From Nioella nitratireducens (lineage in GTDB: Bacteria; Pseudomonadota; Alphaproteobacteria; Rhodobacterales; Rhodobacteraceae), in the NCBI RefSeq assembly GCF_001879715.1, contig NZ_MNBW01000013.1, positions 1 through 64,000 of the forward strand: a stretch of 64,000 nucleotides of DNA, in the 5' to 3' direction. Within the stretch, counting starts at the first letter, position 1. Each line of letters starts with the position of its first letter. The position numbers and the translations under genes were made by a program. Shown here one piece after another: positions 1-64,000 of this stretch. The notes beneath the pieces were generated by a model. The model was given only the letters and a program-made list of their open reading frames with translations. It was not told the DNA's origin and made no database searches.

Positions 1-239
1 GCGTCAATCCCGATGAGGTCACCGCTGAAATCGGTGATCACATCCGCGCCGCCATTGTAGATGAACGTGTCGACGCCGGACCCGCCGGTCAGAACATCGT
101 CTCCGGCCCCTCCGTCCAATGTATCGTTCCCGGGGCCACCGTCCAAAGTGTCATTTCCACTTATGATGGAAAGGATGGGTTTGCCCGCGAATCCAGCCAG
201 GCTGTCCTCGCCGAGGAGGACAAACAGGTGTTTTTCCAT
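1..239 (-). CDS. RTX-type calcium-binding repeat protein, N-terminal part (runs off the window)
   Basis: Read on the minus strand from an ATG at 239, with a good GGAGG ribosome site 7 nt upstream. The frame stays open to the window edge, so the gene is partial. After about 25 residues it enters glycine/aspartate nonapeptide repeats (SGNDTLDGGPGNDTLDGGA, then GAGDDVLTGGSG), the GGxGxDxUx pattern of hemolysin-type calcium-binding proteins, followed by an FIYNGGADVITDF segment typical of the end of an RTX block. RTX proteins fold on binding Ca2+ outside the cell and usually leave through a type I secretion system that reads a C-terminal signal, which here lies outside the window. No N-terminal signal peptide is visible. 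In-frame upstream starts exist (for example near 296) but lack as good a ribosome site. The substrate or activity cannot be told from this fragment. Confidence 0.7.
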   Translation of the reverse strand, partial: MEKHLFVLLGEDSLAGFAGKPILSIISGNDTLDGGPGNDTLDGGAGDDVLTGGSGVDTFIYNGGADVITDFSGDLIGID

Positions 240-749
240 TTCCGTGCCTCCACTGAAACCAGGGGCCGCGCCGGGTGGGTATCGAGACGCAGTCATAGGA
301 CACAAACCCGTTGCTTCGAGAACCGATGTTTCGCAACCGGCGCTTCTGGCGGCATCAGAACGGTCGGAGCGGCATTTCGACAGCCTATGTCCCAACGCCT
401 ATCCGATCAGCGTTCCCATGGGTGTAGATGTCTCTTCTACCACCCCAATTATTGACAAATGGTTGTCGGCGTGTCCGGTGCCGGACAACACCACATCCGA
501 AAGTAACTGTAGCGGTGGCTGCGTGCTGGCCCGTCAAGGGCCCGGCTCTGACCGCTGCCGGCGGCGAGGTTGATCAATCCGGCGACCGGTGATTCACGCG
601 GCGCTGTCCGGGCGGGTGCCCGAGAGGGCCGCCTTAGAACCTGTCATTGGGGGAGGGGAATGCCCGATACACCCCGGGCAAGACAAACGATAATCAGGGA
701 CCTCTTTCGCAAAAGGGCCGGGGTAGTCTGACATTGTTTATTGGTAATC
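240..749. other. Intergenic stretch without a supported gene
   Basis: About 510 bases between the RTX gene start and tRNA-Gly. Open frames here have poor starts and no recognisable family. Visible structure: a short perfect inverted repeat, TGTCCGG-TG-CCGGACA, at 472-487, shortly after a TTGACA at 453. No rho-independent terminator or RNA family was recognised. Confidence 0.5.
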
Positions 750-824
750 TGGAGCGGGCGATGAGATTCGAACTCACGACCCTAACCTTGGCAAGGTTAT
801 GCTCTACCCCTGAGCTACGCCCGC
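750..824 (-). tRNA. tRNA-Gly (anticodon GCC)
   Basis: Reading the minus strand from 824, all four arms fold: acceptor GCGGGCG/CGCCCGC, D arm GCTC..GAGC, anticodon stem TAACC/GGTTA with loop TTGCCAA (anticodon GCC), and T arm GTGAG-TTCGAAT-CTCAT. The discriminator base is T and CCA is encoded at 752-750. Total length is 75 nt including CCA. No neighbouring integrase or duplicated 3' end suggests use as an attachment site. Confidence 0.97.
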
Positions 825-977
825 TCTCTAGGCGCAGTGTTTAGTCAGATGGCCGGGGGCCTGCAAGAGGAAAATTGCCCCCGAGCGGGCGCACCCTGTG
901 GATTTCGGTATGAGGCGCGCAGGGGCGATCCTGCCGCGCTCGGACAAGGGCAGCCTGTTCGGGCGTTAGGCGACACG

Positions 978-1712
978 CTAGGCCGACGGGCTGGCCAATC
1001 GTCGCCGTCGGGCCGCGCGCCACAGGTTTAACCCCTCCACTGCGCCCGCGAAGACCATCGCCGCGTAGATGAAACCACGTTCAACATGGACGTGAAAACC
1101 GTCGGCGACCAGGGCCATGCCGACCATGACGAGGAAGGCCAGCGCCAGCATCTTGGTCGAAGGGTGCGCTTCGACGAAATGGGCGATCGGAGCGGCGGCG
1201 ACCATCATGACAAGGATCGCAAGAACCACGGCGGCGATCATCACCTCCAAGTGGTCGGCGATGCCCACGGCGGTGATCACCGAGTCGAGCGAAAAGACGA
1301 GGTCCAGCACCATGATCTGGAAGATCACCGACAGGAAAGCCGCCTGAACGACCGTGGCCTCGGCGCTCTCGACGCCGCCCTCGACCTCTTCGAAAATCTC
1401 GGTGGAGGCTTTGTAGATCAGGAAGAGCCCGCCCGCGATCAACAGAATATCGCGCCAGCTGACATCGAAGCCGCGGATTTGAAGGATCGGCGCGGACAGG
1501 CCGATGATCCACGAAATCGACAAAAGCAACGCGATGCGCAATACGAGCGCCCCGGTCAGACCAAGCACGCGTGCCCGGCGCCGCTGTGCCTCGGGCAATC
1601 TGGCCGCCGCGATCGAGATGAAGATCACGTTGTCCACGCCCAGAACGATTTCGAGCACGGTCAGGGTCAGGAACGAGGCCCAGACAGCAGGGTCGGTCAG
1701 AAGGTCCATCAT
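978..1712 (-). CDS. TerC family integral membrane protein
   Basis: A 244-residue polytopic inner-membrane protein of the TerC/Alx family. The first helix carries the family signature with conserved acidic residues (EIVLGVDNVIFI, about residues 21-32). A later helix has FSLDSVITAVG. The two halves give about seven membrane segments. Some TerC proteins take part in tellurite resistance and others export manganese or calcium; the substrate cannot be told here. Start: ATG at 1712, preceded by AAGGAGATGC; a second ATG follows directly. The gene stands alone, with the AEC transporter upstream on the same strand after about 60 bases. Length is normal for the short, CBS-less subfamily. Confidence 0.88.
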   Translation of the reverse strand: MMDLLTDPAVWASFLTLTVLEIVLGVDNVIFISIAAARLPEAQRRRARVLGLTGALVLRIALLLSISWIIGLSAPILQIRGFDVSWRDILLIAGGLFLIYKASTEIFEEVEGGVESAEATVVQAAFLSVIFQIMVLDLVFSLDSVITAVGIADHLEVMIAAVVLAILVMMVAAAPIAHFVEAHPSTKMLALAFLVMVGMALVADGFHVHVERGFIYAAMVFAGAVEGLNLWRAARRRRLASPSA

Positions 1713-1774
1713 TTGGGTGCATCTCCTTTAGGCTCTCGCGGCAGATAGGCATCGGGGGCGGTCCTGCAAGGGGC

Positions 1775-2710
1775 TCAGAGCCCCAGCCATGACAGCAGCA
1801 GGGTGATCGTCACAAAGGAGGTTGCCGTCGTCACCAGCAGCACGGCCGATGTCAGCAACTCGCGCCCGTAGCGCATTCCGAAGATCGGGTAGATCGACAG
1901 CATCGGGCAAGCGGCGTTGATGGTCGCCGCAAGGCGCAGTTCCGGCGGAACACCGGGCACAAGGGCCAGCGCGGCCAGCATGAACAGGGGGTGCAGCACC
2001 AGCTTGCCGATCAGGATGCCGGTGGCGGGCGCCACCATCTCGCGCACATTGGTGGCCATGGCAACGGTGCCGCCCACGGCGAAAAGGGCGACTGGCGACG
2101 CGATGGGGCGCAGCATTTCGATCGGGCGCAGGATCGGCTCGGGCAGGGTGATACCACTCGCGGAATAGGCCAGGGCCGCGACAAGGGACAGGATGATCGG
2201 GTTCCTCGGCAGGTTGGCAAGACCTTGCAGAAAACCCTGCATCGGCGTCTCGGCGCTGCTCTCGCCAGCATCGGAGATCGCTAGGGCGACCGGGATCAGG
2301 ACCGTCAGTTCCACCAGCATGGCCGTGGCCAGAACGGTGACCGCGCGGTCGGGCAAGAGGATCGACATCAGCGGGAACCCGACGAAGGCCGAATTAGAGA
2401 CGGTCAAGCCCATTGCCGTCAACCCGAGCGCCCCGAACCGCATCTTGAAGACCAGCCGCCCGACCACGAGGCAGGCCACGAAGAGAGCCACGGACCCACC
2501 CAGATAGGCCAGGAAGAACGGACCCTGAAGCACCTCGGACGGGCTGGCGCTGCCGACCGCGACGAAGATCAGCGCCGGAAGGGCGAACTTGACCACGAAA
2601 CTGCCAATGGCCCGCACATCCGGGCCAGCGAAATACCCCGAGCGGACCGCGAAAAAGCCGAGCGCGATCAACAGGTAGATCGGCAAGGTAATGGACAGGA
2701 TCGGGGGCAT
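1775..2710 (-). CDS. AEC family transporter (auxin efflux carrier type)
   Basis: A 311-residue membrane protein with about ten hydrophobic helices in two repeats, matching the AEC/MleP permease fold. The N-terminus (ILSITLPIYLLIALGFFAVRSGYF) and the glycine/proline-bearing NPIILSLVAALA region are typical. Family members move malate, malonate or other organic acids, driven by membrane potential; the substrate is not deducible. An inverted repeat lies directly before the start codon (separate entry). No partner gene indicates a pathway. Confidence 0.85.
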   Translation of the reverse strand: MPPILSITLPIYLLIALGFFAVRSGYFAGPDVRAIGSFVVKFALPALIFVAVGSASPSEVLQGPFFLAYLGGSVALFVACLVVGRLVFKMRFGALGLTAMGLTVSNSAFVGFPLMSILLPDRAVTVLATAMLVELTVLIPVALAISDAGESSAETPMQGFLQGLANLPRNPIILSLVAALAYSASGITLPEPILRPIEMLRPIASPVALFAVGGTVAMATNVREMVAPATGILIGKLVLHPLFMLAALALVPGVPPELRLAATINAACPMLSIYPIFGMRYGRELLTSAVLLVTTATSFVTITLLLSWLGL

Positions 2711-2719
2711 GGCGGCTCT

Positions 2720-2739
2720 GACAGGTCAATGAACCTGTC
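2720..2739. promoter_or_regulatory. Inverted repeat before the AEC transporter gene
   Basis: GACAGGT-N6-ACCTGTC, perfect 7-base arms, ends 9 bases upstream of the start codon at 2710. It could be an operator or a small hairpin in the leader. No regulator is identified. Confidence 0.35.
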
Positions 2740-2785
2740 CAGTCTGGCAGATCGGACAGGCGCCGGCCAGTGCTGGCGACCGGCC

Positions 2786-3166
2786 TCAGGCCAGCCCGTA
2801 GCCGATATTGGCGATGGCCAGCACCAGAAGCGAGAGCATTGTCAGGATCATGCCCGCGGCGCGCGCGCGGAATATCTGCGGGGTCGATCCCATACCGATT
2901 GCGTGCAGAATGCGCCCGCCCAACAGCACGATCCCCATCGCGTGCAGCAACCAGCCAGGGGCGCCCTGAAGGTCGGCCAAGGTCAGCAGGATCAGGGCAA
3001 ACGGCACGTATTCGGTGAAATTTGCCTGCACCCGGATGGCACGGGACATCTGGTCGTCATTGCCGTCGCCATGGGACAGTTTGCGCGCTTTGCGGTGACG
3101 GATGACCTTGGCGCTGAGGCCAAGAAACAGAAGGGCCAGAAGCCCGGCATAGACGGCGGAAATCAT
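2786..3166 (-). CDS. MAPEG family membrane protein
   Basis: A 126-residue protein with four hydrophobic segments and the MAPEG hallmark in the first loop and second helix: RVQANFTEYVPFALILL (about residues 45-61), close to the ExxxN-E-P motif of bacterial YecN/MAPEG proteins. The helix around GGRILHAIGM is also typical. Eukaryotic relatives are glutathione S-transferases and eicosanoid enzymes; bacterial members are mostly uncharacterised inner-membrane proteins. The start at 3166 was chosen over longer open reading because it begins at the conserved first helix and has GGAG 7 bases upstream. The longer upstream frame is antisense to the neighbouring gene region. Confidence 0.88.
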   Translation of the reverse strand: MISAVYAGLLALLFLGLSAKVIRHRKARKLSHGDGNDDQMSRAIRVQANFTEYVPFALILLTLADLQGAPGWLLHAMGIVLLGGRILHAIGMGSTPQIFRARAAGMILTMLSLLVLAIANIGYGLA

Positions 3167-3315
3167 GGATGGGCTCCGATCGGAACAGGTGCGCTGGCAG
3201 GCAGGATAGTGGCGTGTTTCTTGGGAACCAACTCTTCTGGTCGGTGACGTTACAGCCCCCTGCCACGGTCCTCGCCCATCATGCGCCGCCCGACACGACG
3301 TTCGGTGTTGGCGGA

Positions 3316-4032
3316 TCAGAAGCCTGGACTGCCCGTCGCGGAGGCGTCGAAGTTGTCGAGGCCCCAGAATTCGTCGCCGATGCCTTGGTTCGCGCCTGAC
3401 AAGAGTTCGAACTGAATCGGTTCGGTGGGCTGGTCGACTGTGATCGTGACCTCCGCAGCCGAGTCGTTCCAGCCGCCGTTCCCGCCAAGTGGTCGTTCCG
3501 CCACAGAGACGGTTGCCTCGACCGTGGTTCCATCCAGTTGTGGGATGTCGAACGTCATCGAATTGCCGCTTGCCAAGGCGACCGCCACGGGCACACCGTT
3601 GAGCATCACGGTCGCCGTATCGGTGCCCCATTGGGCGCTATTGTCCAGACTGTCGCCTGCAATCAGGTCAAAGCCGATAACCGCCTGATCGGTGCCTTCT
3701 GGAATATCGACGAGATAGCCCGTGCCTTCACCCGGTCCCAGAACCATCAGCTCGCCCAGCTCGCCGCCCATGTCCATCACGCGCCCGCCCAGCCAGCCAA
3801 GGGCGTTGCCGCCGCTGAAATCGAAAGACGCGACAGACGATCTGCCGTTGCCAAACATGTTCCAGCTGTTCGAAGACAGCTGCGTGTTGACGTCCCCCGA
3901 CAGGTCTTGCAGCCCGGTTGACACCACCCCGGCCGTGGCCAGCCCCAGGCCAACAACCCCAGCCGTCAGGACCGTCCAATCGACGGTTACGGCGCCGCTC
4001 TCGTCGGTCCAGAAGGTGATTTGTCCGGTCAT
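3316..4032 (-). CDS. Secreted/pilus-like protein with Flp-type N-terminus, unknown function
   Basis: 238 residues. The first 32 residues (DESGAVTVDWTVLTAG, then a hydrophobic stretch) align position for position with Flp/TadE-type prepilin N-termini, where a Gly is followed by a segment ending in Glu-Tyr before a membrane helix; here the pair is Asp-Trp. The remaining ~200 residues are acidic, rich in Gly, Thr, Asn and Val, look like an extracellular beta-rich domain, and have no cysteines that I see. Start at 4032, chosen for GAGG 8 bases upstream; a longer frame to 4113 exists without that site. No tad/cpa pilus genes lie nearby. Function unknown: it could be a minor pseudopilin or a surface protein anchored by one helix. 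Confidence 0.6.
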   Translation of the reverse strand: MTGQITFWTDESGAVTVDWTVLTAGVVGLGLATAGVVSTGLQDLSGDVNTQLSSNSWNMFGNGRSSVASFDFSGGNALGWLGGRVMDMGGELGELMVLGPGEGTGYLVDIPEGTDQAVIGFDLIAGDSLDNSAQWGTDTATVMLNGVPVAVALASGNSMTFDIPQLDGTTVEATVSVAERPLGGNGGWNDSAAEVTITVDQPTEPIQFELLSGANQGIGDEFWGLDNFDASATGSPGF

Positions 4033-4112
4033 CGGTGTGTCCTCTAAAAATACCAATTCAAGGAAATAGGCGGGAAAAAAGGGAAAATTTTGGCAAAGGC
4101 GGGCATTAATCA

Positions 4113-4153
4113 AGACAAAAGAAGGGGCGCGGACCCTGCTGGTTCCGCGCCCC
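4113..4153 (-). terminator. Rho-independent terminator of pyc
   Basis: Perfect 10-bp stem GGGGCGCGGA/TCCGCGCCCC (4124-4153), followed on the minus strand by TTCTTTTGTCTT. It lies about 30 bases past the pyc stop codon. Confidence 0.85.
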
Positions 4154-4182
4154 GGTGTTCATGTCTGCGTGTTTGCCGGCGC

Positions 4183-7100
4183 TTATTCCAGCTCTACCAA
4201 CAGATCCTTGGCGTCGATCTGGCCGCCGGGCTGGACGTGGACGGCCTTGACCACCGCGTCGCGCTCGGCATGGATGCCGGTTTCCATCTTCATCGCTTCG
4301 ATGGTCAGCAGCATGTCGCCATGTTTGACCTTCTGGCCCGGCTGCACCGCGACGCTGGCGACCACGCCCGGCATCGGTGCGCCGATGTGGTTGGGATTGC
4401 CAAGCTCGGCCTTGGGGCGTTTGGCAGTTGCCGCCTGCACCTTGCGGTTGGGCACCCGGATCACGCGGGGCTGGCCGTTCAGTTCGAAGAAGACCTTGAC
4501 CTCGCCATCCTCGTTGGTCTCGCCCACAGCCTGAAGCTGCACCACCAGCGTCTTGCCCGGGTCGATCTCGGCCTCGATTTCTTCGCCCGGCTCCATCCCG
4601 TAAAAGAAGGTCCGCGTCGGCAGGGTCCGCACCGGGCCGTATTCCGCGTGGCGCGCCCGGTAGTCGGTAAAGACCTTGGGATACATCAGGTAGCCATTGA
4701 GGTCCTCGTCATCGACCGGCTCGCCGACCTTGTCGACCACCTCTTTTCGCACGGCCTCCAGATCCACAGGGGGCAGGTGCTTGCCGGGACGCTCAAGGTT
4801 GGGTTTCTCGGATTTCAGCACCTTCTTGACAATGGCTTTGGGGAAGCCGCCCGGCGGCTGGCCCAGATTGCCGCGCATCATGTCGATGACGGAGTCGGGG
4901 AAGGAGACCTCGGATTTCGGGTCTTCGACCTGCGCGCGGGTCAAGCCTTGGCTGACCATCATCAGCGCCATGTCACCGACCACCTTCGATGACGGCGTAA
5001 CCTTGACGATGTCGCCGAACATCTGGTTCACGTCGGCATACATCTGCGCCACCTCGTGCCAGCGTTCTTCCAGCCCGAGGGACCGCGCCTGCGCCTTGAG
5101 GTTGGTGAACTGGCCACCCGGCATTTCGTGCAGGTAGACCTCGGACGCCGGGGCCTGAAGGCCACTTTCGAACGCTGCATACTGGCCCCGCACCGCCTCG
5201 AAATAGTCGCTGATCTCGCGGATTGCCTTGATATCCAGCCCTGTATCGCGGTCGGTATGCTTCAACGCCTCGACAACGGTGCCAAGCGTCGCCTGAGACG
5301 TGTTGCCGCTGAAGCTGTCCATCGCACAATCGACCGCATCCACGCCCGCGTCGGACGCGGCAAGGATGGTGGCCGACGCGATGCCCGCCGTGTCATGGGT
5401 GTGGAAGTGGATGGGCAGGCCAACCTCTTCCTTCAGCGCCTTGATCAGCACCCGCGCGGCGGCGGGTTTCAACAGGCCCGCCATGTCCTTGAGGCCAAGG
5501 ATATGCGCGCCGGCGGCTTTCAGATCCTGCCCCATGGCGACGTAATATTTCAGGTCATACTTGGCCCGCTCGGGGTTCAGGATGTCGCCGGTATAGCAGA
5601 TCGTGCCTTCGCAGACCTTGCCGCTTTCGACGACAGCATCCATCGCCACGCGCATGTTCTCGACCCAGTTGAGGCTGTCGAAGACGCGGAACACGTCAAC
5701 GCCGGTCTCGGCCGCGCGATGCACGAAGGACTGCACCACGTTGTCGGGATAGTTCGTGTAACCCACCCCGTTCGAGCCGCGCAGCAGCATCTGTGTCATG
5801 ATGTTGGGCAGCCGTTCGCGCAGGTCACGCAAGCGCTGCCACGGGCATTCCTGCAAGAAGCGATAGGCCACGTCGAAGGTCGCGCCGCCCCAGCATTCGA
5901 CACTGAACAGTTGCGGCAGGTTCGCGGCATAGGCGGGCGCGGCCTTGATCATGTCGATGGACCGCATCCGTGTGGCCAGCAGCGACTGGTGCCCGTCGCG
6001 CATGGTGGTGTCGGTGATCAGCAGGGTCTTCTGCGCCGCCAGCCAATCGGCCACCGCTTGCGGGCCTTTTTCGTCCAGCAGGGTCTTGGTGCCTGCCGCA
6101 GGCTCGGCCTTGGGCACGGGCGGCTTGGCGGGCTTGAGGTCGGCCTTGGGTTTGACCCGGCCTTCGGTTTCCGGATGCCCGTTGACGGTGATGTCCGCGA
6201 CATAGGTCAGGATGCGCGTGGCACGGTCGCGTTTGGCGCGGAAGTCGAACAATTCCGGCGTCTCGTCGATGAACTTGGTGGTGTATTGATAATTCAGGAA
6301 GGTCGGGTGCTTGAGCAGATTTTCGACGAAGGCGATGTTGGTGCTGACGCCGCGAATGCGGAACTCGCGCAGCGCCCGGTCCATCCGGGCAATCGCCGCC
6401 TCGGGTGTCGGCGCCCATGCCGTGACCTTTTCCAACAGCGAGTCATAATAGCGGGTGATCACCGCGCCCGAATAGGCGGTGCCGCCGTCCAGCCGGATGC
6501 CCATGCCGGTCGCGCCGCGATAGGCGGTGATGCGTCCGTAGTCGGGGATAAAGTTGTTGGTCGGATCTTCGGTCGTCACCCGGCACTGGATGGCGTGACC
6601 ATCCAGTTTCACGTCATACTGGCTGGCGACGCCAGTGGCCTCGACCAAGCTCTTGCCCTCGGCAATCAGGATCTGCGCGCGCACGATGTCGATGCCAGTC
6701 ACTTCCTCGGTGACGGTGTGTTCGACCTGCACGCGGGGGTTGACCTCGATGAAGTAGAACGCGCCAGAGTCCATATCCATCAGGAACTCGACCGTGCCCG
6801 CGCATTCGTAATTCACATGCTCGCAAATTTTCTTGCCGAGCAGGCAGATTTCCTCGCGCTGTGCCTGGCTGAGATACGGGGCAGGGGCCCGCTCCACCAC
6901 TTTCTGGTTACGCCGCTGGACCGAGCAATCGCGTTCGTAGAGGTGATAGATATGCCCGTGCTGGTCGCCAAGGATCTGCACCTCGACATGGCGGGCGCGG
7001 GTGATCATCTTTTCGAGATAGCCCTCGCCATTGCCGAACGCGGCCTCGGCCTCGCGTCGGCCCTCGCGGACCTTTTCTTCCAGTTCGTCTGCGTTCAGGA

Positions 7101-7620
7101 TCGGCCGCATCCCGCGCCCGCCGCCGCCCCAGGACGCTTTCAGCATCAGGGGATAGCCCACGGTTTCCGCCTCAGTGCGGATCGCGTCCATATCGTCGCC
7201 CAGAACCTCGGTCGCGGGAATAACCGGCACCCCCGCCTCGATTGCCACACGCCGCGCACTGGCCTTGTCGCCAAGCGCGCGCATGGTCTCGGCCTTTGGC
7301 CCGATGAAGGTGATGTCATTCGCGGCGCAGGCATCCACGAAGTCGGGGTTTTCAGACAACAATCCATAGCCCGGATGGATCGCGTCGGCGCCGCAGCTCT
7401 TGGCAACGCGGATGATCTCGTCGATCGAGAGATACGCCGCGACCGGCCCCAGCCCGTCCCCGATCTTGTACGCCTCGTCAGCCTTGAACCGATGCAAGGA
7501 CAGTTTGTCCTCCTCGGCGTAGATGGCCACCGTGCGCTTGCCAAGCTCGTTGGCCGCCCGCATCACGCGAATGGCAATCTCACCCCGATTGGCAATCAGG
7601 ATCTTCTTGAAGTCAGCCAT
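4183..7620 (-). CDS. pyc: Pyruvate carboxylase
   Basis: A full-length single-chain biotin enzyme of 1145 residues that converts pyruvate, bicarbonate and ATP to oxaloacetate (anaplerosis, gluconeogenesis) in the cytoplasm. Domains in order: biotin carboxylase with ATP-grasp (KILIANRGEIAIRV at the start, the glycine-rich ATP loop KASWGGGGRGMR, FIEVNPRVQVEHTVTE); carboxyltransferase TIM barrel (TTMRDGHQSLLATR, metal-site HFHTHDTAG); PYC/OADA tetramerisation region; and C-terminal biotinyl domain with EAMKMETG, the lysine being at about residue 1110. The start at 7620 is preferred because AAGGGG sits 7 bases upstream; an ATG two codons earlier (7626) is too close to it. A strong terminator follows. 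A LacI-type palindrome lies upstream. Confidence 0.97.
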   Translation of the reverse strand: MADFKKILIANRGEIAIRVMRAANELGKRTVAIYAEEDKLSLHRFKADEAYKIGDGLGPVAAYLSIDEIIRVAKSCGADAIHPGYGLLSENPDFVDACAANDITFIGPKAETMRALGDKASARRVAIEAGVPVIPATEVLGDDMDAIRTEAETVGYPLMLKASWGGGGRGMRPILNADELEEKVREGRREAEAAFGNGEGYLEKMITRARHVEVQILGDQHGHIYHLYERDCSVQRRNQKVVERAPAPYLSQAQREEICLLGKKICEHVNYECAGTVEFLMDMDSGAFYFIEVNPRVQVEHTVTEEVTGIDIVRAQILIAEGKSLVEATGVASQYDVKLDGHAIQCRVTTEDPTNNFIPDYGRITAYRGATGMGIRLDGGTAYSGAVITRYYDSLLEKVTAWAPTPEAAIARMDRALREFRIRGVSTNIAFVENLLKHPTFLNYQYTTKFIDETPELFDFRAKRDRATRILTYVADITVNGHPETEGRVKPKADLKPAKPPVPKAEPAAGTKTLLDEKGPQAVADWLAAQKTLLITDTTMRDGHQSLLATRMRSIDMIKAAPAYAANLPQLFSVECWGGATFDVAYRFLQECPWQRLRDLRERLPNIMTQMLLRGSNGVGYTNYPDNVVQSFVHRAAETGVDVFRVFDSLNWVENMRVAMDAVVESGKVCEGTICYTGDILNPERAKYDLKYYVAMGQDLKAAGAHILGLKDMAGLLKPAAARVLIKALKEEVGLPIHFHTHDTAGIASATILAASDAGVDAVDCAMDSFSGNTSQATLGTVVEALKHTDRDTGLDIKAIREISDYFEAVRGQYAAFESGLQAPASEVYLHEMPGGQFTNLKAQARSLGLEERWHEVAQMYADVNQMFGDIVKVTPSSKVVGDMALMMVSQGLTRAQVEDPKSEVSFPDSVIDMMRGNLGQPPGGFPKAIVKKVLKSEKPNLERPGKHLPPVDLEAVRKEVVDKVGEPVDDEDLNGYLMYPKVFTDYRARHAEYGPVRTLPTRTFFYGMEPGEEIEAEIDPGKTLVVQLQAVGETNEDGEVKVFFELNGQPRVIRVPNRKVQAATAKRPKAELGNPNHIGAPMPGVVASVAVQPGQKVKHGDMLLTIEAMKMETGIHAERDAVVKAVHVQPGGQIDAKDLLVELE

Positions 7621-7691
7621 GAACATTCCCCTTGTTCCGGATGGCGCGGACGTTAGGCAGTTTTTTCTGCGCTGCCAACAGCTCTGTCACA

Positions 7692-7722
7692 ATAATATTG
7701 CAATTGCAGCGTTAGCGCTAAC
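7692..7722 (-). promoter_or_regulatory. Candidate pyc promoter with LacI-family-like palindromic operator
   Basis: A perfect 12-base palindrome, GTTAGCGCTAAC (7711-7722), about 90 bases upstream of pyc. It has the central CG and symmetric AT-flanked form usual for LacI-family operators. On the minus strand its TTAGCG half lies 18 bases before TATTAT (7697-7692), so the palindrome would overlap the -35 element of a sigma-70-like promoter, fitting repression. A CceR/PckR-type central-carbon regulator is a natural candidate, but that is inference. Confidence 0.45.
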
Positions 7723-7813
7723 AGAAAATCCTTCTGCTCCGACTCCCCCTTGGTTCGCGCGCAGCCTAGCGCCGTTGCGGCGGCCCCCCTCACTGGAAAC
7801 GACGGAATAGGGC

Positions 7814-8962
7814 TCAGTCCCGCAATAGCAGCCGGGACGAGAGGTCCGACAGGCGTCGCGCCCCGAGCTGCCCCATGTTCGAAGCCATATCCTTGACGAG
7901 GATATCCTGCAAATGCGCCGGACCCGCCGCGCCAAGCGCCCCAAGCGCATAATGCCACGCGCGGCCCAGCATCACGAAATCGGCCCCAAGCGCGAGCGCG
8001 CGGAGGATATCCAGCCCGCCCTCGATGCCGCTGTCGAACAGGATCGGCAGGTCGGTCGCGGCCCGGATCTTCGGCAGTGCGTCGATCGTGGCCTCGGCCC
8101 CGTCGAATTGGCGTCCCGCATGGTTTGAGACCCAGACCGCATCCACACCCGCCGCTTCCAGCCGGGGCAGGGGGGCGGGGTCCATGATGCCTTTGACGAT
8201 CAGGGCGCCATCCCACCCGTCGCGCAGCCGTGCGAGGTAGTCCCAATCCGGTGCGGTGCGCAGCAAATACCCGATATGCGCGGTCGAGGGCAGGGCGCCA
8301 CTGCCACTGACGGGCGAGTCATAGGCATCCAGCGTTCGCATGCGCGGCATGCCCCGCCGCAGCGTGCCAAGCGACCATGCCGGGCACCGGGCCGATTGCA
8401 GCGCCAGGCGCGGGGTCAGCTTGGGCGGGTTTGTCATCCCGCCCCGTGTCTGCCGTTCCCGGCGCGAGGCGACAGGTACGTCCACCGTCAGGATCAATGT
8501 CTCGAACCCGGCCTTGCGCCCGCGTTCCAGCATGTCCGCCAGAATATCGGGGTCACGCGGCGGATAGAGCTGGAACCAGCCCCGATCGCCCGCCAGCCGC
8601 CCGATCGTTTCGGGCGTTTCAGTCGCCACCGTGGACAAGCCATAGGGAATCCCTGCCTCGGCGGAAAACCGGGCCAGCATCCGTTCCGCACCGGGCCAAA
8701 CCGCGCCCGACATGCCGACAGGCGCGATGCCGAAGGGCACCGGATACTCCCGCCCCAGCAGAGGGCAGCCCAGATCCGGCGTGAACTCGCCTTCCAGCAC
8801 GCGCGGCGCAAACAGCACCCGGTTCAGCCCCTCACGGTTTCGGCGCTGCGTTGCCTCGCTGCCGGTGGCCGAGTCGAGATATTCCCATATGAAATGCGGA
8901 ATCCGCCGCCGGGCGCGCGTCTTGAGGTCACTCAACGCGGGATATCTCTGGTGCAGGTCCAT
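7814..8962 (-). CDS. FMN-dependent alpha-hydroxy-acid oxidase/dehydrogenase (L-lactate dehydrogenase-like)
   Basis: 382 residues, the normal length for this TIM-barrel flavoenzyme family. Members oxidise L-lactate, glycolate or mandelate to the 2-keto acid and pass electrons to quinone, cytochrome or oxygen. Visible motifs: FGIAPVGMSG and STVATETPE near the FMN site, WFQLYP, the substrate/FMN segment LILTVDVPVASRRERQTRGG, and the catalytic-histidine motif SNHAGRQFDG (usual form SNHGGRQ), followed by FDSGIEGGLDILRALALGAD for phosphate binding. The start at 8962 matches the family N-terminus (hydroxy-acid oxidases open with a short helix then DLK.RARRRIPHFIWEYLD). The true substrate is not known. 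Its position beside pyc would fit lactate being converted to pyruvate and then to oxaloacetate. Confidence 0.88.
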   Translation of the reverse strand: MDLHQRYPALSDLKTRARRRIPHFIWEYLDSATGSEATQRRNREGLNRVLFAPRVLEGEFTPDLGCPLLGREYPVPFGIAPVGMSGAVWPGAERMLARFSAEAGIPYGLSTVATETPETIGRLAGDRGWFQLYPPRDPDILADMLERGRKAGFETLILTVDVPVASRRERQTRGGMTNPPKLTPRLALQSARCPAWSLGTLRRGMPRMRTLDAYDSPVSGSGALPSTAHIGYLLRTAPDWDYLARLRDGWDGALIVKGIMDPAPLPRLEAAGVDAVWVSNHAGRQFDGAEATIDALPKIRAATDLPILFDSGIEGGLDILRALALGADFVMLGRAWHYALGALGAAGPAHLQDILVKDMASNMGQLGARRLSDLSSRLLLRD

Positions 8963-9007
8963 GCCGCCAAAGAACCGCGCCCGATGTCGCCTGTCCAGCC
9001 CCACCCC

Positions 9008-9040
9008 TTCTTCTGTGCAAAAATACCTCGGGTTTGGGGC
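9008..9040 (-). repeat. Dispersed intergenic element, copy B
   Basis: Read on the minus strand: CCGAGGTATTTTTGCACAGAAGAAGG, about 50 bases upstream of the hydroxy-acid oxidase start. It resembles the element before murD (23273-23306), sharing the GAG/GTATTT..GC-A-AGAAGAAG core. Confidence 0.45.
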
Positions 9041-9189
9041 TGGCCCCAAGCGTCTGGCGAGACCGCCCCTTGCGGGCGGACTTCGCGGCCGCCCCGATCA
9101 CGACGCGGCACCGCGGCGCACCAAATATTCGGCGAACAGAGCATGAACAATACTTTAACTTGCCCGCCCCATCGGCTAGGTTTCCCGGC

Positions 9190-11613
9190 ATGGATATTTT
9201 CGACGACGAAGAGGCCTTCGCGGCCGCCTCGCTATCGCAACGCGCCATGGCGGCGCGGCCGTCCCTCAATGCGGGGTATCTCGACGGTCTGAACCCGCCA
9301 CAGCGTGAGGCGGTGGAAACGTTGGACGGCCCCGTGCTGATGCTGGCGGGCGCGGGTACCGGCAAGACTCGGGCGCTGACCGCGCGCATCGCGCATCTGC
9401 TCTCGACCGGCAAGGCGCGCCCGAACGAGATCCTGGCCGTCACCTTCACCAACAAGGCCGCGCGCGAGATGAAGGGCCGCGTGGCCAACCTGCTCGATCA
9501 GCCGCTCGAAGGGGTGCCTTGGCTCGGCACCTTCCACGCGATCTGCGTCAAGCTCTTGCGCCGCCATGCGGAACTGGCAGGGCTGAAGTCGAATTTCACC
9601 ATTCTGGACACCGACGATCAGGTCCGGTTGATGAAGCAACTCATCATCGCCGAAGGCATAGATGAGAAACGCTGGCCCGCCCGCGGCCTTGCGGCGATCA
9701 TCGACAAGTGGAAGAACCGTGCGTGGACGCCCACCAAGGTTCCGGCGGGCGAGGCCGGGGCCTTCAACAACAAGGCGGTGGATCTCTACGCCGCCTATCA
9801 GGACCGACTGAAAGCGCTCAACGCCTGCGATTTCGGCGACCTGCTGTTGCACATGGTCACGATCTTTCAGGCCTACCCAGACGTGCTGGGACAATACCAG
9901 CGGTGGTTCAAATACATCCTCGTCGATGAATACCAGGACACCAACGTCGCGCAATATCTGTGGTTGCGGCTTCTGGCGCAGTCTCACAAGAATATCTGCT
10001 GCGTGGGCGACGACGACCAGTCGATCTATGGCTGGCGCGGGGCGGAAGTGGGCAATATCCTGAAATTCGACAAGGATTTCCCCGGTGCCAAGGTGATCCG
10101 GCTGGAGCAGAACTACCGTTCCACGCCGCATATCCTTGCCGCCGCCTCGGGCGTCATTTCCGGCAACAAGGGTCGGCTGGGGAAAGAGCTTTGGACAGAG
10201 GCCGTGGAGGGCGAGAAAGTTCGCCTGATCGGCCATTGGGACGGTGATGAAGAGGCCCGTTGGGTCGGCGAGGAAATCGAGTCGATGGAACGTGGCACAC
10301 GCGGGCAGGCACCGGTGTCGCCCGATGACATCGCGATTCTCGTGCGCGCCTCGCACCAGATGCGGGCCTTCGAGGACCGGTTCCTGACCATCGGCCTGCC
10401 CTACCGCGTGATCGGCGGGCCGCGGTTCTACGAGCGGTTGGAGATCCGCGACGCGATGGCCTATTTTCGGCTGGTGGTCTTGACCGAGGATGATCTGGCC
10501 TTCGAGCGGATCGTGAACACGCCCAAGCGTGGCCTTGGCGACAAGGCGCAGCAGAAAATCCAGATGGCGGCGCGCAGCAACGGCGTCTCGCTTCTGGAAG
10601 GGGCCAGGGTCTTGCTGGCGGCGAAGGGGCTGACCGGCAAGGGTGCCAGGGAATTACAGCGTTTCGTCGACGGGGTCGAACGCTGGCGCGGCCTGATGAT
10701 GGGACCGATGCGATCGGCCACTCCGGTCGATGACCTGATCGAAGAGGACGTCCTGCAAGGCACGCTGTCGCATATAGAACTGGCCGAGATGATCCTCGAT
10801 GAGTCCGGCTACACAGAGATGTGGCAGAACGACAAGACGCCCGAGGCGCCGGGACGGTTGGAAAACCTCAAGGAACTGGTCAAGGCGCTGGAAGGATTCG
10901 AGAACCTGCAAGGCTTCCTTGAGCATGTCAGCCTGATCATGGACAACGAAAGCGACGATCAGGAGCCGAAGGTCACGCTGATGACGTTGCACGCCGCCAA
11001 GGGGCTGGAATTTCCCGCCGTCTTCCTGCCGGGCTGGGAGGATGGCCTGTTTCCGTCGCAACGCTCGATGGATGAAAGCGGGCTGAAGGGCCTCGAAGAA
11101 GAACGGCGGCTGGCCTATGTCGGCATCACGCGGGCCGAACAGGTCTGCACGATTTCCTTTGCGGGCAACCGCCGCGTCTATGGCCAATGGCAAAGCCAGT
11201 TGCCGAGCCGCTTCATCGACGAACTTCCCGAAGAGCATGTGGAGGTTCTGACGCCACCGGGGCTCTATGGGCATCAAGGTGGCGGCGCAGCGCAGGAGTA
11301 TGGCCGCTCGGGGTTGGAGGATCGCGCCGTCCGGGCCGATGTCTACAACTCGCCCGGCTGGAAACGCCTTCACGCCAACCAGGGCGCGCGCGGCACCAGC
11401 CAGCCGCGTGAGTCGCGCAACTTCACCATCGATGCGGCGGCGGACTCGGCCTTCACCATCGGCGCCCGCGTCTTCCACCAGAAATTCGGCTATGGCCGGG
11501 TCGAGGGCGTCGAGGGCGACAAGCTGGAGATTGCCTTCGACAAGGCCGGGATCAAGCGGGTCGTCGGTCGGTTTCTGGTCGCGGCGGATGAAGCGGGCGA
11601 CGTGCCGTTCTGA
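9190..11613 (+). CDS. uvrD: ATP-dependent DNA helicase, UvrD/PcrA/Rep family
   Basis: 807 residues; a superfamily 1A 3'-5' helicase acting in nucleotide excision and mismatch repair and in clearing replication blocks. Motifs: LNPPQREAV (Q motif), AGAGTGKT (Walker A, residues 53-60), VTFTNKAAREM (Ia), DEYQDTN (II), GDDDQSIYGWRGA (III), EQNYRS (IV), TLMTLHAAKGLEFPAVFLPG (V), EERRLAYVGITRA (VI). The C-terminal region after about residue 690 is a less conserved tail ending in a Tudor-like module (FHQKFGYGRVEGVEGDKLEIAFD) typical of PcrA/UvrD. The start at 9190 is chosen because conserved sequence begins there; the frame is open further upstream over intergenic DNA. It converges with the LysE gene, 8 bases apart. 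Confidence 0.95.
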   Translation: MDIFDDEEAFAAASLSQRAMAARPSLNAGYLDGLNPPQREAVETLDGPVLMLAGAGTGKTRALTARIAHLLSTGKARPNEILAVTFTNKAAREMKGRVANLLDQPLEGVPWLGTFHAICVKLLRRHAELAGLKSNFTILDTDDQVRLMKQLIIAEGIDEKRWPARGLAAIIDKWKNRAWTPTKVPAGEAGAFNNKAVDLYAAYQDRLKALNACDFGDLLLHMVTIFQAYPDVLGQYQRWFKYILVDEYQDTNVAQYLWLRLLAQSHKNICCVGDDDQSIYGWRGAEVGNILKFDKDFPGAKVIRLEQNYRSTPHILAAASGVISGNKGRLGKELWTEAVEGEKVRLIGHWDGDEEARWVGEEIESMERGTRGQAPVSPDDIAILVRASHQMRAFEDRFLTIGLPYRVIGGPRFYERLEIRDAMAYFRLVVLTEDDLAFERIVNTPKRGLGDKAQQKIQMAARSNGVSLLEGARVLLAAKGLTGKGARELQRFVDGVERWRGLMMGPMRSATPVDDLIEEDVLQGTLSHIELAEMILDESGYTEMWQNDKTPEAPGRLENLKELVKALEGFENLQGFLEHVSLIMDNESDDQEPKVTLMTLHAAKGLEFPAVFLPGWEDGLFPSQRSMDESGLKGLEEERRLAYVGITRAEQVCTISFAGNRRVYGQWQSQLPSRFIDELPEEHVEVLTPPGLYGHQGGGAAQEYGRSGLEDRAVRADVYNSPGWKRLHANQGARGTSQPRESRNFTIDAAADSAFTIGARVFHQKFGYGRVEGVEGDKLEIAFDKAGIKRVVGRFLVAADEAGDVPF

Positions 11614-11621
11614 GCCGAGGG

Positions 11622-12218
11622 TCAGTGCAGCAGGATCGGCACGAGCGTTCCCACCAAAAGCAGGGCCATGGCCCCGTTGAAGATGCGCAAGCGTCGTCCT
11701 TGTCCAAGAAACCGCTTCATCTGCACCCCCATCCACGCCCACAGGCTGACAGAGGGCAGGTTCACGCAGATGAAGGGAATCGCGACCATCGCGGCCCCCC
11801 ACCAGCCCGATTCGGGCGGCGCATAGTAGGTCTGCGCCGTAATCGCCATATAGATCGCCTTGGGGTTCACCCACTGAAATGCAGCGGCCTGAAGGAAGGT
11901 CAGTGGGCGGCCTGCGGTGTCGGCCTCTTTCGGCGGGGCGGCGTTGGCGATTTTCCACGCCAGAAAGAGCAAATAGATCGTGCAAATCCCTGTCAGCGCG
12001 AATCGTACGCGCGGAAATTGCTCGAACACCCGCACCAGACCCAGCCCTAACAGAAACACCATCAGCCCGTGTCCAAGGCTCACCCCCAGCATATGCGGCA
12101 GGGTGCGGCGCAGGCCGAAATTGGCCCCCGACGCCATCAGCATCAGGTTGTTTGGCCCCGGTGTGATCGACGAGGCGAGGGCGAATCCCATCAGGGCAAG
12201 GAGAAGATCCTGTGTCAT
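11622..12218 (-). CDS. LysE/RhtB family amino-acid exporter
   Basis: 198 residues with about six hydrophobic helices. The N-terminal signature of the family is clear: ALASSITPGPNNLMLMASGANFGLRRTLPHMLGVSLGHG. The family exports amino acids such as lysine, threonine or homoserine lactone across the inner membrane. ATG at 12218; a TTG three codons upstream is possible. It is divergent from an Lrp/AsnC regulator with a 73-base shared control region, a classic arrangement in which the regulator senses the amino acid and switches on the exporter. Substrate unknown. Confidence 0.9.
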   Translation of the reverse strand: MTQDLLLALMGFALASSITPGPNNLMLMASGANFGLRRTLPHMLGVSLGHGLMVFLLGLGLVRVFEQFPRVRFALTGICTIYLLFLAWKIANAAPPKEADTAGRPLTFLQAAAFQWVNPKAIYMAITAQTYYAPPESGWWGAAMVAIPFICVNLPSVSLWAWMGVQMKRFLGQGRRLRIFNGAMALLLVGTLVPILLH

Positions 12219-12260
12219 ACGCGGCAAATTATTCGAGCAGGTCCGAAATGAAATTGCAAA

Positions 12261-12289
12261 CTTGCGGAAATTCTAACAAAATACGCAAG
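12261..12289. promoter_or_regulatory. Candidate Lrp operator between the exporter and regulator genes
   Basis: The AT-rich divergent spacer holds the inverted repeat CTTGCG (12261-12266) N17 CGCAAG (12284-12289), directly before the lrp-like start codon. Size and AT-rich centre fit an Lrp/AsnC site and suggest autoregulation. Confidence 0.4.
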
Positions 12290-12291
12290 AA

Positions 12292-12744
12292 ATGACGAAG
12301 ATTGATGAAAAAGATAAGCAAATATTGCGCATTTTGGTTCGTGATGGGCGGATCAGCAATCTCGATCTTGCGGCCACGGTCGCCCTTTCGCCCTCGGCCT
12401 GTCTGCGTCGGGTGCAGGCGCTGGAAGCGGCGGGGGTCATCTCTGGCTACCGGGCGGTGACAGATCCGGTCAAACTGGGGATAGGCTTTACAGCTTACCT
12501 GACCGTTGGCCTCAACGAGCATTCCAAGGCCGCGCAAGAGGCGTTCGAGGCGGCCATCGCCCGCGCCCCGGAAGTGCGCGAGTGCCACAACATCACCGGC
12601 AATGTGGAATACCTGCTGCGCGTCGAGGCCGCCGATCTGGTGGCCTACAAGCGGTTCCATACCGATGTGCTGGGGGACATCCCACAGGTGGCGACGATCA
12701 CGACGCATGTGGTCATGGCTTCGCCCAAGGACGAGCGCGCCTGA
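12292..12744 (+). CDS. Lrp/AsnC family transcriptional regulator
   Basis: 150 residues: N-terminal winged helix-turn-helix (MTKIDEKDKQILRILVRDGRISNLDLAATVALSPSACLRRVQALE, split here around residue 20) and C-terminal RAM/ligand-binding domain (VRECHNITGNVEYLLRVEAADL..., with the conserved G-D/E-YLL pattern). Such proteins form octamers that bind amino acids. The conserved LSPSACLRRVQALE recognition helix is intact. It is divergent from the LysE exporter and convergent with the sRNA array that ends at 12761. The Shine-Dalgarno site is weak (CAAGAA). Confidence 0.92.
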   Translation: MTKIDEKDKQILRILVRDGRISNLDLAATVALSPSACLRRVQALEAAGVISGYRAVTDPVKLGIGFTAYLTVGLNEHSKAAQEAFEAAIARAPEVRECHNITGNVEYLLRVEAADLVAYKRFHTDVLGDIPQVATITTHVVMASPKDERA

Positions 12745-12760
12745 AACTTTCCAGAACCTG

Positions 12761-12805
12761 AAAATGAAAAAGCGGTGGCTCCAAGGGAGGAGGAGGAGCC
12801 ACCGC
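12761..12805 (-). terminator. Terminator of the ccaF1-sRNA transcript (last array hairpin plus T-tract)
   Basis: The final array hairpin, stem GCGGTGGCT/AGCCACCGC (12772-12805), is followed on the minus strand by TTTTTCATTTT. The same hairpin carries a CCTCCTCC loop, so it serves both as an sRNA stem-loop and as the rho-independent terminator. Confidence 0.85.
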
Positions 12806-12842
12806 CAGATCTCAGCGTCCCAAATTGGGAGGAGGAGGACGC
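12772..12842 (-). ncRNA. CcsR/Cuckoo-type sRNA unit 5 (most distal)
   Basis: Two stem-loops on the minus strand: a weak one, GCGTCC/GGACGC (12815-12842), and a strong one (12772-12805), both with a CCTCCTCC(C) loop complementary to Shine-Dalgarno sequences. It ends at the operon terminator. Before it, an extra hairpin at 12858-12888 (stem GCCGGGGC) has only a reduced TTTCCTCCC loop. Confidence 0.75.
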
Positions 12843-12906
12843 CGATGGATGGGACATGCCGGGGCGGGAATGGGAGGAAAGCCCCGGCAAGCCCTTCGTT
12901 GGTGAT

Positions 12907-12980
12907 GCGGCGGCGCCAAGGGAGGAGGAGGCGCCGCCGCGTCCACACGGATCTCCAAGGGAGGAGGAGAGAGACCCGCG
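12907..12980 (-). ncRNA. CcsR/Cuckoo-type sRNA unit 4
   Basis: The 5' stem-loop, CGCGGGTCTC/GAGATCCGTG with G-U pairs (12946-12980), and the 3' GC-rich stem-loop GCGGCGGCGCC/GGCGCCGCCGC (12907-12940) both display TCCTCCTCCC in the loop. Confidence 0.78.
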
Positions 12981-13012
12981 ATCACGCTGCCCCGTCTGGG
13001 GGCGAATTTCGT

Positions 13013-13081
13013 GGCGGCAGCCCCAAGGGAGGAGGAGGGGCTGCCGCCGAAACACGGACCAAGGGAGGAGGAGAGGCCCGT
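13013..13081 (-). ncRNA. CcsR/Cuckoo-type sRNA unit 3
   Basis: 5' weak stem ACGGGCC/GGTCCGT (13054-13081) and 3' strong stem GGCGGCAGCCCC/GGGGCTGCCGCC (13013-13048), each with a CCTCCTCCC loop, joined by a short GTTTC linker. Confidence 0.8.
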
Positions 13082-13115
13082 ATGTCTGGCCCGATCAGCG
13101 GGCCGGTATGGTTTT

Positions 13116-13182
13116 GCGGCAGCCCCAAGGGAGGAGGAGAGGCTGCCGCTTAAACACGAGCCCAAGGGAGGAGGAGGGTCGT
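13116..13182 (-). ncRNA. CcsR/Cuckoo-type sRNA unit 2
   Basis: 5' weak stem ACGACCC/GGGCTCGT with one bulged C (13156-13182) and 3' strong stem GCGGCAGCC/GGCTGCCGC (13116-13149), both with CCTCCTCCC loops, joined by GTTTAA. The 3' stem is nearly identical to that of unit 3, pointing to duplication. Confidence 0.8.
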
Positions 13183-13210
13183 ATCTCTGCCCCGGAGGGC
13201 GGTGTATTTG

Positions 13211-13282
13211 GCGGCGACGCCAAGGGAGGAGGAAGGGCGTCGCCGCAGATCTGCCGGAATATGGGAGGAGGAACCGGCAGAT
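13211..13282 (-). ncRNA. CcsR/Cuckoo-type sRNA unit 1 (next to ccaF1)
   Basis: 5' stem ATCTGCCGG/CCGGCAGAT (13249-13282) and 3' stem GCGGCGACGCC/GGCGTCGCCGC (13211-13246), each with TCCTCCTCCC or a near copy in the loop. It begins 15 bases after the DUF1127 stop codon, so it is almost certainly cut from the same transcript. Confidence 0.8.
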
Positions 13283-13296
13283 ATTCCGTTGGTCCG

Positions 13297-13518
13297 TTAG
13301 GCCGCTTTTCCGTAGGCCGCTTCCAGCGCGATCCCGCGGATTTCGCAACGGCCGATGCCGAGGTCTGCGAGGTCGCGGTTGCTGAGCTGGGCCAGCTCGT
13401 TCAGCGTGCGCCGATAAACGCGGCGGGCCTCCATGGCCTCTTGGAACTGTGCGCGGATTTCGGCAAAGCGGGCGCCGAGCGAGATGGAAGCGGCGCGGGT
13501 GTCGGTTGCAAAGGCCAT
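13297..13518 (-). CDS. DUF1127 protein, CcaF1-like (host gene of the sRNA array)
   Basis: 73 residues. The C-terminal half has the DUF1127 pattern: YRRTLNELAQLSNRDLADLG followed by IGRCEIRGIALEAAYG. In Rhodobacter sphaeroides a DUF1127 protein, CcaF1, is co-transcribed with four CcsR sRNAs under stress sigma factors and has been described as an RNA-binding protein that influences sRNA maturation; homology and synteny make this the equivalent gene. The protein is basic and helical. Start at 13518 with AGGA 8 bases upstream. The array follows 15 bases after the stop and no terminator intervenes. I could not assign the promoter firmly: a TTGTGC-N16-TATTTT match at 13639-13612 is one option, and an RpoH-type promoter is expected from the homologue. 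Confidence 0.9.
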   Translation of the reverse strand: MAFATDTRAASISLGARFAEIRAQFQEAMEARRVYRRTLNELAQLSNRDLADLGIGRCEIRGIALEAAYGKAA

Positions 13519-13826
13519 GGCCTATATCCTTTCGTCGGTCGGGGTGGCGGCTCGGTCGCGCTATTTGTCGGCGTCGGCCAGCGTCAGCCCCGTGTTTGTT
13601 TCGATGGGTAAAAAATATCGCAATGCTGCGCGTGCACAATCCCCCAGAGGCTCAATGCTGCTATGCAGAAAGTGCATGACAGTCCTCAAAACGGTCAAAA
13701 TTTTGGCTGCCCCAGCGTCACTTAGCCCGGATTGTGAAAGTCCCGTGGCGGTTTTCGGATGCGCAGCGGTCTTGCGCGGCCTATGTCTGATGGACCGACC
13801 AGCCACAGGGACGAGAAAGGACCGCC

Positions 13827-14909
13827 ATGCCCCAAACTCGCGACTCAATCCTCGACGCGCTCAAGCGACTTTCCCTGCCCGATGGCGGCACACTGGTCGA
13901 GCGCGACATGGTGCGCGCCCTGCGGGTTGACGGTGCGCAGGTCTCTTTCGTGATCGAGGCGGGCTCGGAGGAAGAGGGGCGCCGCCTTGGCCCGGTGCGT
14001 CAGGCGGCCGAGGCGCTGGTCAAGGCCTTGCCGGGGGTCGATACGGTGACCGTGGCCCTGACGGCCCCCACCAAAGAGCGCCCGCAGCCAGCGCAGGGCG
14101 AGCCACCAAGCCTAAAGATCGGCGGGCATCCCAAGCCGCAGGCGGGCTCCATGAAACCTGCATCCGTGGCCCGCATCCTGACCGTCGGGTCTGGCAAGGG
14201 CGGGGTCGGTAAATCGACAGTCTCGTCGAACCTTGCTGTCGCGCTTGCGCGGGCGGGGCGCAAGGTCGGCCTGCTGGATGCAGATATTTACGGGCCCTCT
14301 CAGCCCCGCATGATGGGGGTGACCCAACGCCCGGCCTCGCCCGATGGCAAAACGATCCTGCCGCTGCACAACCACGGCGTGACGCTGATGTCGCTCGGGC
14401 TGATGTTGCCAGAGGATCAGGCGGTGGTCTGGCGCGGGCCGATGCTGATGGGGGCATTGCAGCAAATGCTGACCCAGGTCGCATGGGGTGAACTTGATGT
14501 CCTGATTGTCGATCTGCCGCCGGGCACCGGCGATGTGGCAATGACACTGTGCCAAAAAGCCGAGGTGACCGGGGCGATCGTCGTTTCGACGCCACAGGAT
14601 GTGGCGCTGCTCGACGCCAAGAAGGCGATCAACATGTTCCAGTCGCTCAAGACGCCCATTCTGGGCCTGATCGAGAACATGTCTGTCTATCACTGCCCCA
14701 ACTGTGGCCATGAAGAGCATATCTTCGGGCATGGCGGCGTGCGGGACGAGGCAGAGCGTCTCGGCATTCCATTTCTCGGGGCGCTGCCGATATCGCTCGA
14801 CACCCGGTTGGCCGGCGATGGCGGCACGCCGATTGCGGCGGGCGAGGGCGCCATGGCCGAAGCCTATGCTACGCTGGCCGCGCAATTGGTCGAGGGTGGA
14901 ATGGCCTGA
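13827..14909 (+). CDS. mrp: Mrp/ApbC (NBP35-type) Fe-S cluster carrier ATPase
   Basis: 360 residues. N-terminal MIP18/FeS-assembly domain (about residues 1-85), a Pro/Lys-rich linker, then a deviant Walker A P-loop, GSGKGGVGKSTVSSNLAVAL (about residues 127-146), DADIYGPSQPRM, and the conserved cysteine pair YHCPNCGHEEHIFG (about 290-303) that binds a bridging 4Fe-4S cluster in the dimer. It loads Fe-S clusters on target apoproteins in the cytoplasm. AAAGGA lies 5 bases before ATG 13827. It is followed by a clean terminator, so it is transcribed apart from the dcw cluster, and is divergent from ccaF1 with about 300 bases between. Confidence 0.95.
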   Translation: MPQTRDSILDALKRLSLPDGGTLVERDMVRALRVDGAQVSFVIEAGSEEEGRRLGPVRQAAEALVKALPGVDTVTVALTAPTKERPQPAQGEPPSLKIGGHPKPQAGSMKPASVARILTVGSGKGGVGKSTVSSNLAVALARAGRKVGLLDADIYGPSQPRMMGVTQRPASPDGKTILPLHNHGVTLMSLGLMLPEDQAVVWRGPMLMGALQQMLTQVAWGELDVLIVDLPPGTGDVAMTLCQKAEVTGAIVVSTPQDVALLDAKKAINMFQSLKTPILGLIENMSVYHCPNCGHEEHIFGHGGVRDEAERLGIPFLGALPISLDTRLAGDGGTPIAAGEGAMAEAYATLAAQLVEGGMA

Positions 14910-14955
14910 GGCCGCCCGCCCCATCGCAGCCCGGTTCCCGTTTCATGGGAATTTC

Positions 14956-14984
14956 CCCCCGAAGTTCGGCCTTCGGGGGTTTTT
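14956..14984 (+). terminator. Rho-independent terminator after mrp
   Basis: Perfect stem CCCCCGAAG/CTTCGGGGG (14956-14979) with loop TTCGGC, then TTTTT. It insulates mrp from the mraZ leader. Confidence 0.9.
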
Positions 14985-15109
14985 CGTGGGAAAGTTGGAA
15001 AAAAATCCCACCCCCTGTGGCTTCATCGCAACGACTACATCTTGTGTTTCTGCTGGGCGGTCACCGCCCCATCTGCCCGATTTGTCCGTCTGACGCCCTC
15101 TAAATGCAG

Positions 15110-15455
15110 TATGTGAAAGGGGGTTTAGGCAAGATGTGGGGGAATTTCCCATAAAAAGGGATTGATTGGGAAAACATTCCGTGAGACAACAATTACACAG
15201 CAAACGAGATGCACCGGGATCAAGGCGCAAGACCAAGGACCGGAACGACAAAACGGCAGTTTCATACAGGCTATCTCATTCGCTGACATAAGAGATCCGG
15301 CGCGCGGGCAGTGCAGACATCCCCCCCCCAGGTAGCGCGCGCAGTCGGACATCCCAGAGATGGGACGAGGGCGGCGGATTGGGCAGTGGCAGCTTGCCCG
15401 ATCCGCCGTTGTCCTTTCCGGGGCAGGCAGACCGAACAGAAAAGGGCCGGGGACA
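15110..15455 (+). promoter_or_regulatory. Long mraZ leader with candidate MraZ boxes and a strong hairpin; likely UpsM-like sRNA
   Basis: The coding-free stretch upstream of mraZ. GGG-type boxes begin at 15137 (TGGG), 15157 (AGGG) and 15167 (TGGG), spaced 20 and 10 bases, i.e. on one helix face, as in MraZ binding sites. Downstream, 15373-15407 folds into a 13-bp stem (GGCGGATTGGGCA with TGCCCGATCCGCC, one G-U) followed by GTTGTCCTTTCC, a weak terminator-like tail about 45 bases before the mraZ start. In Rhodobacter sphaeroides the dcw cluster is preceded by an extended leader that yields the abundant sRNA UpsM by partial termination and RNase E processing; the layout here fits that. The promoter position is not resolved. 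Confidence 0.5.
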
Positions 15456-15971
15456 GTGGAGCGCAGGTTTCAGGGCGAAAGCCTGAACAAGGTGGATGGA
15501 AAGGGTCGGGTTTCGATTCCGGTCAAGTTCCGCCGTGTGCTTCAGAATTCCGACAAGGATTGCACCCCCGGAAACGCGCCGCGCCTCTATATCGCCTATG
15601 GCGACCCCAAGAAAAATTACCTCGAATGTCTCTCGGGCAATGCCTATGATGAGATCGACGAGATGATCCAGGGCGAGCGCCGCGGAACGCCGCTGCGCAA
15701 GGCGCTGGAATACCTCTATTATTCGAAATGCGACGAGACAACAGTGGATGATACCGGTCGTCTGGTGTTGCCGCCTGCCGCGCGCGACAAGATCGGGCTG
15801 GATGGCGAGGCGCTGTTTCAGGGCAAGGGCGACCAGTTCCACATCCTGCATCCCGATCAGGCCCGCGAAGCGGAGGACGACATCGAGAAACTTCTCGCCT
15901 CGCTCGGCGATGACGACGAATTCTTCGATCCCCTCAGTCTTGTCGGCAAACCAACACCGGGAGAGGCCTGA
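15456..15971 (+). CDS. mraZ: Division/cell wall cluster transcriptional regulator MraZ
   Basis: 171 residues from a GTG start (15456), preceded by a GGGG-containing site. Two SpoVT/AbrB-like repeats: [26 protein letters not shown] at the N-terminus and [25 protein letters not shown] (about residues 93-117), each with the DxxGR-(V/L)-x-(I/L)P core. MraZ forms rings that bind the repeated boxes upstream of itself and tunes the dcw operon. The acidic C-terminal tail ([14 protein letters not shown]) is longer than in E. coli, as usual in this order. TGATG overlaps rsmH by one base, suggesting coupling. Confidence 0.95.
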
Positions 15972-16981
15972 TGGCCGGCCCGGCATCCGACACCCCGGCG
16001 GCCGAGCCTCATATCCCTGTCCTGCTGGAGGCGATCCTGAAGGCGGTCGCACCGGTGCAGGGGGTCTGGCTAGACGGCACGTTCGGCGCGGGTGGGTATT
16101 CCCGCGGCCTTCTGGCCGCAGGGGCCGCGCGGGTGATCGGCATCGACCGCGATCCGCTTGCCTTTGAAATGGCCACCCCTTGGGCGGGCGCGTTTGGCGA
16201 CCGGCTGATCCTCGTCGAAGGCACGTTCTCGGACCTGGACCGTCACGCGGCGGAGGCGGGCTATCCGCAGCTTGATGGCGTGGTGCTGGACCTTGGTGTT
16301 TCCTCCATGCAACTCGATCTTTCCGAGCGCGGGTTTTCCTTCATGCGTGACGGGCCGCTCGACATGCGCATGGGGCGGGTGGGGCCGTCTGCCGAAGACC
16401 TTGTGAACGATGCCCCCGAGGGTGCCTTGGCCGATATACTCTTTCACTACGGCGAGGAACGCGCGTCCCGACGGATCGCCAAGGCCATCGTCAAGGCCCG
16501 GACGGAAGAGCGCATCTCCTCCACCCTGCACCTGGCCAAGATCGTTGAAAAATGCCTGCCGCGCCCGAAACCGGGCCAAAGCCACCCGGCGACCCGCAGC
16601 TTTCAGGCCATCCGCATCGCGGTGAACGATGAATTCGGGCAACTGGTCGAGGGGTTGATGGCCGCAGAACGCGCGCTGGCTCCCGGCGGGCAACTGGCCG
16701 TTGTGACCTTTCATTCACTGGAAGACCGCATCGCCAAGCGCTTCTTGCAGGACCGTGCCAGTTTCGGCGGTGGTGGGTCGCGCTACGCCCCGGCCGAGGC
16801 CGAGCGGGAACCGGGGTTCATCCTGACACCGCGCCGTGCCATCGCGCCCGATGCCGATGAAATCAAACGCAACCCGCGCGCGCGGTCGGCCAAGCTGCGG
16901 GTCGCCCGCCGCACCGATACGCCTGCCGCTGCCCCCCTGGCCGACGTGCTCGGCCTGCCACGCCTGTCGGAGATCCTGTAG
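15971..16981 (+). CDS. rsmH: 16S rRNA (cytosine(1402)-N4)-methyltransferase RsmH
   Basis: 336 residues. SAM-dependent methyltransferase that modifies N4 of C1402 in the ribosomal P site. Motifs: [10 protein letters not shown] at the N-terminus, the SAM loop [15 protein letters not shown] (about residues 34-48), [20 protein letters not shown], and the C-terminal [15 protein letters not shown] and [14 protein letters not shown]. Formerly mraW; the second gene of most dcw clusters. It starts by overlapping the mraZ stop and ends 2 bases before ftsL. Confidence 0.97.
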
Positions 16982-16983
16982 CC

Positions 16984-17346
16984 ATGCGCGGTTTCGTGAC
17001 CATCCTCGCCGCCATTGCCGTGATTGCCCTTGGATACTGGGCCTATCACCAGAACATCCAGACCCAGCAAGCGCTCAGAGAGGTCGAGCGCTTGCAACGG
17101 GCGATCGGCGTTGAACGCGAGCGGCTCGTGGTTCTGCGCGCTGAATGGGCCTATCTCAATCGCCCCGACCGGCTGCGCGAACTGGTGGATCTGAATTTCG
17201 ACCGGCTGAACCTGCTGCCGCTGCGCCCCGAACAATTCGCGGTGATGGACGAGGTCATCTGGCGTGAGGATATGCCCGCCGCCGCCGAAACCGAAGGCGA
17301 GGAAGACATCCTTTACAGCGCGTCCCAAGCGGAGGAGCGGCCATGA
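16984..17346 (+). CDS. ftsL: Cell division protein FtsL
   Basis: 120 residues, single-pass inner-membrane protein. A very short cytoplasmic N-terminus, one helix (FVTILAAIAVIALGYWAYH), then a periplasmic leucine-zipper-like coiled coil (QQALREVERLQRAIGVERERLVVLRAEWAYLNRPDRLRELV, given here in outline). FtsL joins FtsQ and FtsB and activates FtsWI at the septum. Sequence conservation is low in the family; the assignment rests on topology, the LNRPDRL segment and position between rsmH and ftsI. It overlaps ftsI by 4 bases (ATGA). Confidence 0.92.
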   Translation: MRGFVTILAAIAVIALGYWAYHQNIQTQQALREVERLQRAIGVERERLVVLRAEWAYLNRPDRLRELVDLNFDRLNLLPLRPEQFAVMDEVIWREDMPAAAETEGEEDILYSASQAEERP

Positions 17347-19136
17347 CCCGTCGTATTGCCCTGCGGCCGCTGGCCCGCATTCTGGAAGCGCGTCGCACCG
17401 GCGAGAACCCGGACGAGATCGAACGCGAAAACCTGCGCCTGCGCCACGAACAGATGCGCGACAAGCTGCGGCTGCGCGCCGAAAGCCGCCTGTTGATGCT
17501 GGCCTGCTGTTTCTGCGCGGCGTTTCTGGCCGTGGGCGTCAAGATGACCGCGCTGGCCACATCGGTGCCGGAAGAGCCCAGCATCAACACCTCGCACAGC
17601 TCCATCACCTCGACCCGCGCCGATATCGTCGACCGCGAGGGGCGCGTGTTGGCAACAAACCTTGTGACCAACGCCCTTTACGTCCACCCGCACGAGTTGA
17701 TCGACCCCGAGGCCGCCGCGGCGGGGCTGGCCGACATTTTCGACGATCTGGACGAAGAGACCCTGCTGCGCCGGTTTCGCTCCGGCTCTCGCTTCATGTG
17801 GGTTCGCGGTTCGATCTCGCCGGAACAACAGCAGCGCGTGCATGATCTTGGCGAGCCGGGCTTGCTGTTCGGCCCGCGCGAGATGCGGCTTTATCCCAAC
17901 GGGGCGGTGGCGTCGCATGTTATGGGCGGCGCGCGCTTTGGCGAGCAGGCGGTGAACGCTGCGGAAATCCTGGGTGTTGCCGGTGTCGAGGCCGAATTCG
18001 ACGAAGACTTGCGCGACCCGGCCCGCAATGGTGCCCCGCTGGAATTGTCGCTAGACCTGACCGTGCAGGCCGCGGTGGAAGAGGTGCTGGCGGGCGGAAT
18101 GGGTCTGATGCAGGCCCAAGGTGCCTCGGCGGTGCTGATGGATGCTCATACCGGCGAAGTCATTTCGCTGGCCTCGCTGCCCGATTTCGATCCGAACGCC
18201 CGGCCTGCCGCGCTGACCGAGGGCGACCCGTCGCAAAGCCCGCTGTTCAACCGGGCGGTGCAAGGGGTCTATGAACTCGGCTCGACCTACAAGCTTTTTA
18301 CCATCGCGCAGGCGCTGGAAGATGGGCTGGTGACGCCGACGACGATGATCGACACCCGCGGGCCGCTGCGTATGGCGGGGTTCGAGATCGGCGATTTTCA
18401 CAACTATGGCAACAGCTTGTCCGTGCGTGACGTGATGGTGCGCTCGTCCAATATCGGCACCGCGCGGATTGCGCAGATGATCGGGCCCGAGCGTCAGCAG
18501 GAATTCCTTGGCGCGCTCGGATTGCTTGACCCGATTGACTTCGAAATGATCGAATCCCGGCAGGGACGGCCCATCGTGCCATCGAACTGGGGGCAGCTCT
18601 CGACCATGACCATCTCTTTCGGTCACGGAATTTCGGCCACGCAACTGCATTTGGCGTCGGCCTATGCCAGCCTGTTGAATGGCGGCACCCGGGTGCGCCC
18701 CACGCTGCTGCGCCGCGATGACCCGCAACAGGGCGAGCGGCTGATTTCCGAGGAAACATCGCGGATCTTGCGCGCGATGGTGCGCGACGTGGTGGCCGAT
18801 CCTATCGGCACGGCCAACCTCGGCGAGGTTCCGGGGTACGAGGTCGGAGGCAAGACCGGATCGGCCGACAAGCCCAACCCACAGGGCGGTTACTACGATG
18901 ACCGGGTGATTGCGACTTTTGCTTCAGTCTTCCCGGCGCATGACCCGCGCTACGTTCTGGTGGTCACGCTGGACGAGCCAAGCATTGATATCCTTGGCGA
19001 AACCCGGCGCACGGCAGGTTGGACGGCCGTGCCGGTGGCCGCCGAGGTGATCCGCCGGGTCGCGCCTCTTCTGGGTCTGCGTCCGCAAGACGTTGATCAC
19101 GAGGCCACCTATCAGCTATCCAGCGCCTCACAATAG
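17343..19136 (+). CDS. ftsI: Septal peptidoglycan transpeptidase FtsI (PBP3)
   Basis: 597 residues, a class B penicillin-binding protein that cross-links septal wall in the periplasm. One membrane helix at about residues 48-70, a dimerisation/pedestal domain (SSITSTRADIVDREGRVLATN, about 86-106), then the transpeptidase domain with STYK (314-317, catalytic Ser314), SSN (368-370) and KTG (504-506). The cytoplasmic N-terminus is about 45 residues and charged. It works with FtsW, found 7 kb downstream in the same cluster. The next gene, murE, begins 42 bases on. Confidence 0.97.
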   Translation: MTRRIALRPLARILEARRTGENPDEIERENLRLRHEQMRDKLRLRAESRLLMLACCFCAAFLAVGVKMTALATSVPEEPSINTSHSSITSTRADIVDREGRVLATNLVTNALYVHPHELIDPEAAAAGLADIFDDLDEETLLRRFRSGSRFMWVRGSISPEQQQRVHDLGEPGLLFGPREMRLYPNGAVASHVMGGARFGEQAVNAAEILGVAGVEAEFDEDLRDPARNGAPLELSLDLTVQAAVEEVLAGGMGLMQAQGASAVLMDAHTGEVISLASLPDFDPNARPAALTEGDPSQSPLFNRAVQGVYELGSTYKLFTIAQALEDGLVTPTTMIDTRGPLRMAGFEIGDFHNYGNSLSVRDVMVRSSNIGTARIAQMIGPERQQEFLGALGLLDPIDFEMIESRQGRPIVPSNWGQLSTMTISFGHGISATQLHLASAYASLLNGGTRVRPTLLRRDDPQQGERLISEETSRILRAMVRDVVADPIGTANLGEVPGYEVGGKTGSADKPNPQGGYYDDRVIATFASVFPAHDPRYVLVVTLDEPSIDILGETRRTAGWTAVPVAAEVIRRVAPLLGLRPQDVDHEATYQLSSASQ

Positions 19137-19178
19137 GTTGAGACTCGCGGGCGCGTGCGCCGCAGATGAGGGGGGCAG

Positions 19179-20663
19179 ATGGCGTCCGACAAGAAACCGC
19201 TCTCGGCGCTTGGGCTGACCGCGACGCGTGGCGGCGATGTGGCGGTCACGGGCGTTTCGCTCGACAGCCGCGACGTAAAGCCGGGGCATCTGTTCGCGGC
19301 ATTGCCCGGAACGCGGGTGCATGGCGGCGAATTCATTCAGTATGCCCTGCGGATGCGGGCGGGCGCCATCCTGACAGACCGCGTCGGCGCCGAGATCGCC
19401 GCACAGGAGTTGGCCGCCAGCGAGGCGGCCGTTGTCGTTGTCGAAGACCCCAAGGCCGCTTTCGCCCATGCCTGTGCGCTCTGGTTCGGCGCGCAACCCG
19501 AAACCGTCGTGGCCGTCACCGGCACCAATGGCAAGACCAGCGTGGCAAGCTTCACCCGCCAGATCTGGGCCGCCTTGGGCCATGAGGCCGCGAATATCGG
19601 CACCACCGGCGTCGAAGGAGCGTTTTCCGCCCCCGGCATCCACACCACCCCAGATCCGCTGACGCTGCACCGGTTGCTGTCGAACATGGCGGCGGCGGGG
19701 GTCAGCCATTGCGCGATGGAGGCGTCCTCCCACGGGCTGGATCAGCGGCGAATGGAGGCGGTGCACCTGGCCGCCGCCGCCTTCACCAATTTCACGCAGG
19801 ATCACCTTGATTACCACGGCACCATGCAGGCCTATTTCGACGCCAAGGCGCGGCTCTTCACAGAATTGCTGCCCGAAGAGGCGGCCGCCGTCATCAACCT
19901 TGACGATCCCAAGGGCACAGAGTTGGTGCTGGTTTGCGAGCGGCGCGAGATCGAGGTTATCACCGTCGGCCAATATGCCGAAGACGCACGGCTCAAGATC
20001 ACCGGGCGGCGGATGGATGAAGCCGGGCAGGATGTGCTCTTTCGCTGGCAGGGGCAAAGCTATCAGGCGCGGCTGGATCTGATCGGCGCGTTTCAGGCGA
20101 TGAACGTGCTGACAGCGGCGGGGCTGGTCATTGGCGCGGGCGAGGATGCCGAAGCCGTGTTCTCGGTGCTGCCGCGCGTCACCGGCGTGCATGGGCGCAT
20201 GGAACTGGCCGCGCGCCGCGAAAACGGCGCGCCGATCTACGTGGATTATTCGCACACGCCTGACAGTATCGAAACGGCGTTGAAGGCGCTGCGCCCGCAT
20301 GTGCTCGGGCGTCTGATCATCGTTTTCGGGGCAGGGGGCGACCGCGACCGCGGCAAGCGGCCCCTGATGGGCAAGGCCGCGTTGGAACATGCCGATTTGC
20401 TGATCGTGACCGATGACAATCCCCGCAGTGAAGACCCTGCCGCCATTCGCAAGGAGGTGCTGGCCGGCTGTCCGGGGGCAATCGAAGTGGGGGATCGGGC
20501 CGAGGCGATCCTGCGCGCGGTGGATGCGCTTGCGCCCGGTGACGCGCTGCTGATCGCGGGCAAGGGGCACGAGACCGGGCAAACCGTGGGCGATGTCGTC
20601 TATCCTTTTGACGACGTTGAACAAGCGTCGGTCGCCGTCGCCGCACTGGAGGGCAAGATATGA
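19179..20663 (+). CDS. murE: UDP-MurNAc-L-Ala-D-Glu:meso-diaminopimelate ligase MurE
   Basis: 494 residues, ATP-dependent cytoplasmic ligase adding the third residue of the stem peptide. P-loop TGTNGKT (about 114-120), HTTPDPLTLHRLL, carbamylated-lysine region, and the specificity motif DNPRSEDP (about 415), where DNPR marks meso-diaminopimelate as substrate, as expected for a Gram-negative. The ATG follows GAGGGGGGCAG. The last codons overlap murF by 4 bases (ATGA). Confidence 0.97.
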   Translation: MASDKKPLSALGLTATRGGDVAVTGVSLDSRDVKPGHLFAALPGTRVHGGEFIQYALRMRAGAILTDRVGAEIAAQELAASEAAVVVVEDPKAAFAHACALWFGAQPETVVAVTGTNGKTSVASFTRQIWAALGHEAANIGTTGVEGAFSAPGIHTTPDPLTLHRLLSNMAAAGVSHCAMEASSHGLDQRRMEAVHLAAAAFTNFTQDHLDYHGTMQAYFDAKARLFTELLPEEAAAVINLDDPKGTELVLVCERREIEVITVGQYAEDARLKITGRRMDEAGQDVLFRWQGQSYQARLDLIGAFQAMNVLTAAGLVIGAGEDAEAVFSVLPRVTGVHGRMELAARRENGAPIYVDYSHTPDSIETALKALRPHVLGRLIIVFGAGGDRDRGKRPLMGKAALEHADLLIVTDDNPRSEDPAAIRKEVLAGCPGAIEVGDRAEAILRAVDALAPGDALLIAGKGHETGQTVGDVVYPFDDVEQASVAVAALEGKI

Positions 20664-22087
20664 CCCCCCTCTGGACTGCTGCCGATGCCGCGGATGCCAC
20701 TGGCGGACGGGTTCAGGGCGACTGGCAGGCGACCGGGGTTTCCATCGACACGCGGACGATCCAGCCGGGTGACCTGTTCGTGGCCCTCAGGGCCGCGCGG
20801 GACGGGCATGACTTCGTCGCGCAGGCGCTGGACAACGGCGCGGCGGCTGCACTTGTCAGCAATGTGCCCGATGGCGTGCCCCCGGACGCGCCCCTACTGA
20901 TCGTGCCGGACGTGCTGCACGGGCTGGAGGCCCTTGGCCGGGCGGCGCGGTCCCGCACCGACGCCACCGTCATCGCCGTTACCGGCTCGGTCGGCAAGAC
21001 CACCTCCAAGGACATGCTGCGCACGGCACTGTCGCAATTGGGCCGGACCCATGCCGCCGAGGCGAGCTATAACAACCATTGGGGCGTGCCGCTGACGCTG
21101 GCGCGGATGCCCGCCGAGACCGAGTTCGCGGTGATCGAGATCGGCATGAACCACCCCGGCGAAATCGCGCCGCTGTCGCGCCTTGCCCGCCCGCATGTCG
21201 CGGTGATCACCACCGTCGCCGCAGTCCATCTGGAGGCATTCGAGTCCGTTGATGGCATCGCCCGTGAAAAGGCGGCGATCTTCGACGGTTTGGAGCCGGG
21301 TGGTCTTGCCGTCATCAATGCCGATATCGACACCACGCCGATCCTGCGGGCCAAGGCCGAGGCCATGGGCGCGCGGATTCTTTCGGTGGGCGCGGCGCCC
21401 AAGGCCGATGCCCGGCTGGCGACCGTGACATTGAGCGATGAGGCAACCGTTGTTCAGGCCGACCTTGGCGGCGCCCCGCTGCTCTTCAAACTCGATGCGC
21501 CGGGGCGGCATCTGGCGCAGAACGCTCTGGCGGTGCTGGCGGTGGTCGATGCGCTCGGGCGCGATATGACCCGGCCCAAGATGGCGCTGGCCGCATGGCA
21601 ACCAGTCGATGGGCGCGGCAAGCGCGAGCGGATCGTTCTGAACCCCACCGACGATCAGGCGGTGGACCTGATTGACGACGCCTTCAACGCCTCGCCTACC
21701 TCGGTCGCGGCCAGCCTTGACGTGCTCGCCGCAGCAACACCACCGGGCAAGGGGCGCCGGGTCGCTGTATTGGGCGATATGCTGGAACTTGGTCCGACGG
21801 CACCCGCCTTGCACGCCGGGCTGGCGAATCTGCCCGCGATGGCCGCGATTGACCTTGTCTGCACCTCTGGCCCGCTGATGGCGCATCTCGACGCGGCGCT
21901 GCCGTCCGCCATTCGGGGGCTGCACACGGACACGGCCGAGGACATGGCCAAACAGCTGCCCGCGCTGCTCTGGCCCGGCGATATCGTGCTGATCAAGAGC
22001 TCAAAAGGCTCAAAACTATCGCTAGTTGTTGACGGCTTGCGAAAATTGGGTCAAGCGGCCCGGCAAACCCAAGAGGATGCCCGCTAG
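20660..22087 (+). CDS. murF: UDP-MurNAc-tripeptide:D-Ala-D-Ala ligase MurF
   Basis: 475 residues; adds the D-Ala-D-Ala made by Ddl to complete the UDP-MurNAc-pentapeptide. N-terminal UDP-binding domain (TGVSIDTRTIQPGDLFVALR), central ATPase domain with TGSVGKTT (about 108-115), the ASYNNHWGVPLTLAR segment, and a C-terminal domain with DAFNASPTSVAASLD. Followed directly by mraY, whose ATG comes right after the murF stop. Confidence 0.97.
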   Translation: MTPLWTAADAADATGGRVQGDWQATGVSIDTRTIQPGDLFVALRAARDGHDFVAQALDNGAAAALVSNVPDGVPPDAPLLIVPDVLHGLEALGRAARSRTDATVIAVTGSVGKTTSKDMLRTALSQLGRTHAAEASYNNHWGVPLTLARMPAETEFAVIEIGMNHPGEIAPLSRLARPHVAVITTVAAVHLEAFESVDGIAREKAAIFDGLEPGGLAVINADIDTTPILRAKAEAMGARILSVGAAPKADARLATVTLSDEATVVQADLGGAPLLFKLDAPGRHLAQNALAVLAVVDALGRDMTRPKMALAAWQPVDGRGKRERIVLNPTDDQAVDLIDDAFNASPTSVAASLDVLAAATPPGKGRRVAVLGDMLELGPTAPALHAGLANLPAMAAIDLVCTSGPLMAHLDAALPSAIRGLHTDTAEDMAKQLPALLWPGDIVLIKSSKGSKLSLVVDGLRKLGQAARQTQEDAR

Positions 22088-23173
22088 ATGCTATATTGGC
22101 TGAACGCGCTGTCGGATGGCGGCGACTTCTTCAATCTGTTTCGTTACATCACCTTTCGGGCTGGTGGCGCGTTCTTTACGTCACTGGTATTCGGTTTTGT
22201 CTTTGGCCGCCCCCTGATCAACCTGCTGCGCCGCAAATACAGCAACGGCCAGCCGATCCGGGAAGACGGCCCCGAGAGCCACCTCGCCACCAAGGCGGGG
22301 ACGCCGACCATGGGGGGGCTGCTGATCCTGGCAGCGCTGACCCTGTCCACCCTTTTGTGGGCGCGGCTGGACAACGGATATGTCTGGCTGGTGCTGTTCG
22401 TGACCGTGGCCTTCGGGATCGTGGGCTTTCTCGACGATTACGCCAAGGTCAGCCGCAATTCGACGGCCGGGGTGCCGGGCAAGGTGCGGTTCGGGATCGG
22501 GTTGGCGATTGCCGCGATCGCGGGCGTAGCGGCGATGTATCTGCATCCTGACGAGTTGTCGGGGCAACTGGCTTTCCCTGTGTTCAAAGAGCTTTTGCTG
22601 AACATGAGCTGGCTGTTCGTGCCCTTTGCCATGATCGTCATCGTGGGCTCGGCCAACGCGGTGAACCTGACCGATGGGCTTGACGGGCTGGCGATCATGC
22701 CGGTGATGATTGCGGGCGGCACACTCGGGGTGATCGCCTATGCCGTGGGCCGGGTCGACTTTACCGATTATCTGGATGTTCACTACGTGCCGGGCACCGG
22801 AGAGCTGTTGATCTTCACCGCCGGGTTGATTGGCGGCGGGCTGGGGTTCTTGTGGTATAACGCGCCGCCCGCAGCGGTTTTCATGGGCGATACCGGCTCT
22901 CTCGCGCTTGGCGGCGCGCTTGGCGCGATTGCCGTCTGCACCAAGCACGAGATCGTGTTGGCGATCGTCGGCGGATTGTTCGTGGCCGAGGCGCTGAGCG
23001 TGATTATCCAGGTGCTCTACTTCAAACGCACTGGCAAACGCGTGTTCCTGATGGCGCCGATCCACCACCATTTCGAGAAACGGGGGTGGGCCGAGCCGCA
23101 GATCGTCATCCGCTTCTGGATCATCTCGCTGATCCTTGCCCTGATCGGTTTGGCGACGCTGAAATTGCGCTGA
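22088..23173 (+). CDS. mraY: Phospho-MurNAc-pentapeptide translocase MraY
   Basis: 361 residues with ten membrane helices. It transfers phospho-MurNAc-pentapeptide to undecaprenyl phosphate to give lipid I on the cytoplasmic face. Conserved motifs: GTPTMGG (about residues 71-77), the acid pair [21 protein letters not shown] (catalytic aspartates), and [12 protein letters not shown]. Preceded at zero distance by murF; followed by a hairpin with a short T-run before murD. Confidence 0.98.
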
Positions 23174-23219
23174 GCGGGCGCCTTGTCGCGCTCGGACCGC
23201 GTCGATCACGTCGCATTTT

Positions 23220-23250
23220 GCCCCGGTCGGTGCCCCCGTCCGGGGCTTTT
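23220..23250 (+). terminator. Possible terminator/attenuator between mraY and murD
   Basis: Stem GCCCCGG/CCGGGGC (23220-23246) with a 13-base loop, then TTTT. The stem is short and the T-run only four bases, so read-through into murD is likely. Confidence 0.45.
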
Positions 23251-23272
23251 CGCATCTGGCCTCTGGCGGGAT

Positions 23273-23306
23273 GCCTCCGGCGGGAGTATTTCAGCCAAGA
23301 AGAAGA
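23273..23306 (+). repeat. Dispersed intergenic element, copy A
   Basis: CCTCCGGCGGGAGTATTTC, followed by AGCCAAGAAGAAG, ends at the ribosome site of murD. It resembles the element at 9008-9040 (minus) before the hydroxy-acid oxidase gene; such GGGAGTATTT..AAGAAGAAG segments are, from general recollection, frequent before genes in Rhodobacteraceae. Confidence 0.45.
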
Positions 23307-23319
23307 TGAAGGAGGTCAC

Positions 23320-24720
23320 ATGATCCCGGTTCAGGGCGTCGAGGGAAAAACGGTTGCGGTTCTGGGCCTTGGGCGGTCGGGCCTGTCGGCTGCGCGGGCC
23401 TTGCGGGCCGGCGCGGCCAAGGTGCTGTGCTGGGACGATGGCATGGCCGGGCGCGAGGCGGCTGAGGCCGAAGGGTTCGACGTGCTGGACCTGGGCCGTG
23501 GCGGTGCGCTGGAGGGGGTGGACCTGCTGATCACCAGCCCCGGCATTCCGCATCTTTATCCGCAGCCGCACAAGGTATTGGCGGCGGCCTATGAGGCGGG
23601 GGTGCCGGTCGACAACGATATCGGGCTGTTTTTCCGCTCGCTCGGGCTGGATGGGTGGGAGGATCTGGACACGCCGCCGCGTGTCATCGCGGTGACGGGG
23701 TCGAACGGCAAATCGACCACCTCGGCGCTGATCGCGCATATTCTGGAGGAAAACGGCACTCCGGTGCAATTGGCGGGCAATATCGGGCGCGGGGTTCTGG
23801 ATATCGAACCGCCCATGGATGGCGAAGTGATCGTGTTGGAACTGTCGAGTTACCAGACCGATCTGGCGCGGGCGCTGACCCCGGATGTGGCTGTTTTTAC
23901 AAACCTTTCCCCGGATCATCTGGACCGGCATGGCGGTATTGGCGGCTATTTCGCGGCCAAGCGGCGGCTGTTTGCCGAAGGCGGGCCGGATCGGGCGGTG
24001 ATCGGTGTGGATGAGCCGGAGGGGGCCTATCTGGCCGGGCAGATGAGCGAAAGCGCCGAGGATGGCCGGTTGATCCGGGTCTCTGCGACGCGAAAGCTGA
24101 GCGGACCGGGCTGGTATGTCTTTGCCCGCACAGGGTTTTTGACCGAGTGGCGTAAAGGGCGGCAGGTGGCGTCGATTGATCTGCGCGAGGTTGCGGGGCT
24201 GCCGGGGGCGCATAACCATCAGAACGCCTGCTGTGCCTATGCCGCCGTCCGGGCACTCGGGATCGCGCCGCGGGTGGTGGAGAAATCCTTTCATAGTTTC
24301 AAAGGCTTGCCACATCGCTCGCAGGTTGTCGGGGAAAAGGACGGGGTCCGCTTCGTCAATGATTCCAAGGCCACGAATGTCGATGCCGCCGCCAAGGCGC
24401 TGGCGGCCTTTCCCAAGGTCCGCTGGATCTGTGGCGGGCTGGAGAAAGACGGTGGGCTGGAGGGGCTGAAACCGGCCCTTGGATCAGTGGTGAAAGCCTA
24501 TGTGATTGGCCGGGAAGCGAATGAATTTGCAATGAAAATCAATGACGTAGAGGCCGAGGTTTGCACCACCATGGCGCTGGCCGTGGAGCGCGCTGTCGCC
24601 GAGGCGCAGCCGGGGGAGGTGGTGCTTTTGGCGCCCGCTGCGGCGAGCTTCGATCAATATGACAACTTCGAAAAACGTGGCGAGGATTTCACCGCCGAGG
24701 TGCTGGCCCGGATCGGGTGA
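23320..24720 (+). CDS. murD: UDP-MurNAc-L-alanine:D-glutamate ligase MurD
   Basis: 466 residues; adds D-glutamate to UDP-MurNAc-L-Ala. N-terminal Rossmann-like domain ([19 protein letters not shown]), P-loop TGSNGKST (about 126-133), [32 protein letters not shown], and C-terminal [20 protein letters not shown] 23320 has a perfect GGAGG 5 bases upstream; the same frame is open further upstream across mraY but that is not coding. About 145 bases separate it from mraY, unlike the tight junctions before. Confidence 0.97.
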
Positions 24721-24749
24721 TGTCGCCCGAAAAGAGGGTGTTGCCACGC

Positions 24750-24786
24750 GTACACCCCCTGTGCGCCCCCCGTACACCCCCTGTAC
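24750..24786. promoter_or_regulatory. Tandem GTACA-CCCCC-TGTAC dyads, copy 1
   Basis: GTACACCCCCTGTGC (24750-24764) and the perfect dyad GTACACCCCCTGTAC (24772-24786), starting 22 bases apart, between murD and the NYN gene. The same pair of dyads occurs at 63669-63694. It looks like an operator; the cognate protein is unknown. Confidence 0.5.
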
Positions 24787-24889
24787 ACCGGTTTGGCAGT
24801 TTTGGGTGGGGCAGGTGGAAACCTTGCCCGTGCCAAATTCTCGACAAACTGCGGCGACAGGGTGGGGCGGTGACCGTTCAGGAGTGCCC

Positions 24890-25624
24890 ATGCCCCGCGT
24901 CTCTGTCTTTGTCGATGGTGAGAATATCTCGTCGGTCCATGCGCTTGCGATTCTGGACGCGGCGCAGGGTCTTGGAGAGGTGGACTATCTGCGGGTCTAT
25001 GGCGACGCGGGATTGGTTCAAGGGTGGGAAGACGTCCCCGGTTACCGGCTGATCCATTCCGGCCGGGGCAAGAACGCGGCTGACCTGTTGCTGACCGTCG
25101 ATGCGATGGAGCGCGCCTTTTCCGGCCAATGCGACGGCGTCGTGATCGCAAGTTCCGACGGGGATTTCCGGCATCTCGCGGAACGGTTGCGGGAACGCGG
25201 CCTGAGCGTGCTTGGCATGGGGCAGGAGAAAGCCGGGCTGAGGTTCAAGGCGAGTTGCACCCGGTTCAAGGCGTTGCGCCCACCCACCAGCCAGCGTGCG
25301 GCGGTCGCTGTTGCAGACCCGTCGGTTGCAGCTTTGGTCAGCGAGGTACCGCAAACGCCGCCCAAGCCGGCGGGCAAGGTTGGCAAGCTGAACCAAAAGG
25401 TCGTTGCGGCGATCAACGACCATGGGTGCCCGGAGACGGGGATCGACCTTGCGACCCTGAACAGGGTGCTTTTGAAGGAGCATCGGGTCGCTATCGGGAG
25501 CTATCCCGAGAAGACGTGGCGCGGGTATTTGCAGGCGCGCGCGAACCTGTTCGATGTCGATCCGAAAGGTCCGAATGCGAAGGTGCGCCTGCGCAGGGTG
25601 GGCCCGGCTCTGGCGGCCGAGTAG
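24890..25624 (+). CDS. NYN domain protein with probable LOTUS/OST-HTH domain (putative RNA-binding nuclease)
   Basis: 244 residues. The N-terminal ~130 residues are a NYN (PIN-like, LabA/DUF88) nuclease domain: RVSVFVDGENISSVH with the metal-binding DGEN, KNAADLLLTVDAME, and VIASSDGDFRHLAERLRERG. The C-terminal ~70 residues (KLNQKVVAAINDHG, then TWRGYLQARANLFDVD and KVRLRRV) look like an OST-HTH/LOTUS winged helix, a fold that binds RNA or partner proteins. The linker is Pro/Ala rich. Role inferred: cytoplasmic RNA cleavage or processing; target unknown. Start at 24890 with GGAG 6 bases upstream. It sits inside the dcw cluster between murD and ftsW, where it has no known partner, downstream of the tandem dyads. 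Confidence 0.82.
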   Translation: MPRVSVFVDGENISSVHALAILDAAQGLGEVDYLRVYGDAGLVQGWEDVPGYRLIHSGRGKNAADLLLTVDAMERAFSGQCDGVVIASSDGDFRHLAERLRERGLSVLGMGQEKAGLRFKASCTRFKALRPPTSQRAAVAVADPSVAALVSEVPQTPPKPAGKVGKLNQKVVAAINDHGCPETGIDLATLNRVLLKEHRVAIGSYPEKTWRGYLQARANLFDVDPKGPNAKVRLRRVGPALAAE

Positions 25625-25669
25625 TCCGCTGGTCAGTGCGCCATCGACATTCGAGTGCGGCTTTGCGGG

Positions 25670-25689
25670 ATCCCCGCTTTCGCGGGGAT
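25670..25689. repeat. Short palindromic (REP-like) hairpin
   Basis: ATCCCCGC-TTTC-GCGGGGAT between the convergent NYN and EamA genes. It resembles the common 'GCGGGGATGACA'-type dispersed palindromes of proteobacteria and may also act as a bidirectional transcript end. Confidence 0.45.
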
Positions 25690-25729
25690 GACACGGAAGG
25701 CAGGGACGACAGGACAGGTGGCGCGGGGG

Positions 25730-26164
25730 CTATCCGACTGCCACCAGCACCGAGCCAATAGCCACGAGGGCGACACCGCCCCAGCTGACGCCTGACATGC
25801 GCTCGCCCAGAAAGATCGCGGCGATGATGGCGACGAAGACGACCGAGAGCTTGTCGACCGGGGCGACGCGGCCCGCGTCGCCCAGTTGCAGGGCGCGGAA
25901 GTAGCACAGCCAAGATGCCCCGGTGGCCAGACCCGACAGCACAAGAAACAGCGCGGTGCGCGGGGTGATGTCGGTCAGGCCGTGGGTCTTGCCTGTGGCG
26001 AAGACCAATAGCCCGAGTGCGGCCACGACGACGATGGTGCGCAGAAAAGTGGCGAGGTCCGAGTCGATCCCCTCGACACCGATTTTGGCGAATATCGCGG
26101 TAAGGGCGGCGAAGATGGCAGCGAGCAGTGCCCAGATCTGCCAGCTTGTCGTCAAGTGTGCCAT
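25730..26164 (-). CDS. EamA/DMT family small membrane transporter
   Basis: 144 residues with four to five hydrophobic helices forming one EamA unit (WALLAAIFAALTAIFAKIGVEGIDSDLATFLRT, given in outline, then SGLATGASWLCYFRALQLG and VAPVDKLSVVFVAIIAAIFLGE). One-domain EamA proteins of this length resemble half-size DMT transporters that work as dimers. Substrate unknown. The start at 26164 is supported by AAGGGAAAAG upstream; the frame continues upstream without sense. It is the only minus-strand gene inside the dcw cluster and converges on the NYN gene, so the pair interrupts an otherwise co-directional array. Confidence 0.85.
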   Translation of the reverse strand: MAHLTTSWQIWALLAAIFAALTAIFAKIGVEGIDSDLATFLRTIVVVAALGLLVFATGKTHGLTDITPRTALFLVLSGLATGASWLCYFRALQLGDAGRVAPVDKLSVVFVAIIAAIFLGERMSGVSWGGVALVAIGSVLVAVG

Positions 26165-26477
26165 TGGCTTTTCCCTTGCTGCTGTGATGTGATGCGCGAA
26201 GCCTTGCACAGCGGGCGGTCTGACCCAAGCGGCAATCCGCGCAATCCCTGCGCAAGGGCCCGGCCCCGGCGTGGGCAATGGCTGATGCGGGCCGGTTATC
26301 AGAGGCGCCGCGCCGGGCCCTGTGCGGGGGCCTTGCAAGCACCGCGATGCCTTGGGCCACGCAGGGGCTGACCCGTGGGGGCCGTGAGAATCCCTAGCCC
26401 CAAGCGCCGTTTCGCGCTAGACTCGCCCACAGACCCGGAAAAACCGGGCGGGCAGAGGCAAAAATCAGGCGGTTCCC
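26165..26477. other. Divergent spacer between the EamA gene and ftsW
   Basis: 313 bases that must carry the promoters of both genes. Only small GC hairpins are visible (for example CCCGG-AAAAA-CCGGG near 26434). No convincing operator or RNA gene was recognised. Confidence 0.4.
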
Positions 26478-27644
26478 ATGACGGAAATGGCGCATGGCAC
26501 GGTACTCGTGCAGTCGGGCGAGGCGATTCTGCCCCGCTGGTGGCGGACGGTTGACCGGGGGACGCTGGCCGCGATTCTGGCCCTCTTCCTGATCGGGTTG
26601 CTACTGGGCTTCGCGGCCTCGCCGCCGCTGGCCGAACGCAACGGGCACGATCCCTTTTACTACGTTACGCGACAGGCGGTCTTTGGCAGCGTGGCGATGG
26701 TGGCGATGGTCCTGACCTCGATGCTGAGCCCGACGCAGGTGCGCCGACTTGGCGTGCTGGGGTTCTTCGGGGCCTTTGCTGCACTGGCGCTGCTGCCGGT
26801 TTTCGGCACCGATTTCGGGCAGGGCGCGTCGCGGTGGTTTTCGCTCGGCTTCGCCTCGGTGCAGCCGTCGGAGTTTCTGAAGCCTGTCTTCGTGATCTTC
26901 ACCGCGTGGCTGGTGTCGGCCAGCCAGCAGATCAACGGCCCGCCGGGCAAGACGCTGTCGCTGGTGGTGACCATGATCATCATGGGGTTTCTGGTGATGC
27001 AGCCCGATTACGGGCAGGCGGCGCTGGTGCTGTTTGCGTGGGCGGTGATCTATTTCGTGGCGGGCGCGCCGATCTGGATTCTGGGGCTGGTGGCGGCCAT
27101 GGTTTCGGGCGGCGGCATCCTGGCCTATTCCAGTTCCGAACATGTGGCGCGGCGGATCGACGGGTTCCTGTCGGCCGAGGTCGACCCCAACACGCAGCTG
27201 GCTTATGCGGCGAACGCGATCCGCGAGGGCGGGATTTTCGGCACCGGGCTTGGAGAGGGGTCGGTCAAGTGGACGCTGCCCGACGCGCATACCGATTTCA
27301 TCATCGCGGTGGCGGCCGAGGAATACGGGGTTATCCTGGTCCTGCTGATCATCGCGCTGTTCAGCACCGTGGTGCTGCGCGGGCTGTTCCGGCTGATGAA
27401 GGAACGCGATCCGTTCACGCGGCTGGCGGGGACCGGTCTGGTCTCGCTGTTCGCGTTGCAGGCGATCATCAACATGGGCGTGGCCGTGCGGTTGTTGCCC
27501 GCGAAAGGGATGACGTTGCCCTTCGTGTCCTATGGCGGCTCGTCGCTGATTGCGACGGGGGTTGCAGTCGGGATGCTTCTGGCGTTTACGCGGTCGCGCC
27601 CGCAGGGCGAGATCGGCGACATCCTTCTTCATCGACACAGGTAA
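26478..27644 (+). CDS. ftsW: Septal peptidoglycan polymerase FtsW (SEDS family)
   Basis: 388 residues with ten membrane helices, the SEDS glycosyltransferase that polymerises lipid II together with FtsI. Features: [66 protein letters not shown] (in outline; the catalytic Asp lies in DAHTDF), and the C-terminal [18 protein letters not shown]. The N-terminus is a short cytoplasmic tail. It begins a new promoter segment after the NYN/EamA insertion and runs 4 bases from murG. Confidence 0.97.
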
Positions 27645-27648
27645 ACGC

Positions 27649-28749
27649 ATGGCGAAAGCCCCTCTCTTGATTATCGCGGCTGGCGGCACGGGTGGACATA
27701 TGTTCCCGGCGCAGGCGCTGGCCGAGGCCATGATCCGCAAAGGCTGGCGGGTGCGCCTGTCGACGGATGCCCGCGGTGCGCGCTATGCGGGCGGTTTTCC
27801 GCATGTGGTCGAGATCCGGCAGGTTGCGTCGGCCACGTTTGCGCGTGGCGGGGTGCTGGCCAAGCTGGCCGCGCCGTTCCGCATTCTGGGCGGCATCGCG
27901 GCGGCCACTTGGGCGATGCTGCGCGACAAGCCCGACGTGGTCGTGGGCTTTGGCGGCTATCCCAGCATTCCGGCACTGGCGGCGGCGTGGATCACGCGGG
28001 TGCCGCGGATGATCCATGAGCAGAACGGGGTTCTGGGCCGGGTTAACAAGCTTTTTGCCAAGAAGGTCGACATCGTGGCCTGCGGCACCTGGCCGACCGC
28101 GCTGCCCGAGGGCGTGGCGCATGAGCATACCGGCAACCCGGTGCGCGGTGCGGTTCTGGATCGTGCGGGCGCGGCCTATATTCCGCCGGGCGACTACCCC
28201 ATGAGCCTGCTGGTGATCGGCGGCAGCCAGGGCGCGCGCATCCTGTCGGATGTGGTGCCCGAGGCCGTGGGCCGCTTGCCCGAGCATCTGCGCCAACATT
28301 TGCGCGTGGCGCAGCAGGCGCGGCCCGAGGATCAGGACCGGGTGATCGCGGCCTATTACCAGATCGGGGTGAACAGCGAGGTCGAGCCATTTTTCCGCGA
28401 CATTCCCCGGCGGCTGTCCGAGGCGCAACTGGTGATCAGCCGCTCGGGCGCGTCGTCGGTGGCCGATGTGTCGGTGATCGGGCGACCGTCGATCCTGATC
28501 CCCTATGCCGCCGCGACCGCCGACCACCAGACCGCCAATGCGCGCGGGCTGGTCGAGGTGGGGGGGGCGATCCGCATTCCCGAAAGCAAGTTCACGGCGC
28601 AGGCCTTGGCCGAGGCAATCGAGACCGTGCTGAGCCAGCCCGAGGCCGCCCTCCAGATGGCGCAGGCTGCGCTGTCGGTGGGGATGCCTGACGCGACCGG
28701 GCGGCTTGTTGCGCTGGTCGAAGGGCTGGCCGAGGGGGGCCGTAAATGA
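27649..28749 (+). CDS. murG: UDP-GlcNAc:lipid I N-acetylglucosaminyltransferase MurG
   Basis: 366 residues, a GT-B fold peripheral membrane enzyme making lipid II. N-terminal [21 protein letters not shown] (GGTGGH loop for lipid I/phosphate), [31 protein letters not shown], and the UDP-GlcNAc motif region [24 protein letters not shown], and [17 protein letters not shown] 27649 has AGG 7 bases upstream; the preceding frame inside ftsW is spurious. Its stop overlaps a 52-codon reading frame (next entry). Confidence 0.97.
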
Positions 28750-28904
28750 GCGCGCGGATCGGCCCCGACCTGAGCCGGGCCCTTGGCCCGGCCAGCGCCC
28801 GACCCGCCCCCCACGGGGCGAGCGCGTCACGCCCACCCCGGCAGGCCGGGCGCTGCCAGCTGGCACCCTGTCTCCGGGCTGAACTTACAAAGGACACCGC
28901 ATGA
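28746..28904 (+). CDS. Possible 52-residue ORF bridging murG and murC (doubtful)
   Basis: The start ATG overlaps the murG stop (ATGA) and its TGA overlaps the murC start (ATGA), so the frame fills the whole murG-murC gap exactly. The product ([20 protein letters not shown]...) is rich in Arg, Ala and Pro, has no recognisable domain and no ribosome site of its own. It may be a translational bridge coupling murC to murG, or chance in GC-rich DNA. Confidence 0.25.
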
Positions 28905-30301
28905 ACGCCGCCGTTACCAAGCTACCGACCCAACTTGGGGCCATCCATTTCATCGGCATCGGCGGCATCGGGATGTCGGGGATCGCCGAGGTTCTGCTGA
29001 ACCATGGCTACACGGTGCAGGGATCTGACCTGAAGCCGTCGAAGATCACCGAGCGGCTGGATTCGTTGGGTGCGCGGATCTTTATCGGGCAAGCCGCCGA
29101 GAACCTTGAAGAGGCCGAGGTGGTGGTGATTTCATCCGCGATCAAACCCGGCAACCCCGAGCTTGACGCGGCGCGCGCCAAAGGCCTGCCGGTGGTGCGC
29201 CGGGCCGAGATGCTGGCGGAACTGATGCGCCTGCGGTCCAACATCGCCGTGGCGGGAACCCATGGCAAGACGACCACCACGACGATGGTGGCGACGCTGC
29301 TGGATGCGGGCGGGGTCGATCCGACCGTGATCAATGGCGGCATCATCCACGCCTATGGTTCGAACGCGCGGGTGGGGCAGGGGGAATGGATGGTGGTCGA
29401 GGCCGACGAGAGCGATGGCAGCTTCAATCGCCTTCCCGCGACCATCGCCATCATCACCAATATCGACCCCGAACATATGGAGCACTGGGGGAATTTCGAC
29501 CAGTTGCGGCAGGGCTTTCTCGATTTCGCGTCGAACATTCCCTTTTATGGTCTGGCCGTGTGCTGCACCGATCACCCCGAGGTGCAAAGCCTTGTGGGCA
29601 AGATCACCGACCGCCGCGTGGTGACATATGGCTTTAACGCGCAGGCCGATGTGCGGGCGGTGAACCTGACCTACAAGGCGGGCGTGGCGCATTTCGACAT
29701 CCGTCTTGGCACGGACGAGCCGGTGATCGAGGGCTGCACCCTGCCGATGCCGGGCGATCACAACGTGTCGAACGCGCTGGCGGCGGTTGCCGTGGCGCGG
29801 CACCTTGGCATGAAGGCCGCCGAGATTCGCGACGCGCTGGCCAATTTCAAGGGCGTGAACCGTCGCTTTACCAAGGTGGGCGAGGTGAACGGCATCACCA
29901 TCATCGACGACTACGGCCACCATCCGGTGGAGATCACCGCCGTGCTGAAGGCCGCGCGGCAAGCCACGGAAGGCCGGGTTATCGCCGTGCATCAGCCGCA
30001 TCGCTACAGCCGCCTGCATTCGCTGTTCGATGATTTCTGCACCTGTTTCAACGAGGCCGACGTGGTTGCCATCGCCGAGGTCTTTGCGGCAGGCGAAGAG
30101 CCGGTCGAGGGCGCGACGCGCGACGATCTGGTGGCTGGTCTGGTCGCCCACGGTCACCGTCACGCCCGCGCCATATTGAACGAGGATGATCTGGAACGAC
30201 TGGTCCGCGAACAGGCGCGACCGGGCGACATGGTGGTCTGCCTCGGCGCTGGCACGATTTCAGCGTGGGCGCATGGGCTGCCTGCGCGGCTGGAGGGTTA
30301 G
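28901..30301 (+). CDS. murC: UDP-N-acetylmuramate:L-alanine ligase MurC
   Basis: 466 residues; attaches the first L-alanine of the stem peptide. N-terminal [17 protein letters not shown] (UDP-binding), P-loop [14 protein letters not shown] (about 117-130), [42 protein letters not shown], and [15 protein letters not shown] 28901 has AAAGGA 6 bases upstream. The enzyme class, order and length are all standard. Confidence 0.98.
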
Positions 30302-30305
30302 GGCG

Positions 30306-30638
30306 ATGGCACAAGGGCTTGGAGGGTGTTTCAGACCGGGGCCTTTGTGCGCGATACGCCCGGTGTTCCGCATCCGACGCAAGATAGCCGCCCTGCACTT
30401 TGTGCCGCCATGCGCCCTGCACGAACCTGAGACCGCAGGCCGTCGCGCATCGCCGGGCCGTCGCCCGGCACGGCGATTTGGCCGCGCTTGGCGCGCCGCC
30501 CTGAGCATTTTCGGACAGGTCAGACGCAACGGGCTGCTGCACCAAGGTCGGATCGCGGCACCGCGGCCCGCCGATGCGTGGGCCCCATGCGTTGGGGGGG
30601 GAACTCATGGATACCCGGGGACAGAGGCCATGGCATGA
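30306..30638 (+). CDS. Possible 110-residue ORF between murC and the DUF2484 genes (doubtful)
   Basis: It starts 4 bases after the murC stop, with GAGGGTTAGGG upstream, and its TGA overlaps the next start codon (ATGA at 30635). The product (MAQGLGGCFRPGPLCAIRP...) is Arg/Pro/Ala-rich and matches no family I know. The spacing argues for translation; the composition argues for chance. A gap of this size would otherwise hold no gene. Confidence 0.25.
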   Translation: MAQGLGGCFRPGPLCAIRPVFRIRRKIAALHFVPPCALHEPETAGRRASPGRRPARRFGRAWRAALSIFGQVRRNGLLHQGRIAAPRPADAWAPCVGGGTHGYPGTEAMA

Positions 30639-30889
30639 CCTTGTCCCTTACCCTCGCCTGCGTCTGGGTCGTCGTTGCCACCATCGTGGCCTTTCTGCCG
30701 ATGCGCTACCAATATGCGCCGGGGCTGGCGCTGTTGATCGCGGCGGTGCCGCTGCTGGTCTTTATCGGCGTGCAGCATGGCGGCTGGATCGTGGTGCTGG
30801 CGCTCTTGGCCATCGTGTCGATGTTCCGCCGTCCGCTCTGGGCGCTGGCGCGTCATCTCACCCGGCGCACCGGAAAAGGAGACCCGTGA
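30635..30889 (+). CDS. DUF2484 family small membrane protein (first copy)
   Basis: 84 residues with two to three hydrophobic helices (MTLSLTLACVWVVVATIVAFLPMRYQYAPG, in outline, then LLVFIGVQHGGWIVVLALLAIVSMFRRPL). It matches the DUF2484 pattern known from Rhodobacterales dcw clusters, where it sits next to murC/murB. The function is unknown; the location suggests a link to envelope growth. Start at 30635 with GAGG 7 bases upstream. It overlaps the second copy by one base. Confidence 0.75.
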   Translation: MTLSLTLACVWVVVATIVAFLPMRYQYAPGLALLIAAVPLLVFIGVQHGGWIVVLALLAIVSMFRRPLWALARHLTRRTGKGDP

Positions 30890-31137
30890 TGCCCCTGTCC
30901 CTGACCCTTGCCAGCCTGTGGGGGCTGACCGCCTGTCTTCTCGGGCTTGCCCCCAGCCGCTATCACTGGCCCGCGGCCTTTGCCCTGATTGCGGCGGGCA
31001 TCCCGTTACTGGGCTTCGTCACAATGCAGGTGGGGCCGTGGTGGGGGCTTGCGTTACTGGGCGCGGGCGTGTCTGTGCTGCGCTGGCCAGTCTACTACGC
31101 GGGGCGCTGGCTGCGGCAGAGGATTTTGCGGGGGTAA
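30889..31137 (+). CDS. DUF2484 family small membrane protein (second copy)
   Basis: 82 residues, closely similar in layout to the preceding protein (MPLSLTLASLWGLTACLLGLAPSRYHWPAA in outline; then GFVTMQVGPWWGLALLGAGVSVLRWPVYY). The two share the opening SLTLA-xW and the R/S-Y-xx-P/A segment, so they are tandem paralogues. The TGATG overlap with the first copy, and AAGGAG before the ATG, suggest coupled synthesis and perhaps a hetero-oligomer. Function unknown. Confidence 0.78.
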   Translation: MPLSLTLASLWGLTACLLGLAPSRYHWPAAFALIAAGIPLLGFVTMQVGPWWGLALLGAGVSVLRWPVYYAGRWLRQRILRG

Positions 31138-31140
31138 CGA

Positions 31141-31452
31141 ATGGATCCGGATGCGTTGACGATCATGCTTGGCGCGGGCGCGCTGGGCATTGCCATCGGA
31201 TGGGGCTTTGGGCGCTTTGCCGGGGGCGGTTGGCTGCTGGTGGCCTGCTTGGTGGTGGCGGCGGTTGCGGCGGGGTTGATGAGCAACACCGTTCTGGCCG
31301 CGCTTGGCGTGTCCGGCGACCGGTGGGCCTATCTCGGCTATGCGGCGGTGGCGTTTGTGGGGCTTTTGCCGGGGCTGGCCGGAATGGTTCTGGGCGGTGG
31401 CTTTGGCCTGTGGTTCGCCAGCCGTGCCGCCCGGCGCACAGGGGAGGTCTGA
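31141..31452 (+). CDS. Small glycine-rich membrane protein in the murC-murB interval
   Basis: 103 residues, three hydrophobic segments with many glycines (LGAGALGIAIGWGFGRFAGGG; LLPGLAGMVLGGGFGLWF). No family recognised. It starts 4 bases after the DUF2484 pair with a GGGGGTAA site, and is followed after 1 base by a similar small membrane protein. The shared GWxxGRF pattern with that neighbour suggests the two are related. Confidence 0.7.
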   Translation: MDPDALTIMLGAGALGIAIGWGFGRFAGGGWLLVACLVVAAVAAGLMSNTVLAALGVSGDRWAYLGYAAVAFVGLLPGLAGMVLGGGFGLWFASRAARRTGEV

Positions 31453-31453
31453 A

Positions 31454-31753
31454 ATGGGGATCGGACTCTGGGCGTTTGCGGGCGGCTGCGCGTTGTTCGG
31501 TCTGCTGGTCGGCTGGGCCATCGGGCGGTTCCTGTCGCGCACCCTGCTGCGGGCGGTCTGGCTGGGGTTGGCGATTACGTTGGTCTGGGGCCTGTTTCCG
31601 GCGGTCCAGAATTGGCTGGGCGTCGAGCATGACGGGTTCGATGGCGTGGCGCGGGTGGCGATGGCGGTGCTGTTCATCGGGCCGACATTCCTGGCCTCGC
31701 TGCTTGGCGGCTGGCTCGGATTGCGGCAAAAGATGCGCAAATTGGCGGAGTAG
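31454..31753 (+). CDS. Small membrane protein in the murC-murB interval
   Basis: 99 residues with two or three helices (CALFGLLVGWAIGRFLSRTLLRAVWLGLAITLV in outline; then AVLFIGPTFLASLLGGWLGLRQKMRKLAE). No family recognised. GGGGAGG lies 6 bases before the ATG. Its stop is 3 bases before murB. It shares the GWxIGRF motif with the upstream gene. Function unknown; co-transcription with wall genes is the only clue. Confidence 0.72.
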   Translation: MGIGLWAFAGGCALFGLLVGWAIGRFLSRTLLRAVWLGLAITLVWGLFPAVQNWLGVEHDGFDGVARVAMAVLFIGPTFLASLLGGWLGLRQKMRKLAE

Positions 31754-31756
31754 ACG

Positions 31757-32695
31757 ATGACGCTGACGCTTCCCGAGGTGCGCGGCACCCTGACCCAAGG
31801 CAAACCGCTGTCCGAACTGACCTGGCTGCGCGTCGGTGGTCCGGCGGATGCGGTGTTTCAACCGGCGGATCGGGATGATCTGGTGGCATTCCTGCGGGCG
31901 CTCGACCCGTCCGTCGCGGTGTTCCCCATTGGCGTTGGGTCGAACCTGATCGTGCGTGACGGCGGTTTGCGCGCCGTTGTGGTGCGCCTTGGCCGGGGCT
32001 TCAACGCGATTGAACCGGGCGACGGAACGGTGACGGCGGGGGCGGCGGCGCTGGATGCACATGTGGCGCGCAAGGCGGCGGCGGCGGGGCTGGACCTGAC
32101 CTTTCTGCGCACCATCCCGGGCAGCATCGGCGGGGCGCTGCGGATGAACGCGGGATGCTATGGCAGCTATGTGGCCGACCATTTCCACAACGCCGAAGCG
32201 GTGCTGCGCGATGGCACGGTGGTGATGCTCGGGGCCGACGACATTCATTTCGAATACCGCCAGACCGATCTGCCGCCGGATGCCATCGTGACGCGGGTGA
32301 CGTTCCGGGCCGAGCCGGGCGACCCGGAAGAGCTGGAGGCGCGGATGGCCGACCAACTGGCCAAGCGCGATGCCACCCAGCCCACCAAAGAACGCAGCGC
32401 TGGCAGCACCTTTCGCAACCCGGCCGGGTTTTCCAGCACGGGCCGGGCCAACGATGTGCATGACCTGAAGGCATGGAAGCTGATCGACGAGGCCGGGATG
32501 CGCGGTGCGCGGCGCGGTGGCGCGCAGATGTCGGAAAAACATAGCAATTTCCTGCTGAATGCCGGGGGGGCGACGGCGCAAGACCTCGAACAGCTTGGCG
32601 AGGAGGTCCGAAAAAGGGTTTTCCAAAACAGCGGAATAGAGCTAGTATGGGAAATCATGCGCGTCGGTGAACCGGCGGGTGACAAGCCGGAGTAA
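31757..32695 (+). CDS. murB: UDP-N-acetylenolpyruvoylglucosamine reductase MurB
   Basis: 312 residues; FAD enzyme that reduces enolpyruvyl-UDP-GlcNAc to UDP-MurNAc with NADPH. Motifs: [42 protein letters not shown] (FAD pyrophosphate binding), [31 protein letters not shown] (catalytic Ser), and [19 protein letters not shown] near the end. It is a type with the short loop typical of alphaproteobacteria. GGAG lies 6 bases before the ATG. Confidence 0.97.
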
Positions 32696-32752
32696 CCGGC
32701 AAAAACGATAAGCCAGACGGGCGGAAAGCTCGCGGCAGGAATTGAGGCACAG

Positions 32753-33676
32753 GTGGCGGTGAGTTCGGGCAGAACATCCCCCACAGTTGCGGTTTTGATG
32801 GGCGGCCTTTCCTCGGAACGGGAAGTCAGCCTGTCGACGGGGCGTGAATGCGCAACCGCGCTGCGGGACGAAGGATTCCGGGTGATCGAGGTCGATGCGG
32901 GCCGCGATCTCGCCGAGCGTATTGTGCAGATCAATCCAGACATTGCTTTCAACGCGCTGCACGGTCGGTGGGGCGAAGATGGCTGCGTGCAGGGCATCCT
33001 TGAGTGGTTGAAAGTCCCCTATACGCATTCCGGCGTGCTGGCCTCGGCGTTGGCGATGGACAAGCAACGGTCGAAGGACGTGTTTCGCGCGGCGGGCATT
33101 CCCGTGGTCGAGAGCCTGATCCGCTGCAAACCCGAGATCATGGCAGGCCACGTGATGGAGCCGCCCTATGTGGTGAAGCCCAACAACGAAGGCTCTTCGG
33201 TCGGGGTCTATATCGTGCAAGAGGCCGCGAACGGCCCGCCACACCTGTCCGAAGACATGCCCGAGCACCTGATGGTCGAGACCTACGCGCCGGGGCGCGA
33301 GCTGACGACGACGGTGATGGGCGACCGGGCGTTGACGGTGACCGATATCATCACCGATGGCTGGTACGACTACCACGCAAAGTATTCCGTCGGCGGGTCG
33401 CGCCACGAGGTGCCCGCCGATGTGCCGAAAGAGATTTTCGACGCCTGCATGGACCTGTCGGTCGTCGCGCATCAGGCGCTTGGGTGTCGCGGGGTGAGCC
33501 GGGCTGATTTCCGGTGGGACGAGGCGAGGGGCCTCGATGGCCTGATCATGCTGGAGGTCAACACCCAGCCCGGCATGACGCCGACCTCGCTCAGCCCTGA
33601 ACAGGGGCAGATATGCGGCATCGGCTTCGGCCAGATGTGCCGCTGGATGGTGGAGGACGCGTCATGCGACCGCTGA
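32753..33676 (+). CDS. ddl: D-alanine:D-alanine ligase
   Basis: 307 residues, ATP-grasp enzyme making the D-Ala-D-Ala dipeptide for MurF. Motifs: VAVLMGGLSSEREVSLSTG, NALHGRWGEDGCVQGILEWLKVPYTHSG, MDKQRSKDVFRAAGIP, VVKPNNEGSSVGVYIV (ATP loop), EVNTQPGMTPTSLSPEQ near the C-terminus. The GTG start at 32753 follows GAGGCACAG; a second GTG two codons later is possible. Its last 13 bases overlap ftsQ, whose ribosome site lies inside ddl. Confidence 0.96.
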   Translation: MAVSSGRTSPTVAVLMGGLSSEREVSLSTGRECATALRDEGFRVIEVDAGRDLAERIVQINPDIAFNALHGRWGEDGCVQGILEWLKVPYTHSGVLASALAMDKQRSKDVFRAAGIPVVESLIRCKPEIMAGHVMEPPYVVKPNNEGSSVGVYIVQEAANGPPHLSEDMPEHLMVETYAPGRELTTTVMGDRALTVTDIITDGWYDYHAKYSVGGSRHEVPADVPKEIFDACMDLSVVAHQALGCRGVSRADFRWDEARGLDGLIMLEVNTQPGMTPTSLSPEQGQICGIGFGQMCRWMVEDASCDR

Positions 33677-34563
33677 TCATCCGCCGTGGCTCTGACATTC
33701 CGCGCGATCCGGCGCCGTCCCGGTGGGCGTATCGCGTGCAACGGCTGTGGCTGACGCCGGTCTTCCGCTCGCTTCTGCGGGTGGGACTGCCGGCCTTCGT
33801 GATCGTCGGGGCCCTCGGATTTTACGTCTCCGACCCCGCCAATATCCGGCATTTGCAGGACAGCGTGTCCGATCTGCGCCGCTCGATCGAGGACCGGCCC
33901 GAATTTCGTGTCAACCTGATGTCGGTCAACGGTGCTTCGCCGGTGCTGGCCGAAGAAATCCGCTCGACGCTGGCGATGGATTTCCCGGTCTCGTCTTTCG
34001 ATATCGACATGCCTGCCCTGCGTCAGCGGATCGAAGACATCCGCGCCGTCGAGCGGGCCGAGGTGCGGGTGCGCTCGGGCGGGGAGTTGTCGATCAACAT
34101 CACCGAACGCAGCCCGGCGATGATCTGGCAGGCGCGCGAGGGGCTGTGGGTGATCGACGCGGGTGGCGAGCGGGTGGCCCCGCTGATGGCGCGACCGCGC
34201 CTGACCTATCTGCCGGTGATTTCAGGCGACGGCGCGAATGAGGCCGCCGCCGAGGCGATGGCGCTGCTCGCCGTGGCCGAGCCGTTGGGCGAGCGGCTGC
34301 GCGGCCTTGTGCGCATGGGCGAACGCCGCTGGGACGTGGTGCTGGAAAACGGCCCGCGCATCCTGTTGCCCGCCGACAACCCGGTGCCCGCGCTGGAGCG
34401 GGTGCTGGCGCTGGATGATGCGCAGGAACTTCTGGAACGGGACGTGCTGCGCGTGGATATGCGCGACGGGGATCGCACGGTCCTGCAACTGTCCCCGCAA
34501 GCCTTGGCCGAACTGCGCCGGATGCGGGATCTCGATGCGACGATGGGAGAGCGGAACGGATGA
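33664..34563 (+). CDS. ftsQ: Cell division protein FtsQ
   Basis: 299 residues, bitopic divisome protein. A basic cytoplasmic N-terminus (about 40 residues), one helix (LLRVGLPAFVIVGALGFYV), then a periplasmic POTRA domain beginning FRVNLMSVNGASPVLAEEIRS, and the FtsQ beta domain (SINITERSPAMIWQAREGLWVIDAGGERV). It links FtsB/FtsL to the early division proteins. The ATG at 33664 has GGAGG 7 bases upstream within the end of ddl; the frame is open further upstream but lacks this site. It overlaps ftsA by 4 bases. Confidence 0.95.
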   Translation: MRPLIIRRGSDIPRDPAPSRWAYRVQRLWLTPVFRSLLRVGLPAFVIVGALGFYVSDPANIRHLQDSVSDLRRSIEDRPEFRVNLMSVNGASPVLAEEIRSTLAMDFPVSSFDIDMPALRQRIEDIRAVERAEVRVRSGGELSINITERSPAMIWQAREGLWVIDAGGERVAPLMARPRLTYLPVISGDGANEAAAEAMALLAVAEPLGERLRGLVRMGERRWDVVLENGPRILLPADNPVPALERVLALDDAQELLERDVLRVDMRDGDRTVLQLSPQALAELRRMRDLDATMGERNG

Positions 34564-35894
34564 GTATGCTGTATCACTCGCAGCGCGCCATGCGCGCCAA
34601 GCGCCAGGAGGCCATGCGCCGGGGCGTGATCGCCATTCTCGATATCGGCAGCTACAAGACCTCGTGCCTTGTGCTGCGCTTCGACAGCTCGGACGAGCTG
34701 CGCCCCACTGACGGGGTTGGCGCGATGGCGGGGCAGTCGAGTTTCCGCGTCGTGGGCGCGGCGACAACCCGGTCGCGCGGGGTGAAATTCGGCGAGATCG
34801 ACACCGTTCAGGAAACCGAGCGCGCGATCCGAACCGCGGTGCAGGCGGCGCAGAAGATGGCCGACATGCGGGTCGATCATGTGATCGTCAGCTTCTCCGG
34901 TGCGCGGCCCCGGTCCTATGGGCTGGTGGGCGAGATCAGCTTGCAGACCGGCACCGTGACCGAGGCCGACGTGGCCCGTGCCATGGCGGCCTGCGACGTG
35001 CCCGATATCGGCGAGGGGCGGGAAGTGCTGCACGCGCAGCCGGTGAATTTCTCGCTCGACCACCGCACCGGGCTGAAAGATCCGCGCGGCCATGTGGGCA
35101 ACCGGCTGACCGCCGACATGCACATGCTGACGATCGAGGCCCATGCCATCGAAACGCTGCTGCACTGCGTGAAGCGCTGCGATCTGGAACTGGCGGGCGT
35201 GGCCTCGTCGCCCTACGTGGCGGGCGTGTCCAGCCTGGTCGAGGACGAGCAGGAGCTTGGCGCGGCCTGCGTCGATATGGGCGGCGGCTCGACCGGGGTG
35301 TCGATCTTCATCAAGAAACACATGATCTATGCCGACACCGTGCGGATGGGTGGCGATCACGTCACTTCGGATATTTCGCAAGGATTGCAGATTCCTTTGC
35401 CCGATGCCGAGCGGATCAAGACGCGCTTTGGCGGGCTTGTGGCAACCGGCATGGATGACCGCGAGCGGATCGAGCTGGAGAGCGATACCGGCGATTGGGA
35501 ACATGACCGGCGCTCGATCAGCCGGGCCGAACTGATTGGCGTGATGCGCCCGCGCGTCGAGGAAATCCTCGAAGAGGTGCGCGCCATTCTGGAGGATGCG
35601 GGCTTTGACCATCTGCCGTCGCAGCGGATCGTGCTGACCGGCGGCGCCAGCCAGGTGCCGGGGCTCGACCAACTGGCGTCGCGTATTCTGGGCAACCAGG
35701 TGCGCCTGGGGCGCCCGCTGCGGGTGCAGGGCCTGCCCCAATCGACCTGCGGCCCGGCCTTTTCGGCCTGCGTGGGGCTGGCTTTGTTCGCCGCCTATCC
35801 GCAAGACGAATGGTGGGATTTCGAAGTTCCCGCCGACAAGTATCCGGCCCGGTCCCTGCGCCGCGCGGTCAAGTGGTTCCGCGACAACTGGTAG
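34560..35894 (+). CDS. ftsA: Cell division protein FtsA
   Basis: 444 residues, actin-like ATPase that anchors FtsZ to the membrane. Phosphate-1 motif IAILDIGSYKTSCLVLR (about residues 21-37), 1C domain with VDHVIVSFSGARPRSYG, ACVDMGGGSTGVSIF (phosphate 2), LTGGASQVPGLDQLASRILG (adenosine), and a C-terminal amphipathic helix (SLRRAVKWFRDNW) for membrane binding. The length is slightly above the E. coli protein. About 255 bases separate it from ftsZ, so ftsZ probably has its own promoter. Confidence 0.97.
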   Translation: MSMLYHSQRAMRAKRQEAMRRGVIAILDIGSYKTSCLVLRFDSSDELRPTDGVGAMAGQSSFRVVGAATTRSRGVKFGEIDTVQETERAIRTAVQAAQKMADMRVDHVIVSFSGARPRSYGLVGEISLQTGTVTEADVARAMAACDVPDIGEGREVLHAQPVNFSLDHRTGLKDPRGHVGNRLTADMHMLTIEAHAIETLLHCVKRCDLELAGVASSPYVAGVSSLVEDEQELGAACVDMGGGSTGVSIFIKKHMIYADTVRMGGDHVTSDISQGLQIPLPDAERIKTRFGGLVATGMDDRERIELESDTGDWEHDRRSISRAELIGVMRPRVEEILEEVRAILEDAGFDHLPSQRIVLTGGASQVPGLDQLASRILGNQVRLGRPLRVQGLPQSTCGPAFSACVGLALFAAYPQDEWWDFEVPADKYPARSLRRAVKWFRDNW

Positions 35895-36149
35895 TGCGCG
35901 GCACCGGTAGTTTGCACTGTCTGCGCCCTGCACGCTGGTGCGGGGCTACCTGTATGACCGCTATATGCGGGGGGAGTGGGCAAAATCCCGCCAAAAGGCG
36001 TGTGATCTGCCCCATATTTCGCGGTATTTGATGAATTTATGCGTGACGACAGCAAGCTAAGGCTGTAGCATTTATCCCAAATAAGGCAGAAACCGGCTAT
36101 CCGACACCAAGAGCGGGGCCCTCACAAGAAACCACAGGCGGACGCAATC

Positions 36150-37733
36150 ATGACCCTGAATCTGACCATGCCGGAGCAACCGGACCTGAAGCCGCGTATC
36201 ACCGTGTTCGGTGTTGGCGGGGCCGGCGGCAATGCTGTGAACAACATGATCGACCAGGCGCTGGATGGCTGCGAATTCGTGGTGGCCAATACCGACGCGC
36301 AGGCGCTTCAGCAAGCCAAGGCCAATGCCCGCATCCAGATGGGCGCGAAAGTGACCGAGGGGCTTGGCGCAGGCGCTCGCCCGGCGGTTGGTGCCTCTGC
36401 CGCCGAGGAAAGCATCGAAACCATCGTCGACCATCTCGTGGGCGCGCATATGTGCTTTATCACCGCTGGAATGGGCGGCGGCACCGGCACCGGCGCGGCC
36501 CCGATCATCGCGCAGGCCGCGCGTGAGTTGGGGGTGCTGACCGTCGGCGTCGTGACCAAGCCCTTCCAGTTCGAAGGCGCCAAGCGGATGCGGCAGGCCG
36601 ATGAGGGTATCGAGGCGCTGCAAAAGGTCGTCGACACGCTGATCATCATTCCCAACCAGAACCTGTTCCGGCTGGCCAATGAAAAGACCACCTTCACCGA
36701 GGCGTTCGCGCTGGCAGACGATGTTCTGTACCAGGGCGTCAAGGGTGTCACCGATCTGATGGTGCGTCCCGGCCTGATCAACCTCGACTTCGCTGACGTT
36801 CGCGCGGTGATGAACGAGATGGGCAAAGCCATGATGGGCACGGGCGAGGCCGAGGGCGAGGATCGCGCCGTGCAGGCCGCCGAGAAGGCAATTGCCAATC
36901 CGCTGCTCGACGAAATCAGCCTCAAGGGCGCGCGCGGCGTTCTGATCAACATCACCGGCGGCTACGACCTGACCCTGTTCGAACTGGATGAGGCCGCGAA
37001 CCGCATCCGCGAAGAAGTGGACCCTGAGGCCAACATCATCGTCGGCTCGACGCTGGACACCGACATGGAAGGCAAGATGCGCGTGTCTGTCGTGGCGACC
37101 GGGATCGACGCCATCGACGTGCACCAGGACATTCCGGCCCCGATGCGCCGCCTGCACACCGACTCTGTCGCCTCGTCGCGGGGATCGGCTGCCGTTGCCG
37201 CCGCCCCGGTAATCGAGGAAGAGCCGGAATACGAAGAGCAGCCGGCCGCCGCTGCGGTACCCGAGCCGAGCCTGTTCACCCGTTTCGACGCCGAAACCGC
37301 CCATGAGCAGGCCGAAGATCTGTTCGAAGAAGACGTGCCGAGCCCGGCCTATCGCCCGCAGGTTGCCGAGGCTCCGGCCCCGCAGCAGCCGCAGGCCCGT
37401 CAGGCGACCGAGGAAGACTATGTCGCGCCGCGCGCCAATACCGGCCGCGCCTCGCCCGAGACGATGGATCGCCTGCGTGCCGCCATCGCCAAGGACAACC
37501 CCGGCGGGCGTGCGCCCGATCCGGAAACCGGCGATGCCACCCGCGGCGCGGGTCGCTTTGGCATCAATTCGCTGATCAACCGGATGACTGGTCATGGCGA
37601 GGAAGCCCCGGCGCAACAGCCCCGCCGCCAGCAGCCAAACCTTTCGAGCCACAGCTCGCACGAGGACGATCATGTTGATCCCGAGCAGGATCGGATTGAA
37701 ATTCCGGCCTTCCTGCGGCGTCAGGCGAACTGA
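36150..37733 (+). CDS. ftsZ: Cell division GTPase FtsZ
   Basis: 527 residues, tubulin-like GTPase forming the Z ring. GTPase motifs: [36 protein letters not shown] (tubulin signature, about residues 107-127), [13 protein letters not shown], and [20 protein letters not shown] (T7 loop). The globular domain ends near residue 320; it is followed by an unusually long (about 190-residue) Ala/Pro/Gln/Glu-rich linker and a conserved C-terminal FtsA-binding peptide, [10 protein letters not shown]. Long linkers are common in alphaproteobacterial FtsZ. Followed at once by a strong terminator. Confidence 0.98.
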
Positions 37734-37753
37734 TCCCCGTCACAATCAATCGG

Positions 37754-37787
37754 AAACGGCCAGCCAATCGCTGGCCGTTTTCTTTTT
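37754..37787 (+). terminator. Rho-independent terminator after ftsZ
   Basis: Perfect 11-bp stem AAACGGCCAGC/GCTGGCCGTTT (37754-37780), loop CAATC, then TCTTTTT. Marks the end of the division operon before lpxC. Confidence 0.95.
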
Positions 37788-37984
37788 GGATGCAGGGGGT
37801 TAACGCCTGTCCGCCAAGCGGGTGGCGAGATTCTGCCGACCCGTCGCGGCTTTGTTGCAGGGAGTCACAATCGTTGAATTGTTAATGACGCGCGCGGAAG
37901 GTAAGCCCTTGGTCACACCATCAGGACGTGGTCCGCGACGGTGTTGGGGGACAAGATCAAGGCAGAGCCGGCGTCGCCGCGGCC

Positions 37985-38938
37985 ATGATCGAACCGACAG
38001 CTTTGGAGCGCGATTTGCAAGCGACCATCAGATCGAACATACAGTTTACGGGGATCGGGCTACACTCTGGCCGCCCTGTCCGCATGACCATAAAGCCCGC
38101 GTCTGCCAATGTGGGCATCTGGTTCCGCCGGGTCGATGTCACCGACCGCGACAACCTGATCGCGGCACGCTACGACTCGGTTCCTCAAAGCCAGCTTTGT
38201 ACCATCCTGCGCAATGAGGCGGGGGTCGAGGTCTCGACTGTCGAACACCTGATGGCGGCACTTGCGGGCTGCGGTGTGCATAATGCGCTGATCGAGATCG
38301 ACGCTGGCGAAGTGCCGATCCTCGATGGCTCTGCCGCTCCGTTCGTTCGCGGTATTCTCTCACGCGGGGTGCAGGGGCAGGGAACGCCGATCACCGCGAT
38401 CGAAGTTCTGAAGGAAATCACCGTCGAAAGTGGCGCCGCCCGTGCCACGTTGCGGCCTGCATCCGCGTTGAAGATGCGTTTCGATATCGACTTCGACGAC
38501 GCCGCCATTGGCAAGCAATCCCGTGAAACGCTGCTGTGCAACGGCCATTTCGTGCGTGAGCTGTGCGACAGCCGCACCTTCTGCCGTCAGGCGGATGTCG
38601 AATTCATGCAAGCCAACGGCCTCGCGCTTGGCGGTGTGCCCGGCGAAAACGCGGTGGTGGTGGATGGCGAGTCCATCGTCAGCCCCGGCGGATTGCGCCA
38701 CGCGGATGAACCTGTGCGTCACAAGATGCTGGACGCGCTTGGCGATCTGGCCCTTGCCGGGGCGCCGCTGTTTGCCGAGTACGAAGGGGTGCGCGCGGGT
38801 CACATGTTGACCAACCAGTTGTTGCGCACGCTGTTTGCCACGCCGGGGGCATGGCGCATGGTGGATTGCACGCCGCAACAGGCCGCAATGCTGCCCGGCG
38901 TCAATCTTCACCCCGAGGATCTGGCCGCCGTTGCGTGA
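37985..38938 (+). CDS. lpxC: UDP-3-O-acyl-N-acetylglucosamine deacetylase LpxC
   Basis: 317 residues, zinc deacetylase and committed step of lipid A synthesis. Motifs: TIRSNIQFTGIGLHSGRPVRM at the N-terminus, VSTVEHLMAALAGCGVHNALIEID (zinc His), ALGGVPGENAVVVD, and DEPVRHKMLDALGDLALAG (zinc His/Asp and catalytic His region). The ATG at 37985 fits the family N-terminus; an upstream GTG at 37928 would add 19 residues and cannot be excluded, as neither has a strong ribosome site. Confidence 0.96.
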   Translation: MIEPTALERDLQATIRSNIQFTGIGLHSGRPVRMTIKPASANVGIWFRRVDVTDRDNLIAARYDSVPQSQLCTILRNEAGVEVSTVEHLMAALAGCGVHNALIEIDAGEVPILDGSAAPFVRGILSRGVQGQGTPITAIEVLKEITVESGAARATLRPASALKMRFDIDFDDAAIGKQSRETLLCNGHFVRELCDSRTFCRQADVEFMQANGLALGGVPGENAVVVDGESIVSPGGLRHADEPVRHKMLDALGDLALAGAPLFAEYEGVRAGHMLTNQLLRTLFATPGAWRMVDCTPQQAAMLPGVNLHPEDLAAVA

Positions 38939-39036
38939 AAGCGACCGGGGGTGAATTCAGGCGTTTTGCCCTCAGAATTAATGTGCTAGGACCAAGGTCA
39001 GTCAGGGCAGGCCAACGGGCCGCCGAAGGATGAGGC

Positions 39037-39909
39037 GTGAGGTTTCGAGCAATGGCACGGGGGCGGGGATTGCTGAGATCGGGATTAAAGGCGGGGCTGG
39101 CCGTTGTGCTGGTTCTTTCGCTGTCCGCCTGTGCGTCATGGCGCGAACGCAATCGTGAAGTTCCGCTGGAAGAACTTGACGCTCCGACGATCTTCCAGAC
39201 GGCCGAAGCCCAGTTGGAACGCGACCGGCCCGACCGCGCCGCCGAGACCTTTTTGGAGGTCGAGCGCCTGCACCCCTATACGGATTGGGCACGCCGGGCG
39301 CTGATCATGGCCGCCTATTCCTATCATCAGGACCGCGATTACGAGAATGCCCGCGCTGCCGCGCAGCGGTTCCTCGATTTCTACCCGGCGGATGAGGATG
39401 CGGCCTACGCGCAGTATCTTCTGGCGCTGTCCTACTACGACCAGATTGACCAGGTCGGCCGCGACCAGGGCCTGACCTATCAGGCGTTGCAAGCGCTGCG
39501 TGTCGTCATCGAACGCTATCCGGACAGCGAATACGCGTCGTCCGCGATCCTGAAATTCGACCTTGCCTTCGACCACCTTGCCGCCAAGGAAATGGAAATC
39601 GGCCGCTATTACCTGCGGCGCGAGAACTACACCGCGGCGATCAACCGGTTCCGGGCGGTGGTCGAGCAATTCCAGACCACCAGCCACACGCCCGAGGCCC
39701 TGTTGCGCCTGACCGAAGCCTATCTTGCGCTCGGCCTACCGCAAGAGGCGCAGACGGCTGCCGCCATTCTCGGGCACAACTTCCAGTCTTCGCCGTTCTA
39801 CGACGACGCCTTTCGCCTGCTGAACGATCAGGATCTGGCGCCGGAAGCGGCGGGGGAAAGCTGGCTGCGCGAGATCTGGCAACGGACCGTGCGCGGGCAG
39901 TGGCTCTGA
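39037..39909 (+). CDS. bamD: Outer membrane assembly lipoprotein BamD
   Basis: 290 residues. Lipoprotein signal with lipobox LSLSAC (lipidated Cys about residue 32), then five TPR repeats (TIFQTAEAQLERDRPDRAAETFLEVERLHPYTDWARRA in outline, AQYLLALSYYDQID, MEIGRYYLRRENYTAAINRFRAVVEQF). BamD is the essential partner of BamA in outer membrane protein insertion. A GTG start at 39037 has AAGGA 7 bases upstream; an ATG at 39052 is also plausible. Confidence 0.95.
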   Translation: MRFRAMARGRGLLRSGLKAGLAVVLVLSLSACASWRERNREVPLEELDAPTIFQTAEAQLERDRPDRAAETFLEVERLHPYTDWARRALIMAAYSYHQDRDYENARAAAQRFLDFYPADEDAAYAQYLLALSYYDQIDQVGRDQGLTYQALQALRVVIERYPDSEYASSAILKFDLAFDHLAAKEMEIGRYYLRRENYTAAINRFRAVVEQFQTTSHTPEALLRLTEAYLALGLPQEAQTAAAILGHNFQSSPFYDDAFRLLNDQDLAPEAAGESWLREIWQRTVRGQWL

Positions 39910-39933
39910 TCCCACGGGGCCATGAGGGCTGAG

Positions 39934-41583
39934 ATGCTGCGCAGTCTCGACATTCGCGACATGTTGATCATCGACCGGCTGGATCTGAGTTTCCAGCCGG
40001 GTCTGAACGTGTTGACCGGCGAAACCGGCGCGGGCAAGTCGATCCTGCTCGATTCGCTCGGCTTTGTTCTGGGCTGGCGCGGGCGCGCAGATCTGGTGCG
40101 CTCGGGCGCTGAGCAGGGCGAGGTGGCGGCGGTCTTCGACCTGCCCGCGGGGCATGGCGCCCACGCGGTGTTGGAGGAGGCGGGCCTGCCCGCCGGAGAC
40201 GAATTGATCCTGCGCCGTGTCAACACGGCGTCGGGGCGCAAGACGGCGTGGGTCAACGACCGGCGGGTGTCGGGCGAAGTGCTGCGGGCGTTGTCGGACA
40301 CGCTGGTGGAATTGCACGGGCAACAGGATGACCGGGGCCTGCTGGACCCGCGCCGCCATCGTGACATGCTGGATGATTTCGGCGGGCTGGGGGAGGCGCG
40401 GGCCGAGGTGGCCAAGCTGTGGCGAGCCGTGTCCAGCGCGGGCAAAGCGTTGTCCAAGGCAGAAGGCGACCTGGCCGAATTGCAGGCCGAAGAGGATTTC
40501 CTGCGCCACGCGGTCGGTGAATTGGACGCGCTCGACCCGCAACCGGGTGAAGAAGAGACGCTCGATGCCCGCCGTCGCCTGATGCAAGGGGCGGAGAGGA
40601 TGCGCACCGATGTCGCCCGCATTCTGGAAGTGTTGGGATCGCAGGGTGCCGATGGCGCGATGTCGGATGCCATGCGCTGGCTCGACAGCTTGACCGACAA
40701 GGCCGAGGGCGCGCTGGAGGCCCCGATGACGGCACTGGAACGCGCCATGGTCGATCTGGGTGAGGCGCAGGCGGGGGTTGAAAGCTTTGCCGATCAATTG
40801 AGCTTCAACCCCGCCGAACTGGACGAAACGGAAGAACGGCTGTTCGCGCTGCGCGGACTGGCGCGCAAGCACGGGGTGCTGCCCGATGACCTTGGCGATT
40901 TTGCCGAGACGCTGCGTACCCGGCTGGCGGCGCTGGACCGGTCAGAGGCGCATATGGGCGAACTGCGAGGCGCGTTGGACGCGGCCCGCGCGGCCTATGA
41001 CCGGGCCGCCGAGGCCCTGAGCACGGCCCGCAAAGAGGCCGCGCACCGGCTGGATGCGCGGATCATGCAAGAGCTTGCACCGCTCAAGATGGAACGGGCG
41101 GTGTTCGAGACGCAGATCACCGAAGACTCGCCCGGTCCCACCGGCCGCGACGCGGTGGTTTTTGCCGCCCGCACCAATCCCGGAGCGCCGATCGGGGCGT
41201 TGAACAAGATCGCCTCGGGCGGGGAATTGTCGCGGTTCCTGTTGGCGATGAAGGTCTGCCTGAGCGAACGCGCCACCGGGCTGACAATGATCTTTGACGA
41301 GATCGACCGCGGTGTCGGCGGGGCCACGGCGGATGCCGTGGGGCGGCGGCTGTCGACGCTGGCGGATGGCGGGCAGGTGCTGGTCGTGACGCACTCGCCA
41401 CAGGTGGCCGCGCTCGGGGCGCATCACTGGCGGGTCGAAAAGCAGGTCGAGAACGAGATCACGCTGAGCAGGGTCGTGCCGCTGGATGCGCAGGCACGGG
41501 TGGATGAAGTCGCGCGGATGTTGTCGGGCGATACGATCACGGAAGAGGCGCGCGCCGCAGCTCGGGCGCTGTTGCCGAACTGA
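39934..41583 (+). CDS. recN: DNA repair protein RecN (SMC-like ATPase)
   Basis: 549 residues. Walker A LTGETGAGKSILLDSLGFVLGWRG (about residues 28-51), a central coiled coil split by a hinge region, the ABC signature IASGGELSRFLLAMK, Walker B TMIFDEIDRGVGG, and the D-loop/H-switch VLVVTHSPQVAALG. RecN acts early in double-strand break repair. Start at 39934 has AGGG 7 bases upstream; an ATG four codons earlier (39922) is less well placed. Gene after bamD by about 25 bases. Confidence 0.96.
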   Translation: MLRSLDIRDMLIIDRLDLSFQPGLNVLTGETGAGKSILLDSLGFVLGWRGRADLVRSGAEQGEVAAVFDLPAGHGAHAVLEEAGLPAGDELILRRVNTASGRKTAWVNDRRVSGEVLRALSDTLVELHGQQDDRGLLDPRRHRDMLDDFGGLGEARAEVAKLWRAVSSAGKALSKAEGDLAELQAEEDFLRHAVGELDALDPQPGEEETLDARRRLMQGAERMRTDVARILEVLGSQGADGAMSDAMRWLDSLTDKAEGALEAPMTALERAMVDLGEAQAGVESFADQLSFNPAELDETEERLFALRGLARKHGVLPDDLGDFAETLRTRLAALDRSEAHMGELRGALDAARAAYDRAAEALSTARKEAAHRLDARIMQELAPLKMERAVFETQITEDSPGPTGRDAVVFAARTNPGAPIGALNKIASGGELSRFLLAMKVCLSERATGLTMIFDEIDRGVGGATADAVGRRLSTLADGGQVLVVTHSPQVAALGAHHWRVEKQVENEITLSRVVPLDAQARVDEVARMLSGDTITEEARAAARALLPN

Positions 41584-41609
41584 GACGCCGGACGAAACGG
41601 TGTCCCCGT

Positions 41610-42170
41610 TCAGCGAGAGCAGATATAGGCGTAAACGCGGTTGGCCCGCCCCGGCGGCTGAAACTCGATATGGTCGAGCCTCGCACCGTAACTGATTAGA
41701 TCTACGGGAAAAACGTCAATTCCGGGGGCGTTGAGAAGCACCCGCTGCTCTTCAATCGCGTAGTTGACGCGCAAGGCCAGATCGCTGCCGTCGAGCATCA
41801 GCAGGATGCCGTAGTCGAAGGTCACGGGATCGCTACAGGTCGATGGCACCGTGCCCGGCGTCAGGCGCAGCGGCTCTTCTCGCATGGTCCAGCGGCCCAC
41901 GAGGAAATCGGGCGCGGCGGGATGAAACGTGTCATAGTCCTGCATGACCCGGTATTCATCGACATAGGCGGCGAAACTGCGGCTCTCGCGCAGTTGCGAC
42001 AGGTAGAGGGCCGGGTCTTCTTCGCGCAGGGTTTCGAAATACGCTTCTGCACGCCCGTCCAGCACATTCAGCACCGTGAAATAGACCCCGATTGCAATGG
42101 CAATCGCCCCGTATGACAGCAGTTCGACGCGCGAGGGGCGGTACCGATGCCATTGTCTTGAGCTGCTCAT
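41610..42170 (-). CDS. Hypothetical membrane-anchored protein
   Basis: 186 residues. A short basic cytoplasmic N-terminus, one hydrophobic helix (VELLSYGAIAIAIGVYFTVL), and a periplasmic region of about 140 residues with two cysteines (CSDPVTFDYG and the C-terminal YAYICSR), which could form a disulfide. I recognise no family. ATG 42170 has a distant AAGGA; a GTG at 42221 would lengthen it. It converges with recN and is divergent from the first ClC gene. Confidence 0.6.
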   Translation of the reverse strand: MSSSRQWHRYRPSRVELLSYGAIAIAIGVYFTVLNVLDGRAEAYFETLREEDPALYLSQLRESRSFAAYVDEYRVMQDYDTFHPAAPDFLVGRWTMREEPLRLTPGTVPSTCSDPVTFDYGILLMLDGSDLALRVNYAIEEQRVLLNAPGIDVFPVDLISYGARLDHIEFQPPGRANRVYAYICSR

Positions 42171-42348
42171 TTCCGGGATCGTCCTTCGTGTCTTGCGTGG
42201 CTGTGCGGCGTTGGCCCCCACCCAAAGGTCTTTGCATTGTGCGCCGCAACGGCGTAGCTCAAAGCAATGATTCCCGAGAGGGGAGTCGGTCGGGCCGCGG
42301 GCAATCTATAGTCATGGCGGCTGCCAACTACAATTGCTGCAAGAGATC

Positions 42349-44127
42349 ATGACCGAGAAGACTGCTTTTCCCGACCTCGCCAATCAACCCACCACCACCC
42401 GAAATGCGACGATCATCGCCCTGTCCTTGATCGCAGTCGCCATCGGAATCGTGACGGGGATCGGGGCCATCGTTCTGCGCTACCTGATCTCATTGATCCA
42501 CAATTTCTTCTTTCTGGGCACGATTTCGCTGGATTACGACGCCAACGTGCCGACGCCGCCATCGCCCTACGGACCGCTGGTCATCCTTGCGCCGGTGGTG
42601 GGCGGGGCCATCGTGCTTTACCTCGTGCGCCGCTACGCGCCCGAGGCCAAAGGTCACGGCGTGCCCGAGGTGATGGATGCCATCTATTACCGCGACGGTC
42701 ATATCCGGCCCGCGGTGGTTCTGATCAAGTCGCTCGCCTCGGCCCTGTCGATCGGGTCGGGTGCGTCGGTGGGTCGCGAAGGGCCGATCATCCAGATCGG
42801 GTCGGGCATCGGGTCGGTGCTGGGACGCGCGTTCAACCTGCGCAGCTGGCAGGTCATCACGCTGGTGGCCGCGGGCGCGGGCGCCGGGATCGCCGCCACC
42901 TTCAACACGCCGCTTGGTGCGGTGATGTTCGCGGTCGAACTGATGCTGCCGGAATTCAGCGCCCGCACCTTGCTGCCCGTCGTTCTGGCGACCGGCACCG
43001 CGACCTATGTAGGGCGGCTGGCCTTCGGGATGGAGCCAGCCTTCCTTGTCGCTGCACATAACCGGCCCGATGTGTTCGTGCCGCTGTCGGTTGATATGCT
43101 GCCGCTTTACGTGGTGTTTGGCCTTTTGGCCGGGGTCGCAGCGTGGTTGTTCGTCAAGGTGCTCTACAGGACGGAAGATTTCTTCGACGATTGGCAGGCA
43201 AACCCCTATCTCAAGAATGCCGCCGGGATGCTGTCGCTTGGCGTTCTGATGTATGTGCTGCTGCTGACCACGGGCCAGTATCATACCGAAAGCGTCGGCT
43301 ACGCCACCATCGAGGCGGTGCTGACCGGGCAACTGGCCGCGCCCGCCTTTCTGATCCTGCTCTTCGTGCTCAAGATGATCGCAACCTCGGTCTCTCTCGG
43401 GGCAGGGGCGTCAGGCGGGGTGTTCTCGCCGTCGCTGTTTCTTGGTGCGACCCTTGGTGGCGCGTTCGGCGGTGTGCTCGACCTTATGTTCCCGCATCTG
43501 GGGTTCCACCCGGTGACCTTCGCCCTGATCGGCATGGCGGGGATCGTGGGGGCCTCGACCGGGGCGGCGCTGACGTCGATCATGATGCTGTTCGAGATGA
43601 CCGGCGATTATACCATTACCGTGGCCGCGATTATCGCCGTGGTCTGTGCCGTGGGCATCCGCCGCAAGCTGTCGGATGATGACATCTACACCACCAAGCT
43701 CAGCCGCCGGGGCCACCACATCCCGCGCGAAAGCCGGTCGCACAGTTTCTCGATCCGTCGTATCGGAGAGTTGATGGCGCCAGCGGTGGCGGTGTTCGAA
43801 CGGTCCGATCTGGGGTCGACCGGTGTGGTCGATACCGAGCTTGGCAAGGAAAGGGTCTACGCTGTCGTGATCGAAGGGCGGCATGTCGTCGGAATCGTGC
43901 GGGTGCATCCCGAAGACCCAACCAAGCGCCATGGGCCGCTGATCGCCCCGGTGGGCTACGCGGTCGAGTCGAACTTTCTGCAAGGGGCCATGACCCGCAT
44001 GGCCGACCGGGATCACGCGGCGCTGCTGGTGGTGCCGGATGGCAAGATCGCCCGCCCTGAAAACGTCGTGGGTGTCCTGACCCGCGAGGCGATCGCCACC
44101 TCTGTCCTGCGCGACTATCGCAGCTGA
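42349..44127 (+). CDS. ClC-family chloride channel protein (first of two)
   Basis: 592 residues: about 430 residues of ClC membrane domain followed by a C-terminal CBS-like region (residues ~460-590). ClC selectivity motifs are present: GHGVPEVMD, GSGASVGREGPIIQIGS (gating Glu in GREGP) and GAGASGGVFSPSLFLGA. The position equivalent to the proton-pathway glutamate (Glu203 of the E. coli antiporter) appears to be Leu (FAVELM versus FIIEEM), which would favour a passive channel over an H+/Cl- exchanger. The CBS-like tail (ELMAPAVAVFERSD, then VYAVVIEGRHVVGIVRVHPEDP) is degenerate. The ATG follows AAGAG. A second ClC gene follows 172 bases later. Confidence 0.92.
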   Translation: MTEKTAFPDLANQPTTTRNATIIALSLIAVAIGIVTGIGAIVLRYLISLIHNFFFLGTISLDYDANVPTPPSPYGPLVILAPVVGGAIVLYLVRRYAPEAKGHGVPEVMDAIYYRDGHIRPAVVLIKSLASALSIGSGASVGREGPIIQIGSGIGSVLGRAFNLRSWQVITLVAAGAGAGIAATFNTPLGAVMFAVELMLPEFSARTLLPVVLATGTATYVGRLAFGMEPAFLVAAHNRPDVFVPLSVDMLPLYVVFGLLAGVAAWLFVKVLYRTEDFFDDWQANPYLKNAAGMLSLGVLMYVLLLTTGQYHTESVGYATIEAVLTGQLAAPAFLILLFVLKMIATSVSLGAGASGGVFSPSLFLGATLGGAFGGVLDLMFPHLGFHPVTFALIGMAGIVGASTGAALTSIMMLFEMTGDYTITVAAIIAVVCAVGIRRKLSDDDIYTTKLSRRGHHIPRESRSHSFSIRRIGELMAPAVAVFERSDLGSTGVVDTELGKERVYAVVIEGRHVVGIVRVHPEDPTKRHGPLIAPVGYAVESNFLQGAMTRMADRDHAALLVVPDGKIARPENVVGVLTREAIATSVLRDYRS

Positions 44128-44299
44128 CCCGCCGCCCTTGAAACCGGTGGACAAGCCGGGGGGCCTTGGGTCTACTCGGGCGCGCCAGGGGGCGAAGTAA
44201 CCGGGGGTAGCGGGGCGTGACGCAAGGCGGCAGGGCAGGAATGGAGCTTGGGATTTGGGGCCATTGGCCCCGGTCCCCGTCTGATGCGCGGGCCAAGCC

Positions 44300-45988
44300 A
44301 TGAACCCGCCCAAATCCCCTTCATCCTCTGGCCCCGCCTTGGATGACCGTGCGGGCGCGCTGCGCGGTCTGTGGCGGGCGTTCAGGCAACACGGCCCCAA
44401 ACAACTGCAACTCTGGCTGGTCGCGCTGTTCATCGGGACAGCGGCAGGCTTTGCGGCGCTGATCTTTCGCAAGGGGATCGACTGGCTGCAATCGGCGCTC
44501 TACCGCACCGAGGATGTGGCGCGGCTGCACAGCCATGCGCAGACGCTGCCGTGGTACTGGATTCTGGCCATCCCGGTGGCGGGAGGGCTGATCGTCGGGC
44601 TGATCCTGAACCGCTTTACCGAGGACGGGCGCGCGCATTCCGTGGCCGAGGTGATCGAGGGGGCCGCGCTCAATGGCGGGCGGGTCGAGGGGCGGGCCGG
44701 GATCGCCTCGGCCATCGCATCGTGGATCACGCTCAGCTCTGGCGGGTCATCGGGGCGGGAAGGGCCGGTGGTGCATATCGCGGGCGTGATTGCGACATGG
44801 GTGTCGGATCGCATCGGCAACGACGCCGTGACCGCGCGCGACCTGTTGGGGTGCGCGGTCGCGGCCGCAGTGTCGGCCAGCTTCAACGCGCCGATTGCCG
44901 GGGCGCTTTTTGCCATGGAGGTGATCCTGCGCCATTTCGCGGTGCATGCCTATGCCCCCATCGTCATTGCCTCGGTTGCGGGCACGGTGATCAACCGGCG
45001 GGCTTTTGGCGATGTGACCGAGTTCACCTTGCCCGATACCAGCGTGTTGGCATTCTACGAGGAATTGCCAGCCTACCTGATCCTTGGCCTCGTGTCGGGG
45101 TTGGTGGCGGCGGCGCTGATGTGGTCGATCTTCTGGGCCGATGGCTTTGGCACGCGCGTGCAGCGGCGGTTGAGGGTGCCGCGGGCCCTGCGCCCGGCGG
45201 TTGCGGGGCTGTTGCTGGGCGTTATCGCCATCGGCTTTCCGCATGTGATCGGGGTCGGCTATGAAACCATCTCGGCGGCGCTGACCGGCCAATTGCTGAT
45301 GCACGAGGCGATGATCTTCGCCGTGCTCAAGGCCGTCGCGGTCACGATCACCCTTGCCGGGCGGATGGGGGGCGGCGTGTTTTCTCCGTCGCTGATGATG
45401 GGCGCGCTGTTGGGGCTGGCCTTCGGTTTCATCGCCACCGCGATCTTCCCCGAAGTGTCTGGGTCGGAAACGCTCTACGCGCTGGCGGGGATGGGGGCGG
45501 TCGCGGCGGCGGTGCTTGGCGCGCCGATTTCCACCACGCTGATCGTGTTCGAGCTGACCGGCGATTGGCAGACGGGGCTGGCGGTGATGATCTCGGTCTC
45601 GATCTCGACCGCGGTGGCCAGTCGGCTGGTGGACCGCTCGTTCTTCCTGACGCAACTGGAGCGGCGCAATATTCACCTTGCCGCCGGGCCACAGGCCTAT
45701 CTGCTGTCGATGTTCCGGGTGGGCCGCGTGATGCGTCCGTTGACAGACCGGCCAGACGAGGCAGAGGCCCTGTTGACCCTGATCGAGCAGGGCATTTACC
45801 TCGACCGCAACGCGACGCTGGAACGGGCCCTGCCAACCTTCGAGCGGTCGGGGCTGGATATGGTCCCGGTCGTTACCCTGTCCCCCGGCGACGCACCGCC
45901 GGCGCTGGAGGGCGTGCTGTACCATGTGGATGCGCTCAAGGCCTATAACCGGGCCCTCGCCGCGACGGCGGCAGAGGAGCATAGCTGA
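44300..45988 (+). CDS. ClC-family chloride channel protein (second of two)
   Basis: 562 residues. ClC motifs: GGSSGREGPVVHIAG and GRMGGGVFSPSLMMGALLG; the first motif is changed (AHSVAEVIEGA instead of GSGIPE). The Glu203-equivalent is Val (FAMEVI), again suggesting a channel. A C-terminal region of about 110 residues (MRPLTDRPDEAEALLTLIEQG and following) resembles a reduced CBS pair. It is only distantly similar to the preceding protein, so this is not a recent duplication. Start ATG 44300 has a weak ribosome site. The two are likely co-expressed. Confidence 0.92.
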   Translation: MNPPKSPSSSGPALDDRAGALRGLWRAFRQHGPKQLQLWLVALFIGTAAGFAALIFRKGIDWLQSALYRTEDVARLHSHAQTLPWYWILAIPVAGGLIVGLILNRFTEDGRAHSVAEVIEGAALNGGRVEGRAGIASAIASWITLSSGGSSGREGPVVHIAGVIATWVSDRIGNDAVTARDLLGCAVAAAVSASFNAPIAGALFAMEVILRHFAVHAYAPIVIASVAGTVINRRAFGDVTEFTLPDTSVLAFYEELPAYLILGLVSGLVAAALMWSIFWADGFGTRVQRRLRVPRALRPAVAGLLLGVIAIGFPHVIGVGYETISAALTGQLLMHEAMIFAVLKAVAVTITLAGRMGGGVFSPSLMMGALLGLAFGFIATAIFPEVSGSETLYALAGMGAVAAAVLGAPISTTLIVFELTGDWQTGLAVMISVSISTAVASRLVDRSFFLTQLERRNIHLAAGPQAYLLSMFRVGRVMRPLTDRPDEAEALLTLIEQGIYLDRNATLERALPTFERSGLDMVPVVTLSPGDAPPALEGVLYHVDALKAYNRALAATAAEEHS

Positions 45989-46050
45989 CGCCGGGGCCGG
46001 TTTCCGCTATGCTGACGGCTTTCAATGCGGTTCATTTTGCGGAGAGCACC

Positions 46051-47112
46051 ATGTTCAGGAGACTTGTTTCACTGGCCCTTTTCCTCTTGTCCACTGGTCC
46101 GGCGGCAGCGCAGGACCGTGCCGAAGCCATCCTCGATTTCCTGTCACATCTGCCCATGGGGGCCGGGGAAGATACGATCGAAATCTGGTACGGCACGCCC
46201 ATTCCTGTGCAACCTGTGGTCCTGTTGGCGGAATTGCGCGGGGCCGAGATCCAAGGCGACATGGACCCATTCCTGCGGACGTTTCCCCGCACTTTGGGCG
46301 AAGGCGCGGCGTCCCGGCTGGATGAAATCGCGGCCACGCACGGGTTCGATTTTCTGGCGGCCCGGTCCTACGCCACGATGGACCAACGACCTGCCCGCGC
46401 CGCCGTGATCGACTTGCCCCCTGACATGGCCGCCGGGGTGGCCCCGGCCCTGACAGCCAATCTGGGATATGCAGAAGAGCTGCGAGCCGGGCGTCCGATC
46501 CTGGCCCGGGGTGAGGATTTCGAGACAAATTTCCGTCAGCGCGATGATGTGTTTGCCTATCGCATCGGCTATGCGTCGCGCGTCTGGATCGACGGCGGGC
46601 TGCTGGTGCAGGCCGGGGATTGGGGGACGATGGATCGCGCCTTGGCCGCTCCCGCAGGGTCCGTTGGCATGGCCCCGGATGCGCGCGCGATGATCAATAT
46701 CCTTGATGCAGATCTCGACGCGCCGGGCAACGTCGCAGCTATTCGGCTCTACCTCAACCTTTCGCAACAGGGATTGGGCCGCGCCATCATGGTTGCCGAT
46801 ATGGTTAATGGCATGGACGAAAGCGGCGTCTTCGCGATGATCGTCGAGGATGCCGCGACGGCGCAGTCCATGGTTGCCGCCGCCGAGGCCGCATGGACCA
46901 CGGAACCCAACCCGGCGACACGTCGCCCCATGGCCGAGATGATGCACGGTGAGATGACCGCCCGCACGATGGAGATCGAGGGGCGGTCGATGGTCGTGTT
47001 AACGGTCTACGGCCCGCATCCGTTAGAAGATGTGCCGATCTGGCAAAACCGGCTGTCAGACCGGTTCGACATCTATCTGATGCAAGGCGTGCTGGCGTGG
47101 TTGTTCGACTAG
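46051..47112 (+). CDS. Secreted protein of unknown function
   Basis: 353 residues. A clear Sec signal peptide (MFRRLVSLALFLLSTGPAAAQ, cleavage after AAA). The mature protein is acidic with no cysteine and no domain I recognise; it mixes helices and sheets (WIDGGLLVQAGDWGTMDRALA, DADLDAPGNVAAIRLYLNLSQQG). GGAG lies before ATG 46051; a start 14 codons upstream would precede the signal peptide and is rejected. Location downstream of ClC genes gives no functional hint. Confidence 0.68.
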   Translation: MFRRLVSLALFLLSTGPAAAQDRAEAILDFLSHLPMGAGEDTIEIWYGTPIPVQPVVLLAELRGAEIQGDMDPFLRTFPRTLGEGAASRLDEIAATHGFDFLAARSYATMDQRPARAAVIDLPPDMAAGVAPALTANLGYAEELRAGRPILARGEDFETNFRQRDDVFAYRIGYASRVWIDGGLLVQAGDWGTMDRALAAPAGSVGMAPDARAMINILDADLDAPGNVAAIRLYLNLSQQGLGRAIMVADMVNGMDESGVFAMIVEDAATAQSMVAAAEAAWTTEPNPATRRPMAEMMHGEMTARTMEIEGRSMVVLTVYGPHPLEDVPIWQNRLSDRFDIYLMQGVLAWLFD

Positions 47113-47119
47113 GTCGCGC

Positions 47120-47461
47120 TCAGAGCTTCTCGACCGCCACGAGATTGGGATAGAACGCGAGGTAGCCTGCGATTGCGGCCACCTCTTCGTTCGGAGCGTC
47201 GTAGCTCCATGCCGCGTTCTTGATCACGGTGCTTTTGGTCACGATCGAATAATAGGTGGCATCGCCCTTGAAGGGGCAGTGGCTGGTCGTCTCCGAGGTG
47301 TCGAGGAAGGCCATGCCGATATCTTCGCGGGGAAAATAAATGACAGGGGGATAGTTTCCCTCGGTCAGTTCCAGCGCGTTCTGCGACTCGCCCAGAACCG
47401 CGCCGCCAGCGCGCACAACCCAAGTGCCCTTGGCCTTGTGAATCTTGATATGCCTGTCCAT
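47120..47461 (-). CDS. DUF427 domain protein
   Basis: 113 residues, full-length DUF427. Typical core: VVRAGGAVLGESQNALELTEGNYPPVIYFPREDI, given here in outline, then HCPFKGDATYYSIV and NAAWSYDAPNEEVAAIAGYLAFYPN. Structures of the family show a small beta-barrel; no activity is established. The start at 47461 has AGGGACAGGA upstream. It faces the secreted-protein gene end to end. Confidence 0.9.
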   Translation of the reverse strand: MDRHIKIHKAKGTWVVRAGGAVLGESQNALELTEGNYPPVIYFPREDIGMAFLDTSETTSHCPFKGDATYYSIVTKSTVIKNAAWSYDAPNEEVAAIAGYLAFYPNLVAVEKL

Positions 47462-47531
47462 TCCTGTCCCTCTCCCTCATCCGTGTTCCTGCTGGCCGAA
47501 AGACATGCCGCCCCGCTGTAACAGGATGATG

Positions 47532-49328
47532 TCACAGGGGGGCCGTGGCGCGGGCCAGCCACTCTGCCGTGTCCGGGGGCAGGTGCGGGCGCAACTTGTC
47601 GGCGATAGTGGCATGATAGTCGTTGAGCCAGCCGATTTCGTCCCTGTTCATTGCTTCTGCGTCAATCAGACGCCGGTCGACCGGGGCCCATGTCAGGGTG
47701 TCGAACGACAGCATGTCGCGGTCGTCACCGCCGGGCAGCGACGGGGCCTCGGTCACCACCAACAGGTTCTCGATCCTTATTCCGAAGGCGCCCTCGCGGT
47801 AGTAACCGGGTTCGTTGGAAAGGATCATGCCGGGCCTGAGCGGCAGGGTCGAGGCGCGGCTGATGCGCTGTGGCCCTTCATGGACCGACAGGTAGACACC
47901 GACCCCGTGTCCGGTGCCATGGTCGAAATCGCGCCCGGCGGACCAGAGCGGCGCGCGCGCCAGCGAATCCAGATCCCGCCCCGCGATCCCCTTGGGAAAC
48001 CGTGCCCGGCTGACCGCGATCATGCCGCGCAGCACCTGGGTAAAGGCTGTCTTTTCCTCGTCGCCTGGTTCGCCCACCGGCAGGGTGCGGGTGATGTCGG
48101 TGGTGCCATCTTCGTATTGCGCGCCCGAGTCGATCAGAAAAAGCTGGCCGGGCGTGAGCGTGGCGTTGGTCTGCTCCGTCACCCGGTAATGGACAATGGC
48201 GCCGTTGGCCCCGGCACCCGCGATCGTATCGAAGGAAATGTCTCGCAGCACCCCGGTCTCGGCGCGGAATCCTTCCAGCGCGCGGGCGCAGTCGATCTCG
48301 GTCAGGCCGCCCTTGGGCGCGGTTTCGTCGAACCAGTGCAGAAAGCGGGCAAAGGCCGCGCCATCGCGGATATGCGCCGTTGTCGTGGCGGCGATCTCGG
48401 CGGGTGTTTTGCAGGCCTTGGGCAGAATGCAGGGGTCTTCTCCCGGCGCGACCTCGATCCCGGCGGCGTCCAGCACCATGCGCACCTTGTGCGGCGCGGT
48501 GGCGGGATCGACACGCACCGGCCCGCTCAGCCCGGCAAGGACGGTTTCGAAGTCGTCCCAGGGTTTGAGGGTGATATCGGGGTCCGGTCCCAGACCGTCG
48601 AACTTGGCCGGGTCCGAGAACAGTGTGACATGACCCTCGCGGTCGAGGATCGCGAAAGTCTGCACCACTGGAAGATGCGGCAGGTCGCTGCCCCGGATGT
48701 TGAGCAGCCAGCAAATCGAGTCGGGCAGCGTCAGGACCGCCGCCGTGTGCCCTGCCTTGGCCAGGGCCTGGGCGATGTCGGCCCGCTTCTGTCCCGAAGT
48801 CATGCCCGCCAGCTTGGCCGGATAGGTCATTGCTGGCGCATCGGGGCGGTCGGGCTGTTCGGGCCAGATCGCGTCGATCTGGTTGGCAACGGGGCGCAAC
48901 GTGATCTGGGCCGGGGTCAGGGCGGTTTCCAGCCTGTCCACCTCTTGCGAGGTATGCAGCCACGGGTCGAATCCGACAACGCCGCCTGGCGGCATCTGTT
49001 CCGCCAGCCAGTCCTCCAGCTTGGTTTCTGGCCACGGCACCGGCGTGAACTGGTCCAACGCCACTTGCGCCTTGACCTGCACCCGGTAGCGCCCGTCGAT
49101 GAAGACGCCCGCCACCTTTGGCAACACCGCGCAGAACCCTGCCGATCCGGTAAACCCGGTCAGCCAAGCCAGCCGCTCGTCGCGCGGGGCGACATATTCC
49201 CCCTGATGCACATCGGCACGAGGAACCAGAAACCCGCTCAGCCCGCTGCGGGCAAGCGCCGCACGCAAGGAAGCCAGCCGGGGCGGTCCTTGATCGGGAC
49301 TGGACGTTGCGGAATAGGTCTGAAACAT
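47532..49328 (-). CDS. pepP: Xaa-Pro aminopeptidase P family (M24B)
   Basis: 598 residues, a dinuclear-metal peptidase that removes N-terminal residues before proline. Two creatinase-like N-terminal domains (residues about 1-300) and a pita-bread catalytic domain with the metal ligands in LIDSGAQYEDGTTDITRT, GHGTGHGVGVYLSVHEG, LSNEPGYY and GIRIENL. The N-terminal segment FLVPRADVHQGEYVAPRDERL is typical of eukaryotic-type AMPP found in alphaproteobacteria. Start at 49328 has AAGG 8 bases upstream; an ATG five codons earlier (49343) is an alternative. Gene symbol is by family, not a verified orthologue. Confidence 0.9.
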   Translation of the reverse strand: MFQTYSATSSPDQGPPRLASLRAALARSGLSGFLVPRADVHQGEYVAPRDERLAWLTGFTGSAGFCAVLPKVAGVFIDGRYRVQVKAQVALDQFTPVPWPETKLEDWLAEQMPPGGVVGFDPWLHTSQEVDRLETALTPAQITLRPVANQIDAIWPEQPDRPDAPAMTYPAKLAGMTSGQKRADIAQALAKAGHTAAVLTLPDSICWLLNIRGSDLPHLPVVQTFAILDREGHVTLFSDPAKFDGLGPDPDITLKPWDDFETVLAGLSGPVRVDPATAPHKVRMVLDAAGIEVAPGEDPCILPKACKTPAEIAATTTAHIRDGAAFARFLHWFDETAPKGGLTEIDCARALEGFRAETGVLRDISFDTIAGAGANGAIVHYRVTEQTNATLTPGQLFLIDSGAQYEDGTTDITRTLPVGEPGDEEKTAFTQVLRGMIAVSRARFPKGIAGRDLDSLARAPLWSAGRDFDHGTGHGVGVYLSVHEGPQRISRASTLPLRPGMILSNEPGYYREGAFGIRIENLLVVTEAPSLPGGDDRDMLSFDTLTWAPVDRRLIDAEAMNRDEIGWLNDYHATIADKLRPHLPPDTAEWLARATAPL

Positions 49329-49414
49329 GGAAATGGCCTTCATCGGGGGTATCTTTGCGCAGACTGTACTGCCGTCAGCGGTGCTGACAAGTTGGTGCGG
49401 GCAAACAGGTCATA

Positions 49415-49437
49415 ACGTGGAATTGATTGATCCACGT
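49415..49437. promoter_or_regulatory. Inverted repeat in the divergent pepP-pagL spacer
   Basis: ACGTGGA-N9-TCCACGT, perfect 7-base arms. It lies about 10 bases upstream of a TTGACA box that could drive the PagL-like gene, so it could be an operator. Regulator unknown. Confidence 0.4.
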
Positions 49438-49446
49438 CCATTCGGA

Positions 49447-49475
49447 TTGACAGTTTAGGGAAGGCATAGTTTTAG
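49447..49475 (+). promoter_or_regulatory. Candidate promoter of the PagL-like gene
   Basis: TTGACA (49447-49452), 17-base spacer, TTTTAG (49470-49475). A start point 6-8 bases downstream would fall at or next to the ATG at 49483, consistent with a leaderless message; there is no Shine-Dalgarno sequence at normal spacing. Confidence 0.45.
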
Positions 49476-49482
49476 TCGCAAT

Positions 49483-49959
49483 ATGAAAAAGTTGTTGACC
49501 ACAGCCCTTCTGGCCACCGCCGCCCCGACCGCCCTTTTGGCGGACGAAGTGGTTGTGGGTGGCTTTTATGACATTGAAAACGACAGCCGGTCGCTGTCGT
49601 TGGCCTACCATTCCGACCCGGTATGGACCCTCTGGAACCGCACCCAGATAGGATGGGCGGTTGGAACCCGGTTCGACGATGACCAAGATTTCTTCGTCGG
49701 CGCGGGAATTTCCACCCAGACCGCGCTGTCCGACCGGATCTATTTCTCGTTCCGGTTCATGCCCGGCTATTACGAGGCGGGCCGCAATGGCAATCCGCTC
49801 GGGGGGCCGCTGTCCTTCTGGAGCGAGGTTGGTTTTGGCTATCGGCTGACGGACAGCTCTGCGCTGCTGCTCACCTACGACCATTTCTCCAACGCCTTCA
49901 TCTACGATCGCAATCAGGGCGTTGACGCGTTCGGGTTGGCCTACGCCTATTCCTTCTGA
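49483..49959 (+). CDS. PagL-like lipid A 3-O-deacylase (acyloxyacyl hydrolase family)
   Basis: 158 residues. Signal peptide (MKKLLTTALLATAAPTALLA), then an eight-strand outer-membrane barrel pattern of alternating residues. The C-terminal YDHFSNAFIYDRNQGVDAFGLAYAYSF, given here in outline, fits the PagL signature: His134, Ser136 at +2 and an acidic residue at +14 (Asp148, where PagL of Pseudomonas has Glu). It ends in aromatic Phe as barrel proteins do. PagL removes the 3-O acyl chain of lipid A. Good match of spacing, but the Glu-to-Asp change leaves activity uncertain. No ribosome site is evident. Confidence 0.75.
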   Translation: MKKLLTTALLATAAPTALLADEVVVGGFYDIENDSRSLSLAYHSDPVWTLWNRTQIGWAVGTRFDDDQDFFVGAGISTQTALSDRIYFSFRFMPGYYEAGRNGNPLGGPLSFWSEVGFGYRLTDSSALLLTYDHFSNAFIYDRNQGVDAFGLAYAYSF

Positions 49960-49998
49960 TCGTGTGGCGACCCGATTCCAGGGCGCCGAAGGCGGGGG

Positions 49999-51873
49999 TT
50001 ATCCCGCCTTCCTTATTCCCAGAAACCGGGCGCGGGCACGCGGGTCGCTGTCGAACAGCGAGGCCAGTTGCTCGGTCATCGCGCCGGCCAGTTGCTCGGC
50101 ATCGGTGATCGTGACGGCCCGTTCGTAGTAGCGCGTGACGTCATGGCCGATGCCGATGGCCAGCAATTCCACCGCGCGGCGTTTTTCGACCATGGCGATC
50201 ACGTCGCGCAGGTGCTTTTCGAGATAGTTCGACGGGTTCACCGACAGGGTGGAATCGTCCACCGGCGCGCCATCGGAAATCACCATCAGGATTTTGCGTT
50301 GTTCGCGGCGGGCCAGCATCCGGCGATGCGCCCATTCCAGCGCCTCGCCGTCGATGTTTTCCTTCAGAAGACCTTCTTTCATCATCAGGCCCAGATTATC
50401 CCGTGTGCGGCGCATCGGGGCATCGGCGCCCTTGTAGATGATGTGACGCAGGTCGTTCAGGCGTCCGGGTTGCTGTTCCCGTCCGGCCCCCAACCATTCC
50501 TCGCGCGAACGGCCCCCCTTCCACGCGCGGGTGGTAAAGCCGAGGATTTCGACCTTTACGTCGCAGCGTTCCAGCGTGCGCGCCAGCACATCGGCACAGA
50601 TCGCGGCGATGGAAATCGGGCGGCCCCGCATGGAGCCGGAATTGTCCAACAGCAGCGTCACGACCGTGTCGCGGAAGTCCATGTCCTTTTCGACCTTGAA
50701 GGACAGCGGCGTCGTCGGGTTGGCCACCACGCGCGCCAAACGGCCCGCATCCAGCACGCCTTCTTCCTTGTCGAATTCCCATGACCGGTTCTGTTGTGCC
50801 TGAAGACGGCGCTGCAGCTTGTTGGCCAGGCGGCTGACGGCCCCCTTCAGCGGTTCAAGCTGCTGGTCGAGATAGGCGCGCAGGCGTTCCAGCTCTTGCG
50901 GCTCGGCCAACTCTTCGGCGGAGATTTCCTCGTCATGTTCGGTGGTGAAGACCTTGTAATCGGGGTCGGCCTCGGAATGCGGGGCAGGGGGCGGCGGCTC
51001 CAGCGGGGCCTCGCCTTCGGGCAGTTCGGTTTCCTCGGCCTCTTCCATGTCGCCCTGGTCATCCATCTCGACCGAGGCCTGGCTGGCGTCCTGCTGTTCT
51101 TCCTGGCTCTGTTCGGGGCTGGCGTCGGCCTGATCGTCCTGGTCTTCGTCGGCATCGCCGGTCGAATCGGGATTGTCGTCGTCGTCCGCCTCGGCTTCCT
51201 CCTCGTTGTCTTCATCGAGGTCGTCGGGGTCATCCCCCAACTGGTCGCCATAGCCGAGGTCTTCGATCAACTGCCGTGTCAGCTTGGCGAAAGCGGTCTG
51301 GTCGTTCAGAACCTCGTCGAGATTGTCGAGGGTCTCGCCGCAGCGGTCTTCGATGAAGCCGCGCCACAGGTCCATGACATTCGCCGCCTCGGGCGGCAGA
51401 TCGCGGCCGGTCGCAAGATGGCGGATCAGGTAGCCCGCCGCCGTAGCCAGCGGCGCGTCCGAGGCCTCGCGGATGTCGCCATAGCCCTTGCGCCGGGCTT
51501 CGTTCCCGATCTTGGCGTCGATGTTTCCGGCGGTGCCCGGCATGTGCCGGGCGCCCATGGCTTCGCAGCGGGCGGTTTCCATTGCGTCCATCAGGTCGCG
51601 CGCCATTTGCCCTTGCGGGGCATAGCGCGTGGCGGTGCCTGTGTCGTGATACTTGTGCTTCAACGCATAGGCATCGGCGGTGCCACGGGCCAGCAGCACC
51701 TCTTCGCGGGTCATCCGGCGGCTGATCTGCGGCAGGCGCACGGAATCGGCCGTCAGCCCCGGCGGATCGACCGAGTAGCTGATCCCCAGTTCAGGATCGT
51801 CGGCCATCACGCGGGTGGTTTCTGCCAGCGCCTTCTTGAAGGGATCGGCGGGGTTATCCGTAGGCTTCTTCAT
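49999..51873 (-). CDS. cobT: Aerobic cobaltochelatase subunit CobT
   Basis: 624 residues. The CobNST complex inserts cobalt into hydrogenobyrinic acid a,c-diamide in the aerobic B12 pathway. N-terminal CobT domain, a long very acidic Asp/Glu/Gln region (about residues 210-310), and a C-terminal von Willebrand A domain with the MIDAS motif [18 protein letters not shown] and [13 protein letters not shown]. CobS is encoded just upstream on the same strand with one small gene between. cobN is not in the window. Confidence 0.95.
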
Positions 51874-52009
51874 GACTCTCTATATGCACCTGCGCCGGGG
51901 CCGCGAAAAGAGGGGAATTCACCATGCCGCCGCGGCGGCGTGGTCAGCTTTCATCCCGTCGCGCGTGCGTGCTGGGCCGGGATCTGCCACTACGTGTTCA
52001 CGGCGTGGC

Positions 52010-52438
52010 CTACTCGGCGGGTGGAGGGGCCAGAACCGACACGCAATCTTCGTTGTCAGCCATATAGAGTGGGTCTTCGGCAAAGGCCGGGTGATCGGCG
52101 GCCTGATTTGCGGCGAAGCGCGTGTGATAGGCGGCGGTCAACTCGGCCACCTCCCGGCTCGCTGCGTCAACCGCGGCGTCGTGCGTCATGCCATCGGCCT
52201 GCATCGCGTTGACGCCCGTGCTCATCAACAGCCCCACGATCATCTCGACCTGCGATTGCATGTCGGGATCGACCTGTTCGCCCAGATGCGCGGCGCTGGC
52301 GGCGAAAAAGGCGCTGCATCGAGTGGCGATGTAGGACAGGGGCGCACCGCCCGCAATCTCGTCACGAAGCGGCTGCATCTCTTGCGCGGCGACAGGCGTT
52401 GCCAGCCCAAGGGCCACCAGGGCGGCCAAGACGCGCAT
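52010..52438 (-). CDS. Small secreted protein between cobS and cobT
   Basis: 142 residues. Signal peptide [19 protein letters not shown]; the mature part is mostly helical with two cysteines (ATRCSAFFAASAAHL and NEDCVSVLAPPP). No family recognised. Its ATG overlaps the cobS stop (TGATG), so it is translated with the chelatase genes; whether it has a role in cobalt handling is unknown. A GTG codon one triplet upstream is possible. Confidence 0.65.
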   Translation of the reverse strand: MRVLAALVALGLATPVAAQEMQPLRDEIAGGAPLSYIATRCSAFFAASAAHLGEQVDPDMQSQVEMIVGLLMSTGVNAMQADGMTHDAAVDAASREVAELTAAYHTRFAANQAADHPAFAEDPLYMADNEDCVSVLAPPPAE

Positions 52439-53409
52439 CACCCGAGGCTCATGCTTGCCGCGCTTTCCGGCAGCTCTTCGTCAAAGCAGCGCTGGTAGAA
52501 CTCGGCCACGGTCTGGCGCTCCAGCTCGTCGCATTTGTTGAGGAACGACAGCCGGAAGGCATAGCCGACCGAGCGGAAGATCTCGGCGTTCTGCGCCCAG
52601 TTGATCACGGTGCGCGGGCTCATCACGGTGGAAAGCTCGCCATTCATGAACGCTGTCCGGGTCAGGTCGGCCACGGTCACCATCTGGCTGATCGTCTGGC
52701 GCCCGGCGGCGGTGTTGTAATGCGGGTTCTTTGACAGGACGATATTGGTTTCGGCATCATGCGACAGGTAGTTCAGCGTCGCCACAAGGCTCCACCGGTC
52801 CATCTGCGCCTGGTTGATTTGCTGGGTGCCGTGGTAAAGCCCCGTCGTGTCGCCCAGACCCACGGTGTTGGCGGTGGCGAACAGGCGAAAACAGGGATGC
52901 GGCGTGATGATCTCGTTCTGGTCCAGCAGCGTCAGCTTGCCGTCATGCTCCAGCACCCGCTGGATCACGAACATCACATCGGCGCGGCCCGCGTCGTATT
53001 CGTCGAACACGATGGCCACGGGGTTGCGCAGCGCCCAAGGCAGGATACCTTCGTGAAACTCTGTCACCTGCTTGCCGTCGCGCAGTTTGATTGCATCCTT
53101 GCCGATCAGGTCGATCCGGCTGATATGGCTGTCGAGGTTCACCCGCACGGCAGGCCAGTTCAGACGCGCAGCGACCTGTTCGATATGGGTCGACTTGCCG
53201 GTGCCGTGGTAGCCCTGGATCATCACGCGCCGATTGTGGCTGAAGCCTGCAAGGATCGCCAGGGTCGTATCGGGATCGAATTTGTAGGTCTCATCGCGTG
53301 CCGGAACCCGATCGGTGGCCTCGGCAAAGCCCTTGACCTTCATGTCGCTGTCGATGCCAAACACATCGCGGACTGAGATATCTTCGGTCGGCTTCACGGT
53401 CATATCCAT
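52438..53409 (-). CDS. cobS: Aerobic cobaltochelatase subunit CobS
   Basis: 323 residues, AAA+ ATPase that drives cobalt chelation with CobT and CobN. Opens with the conserved [23 protein letters not shown]; Walker [30 protein letters not shown], Walker [13 protein letters not shown], sensor [17 protein letters not shown] 53409 fits the family N-terminus; an ATG two codons later (53403) is equally plausible. The frame is open far upstream but that region carries the divergent sigma-factor promoter. Confidence 0.95.
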
Positions 53410-53554
53410 TTCGAACCCGCTTTCTCGCTTGTTTTCGGCATATCGGGGACGTGTTGCACCATATTCCGGTGCGCCGCAAGAGGGCCTGCAACAGGTCGCA
53501 GCGGCATGACTTTTTTGCATTGCCTTGCCGCAGAGATCAGCTAGCTTCTTGGGG

Positions 53555-54097
53555 ATGACCGCGCGAACCGACCTTGAAACCCTCATGGCCCGCCTTGTGT
53601 TGAAGGACCGCGAGGCGTTTCGTGCGCTTTTCTCTGCCACGTCTGCGAAACTTTTTGGGGTCTGCCTTCGTGTCTTGAAGGACAGGGGCGAAGCCGAAGA
53701 TGCGTTGCAGGAGGTATATGTCAAAATCTGGAACCGCGCGGACCGCTATTCCAGTACTGGCCACAGCCCGATGACATGGCTGATCACGGTTGCCCGCAAC
53801 CACGCGATCGACCGGCTCCGGGCCCGCCGCGCCGACAGCGATATCGGCGACCCGGACCTTGTCCTGTCCGACCCCGCCCCCGGCCCCGAGGCGCGCGCCA
53901 TCGCCGCCGCTGAGGCCCGTCGGATTTCCGAGTGTTTCGGAGAGCTGGAACAAGCCCGTGCGGATGCCGTGCGGGGTGCCTATTTCGAGGGCGCGAGCTA
54001 TGCTGCGCTCGCCGAGCGGTTCGACGTGCCGCTGAATACAATGAAAACCTGGTTGCGCCGCAGCCTGATGACCCTGAAGGATTGCCTCAGCCGATGA
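53555..54097 (+). CDS. ECF-family RNA polymerase sigma factor
   Basis: 180 residues: sigma region 2 ([42 protein letters not shown] in outline) and region 4 ([35 protein letters not shown]). The linker [24 protein letters not shown] is typical of the RskA-partnered group. ATG 53555 fits the family start. It overlaps the anti-sigma gene by 4 bases (ATGA), and the pair precedes a fasciclin gene. Expected to be held inactive by the neighbouring anti-sigma factor at the membrane. Divergent from cobS. Confidence 0.93.
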
Positions 54098-54786
54098 GCG
54101 ACCGGCCCGACATCCCCCCTGACGACAGCGCCCGAGCCGCGGAATACGTGCTCGGCCTGCTGCCTGTGCAGGAGGCGCGCGAGATGCGGGCCGAACTTGG
54201 GCAGAATGCCGCTCTCCGGGCCGAGGTGCTGGCATGGGAACGCCGGTTCGCGGATATCGCGGAAAACGAGGTCGAGCCGGTAACCCCGCCCGCCGGAGTC
54301 GAGGCGCAGATCATGGCGCACCTCTTCCGCGAGGAACGGCGCCCATGGTGGCAGCGGTTCGGTTTGGGGCAGGTTGTCGGCGTGGCCGGTCTGGCCGCGA
54401 TCGTGGCCCTTGGCGTCCTCTTCTACAGCAACCTGACGCAGCCGCTTCTGGTGCCCGAATACACCGCCCAGATCGTCGGCGAAGGCGACAGCCTTATCCT
54501 GTCCGCCGCGCTCGACGCCGACACGGGCGAGCTGTTGATCACCCGCGACATCGGCACCGTGACCACGGGCCGCGCGCAAGAGCTCTGGCTGATCGCGGGC
54601 GAAGCCGCCCCGGTCTCGCTTGGCCTGCTGGCGGAGGATACCGAGACCGTGCTGAACGTGCCGCAAGATCTGGCCGCGCGCTTCGAGGGCGGTGTTCTGG
54701 CGGTCAGCGACGAGCCGCCGGGCGGCTCGCCCACCGGTGCACCAACCGGCGCTGTCCTCGCCGTTGGTGAAGTAAATACCATTTAA
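54094..54786 (+). CDS. Anti-sigma factor, RskA-type
   Basis: 230 residues. A cytoplasmic N-terminal anti-sigma region (YVLGLLPVQEAREMRAELGQNAALRAEVLAWERRFADI in outline) without the zinc His-x3-Cys-x2-Cys motif, one helix at about residues 91-108 (VGVAGLAAIVALGVLFYS), and a periplasmic RskA C-terminal domain (AQELWLIAGEAAPVSLGLL). Such proteins release the sigma factor when cleaved or when they sense an envelope signal. Overlap with the sigma gene supports a stoichiometric pair. The periplasmic Pro/Gly-rich end is not conserved. Confidence 0.9.
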   Translation: MSDRPDIPPDDSARAAEYVLGLLPVQEAREMRAELGQNAALRAEVLAWERRFADIAENEVEPVTPPAGVEAQIMAHLFREERRPWWQRFGLGQVVGVAGLAAIVALGVLFYSNLTQPLLVPEYTAQIVGEGDSLILSAALDADTGELLITRDIGTVTTGRAQELWLIAGEAAPVSLGLLAEDTETVLNVPQDLAARFEGGVLAVSDEPPGGSPTGAPTGAVLAVGEVNTI

Positions 54787-54801
54787 AATCAGTACTTTAA
54801 C

Positions 54802-54831
54802 CCGGGCCGGAAAACTTTTTTCACGGCCCGG
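54802..54831 (+). terminator. Hairpin after the anti-sigma gene
   Basis: CCGGGCCG/CGGCCCGG stem (8 bp) with an A/T loop whose GAAAA and TTTTC can extend it. No T-run follows directly, so it is a weak terminator or an mRNA-stabilising end. Confidence 0.45.
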
Positions 54832-54861
54832 TGAAACTTCTCTCGCGGTTGGCCCGTGGTT
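54832..54861 (+). promoter_or_regulatory. Candidate ECF-type promoter before the fasciclin gene
   Basis: TGAAACTT (54832-54839), about 16 bases, then GTGGTT (54856-54861). The AAC-containing -35 box is characteristic of ECF promoters. A transcript start near 54868 gives a ~40-base leader. Spacing fits, but the cognate sigma is inferred from position only. Confidence 0.35.
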
Positions 54862-54910
54862 TCTAGCGAAGGTCCACAACGGGCCCTTCTGACAGAGAGG
54901 AGACTACGCT

Positions 54911-55483
54911 ATGAAACTGAATATCCTGACCGCCGGTGTGACCGCACTCAGCCTTGCCCTTGGGGGCGCTGCCTTTGCCGCCTCGCATTCGGCAACTGGC
55001 AACCCGATGGTGGGCGGCGCGGCCATGTTCCCTGACCGCAACATCGTCGAAAACGCGGTGAACTCGGCCGACCACACCACGCTGGTCAGCGCTGTGCAGG
55101 CCGCGGGCCTCGTCGATACGTTGCAGGGCGAAGGCCCGTTCACCGTGTTCGCACCGACCAACGAGGCTTTCGCGGCGCTGCCGCAGGATCAGGTTGCCGC
55201 CCTGATGGAGCCGGAAAACCGGGGTCGTCTGCGGGAAATCCTGACCTGCCACGTGGTCGCCGCCAACGCGATGTCCGACGCGATTGCAGGCATGATCGCC
55301 GACGATGGCGGGGCGCATACTGTTCCGACCGTGGGCGGCTGCATGCTGACCGCGCGGATGGATAACGGCATGATCACCCTGACCGACGAACAGGGCCGGA
55401 CCGCGACCGTGACCACCGCTGACGTGGTGCAGTCGAACGGCGTGATCCACGTGATCGACACCGTGCTGCTGCCCGGCATGTAA
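54911..55483 (+). CDS. Secreted fasciclin (FAS1) domain protein
   Basis: 190 residues. Signal peptide ending in GGAAFAA, then one FAS1 domain (NIVENAVNSADHTTLVSAVQAAGL..., FTVFAPTNEAFAALP, ILTCHVVAANAM, DVVQSNGVIHVIDTVLLP). FAS1 domains mediate adhesion or bind small ligands. GAGAGGAG lies ahead of the ATG. The gene follows the ECF sigma/anti-sigma pair, a common association, which suggests it is a regulon member responding to envelope or oxidative stress. Confidence 0.93.
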   Translation: MKLNILTAGVTALSLALGGAAFAASHSATGNPMVGGAAMFPDRNIVENAVNSADHTTLVSAVQAAGLVDTLQGEGPFTVFAPTNEAFAALPQDQVAALMEPENRGRLREILTCHVVAANAMSDAIAGMIADDGGAHTVPTVGGCMLTARMDNGMITLTDEQGRTATVTTADVVQSNGVIHVIDTVLLPGM

Positions 55484-55498
55484 GACCACACCGGTCAT

Positions 55499-55531
55499 CC
55501 GGCCCTTGCGCCCCCACACAGCAAGGGCCGG
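55499..55531 (+). terminator. Hairpin after the fasciclin gene
   Basis: Perfect 11-bp stem CCGGCCCTTGC/GCAAGGGCCGG with an 11-base loop, 15 bases past the stop. There is no T-run, so it may stabilise the 3' end rather than stop transcription. Confidence 0.5.
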
Positions 55532-55655
55532 CCAATGCCGGGGGGTGGCCCGCGCGGGTTCTGTTATTTTTGCCCCTCCCTAGGGGGTCTTGCTCCGACA
55601 GGACCGCGTGAAACACAACAACCTGTCCCTGGTGGCGCTGCCCCCCGGTTACGGT

Positions 55656-55682
55656 CCCCGGCGTTTTCGCCGGGGGCTTTTT
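55656..55682 (+). terminator. Orphan rho-independent terminator (plus strand)
   Basis: CCCCGGCG-TTTT-CGCCGGGG, then GCTTTTT. It ends a region without a supported gene and lies 3 bases before the convergent BaiN-like gene's stop. It could end the fasciclin transcript or a small RNA. Confidence 0.75.
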
Positions 55683-55685
55683 CTG

Positions 55686-56879
55686 TCACCCCCGGCCCGC
55701 GATGGCCCGACCGGCGGCCACGGCAGAGGACCACGCCCATTGAAAGTTGTACCCGCCAAGCCAGCCGGTCACGTCCATCACTTCGCCAATCAGGTAAAGC
55801 CCCGGCAGGTGCTGCGATTCCATGGTCTTGGACGACACCCCATCGGTCGCCACGCCGCCAAGCGTAACCTCTGCCGTGCGATATCCCTCGGACGAGGTGG
55901 GGGTCAGGCCCCAGTCTTCCAGCCGGTCGGACAAGGCCCGAAGCGCCCTGTCCGACTGGTCGCCCAGATTGCCGGACAGGCCCCACAGCGCGGCCAGATG
56001 CAGCACCAGGGCGCGTGGCAGATGGTCGGCCAATACAGTGGTCAACGCCTTGGCGCCGTCCCCCTGCCGCCGCGCGCGCAACGTGTCGTAGAAGGACAGA
56101 TCGGGGCAAAGATGCACCGACAGCCGGTCGCCCTCTCGCCAGAACGACGAGATTTGCAGGATCGCAGGGCCGGAAAGCCCCCGGTGGGTGAACAGCATCG
56201 CCTCGTCGAAACTGGCGCCATTGCAGGCGATCCGCGTTGGCACTGCATTGCCCGCAAGCGGTTGGAAGGCGGTCTTCTGCTCTTCGTTGAAGGTCAGCGG
56301 CACAAGGGCGGGGCGGGTCTCGGTCAGCGAATGTCCGAACTGTTCCGCGATGCGATAGCCGATGCCGGTCGCCCCCATCTTGGGAATCGACTTGCCTCCG
56401 GTGGCCACCACCAGATTGGCGGCCCGCACCTGCATGGCGCGCCCCTCTTTCGCAAGCGCAACGTGAAAGGCGCTGCCGTCATGGCGGATTTCGCCCACCT
56501 CGGTGCGCAGCCACAGCTCCGCCGGGGTAATCTCGGCCAGCAGCATGGCGATGATCTCTTTCGCCGAGCCGTCGCAGAACAACTGCCCCAGCGTCTTTTC
56601 ATGCCACGCGATGCCATGGCGCTGCACCAGATCGAGGAAATCCCACTGGCTATATCGGTTGAGCGCGGATTTGGCGAAATGCGGGTTCTGCGACAGGAAA
56701 TTATCCGCCCCCGCATACATATTGGTAAAGTTGCACCGCCCGCCGCCGGAAATGCGGATCTTCTCGCCCGGCGCCTTGGCGTGATCCACCACCACAACAT
56801 CCGGCCCCGCATGGGCCGCGCACATCAGCCCGGCCGCGCCGGCGCCAAGGATCAGGGTCTGGACAGCATGTTCAGTCAT
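55686..56879 (-). CDS. NAD(P)/FAD-dependent oxidoreductase, BaiN/HI0933-like
   Basis: 397 residues. N-terminal dinucleotide-binding LILGAGAAGLMCAAHAG (about residues 9-25), the family signature PGEKIRISGGGRCNFTN, LVVATGGKSIPKMGATGIGY, and C-terminal LGGVATDGVSSKTMESQHLPGLYLIGEVMDVTGWLGGYNFQWAWSSG-like flavin segment. Substrate unknown. Start at 56879 chosen because the Rossmann motif begins a few residues in; the upstream open frame is over the ridA control region. Divergent from ridA. Confidence 0.9.
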   Translation of the reverse strand: MTEHAVQTLILGAGAAGLMCAAHAGPDVVVVDHAKAPGEKIRISGGGRCNFTNMYAGADNFLSQNPHFAKSALNRYSQWDFLDLVQRHGIAWHEKTLGQLFCDGSAKEIIAMLLAEITPAELWLRTEVGEIRHDGSAFHVALAKEGRAMQVRAANLVVATGGKSIPKMGATGIGYRIAEQFGHSLTETRPALVPLTFNEEQKTAFQPLAGNAVPTRIACNGASFDEAMLFTHRGLSGPAILQISSFWREGDRLSVHLCPDLSFYDTLRARRQGDGAKALTTVLADHLPRALVLHLAALWGLSGNLGDQSDRALRALSDRLEDWGLTPTSSEGYRTAEVTLGGVATDGVSSKTMESQHLPGLYLIGEVMDVTGWLGGYNFQWAWSSAVAAGRAIAGRG

Positions 56880-56971
56880 GGCCGCCTTGTGCGCAGCATG
56901 GGGCCCAAAGGCAAGGGCTTGCAGGCGGGCCGGGGCCGCGCCACCCTGTCCCCGGAATGAAAGGACAGACC

Positions 56972-57358
56972 ATGGCACGCCAACGCATTTCCTCCGGCTC
57001 CGAGTTCGAGGCCAAGATCGGCTACTCCCGCGCGGTGCGCGACGGCGACTGGGTCTTCGTCGCGGGCACGACCGGGTTCGACTACGCCACGATGACCATC
57101 AGCGACGACCCCGCCGCGCAGGCCGACCAGTGCCTTGCCAATATCGACGCGGCCCTGCGGCAGGCGGGGGCCAGCATGGCCGACGTGGTGCGCATCCGCT
57201 ATATCCTGCCCGACGGCGGTGATTTCGAACCCTGCTGGCCGGTGCTGGCGAAATGGCTGGGGGACGTGCGCCCCGCCGCCACCATGATCATCGCCGGGCT
57301 TATGGACCCGCGCATGAAGATCGAGATCGAGGTGACGGCGCGCATCGTCACCGCCTGA
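56972..57358 (+). CDS. RidA/YjgF/YER057c/UK114 family protein
   Basis: 128 residues. Family features: FVAGTTGFDY, QCLANIDAALRQAGASMADVVRIRYIL, and ATMIIAGLMDPRMKIEIEVTARI with the conserved Arg and Glu. Family members deaminate reactive enamine/imine intermediates from PLP enzymes; the subgroup here is RidA-like but not necessarily RidA proper. ATG 56972 has AAAGGA 6 bases upstream; an earlier ATG (56957) lacks this spacing. Confidence 0.88.
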   Translation: MARQRISSGSEFEAKIGYSRAVRDGDWVFVAGTTGFDYATMTISDDPAAQADQCLANIDAALRQAGASMADVVRIRYILPDGGDFEPCWPVLAKWLGDVRPAATMIIAGLMDPRMKIEIEVTARIVTA

Positions 57359-57471
57359 CGCCGAAAATCCGGGCAGTGCACATGTGACGGGCGCATTGTG
57401 CGCGTGCGTTGCTTTCCACGCGCGTCTTGGCGCGTTATATCCTTGGCAACAGGCGCGAAACTGAGGTTCCC

Positions 57472-58251
57472 ATGCAACGACCCGTGATCGGTATCATCGG
57501 CAATCATCACCTGATCAACGATCAGTATTCGACCCATGCGGGCGGCACGATGAATTCCGAAGCCATTGCCGAGGTGTCTGATTGCGTGCCGCTACTGATC
57601 CCGGCAGACCCGCGCTACGTTTCGACCGATGAGTTGATGGAGATTTTCGACGGCTTCCTGTTCACCGGCGGTCGCCCCAATGTCCACCCCGAAGAATACG
57701 GCGAATCCCCGACCGAGGCGCATGGTGCCTTTGACCGGTGCCGCGATGCCGTCAGCCTGCCGCTGATCCGGGCCTGCGTGGACCGGGGGCAGCCGTTTCT
57801 GGGCATTTGCCGCGGGTTCCAAGAGGTCAACGTCGCCATGGGCGGCTCGCTTTACCCGGAAATCCGCGACCTGCCGGGGCGGATGAATCACCGGATGCCG
57901 CCGGATGGCACGATCGACGAAAAATTCGCCTTGCGCCATTGCGTGACCTTCTCGGAAGGCGGGCCGTTCCATCGCCTGATGGCTGCGCGCGAGGTGATGA
58001 CCAACACGCTGCACGGCCAAGGCATCAAGCAGCCGGGGCAACGGGTGGTGATCGACGGCACCGCGCCCGATGGCACGCCCGAGGCGCTTTTTATCAAGGA
58101 CGCGCCGGGCTTTACCCTGTCCGTCCAGTGGCACCCGGAATACCGCGCTGCGGCCGATCCGGTCTCGCGCCCGTTGTTCGAGGCTTTCGGGCGCGCCGCC
58201 CGCGCTTGGGCCGAGGGCAGACGCGCCGTATCCGTGGATTGCGTGGCCTGA
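57472..58251 (+). CDS. Gamma-glutamyl-gamma-aminobutyrate hydrolase (PuuD-like, peptidase C26)
   Basis: 259 residues, class I glutamine-amidotransferase-like hydrolase. Nucleophile Cys113 in FLGICRGFQEVNVAMGGSLY, and WHPEYR carrying the catalytic His and Glu. In polyamine catabolism PuuD cleaves gamma-glutamyl-GABA; no other puu genes are near, so the real substrate is uncertain. The start at 57472 has GAGG 5 bases upstream and begins the family motif RPVIGIIGNHH. Confidence 0.85.
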   Translation: MQRPVIGIIGNHHLINDQYSTHAGGTMNSEAIAEVSDCVPLLIPADPRYVSTDELMEIFDGFLFTGGRPNVHPEEYGESPTEAHGAFDRCRDAVSLPLIRACVDRGQPFLGICRGFQEVNVAMGGSLYPEIRDLPGRMNHRMPPDGTIDEKFALRHCVTFSEGGPFHRLMAAREVMTNTLHGQGIKQPGQRVVIDGTAPDGTPEALFIKDAPGFTLSVQWHPEYRAAADPVSRPLFEAFGRAARAWAEGRRAVSVDCVA

Positions 58252-58252
58252 G

Positions 58253-58942
58253 TCACGCCAGTCGGGGCAGGGCACCCGGCCACAGCCGCCCGCGCGTCAG
58301 CAGCCACAGGCAAAAGCTCAGCTCGGCCGCCAGTGCGACGACATAGGCGGGTTGAAAGGCAATGGTCCAGTCCGGCGCGACCAGCCGCAACACGGCCCCG
58401 GTGATATAGACCGGTGCCGCCGCCGCCATCAGCCAACCCAGCCATGACGGCACGCCGTCGGCGCGCAGAACCACCAAGGCCAACAGCAGGCAGGACACGC
58501 CGAAAAAGGCGAGGCCAAGGTCATAGCCGACGGCCTGCATCGACATCTGGACAAGGGCCATGTCCTGTTGCCCCGGCCAGCCGCTGCCCGTGGTCAGGAT
58601 GTGCAGCGCACTGGCCTGACCGATCAGGTTCGCGCCCAGGATGGCCGATTGCACCAGCCGAAACGCCGCCATCAACAGTGCAAGGCTGCGGCTGATCGGC
58701 AGGAACAGCAGATACAGCAACCCTGCCAGCGCGACATCGGACAGGATCATGATCAGGTCCAGCAGCATCGACCCCCGGAATGCGCCGAGGTGGTCGAGGA
58801 TGGTCTCGGCCGTCGCGGCGGCATTCCCCGCAGAGATCAACGGCGCGCGCAGCACCAGGTCAGAGGTGATGCCACAGACGATGATGACAAGATAGAGCAG
58901 TCCGGCACTGCGGGCCTGCACAAGGAAAGTGGATCGGGGCAT
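58253..58942 (-). CDS. DUF4386 family membrane protein
   Basis: 229 residues with about six membrane helices. Features of DUF4386: ARSAGLLYLVIIVCGITSDLVLRAPLI at the start and ALFRLVQSAILGANLI-like helix (AAFRLVQSAILGANLIG). No function known. The stop is 1 base past the convergent PuuD-like gene. A short palindrome lies 85 bases upstream. Confidence 0.85.
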   Translation of the reverse strand: MPRSTFLVQARSAGLLYLVIIVCGITSDLVLRAPLISAGNAAATAETILDHLGAFRGSMLLDLIMILSDVALAGLLYLLFLPISRSLALLMAAFRLVQSAILGANLIGQASALHILTTGSGWPGQQDMALVQMSMQAVGYDLGLAFFGVSCLLLALVVLRADGVPSWLGWLMAAAAPVYITGAVLRLVAPDWTIAFQPAYVVALAAELSFCLWLLTRGRLWPGALPRLA

Positions 58943-59027
58943 GGGGCAACTCCTTGGGTCACAGGAAGGATGCCGACGATTTACCCCGATCCGCCTTATG
59001 CGTTAATTGGCGAAGTCCGTTCACCTG

Positions 59028-59045
59028 TCATGCAAATATGCATGA
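59028..59045. promoter_or_regulatory. Palindrome upstream of the DUF4386 gene
   Basis: TCATGCA-AATA-TGCATGA, perfect 7-base arms, between the DUF4386 start and the small upstream gene. Candidate operator; regulator unknown. Confidence 0.35.
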
Positions 59046-59053
59046 TTTGCTGG

Positions 59054-59236
59054 CTACTTGGCGTTCGGTCCGCGCAACTCTCGGATATGGCCGCGAATGG
59101 CGCGCCATTTCTCCGCCTCGTCCTTGTCACCGGCGCCTTCTGCGGCCAGCACTTTCTGCGCTGCCTCGGCCTCGGCGTCGTCGCCATGGGCACGATACAG
59201 CGCGTGGGCGTACTGGATTCGGTCGCTCATTCCCAT
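59054..59236 (-). CDS. Small conserved-looking hypothetical protein
   Basis: 60 residues (MGMSDRIQYAHALYRAHGDD, then acidic helical sequence with KWRAIRGHIRELRG at the end). No domain recognised. GGAGG sits 6 bases before ATG 59236, which supports it over a longer frame to 59302. A cytoplasmic helical protein. Function unknown. Confidence 0.62.
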   Translation of the reverse strand: MGMSDRIQYAHALYRAHGDDAEAEAAQKVLAAEGAGDKDEAEKWRAIRGHIRELRGPNAK

Positions 59237-59344
59237 CTTGGTCCTCCTCTGGTCAGATGAAAACGGGCTGCCATGATGGGGGACAGGCCCCGGTCGGGTC
59301 AAGGGCAGTGGTCAATGGCGGGCTGGGTGGCGTATCGGCGCCGG

Positions 59345-60379
59345 TCACTCCTCCGGCTCGATCAGGCGGATGTCGCCCGCGTCTGCAAGGTCGCGGATCG
59401 CGGTCACCACCTCGGCCATCGCCGCCTCGCCCTCGGGGCCACGAACAGTCCCGCGCGCCTCGGCATCGTCGCGCAATTGCTCGGCCATGCGTTTCGACAT
59501 GTTTTCCAGCAGGAATTCCACGGCCACGGGGGCCGTTTCCATTCCGGCGGCCAGCGCGGTGGTCAGCGTGTCGGCCTCGACGGCGCGCAGTACCCGTGGC
59601 ACATCGCGCGCCTCCAGCCGCTTGGGAATGTGGTCGAAGGTAAAAATCGCCTTGCGCACATCCCCCGCAAACCCGGCATCCGCCCCGTCCAGCCCCGCCA
59701 GCACCTTGTCGCGCGTCGCGGCGGCGGCGGCATTCAGGATGGCGCCCACGCGGTCGGCCGGGGCCACGGCAAAGGCCGGGGCGGGCTGCGCCTGCAACTG
59801 CTCCAGCAGCGAATGACCCACCCGCTCGATCGTCTCGGGGCCGATGCCCGAAGTCAGCGCCACCGCATGGGCCACCACATGCGCCCGATCCTCGGGCAGA
59901 TCGGCCAGCAGGGCTGCGGCCTTGGCAACCGGCAGCTTCGACAGCAGGATCGCGCAGACCTCTGCACTTTCGCGGGCGAGCAGGGGTTTCAGGCGGTCCG
60001 GGTCGCTGGCCGCCACCCGGCGCCAGGGATCGGGCGGCCCCTCGGCCTCGGCCAGATCGGACAGCCGCCCGTGCGCCTCGTCCGACAGCCGGTCGCCCAG
60101 CATTTCCAGCGCGTCGGCCACCGTGCCGGGGAAGGTCAGCCCCAGTGTATCCAGCCGCTCCGCGAAATCGCGCGCCACCGTCGCCAGCGTGTCCCGGTCG
60201 ATAGGCCCGAGCGAGGCCATGCGGCGCACCAGCGCCTCCTGCTGGCGCAGGCTGAGGCCGGTCAGCCGGGGCATGGCCCCTTCCGACAGCAGCAGCCGCA
60301 CGATCACCGCCGCCTTTTCCGCGTTGGACAGCCGCGCCGCCCGCGCCACCGCCTGCCTTGGCTGGTCAATCAATTCCAT
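59345..60379 (-). CDS. fliG: Flagellar motor switch protein FliG (orphan copy)
   Basis: 344 residues, complete FliG with N, middle and C domains. The middle and C-terminal part is recognisable: GDVRKAIFTFDHIPKRLEARDVPRVLRAV, LTTALAAGMETAPVAVEFLLENMSKRMAEQLRDDAEARG, EAAMAEVVTAIRDLADAGDIRLIEP. FliG couples the rotor to the stator and to FliM. The start at 60379 has AAGGGG 7 bases upstream; a GTG at 60406 would add 9 residues. No other flagellar gene is in the window, so it is an isolated fliG. Confidence 0.92.
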   Translation of the reverse strand: MELIDQPRQAVARAARLSNAEKAAVIVRLLLSEGAMPRLTGLSLRQQEALVRRMASLGPIDRDTLATVARDFAERLDTLGLTFPGTVADALEMLGDRLSDEAHGRLSDLAEAEGPPDPWRRVAASDPDRLKPLLARESAEVCAILLSKLPVAKAAALLADLPEDRAHVVAHAVALTSGIGPETIERVGHSLLEQLQAQPAPAFAVAPADRVGAILNAAAAATRDKVLAGLDGADAGFAGDVRKAIFTFDHIPKRLEARDVPRVLRAVEADTLTTALAAGMETAPVAVEFLLENMSKRMAEQLRDDAEARGTVRGPEGEAAMAEVVTAIRDLADAGDIRLIEPEE

Positions 60380-60480
60380 CCGCGCGCCCCTTGCACCATT
60401 ACTCACCCGGCGGGCAGGATCAGGGCACAGGGGTTAACGGGGCGTTGCACGGGCGGCGCGAAATGCCTTGGCTTTGGTGA

Positions 60481-60517
60481 AAATTGCAAAGGGGCGGAGG
60501 CCGACACGGCCCCCGCC
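60481..60517 (-). terminator. Terminator-like hairpin after argC
   Basis: On the minus strand, GGCGGGGGCCG/CGGCCTCCGCC (60517-60493; one G-U) with a TGT loop, followed by CCTTTGCAATTTT. Interrupted T-tract; moderate confidence. Confidence 0.6.
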
Positions 60518-60522
60518 ATCCA

Positions 60523-61431
60523 TCACAGGCCGGTATCTTCCGCCGCGCCGATCATCAGGTTGAGGTTCTGCACCGCCGCCCCCGACGCGCCCTTGCCAAG
60601 GTTGTCGAGCGTCGCGGTCACCGTGAAAATTCCCGCCTTTTCCATGCCATGCACCGAAATTTCCATCCGGTTCGTGCCGTTCAGCGCGCGCGGGTCCAAC
60701 CGGTCCGGCGCGGCCACCACGTCGATGAAGCCGGCCTCGGCATAGAAGGCGCGGAACACCTCCTCCAGCGCGGCAATATCCGGCGCACCATGCAGCATCT
60801 CGCGGCGCAGATGCAGTTGCACGATCATGCCCTGGGCGTAATTGCCGACCGACGGCTGAAAGGCCGGCTGCCGGGACAGGCGTCCATAGTGCATGATCTC
60901 GGGCACATGCTTGTGGCCCTGGCCAAGCGCGTAGAGGAAGAAATCAGGCGCGGTGCCCGCGTCGAACTCGGCGATCAACGCCTTGCCGCCACCGGTATAG
61001 CCCGACACGCCGGTCAGCGTCAGCGCGGCGTCCCCGGCCACAACGCCCGCATCGCGCAGCGGCCGGATCAGTGCAATCGACCCGGTGGCGTAGCAGCCCA
61101 CATTGGCCACATGCCGCGCGCTGGCGATGGCCGCGCGCTGGCCGGGCAGTTCCGGCATCCCGTAAACCCAGCCCGTCGCAACCCGATGCGCGGTCGAGGC
61201 GTCGATTATCCGGCAATCGCCCGCCAGCGTCACCGCCTCGATCGCCGCCGCGTCCGGCAGGCACAGGATCGCCACATCCGCCTCGGCAAAGGCGTCGGCC
61301 CGCGCGGCAGGATCTTTTCGGCGCTCATGATCCACCGACACAAGGGTAATATCCTCGCGGCCTTGCAGCCGGTCGAGAATTTGCAGACCGGTCGTGCCGG
61401 CTTCCCCGTCGATGAAGACCTTTGCGGTCAT
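60523..61431 (-). CDS. argC: N-acetyl-gamma-glutamyl-phosphate reductase
   Basis: 302 residues, the short type 2 ArgC. Reduces N-acetylglutamyl phosphate to the semialdehyde in arginine synthesis. KVFIDGEAGTTGLQILDRL replaces the usual longer N-terminus and is characteristic of type 2. Catalytic Cys in NVGCYATGSIALIRPL; HKHVPEIMHYG also conserved. ATG 61431 is at the family start; the upstream open frame lies in the divergent spacer before rbsK. Confidence 0.95.
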   Translation of the reverse strand: MTAKVFIDGEAGTTGLQILDRLQGREDITLVSVDHERRKDPAARADAFAEADVAILCLPDAAAIEAVTLAGDCRIIDASTAHRVATGWVYGMPELPGQRAAIASARHVANVGCYATGSIALIRPLRDAGVVAGDAALTLTGVSGYTGGGKALIAEFDAGTAPDFFLYALGQGHKHVPEIMHYGRLSRQPAFQPSVGNYAQGMIVQLHLRREMLHGAPDIAALEEVFRAFYAEAGFIDVVAAPDRLDPRALNGTNRMEISVHGMEKAGIFTVTATLDNLGKGASGAAVQNLNLMIGAAEDTGL

Positions 61432-61591
61432 GAGCGTGTCCTCTGTGTTCTGGTTGGTGTCGCAACGCCGTGTACCCGGTTCCGGGCGCGGTCTCAACGT
61501 GAAAGGCCGGCTCAACGCGGGCGGAAAAACCGCACTGGCCCCCGGGGCGGCCCATGGCTAGTCTCTCGGCAGACAGGACAAGGGCCCCGGC

Positions 61592-62467
61592 ATGGCGATC
61601 TACAACCTCGGCTCGATCAATATCGACCACACCTACCGCATGGCACATCTGCCCCGTCCGGGCGAAACGCTGGCCGCGCGCAGCCTTGTGACGGGGTTGG
61701 GCGGCAAGGGCGCGAACCAGTCCATCGCCATCGCGCGGGCGGGGGGGCTTGTGCATCACATCGGCGCGGTCGGCCCCGAGGGCGACTGGACCGCCGCGGC
61801 CCTGTCAAAGGCCGGGGTGCGCACCGATCACATCGCCCGCGGCGCCACCCCCACTGGTCACGCGATCATTGCCGTCGACGACGGGGCGGAAAATGCCATC
61901 ATTCTCTTTCCCGGCGCCAATCGGCACATCGGCATGGCGGCGGTCGGCGCGGCCCTTGCCGGGGCAGTGCCGGGCGATTGGCTGCTTTTGCAAAACGAGA
62001 CCAGTGCCGGGGTCGAGGCCGCCCGGCAAGCCAAGGCGCAAGGGCTGAAGGTCGCCTATTGCGCTGCCCCCTTCGACAGCGCGGCGGTGCGCGAGATCCT
62101 GCCCTTCACCGACCTCCTGTCGGTGAACGAGGTCGAAGAGGCCCAATTGCTGGCCGATCTGCCGACTGAGGCCCTCGCCGGCACCGCGCGCCTTGTCACC
62201 TACGGCGCAAAAGGCGCAGCGTGGCGGGCGGATGGGCAGGATGTTGCGGTGCCCGCGCTGCCGGTCACGCCGGTGGACACCACCGGGGCAGGCGACACCT
62301 TCCTTGGCTACGCGCTGGCCGGGCTGGACCAGGGCCACGACATCGCCCAAAGCCTCGCCCGCGCCGCCGCCGCCGCCGCCCTGCAAGTGACCCGCCCTGG
62401 CGCGGCCGAGGCGATCCCCGACGGGGCCGAGGTCGACGCCTTCCTCGCGGCCCGTGCCAACCGCTGA
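61592..62467 (+). CDS. rbsK: Ribokinase-like PfkB family sugar kinase
   Basis: 291 residues. PfkB fold: GSINIDHTYRMAHLPRPGETL, TGLGGKGANQSIAIARAGG (signature 1), LFPGANRHI, and VTPVDTTGAGDTFLGYALAGL (signature 2, with catalytic Asp in GAGD). Closest to ribokinase by these motifs, phosphorylating ribose to ribose-5-phosphate; a related nucleoside/sugar kinase is possible. No ribose transporter in the window. RBS AAGGG upstream of the ATG. Confidence 0.85.
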   Translation: MAIYNLGSINIDHTYRMAHLPRPGETLAARSLVTGLGGKGANQSIAIARAGGLVHHIGAVGPEGDWTAAALSKAGVRTDHIARGATPTGHAIIAVDDGAENAIILFPGANRHIGMAAVGAALAGAVPGDWLLLQNETSAGVEAARQAKAQGLKVAYCAAPFDSAAVREILPFTDLLSVNEVEEAQLLADLPTEALAGTARLVTYGAKGAAWRADGQDVAVPALPVTPVDTTGAGDTFLGYALAGLDQGHDIAQSLARAAAAAALQVTRPGAAEAIPDGAEVDAFLAARANR

Positions 62468-62533
62468 CGCCCCCCGTTCAAGGTCAGGGCACGGGCGTGT
62501 CTGGCGTCAACGGTTGCCCCGCGCGGCCCGCCC

Positions 62534-63532
62534 TCAATGGGTGCGTTGGCCGCGAATCTCGCCCGGCGTCATCCCGGTCCAGCCGCGAAACGCGCGGTAA
62601 AAGCTGTTGGGATCACGAAACGCCAACAGGTACGAGATTTCTTCGATGCTGATATCCTGTTGCCGCAGGTAGTGCAGCGACAGCTCGGTTCGGGTGGCAT
62701 TCAGGACCGATTGGAAACTCTCGCCCTCTTGCTTCAGCCGCCGATGCAGGCTGCGGGTGCTCATGCCCAGATGGCTGGCCAGCGCCCCCGATGTCGCACG
62801 GCCCGCCGGCAGCATCTCGACCAGCGCCGCCCGCACCCGCTTCGCGGTGGACCGCGTCGGACCGCTTTCAACCATCGCGCTTTGCAGATGCGGCTCGAAC
62901 ATCGCCCAAAGGTCGTCGTCATGGCTGATCAACGGCAAGCGCGCGACCTCGTCCGACCACAGCAAGCCGCCCTCGTTCCCATAGGTCACTTCCGTGCCCA
63001 GAAACCGCGCCAACCGGGCCGGATCGCCGGGATAGGCGGGCAGGGTAAAGCGGCGGGGAACGACCTCTTCGCCGGTCTGGTTGCGGATCAGGTTGACCAG
63101 GAAGATCAGCTCGAAGGCCAGCAGGCTGTCGGGCAGGGGCTCTGCCGGATCGACCGACCCGAACCCCAGAAGCAGCCCCGCCTCTTGCCGCGCGACCATC
63201 AGCCGGAACGGCCCTGCCAGCGGCTTGAACAGCGACAGCCGTTCCAGCCCGACCTGCACTGTCGGGCTACAGGCAAAGGCAAAGACGGCGGGCACGAATT
63301 GGCCCCGCGCGGTCGCCATGGCCAGATCGAAGGCCATTTCCGGCCTGCGCAACTCGGCCTCCGCCGCGCGCCACAGGTCAAAGACCTGCCGCGCCGTTGC
63401 TCCGCGCTGCTCGTGTTCCAGCATGTCGGGCGGCATCCCGGCCCGGCGCAGCACCCGCTGCGGGTCGATCCGCAGCGCCCGGCACAAAAGCATCATGGAT
63501 TTGGCGAAAGGGTATCTGTCGGTCGGGGCCAT
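62534..63532 (-). CDS. AraC family transcriptional regulator
   Basis: 332 residues. N-terminal ligand/oligomerisation domain of the OruR/arabinose-binding-like type (LCRALRIDPQRVLRRAGMPPDMLEHEQRGATARQVFDLWRAAEAEL in outline) and C-terminal double helix-turn-helix (ALASHLGMSTRSLHRRLKQEGESFQSVL, then ISIEEISYLLAFRDPNSFYRAFRGWTGMTPGEIR). Target genes are unknown. Start at 63532 fits the family length. The tandem dyad copy 2 lies about 140-160 bases upstream. Confidence 0.9.
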   Translation of the reverse strand: MAPTDRYPFAKSMMLLCRALRIDPQRVLRRAGMPPDMLEHEQRGATARQVFDLWRAAEAELRRPEMAFDLAMATARGQFVPAVFAFACSPTVQVGLERLSLFKPLAGPFRLMVARQEAGLLLGFGSVDPAEPLPDSLLAFELIFLVNLIRNQTGEEVVPRRFTLPAYPGDPARLARFLGTEVTYGNEGGLLWSDEVARLPLISHDDDLWAMFEPHLQSAMVESGPTRSTAKRVRAALVEMLPAGRATSGALASHLGMSTRSLHRRLKQEGESFQSVLNATRTELSLHYLRQQDISIEEISYLLAFRDPNSFYRAFRGWTGMTPGEIRGQRTH

Positions 63533-63668
63533 CACCTGCGTCCTTGCCAGTTTCAAGGCGCAGCCTATCCCCGACGGCAGGGGTGGGTCACTGGCAAATC
63601 CCGCCAACTCGCTTGCAAAACCGGCCCCGAGGCCCTGGTTCGTCGTCGCGAAAAATCGCCAAAACGGT

Positions 63669-63694
63669 GCACAGGGGGTGTACAGGGGGTGTAC
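63669..63694. promoter_or_regulatory. Tandem GTACA-CCCCC-TGTAC dyads, copy 2
   Basis: Read on the minus strand: the perfect dyad GTACACCCCCTGTAC (63694-63680), overlapping GTACACCCCCTGTGC (63683-63669), starts 11 bases apart. Located between the purD stop and the AraC gene, oriented like copy 1 relative to the next gene. Confidence 0.5.
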
Positions 63695-63731
63695 GCGGGG
63701 CGACGACGGCCTGTTTCGGCCTCGAAACGCC

Positions 63732-64000
63732 CTAATCGGACAGCGCGCGCCAGCCAATATCGGTGCGGTTGAACCCCTCTGGCCAGTCCACCTGCTCCAC
63801 CATCGCATAAGCCCGGTCGCGCGCCTCTTGCAGGCTGTCCCCGCGCGCCGTCAGGGCCAGAACCCGCCCCCCCGTGGCCAGCAATTTGCCGTCCCTCCGG
63901 GTGGTGCCCGCGTGAAAACACATCTCGTGGCTTGTCTCAGCAATAGCGCTCAACCCATTGATCTCTGTGCCTTTTTCATAGGGTCCGGGATAGCCTTTGG
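63732..64000 (-). CDS. purD: Phosphoribosylamine-glycine ligase, C-terminal end
   Basis: The last ~89 residues of PurD; the 5' part lies beyond the window. The C-terminal domain matches: PWGYPGPYEKGTEINGLSA, then FHAGTTRRDGKLLATGGRVLALTARGDSLQEARDRAYAMVEQVDW and FNRTDIGWRAL before the stop. It adds glycine to phosphoribosylamine in purine synthesis. Complete at its 3' end. Confidence 0.92.
   Translation of the reverse strand, partial: KGYPGPYEKGTEINGLSAIAETSHEMCFHAGTTRRDGKLLATGGRVLALTARGDSLQEARDRAYAMVEQVDWPEGFNRTDIGWRALSD

Follow-up and report, generated by a model that had tools for sequence, protein, structure and literature searches.

A CcsR-type small RNA operon of Nioella nitratireducens and the putative PhaR sites in its promoter region

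Behind a small DUF1127 gene of Nioella nitratireducens lies an array of hairpins with anti-Shine-Dalgarno (anti-SD) loops, which raises the question of what kind of operon this is and which signals govern it. The trigger of such operons has been published as stress sigma factors, and the RNAs are reported to act on pyruvate dehydrogenase and C1 metabolism, for a reason that is not obvious. We consider it likely that the window (the whole stretch of 64,000 nucleotides that was analyzed) holds a stress operon of the CIN1/CcsR type whose promoter is also under PhaR, the PHB-responsive repressor. For this reading the boxes found upstream matter more than the array itself: a PhaR operator shared throughout the family would link the system to the storage of carbon.

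A DUF1127 gene followed by hairpins had been assigned to the minus strand by an earlier, sequence-only reading, and the protein match and the position of the hairpins confirm it. The hairpins begin 14 nt beyond the stop codon on the same strand. In five congeners that were compared, the top DUF1127 match is 58-65% identical to the protein of the window. The same reading had counted eleven hairpins, ten of them with a common loop, in five units of a weaker and a stronger hairpin, and folding bears this out: ten hairpins carry the CCUCCUCCC loop between 12771 and 13282 and the eleventh has a UUUCCUCCC loop. The transcribed features are as follows, with z values from comparison with dinucleotide shuffles:

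13297-13518, minus strand: DUF1127 gene, ccaF1-like, 73 codons for 73 aa (PF06568, 50.3 bits, E 1.9e-13)
13249-13282, minus strand: unit 1, weak hairpin, CCUCCUCCC loop (z -5.6)
13211-13246, minus strand: unit 1, strong hairpin, CCUCCUCCC loop (z -6.3)
13189-13200, minus strand: motif-free spacer hairpin (z -2.5)
13152-13186, minus strand: unit 2, weak hairpin (z -2.7)
13116-13149, minus strand: unit 2, strong hairpin (z -4.5)
13087-13104, minus strand: motif-free spacer hairpin (z -3.1; pairs otherwise in the whole-array fold)
13049-13086, minus strand: unit 3, weak hairpin (z -3.6)
13013-13048, minus strand: unit 3, strong hairpin (z -5.5)
12989-13003, minus strand: motif-free spacer hairpin (z -2.5)
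12946-12980, minus strand: unit 4, weak hairpin (z -3.1; outer stem pairs otherwise in the whole-array fold)
12905-12942, minus strand: unit 4, strong hairpin (z -6.0)
12848-12897, minus strand: eleventh hairpin, shortened UUUCCUCCC loop (z -4.4 for 12851-12894)
12812-12845, minus strand: unit 5, weak hairpin (z -3.8)
12771-12806, minus strand: unit 5, strong hairpin, then a T run; probable intrinsic terminator (z -5.3)

The loop word is strongly concentrated here. Indeed, CCTCCTCC occurs 17 times in the window, against a mean of 2.47 (sd 1.68, maximum 8) across 100 dinucleotide shuffles, and 15 of these 17 occurrences (overlaps counted) fall inside 12786-13271, every one on the minus strand. 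The full motif lies in a hairpin loop in 10 of 10 cases, with folding z from -2.7 to -6.3. A terminator scan, which admits loops of 3-8 only, returned none on the minus strand. Plus-strand open reading frames over the array (12775-13611 and others) were rejected as genes by eye, being the translated purine-rich complement of the motifs.

The eleventh hairpin looks like a partly decayed anti-SD hairpin, since two congeners (loci L035 and L036) hold a hairpin with the full tttCCTCCTCCCt loop at the same place; these counterparts also rule out a foreign element. It occupies one of the four inter-unit spacers of the window, the three others each holding a small motif-free GC hairpin. Spacers were also counted in the 66 arrays with at least four motifs, the window included (where neighboring hairpins merge and leave one spacer). 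Among motif-free spacers of at least 25 nt, 79 of 82 reach an MFE of -5 kcal/mol or lower, compared to 58.7 expected from shuffles, with a mean z of -1.85 across the 66 arrays; for all spacers the figures are 111 of 114 and 89.0. A role of the motif-free hairpins as RNase E punctuation or as a 3' block would be a guess.

That stems vary under fixed loops, as the sequence-only reading had stated, was upheld in 17 distinct strong stems from six members of the genus, the window included: pairing-preserving double changes were seen at 8 of 12 stem positions and the loops keep the motif. The stems had been chosen by best pairing (one, unit 2 of L035, was trimmed by hand), so that the 191 of 191 paired cells are circular and the double changes are the informative part; the spread of changes over both stem arms is not circular and points to selection on structure. 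Fixed CCUCCUCCC loops on changing stems have already been described for related RNAs (PMC3927594, PMC10746234). At locus L001 (genome G051), several neighboring units score identically and look near-identical in sequence, compared to the diverged units of the window, which suggests a recent amplification or homogenisation there.

To which family does the array belong? A covariance-model search, which had been advised as a check, supports the CcsR/cuckoo identity claimed at the outset: five of five units match the Rfam model CcsR1 (RF02791) at full length, with 45.2, 37.0, 35.6, 28.3 and 25.9 bits and E values between 1.2e-9 and 6.3e-4 for a search over 1001 bases. All five stay below the gathering score of 65.3, and we therefore file the array under the broad CIN1/cuckoo type and not under Rfam CcsR1. 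This cut-off is narrow, as it is passed in 8 of the 149 genomes of the bacterial family that were searched and 126 of them match at E <= 0.01. At E <= 0.001, matches were obtained in 10 of 190 genomes spread over the class, three in the same family. One of 14 control genomes, Thermus composti, also matched, so weak CcsR1 matches can be due to chance. The best match to ar14 (RF02344), at 44.1 bits, is below the gathering cut-off of 58.8; 6C, ar7 and the other weak Rfam matches were discarded, as all are below cut-off and those on the same strand overlap the array.

Loci that combine DUF1127 with CcsR-like RNAs have been named CIN1 (PMC10253847), and the window has the two traits by which they are recognized: a short DUF1127 gene immediately upstream, in the same orientation, and CCUCCUCCC-loop hairpins with variable stems. 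The operon is thus of the CIN1/CcsR ('cuckoo') type, and the array adds one genome to a described family. Its founding papers are said to be Billenkamp 2015, Reinkensmeier 2015 and Grutzner 2021. The closest known system is ccaF1-CcsR1-4 of Rhodobacter sphaeroides, for which reports describe an RpoHI/II promoter, processing by RNase E with a contribution of CcaF1, and an influence on pyruvate dehydrogenase, FlhR and the glutathione pool (PMC10253847, PMC8307010, PMC8625941, PMC7866481). In both loci a DUF1127 gene precedes a tandem series of two-hairpin sRNAs with CCUCCUCCC loops on one strand, and the window has a putative counterpart of the RpoH promoter. They differ in that the window has five units and a single hairpin where R. 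sphaeroides has four units, and in that the window scores below the Rfam cut-off of RF02791. A second group with identical CCUCCUCCC loops and variable stems is that of the rhizobial alpha-r14/NfeR1 sRNAs (RF02344), which are grouped with the cuckoo RNAs. These are three-hairpin RNAs with their own RpoD-type promoter (PMC10746234), whereas the window has two-hairpin units behind DUF1127.

The sequence-only reading had left the upstream region aside, and two conserved boxes at fixed spacing are found there:

13653-13672, minus strand: box 1, CTTTCTGCATAGCAGCATTG, with core CTGCATAGCAG at 13658-13668, which fits the R. sphaeroides PhaR site CTGCNNNGCAG
13621-13640, minus strand: box 2, ATTGTGCACGCGCAGCATTG, with PhaR-like arms and 4 instead of 3 bases between TGC and GCA
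13614-13639, minus strand: putative RpoHI/II-type promoter, TTG at 13639-13637 (inside box 2) and TAT at 13617-13615

PMC12542648 reports CTGCNNNGCAG as the sequence that PhaR binds in R. sphaeroides. TTG near -35 and TAT near -12 make up the pattern of RpoHI/II promoters (Fig. 1 legend of PMC10673084); both words are present at the putative promoter, 22 bases apart from start to start, and box 2 spans the RpoH-like -35 element and the spacer after it. A sigma-70 scan found no promoter. Alignment of six members of the genus gave two conserved upstream blocks, the first reading CTGCATRGCAG in five of the six and CTGCATGGCGG in L036.

The boxes were followed beyond the genus through a scan of named genomes with the DUF1127 protein of the window, which yielded 75 loci. 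A chain of motifs lies downstream on the same strand with at least one motif in 70 of them and at least two in 69, while the controls over the 75 loci gave 1 motif on the other strand of the downstream 1.5 kb and 3 in the upstream 1.5 kb. Within 350 nt upstream, an exact CTGCN3GCAG stands in 52 of the 69 array loci, at a density of 2.1 per kb; elsewhere in these loci the density is 0.013 per kb, and each of five control palindromes was counted 0 to 3 times. Fifty of these 52 boxes are located at -102 to -174. The two others, at about -327 (L132 and L133), are probably due to chance; in these loci and in L103 the tblastn match begins at residue 33, which shifts the upstream windows. Among the six loci with fewer than two motifs, four have both boxes (box 1 with a mismatch in L095), and the loci of Variovorax and Afipia, outside the family, have neither.

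The spacing between the boxes is equally regular. Of the 75 upstream regions, 55 contain an exact box 1, among them those of Gemmobacter aestuarii (L073), Yoonia tamlensis (L100) and Roseicyclus mahoneyensis (L087). In these 55, the center of box 2 (ATTGTGCANNNGCAGCAT) lies 30.5-31.5 bp beyond that of box 1 in 48 regions and 22.5-23.5 bp beyond it in 7, distances close to three and two turns of the helix. The mean frequency of the top base is 0.96 in box 1, 0.89 in box 2 and 0.55 between them in 30 regions of one spacing, and 0.96, 0.91 and 0.72, respectively, in 18 regions of the other.

The match of box 1 to PhaR sites was then scored with a matrix built independently of these loci. Table 3 of PMC12542648 lists 20 Sinorhizobium meliloti sites under promoters graded Efficient, and 16 of them went into the matrix, with the four from exoH left out. 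The 75 upstream regions (69 from the named loci and six of the genus) have a median best score of 16.0, compared to -1.9 for 1208 background blocks. The 95% level of the background is exceeded by 71 of 75 regions and the 99% level by 64, with a P value that overstates independence because the regions share descent. Among loci L001-L030, 18 of 24 DUF1127 genes are above the 95% level (6.5) and 20 have box 2; one of the 18, L002, is counted at 6.9 with its best place away from the box position. Low scores are found for L001 (5.5), L004 (3.3) and L030 (3.6) and, at L021, for three genes out of four, and the low-scoring L001, L004 and L002 are among the loci with the best CcsR1 matches. G051, which has the best CcsR1 score and stands in for the R. 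sphaeroides comparison, accordingly has a degenerate box 1 below the 95% level, in contrast to the good PhaR-type box 1 of the window.

The genome of N. nitratireducens (G000) encodes phaR at G000:C2:146944-147126 (PF07879 and TIGR01848). One copy of the CTGCNNNGCAG box precedes phaR, and two precede a gene that lies between phaC and phaR. This gene is phasin-like by position and composition; it matches no Pfam or NCBIfam model, and a search with Phasin_2 (PF09361) returned nothing in this genome. One of its two sites, TTTTCTGCACCGCAGCATTC, departs from box 1 of the window mainly in the middle triplet. The extended word CTGCN3-4GCAGCATTG is found twice in the 4.01-Mb genome, before the window operon and before a MaoC-type hydratase gene, where CTGCATTGCAGCATTG at G000:C12:244678-244693 (L179, L234) begins 46 bp ahead of the presumed ATG; this gene is a candidate for a further PhaR target. 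A second DUF1127 gene, at G000:C84:114647-114960 (L243), has the same promoter of CTGCNNNGCAG box and box 2 and is followed by no anti-SD array. Matrix scores are 24.8 and 20.9 for the phasin-like gene, 21.7 for MaoC, 19.9 for phaR, 18.0 for the second DUF1127 gene and 16.3 for the window operon. A PhaR operator would account for the two-box promoter before both genes that match the DUF1127 protein of the window at E <= 1e-6 in this genome.

The bare word is less telling. CTGCAWDGCAG occurs at 18 distinct places, five of them before genes (phaR, trkA, MaoC and the two DUF1127 genes), and is unspecific since the other 13 lie inside frames of a mechanical ORF scan; CTGCNNNGCAG occurs 114 times in the genome, compared to 68 for the pattern read backwards. 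The site before the TrkA potassium-transport gene (L228, site 1501) stands 58 bp ahead of the gene start.

The most serious alternative, which we judge unlikely yet worth weighing, is that RpoH alone controls this CIN1/CcsR operon and that the boxes are parts of the promoter or sites of another regulator, with no involvement of PhaR. Box 2 lends itself to this view: with 4 bases between its half-sites it is a non-canonical PhaR site, and its loose core TGCN4GCA is present in 67 of the 69 array loci, more than the exact box 1. The R. sphaeroides literature, in the portions consulted, names RpoHI and RpoHII and not PhaR, and L120, L070 and G051 depart from the PhaR pattern. Against it, box 1 fits both the published PhaR consensus and the independent matrix, and the CTGCNNNGCAG box recurs before phaR, the phasin-like gene and the MaoC hydratase gene of this very genome. 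The presence of phaR gives no discrimination, as the gene is found in 55 of 55 array genomes examined (and in 144 of 149 genomes of the family). An argument from clean co-loss of PhaR and box was set aside in view of G098, in which a perfect box was found and phaR was not (the genome is 84% complete), and of L120, which kept phaR and has neither box; L070 also has phaR in its genome and no evident box. The complete genome G003, devoid of phaR, has eroded boxes, a single case that fits the PhaR reading.

Known PhaR targets bear on the same point. In S. meliloti, PhaR binds the promoter of mmgR and represses this sRNA gene; its dyad lies between the -35 and -10 elements and the arms of the site match box 2. 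The mmgR RNA belongs to a different family (alpha-r8), and the parts of the mmgR literature consulted mention neither DUF1127 nor an anti-SD array. Similarly, two PhaR boxes flank the -35 element of phaP1 and phaP2 in S. meliloti, and the phasin-like gene here also has two. The window operon differs from the phaP promoters by the 4 bases between the half-sites of box 2 and by its product, sRNAs instead of a granule protein. No text linking PhaR with CcsR1 or RpoHI was found in the literature searched, a prior mention being possible in subscription papers outside its scope, such as the 2022 R. sphaeroides phaR study cited in PMC10888616; a link between PhaR and DUF1127 was likewise absent from that search, in which both terms co-occur in a Rhodovulum taxonomy paper. 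The link of PhaR to this operon is thus unreported within the literature searched, and at the level of sequence it is well supported.

Under combined control by PhaR and RpoH, a single transcript would start near 13610 at the RpoH-like promoter, carry the DUF1127 RNA-binding protein, the five two-hairpin anti-SD units and the decayed hairpin, and end at the last strong hairpin. RNase E, with participation of the DUF1127 protein, would cleave it into short two-hairpin sRNAs, whose exposed CCUCCUCCC loops may pair with purine-rich ribosome-binding sites, thereby blocking translation or altering stability. PhaR would occupy box 1, and probably also box 2 over the -35 element, and repress the operon without PHB; once PHB is synthesized, the granules would attract PhaR and the operon would be released. 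RNase E processing, RNA binding by CcaF1, RpoH control and the targets are taken from work on relatives, whereas the anatomy, the conservation, the boxes and their match to PhaR sites are established here; that PhaR binds, in which direction it acts and what the operon does in N. nitratireducens, we infer. Two reports complicate the part of the protein. The role of CcaF1 in processing may not be simply helpful, since raised CcaF1 interferes with CcsR maturation (PMC8307010). Furthermore, RNA binding may not be the sole role of DUF1127 proteins, since those of Agrobacterium are tied to protein-protein contacts with PhoR, a phenotype complemented by R. sphaeroides CcaF1 (PMC12501420).

With somewhat less assurance, we favor extending this reading to most sampled Rhodobacteraceae: the operon would be a direct PhaR target with two helically phased operators, one in the RpoH promoter, and would fire the anti-SD RNAs, together with the RNA-binding protein that assists them, when PHB is made or when stress and PHB coincide. 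If so, the reported effect of CcsR on pyruvate dehydrogenase would close a loop from stored carbon to the acetyl-CoA supply, and the operon would be a branch of PhaR control that works through sRNAs, in parallel with rhizobial MmgR but unrelated to it.

The number of units varies widely among relatives. Motif copies range from 2 to 12 among the 69 array loci, the maximum being found in L076, a Roseicyclus sp., so that five units are not exceptional. The comparison of copy number suggested by the sequence-only reading shows four pairs and a single hairpin in L035 and L036; L032 to L034 have five pairs, in which a few hairpins carry a variant of the motif. Such variation, together with the shared loop core, looks as if dose outweighed sequence, as expected for a bulk decoy whose loops bind ribosome-binding sites generally, or mimic the 16S rRNA end, and damp translation globally under stress; we regard this as improbable. 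In the genome the word GGAGGAG-N4-11-ATG was counted 83 times, including 4 matches antisense to the array, compared to 11 for the pattern read backwards, which reflects ordinary Shine-Dalgarno enrichment only and therefore gives no list of targets. That the hairpins are a cis element of the DUF1127 mRNA (a 3' stabiliser or attenuator) and not trans-acting RNAs would agree with the short distance between the DUF1127 stop codon and the first motif core, at most 61 nt in 62 of the 70 loci with a motif, but is very improbable, as discrete CcsR RNAs processed from the same position are established in R. sphaeroides and a stabiliser would not need conserved unpaired anti-SD loops.

At one locus, L021 (G007, about 919-3008 after reverse complement), four DUF1127 genes alternate with anti-SD hairpin units, which looks like joint duplication of a gene with its sRNA unit. 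In the window, the last strong hairpin ends 26 bp before a convergent Lrp/AsnC-type gene (12292-12744). On the other side (13827-17346), an Mrp/ApbC-type ATPase gene (PF10609) is divergent from the operon and is followed at some distance by mraZ and by what are, judged by eye, other cell-division and cell-wall genes.
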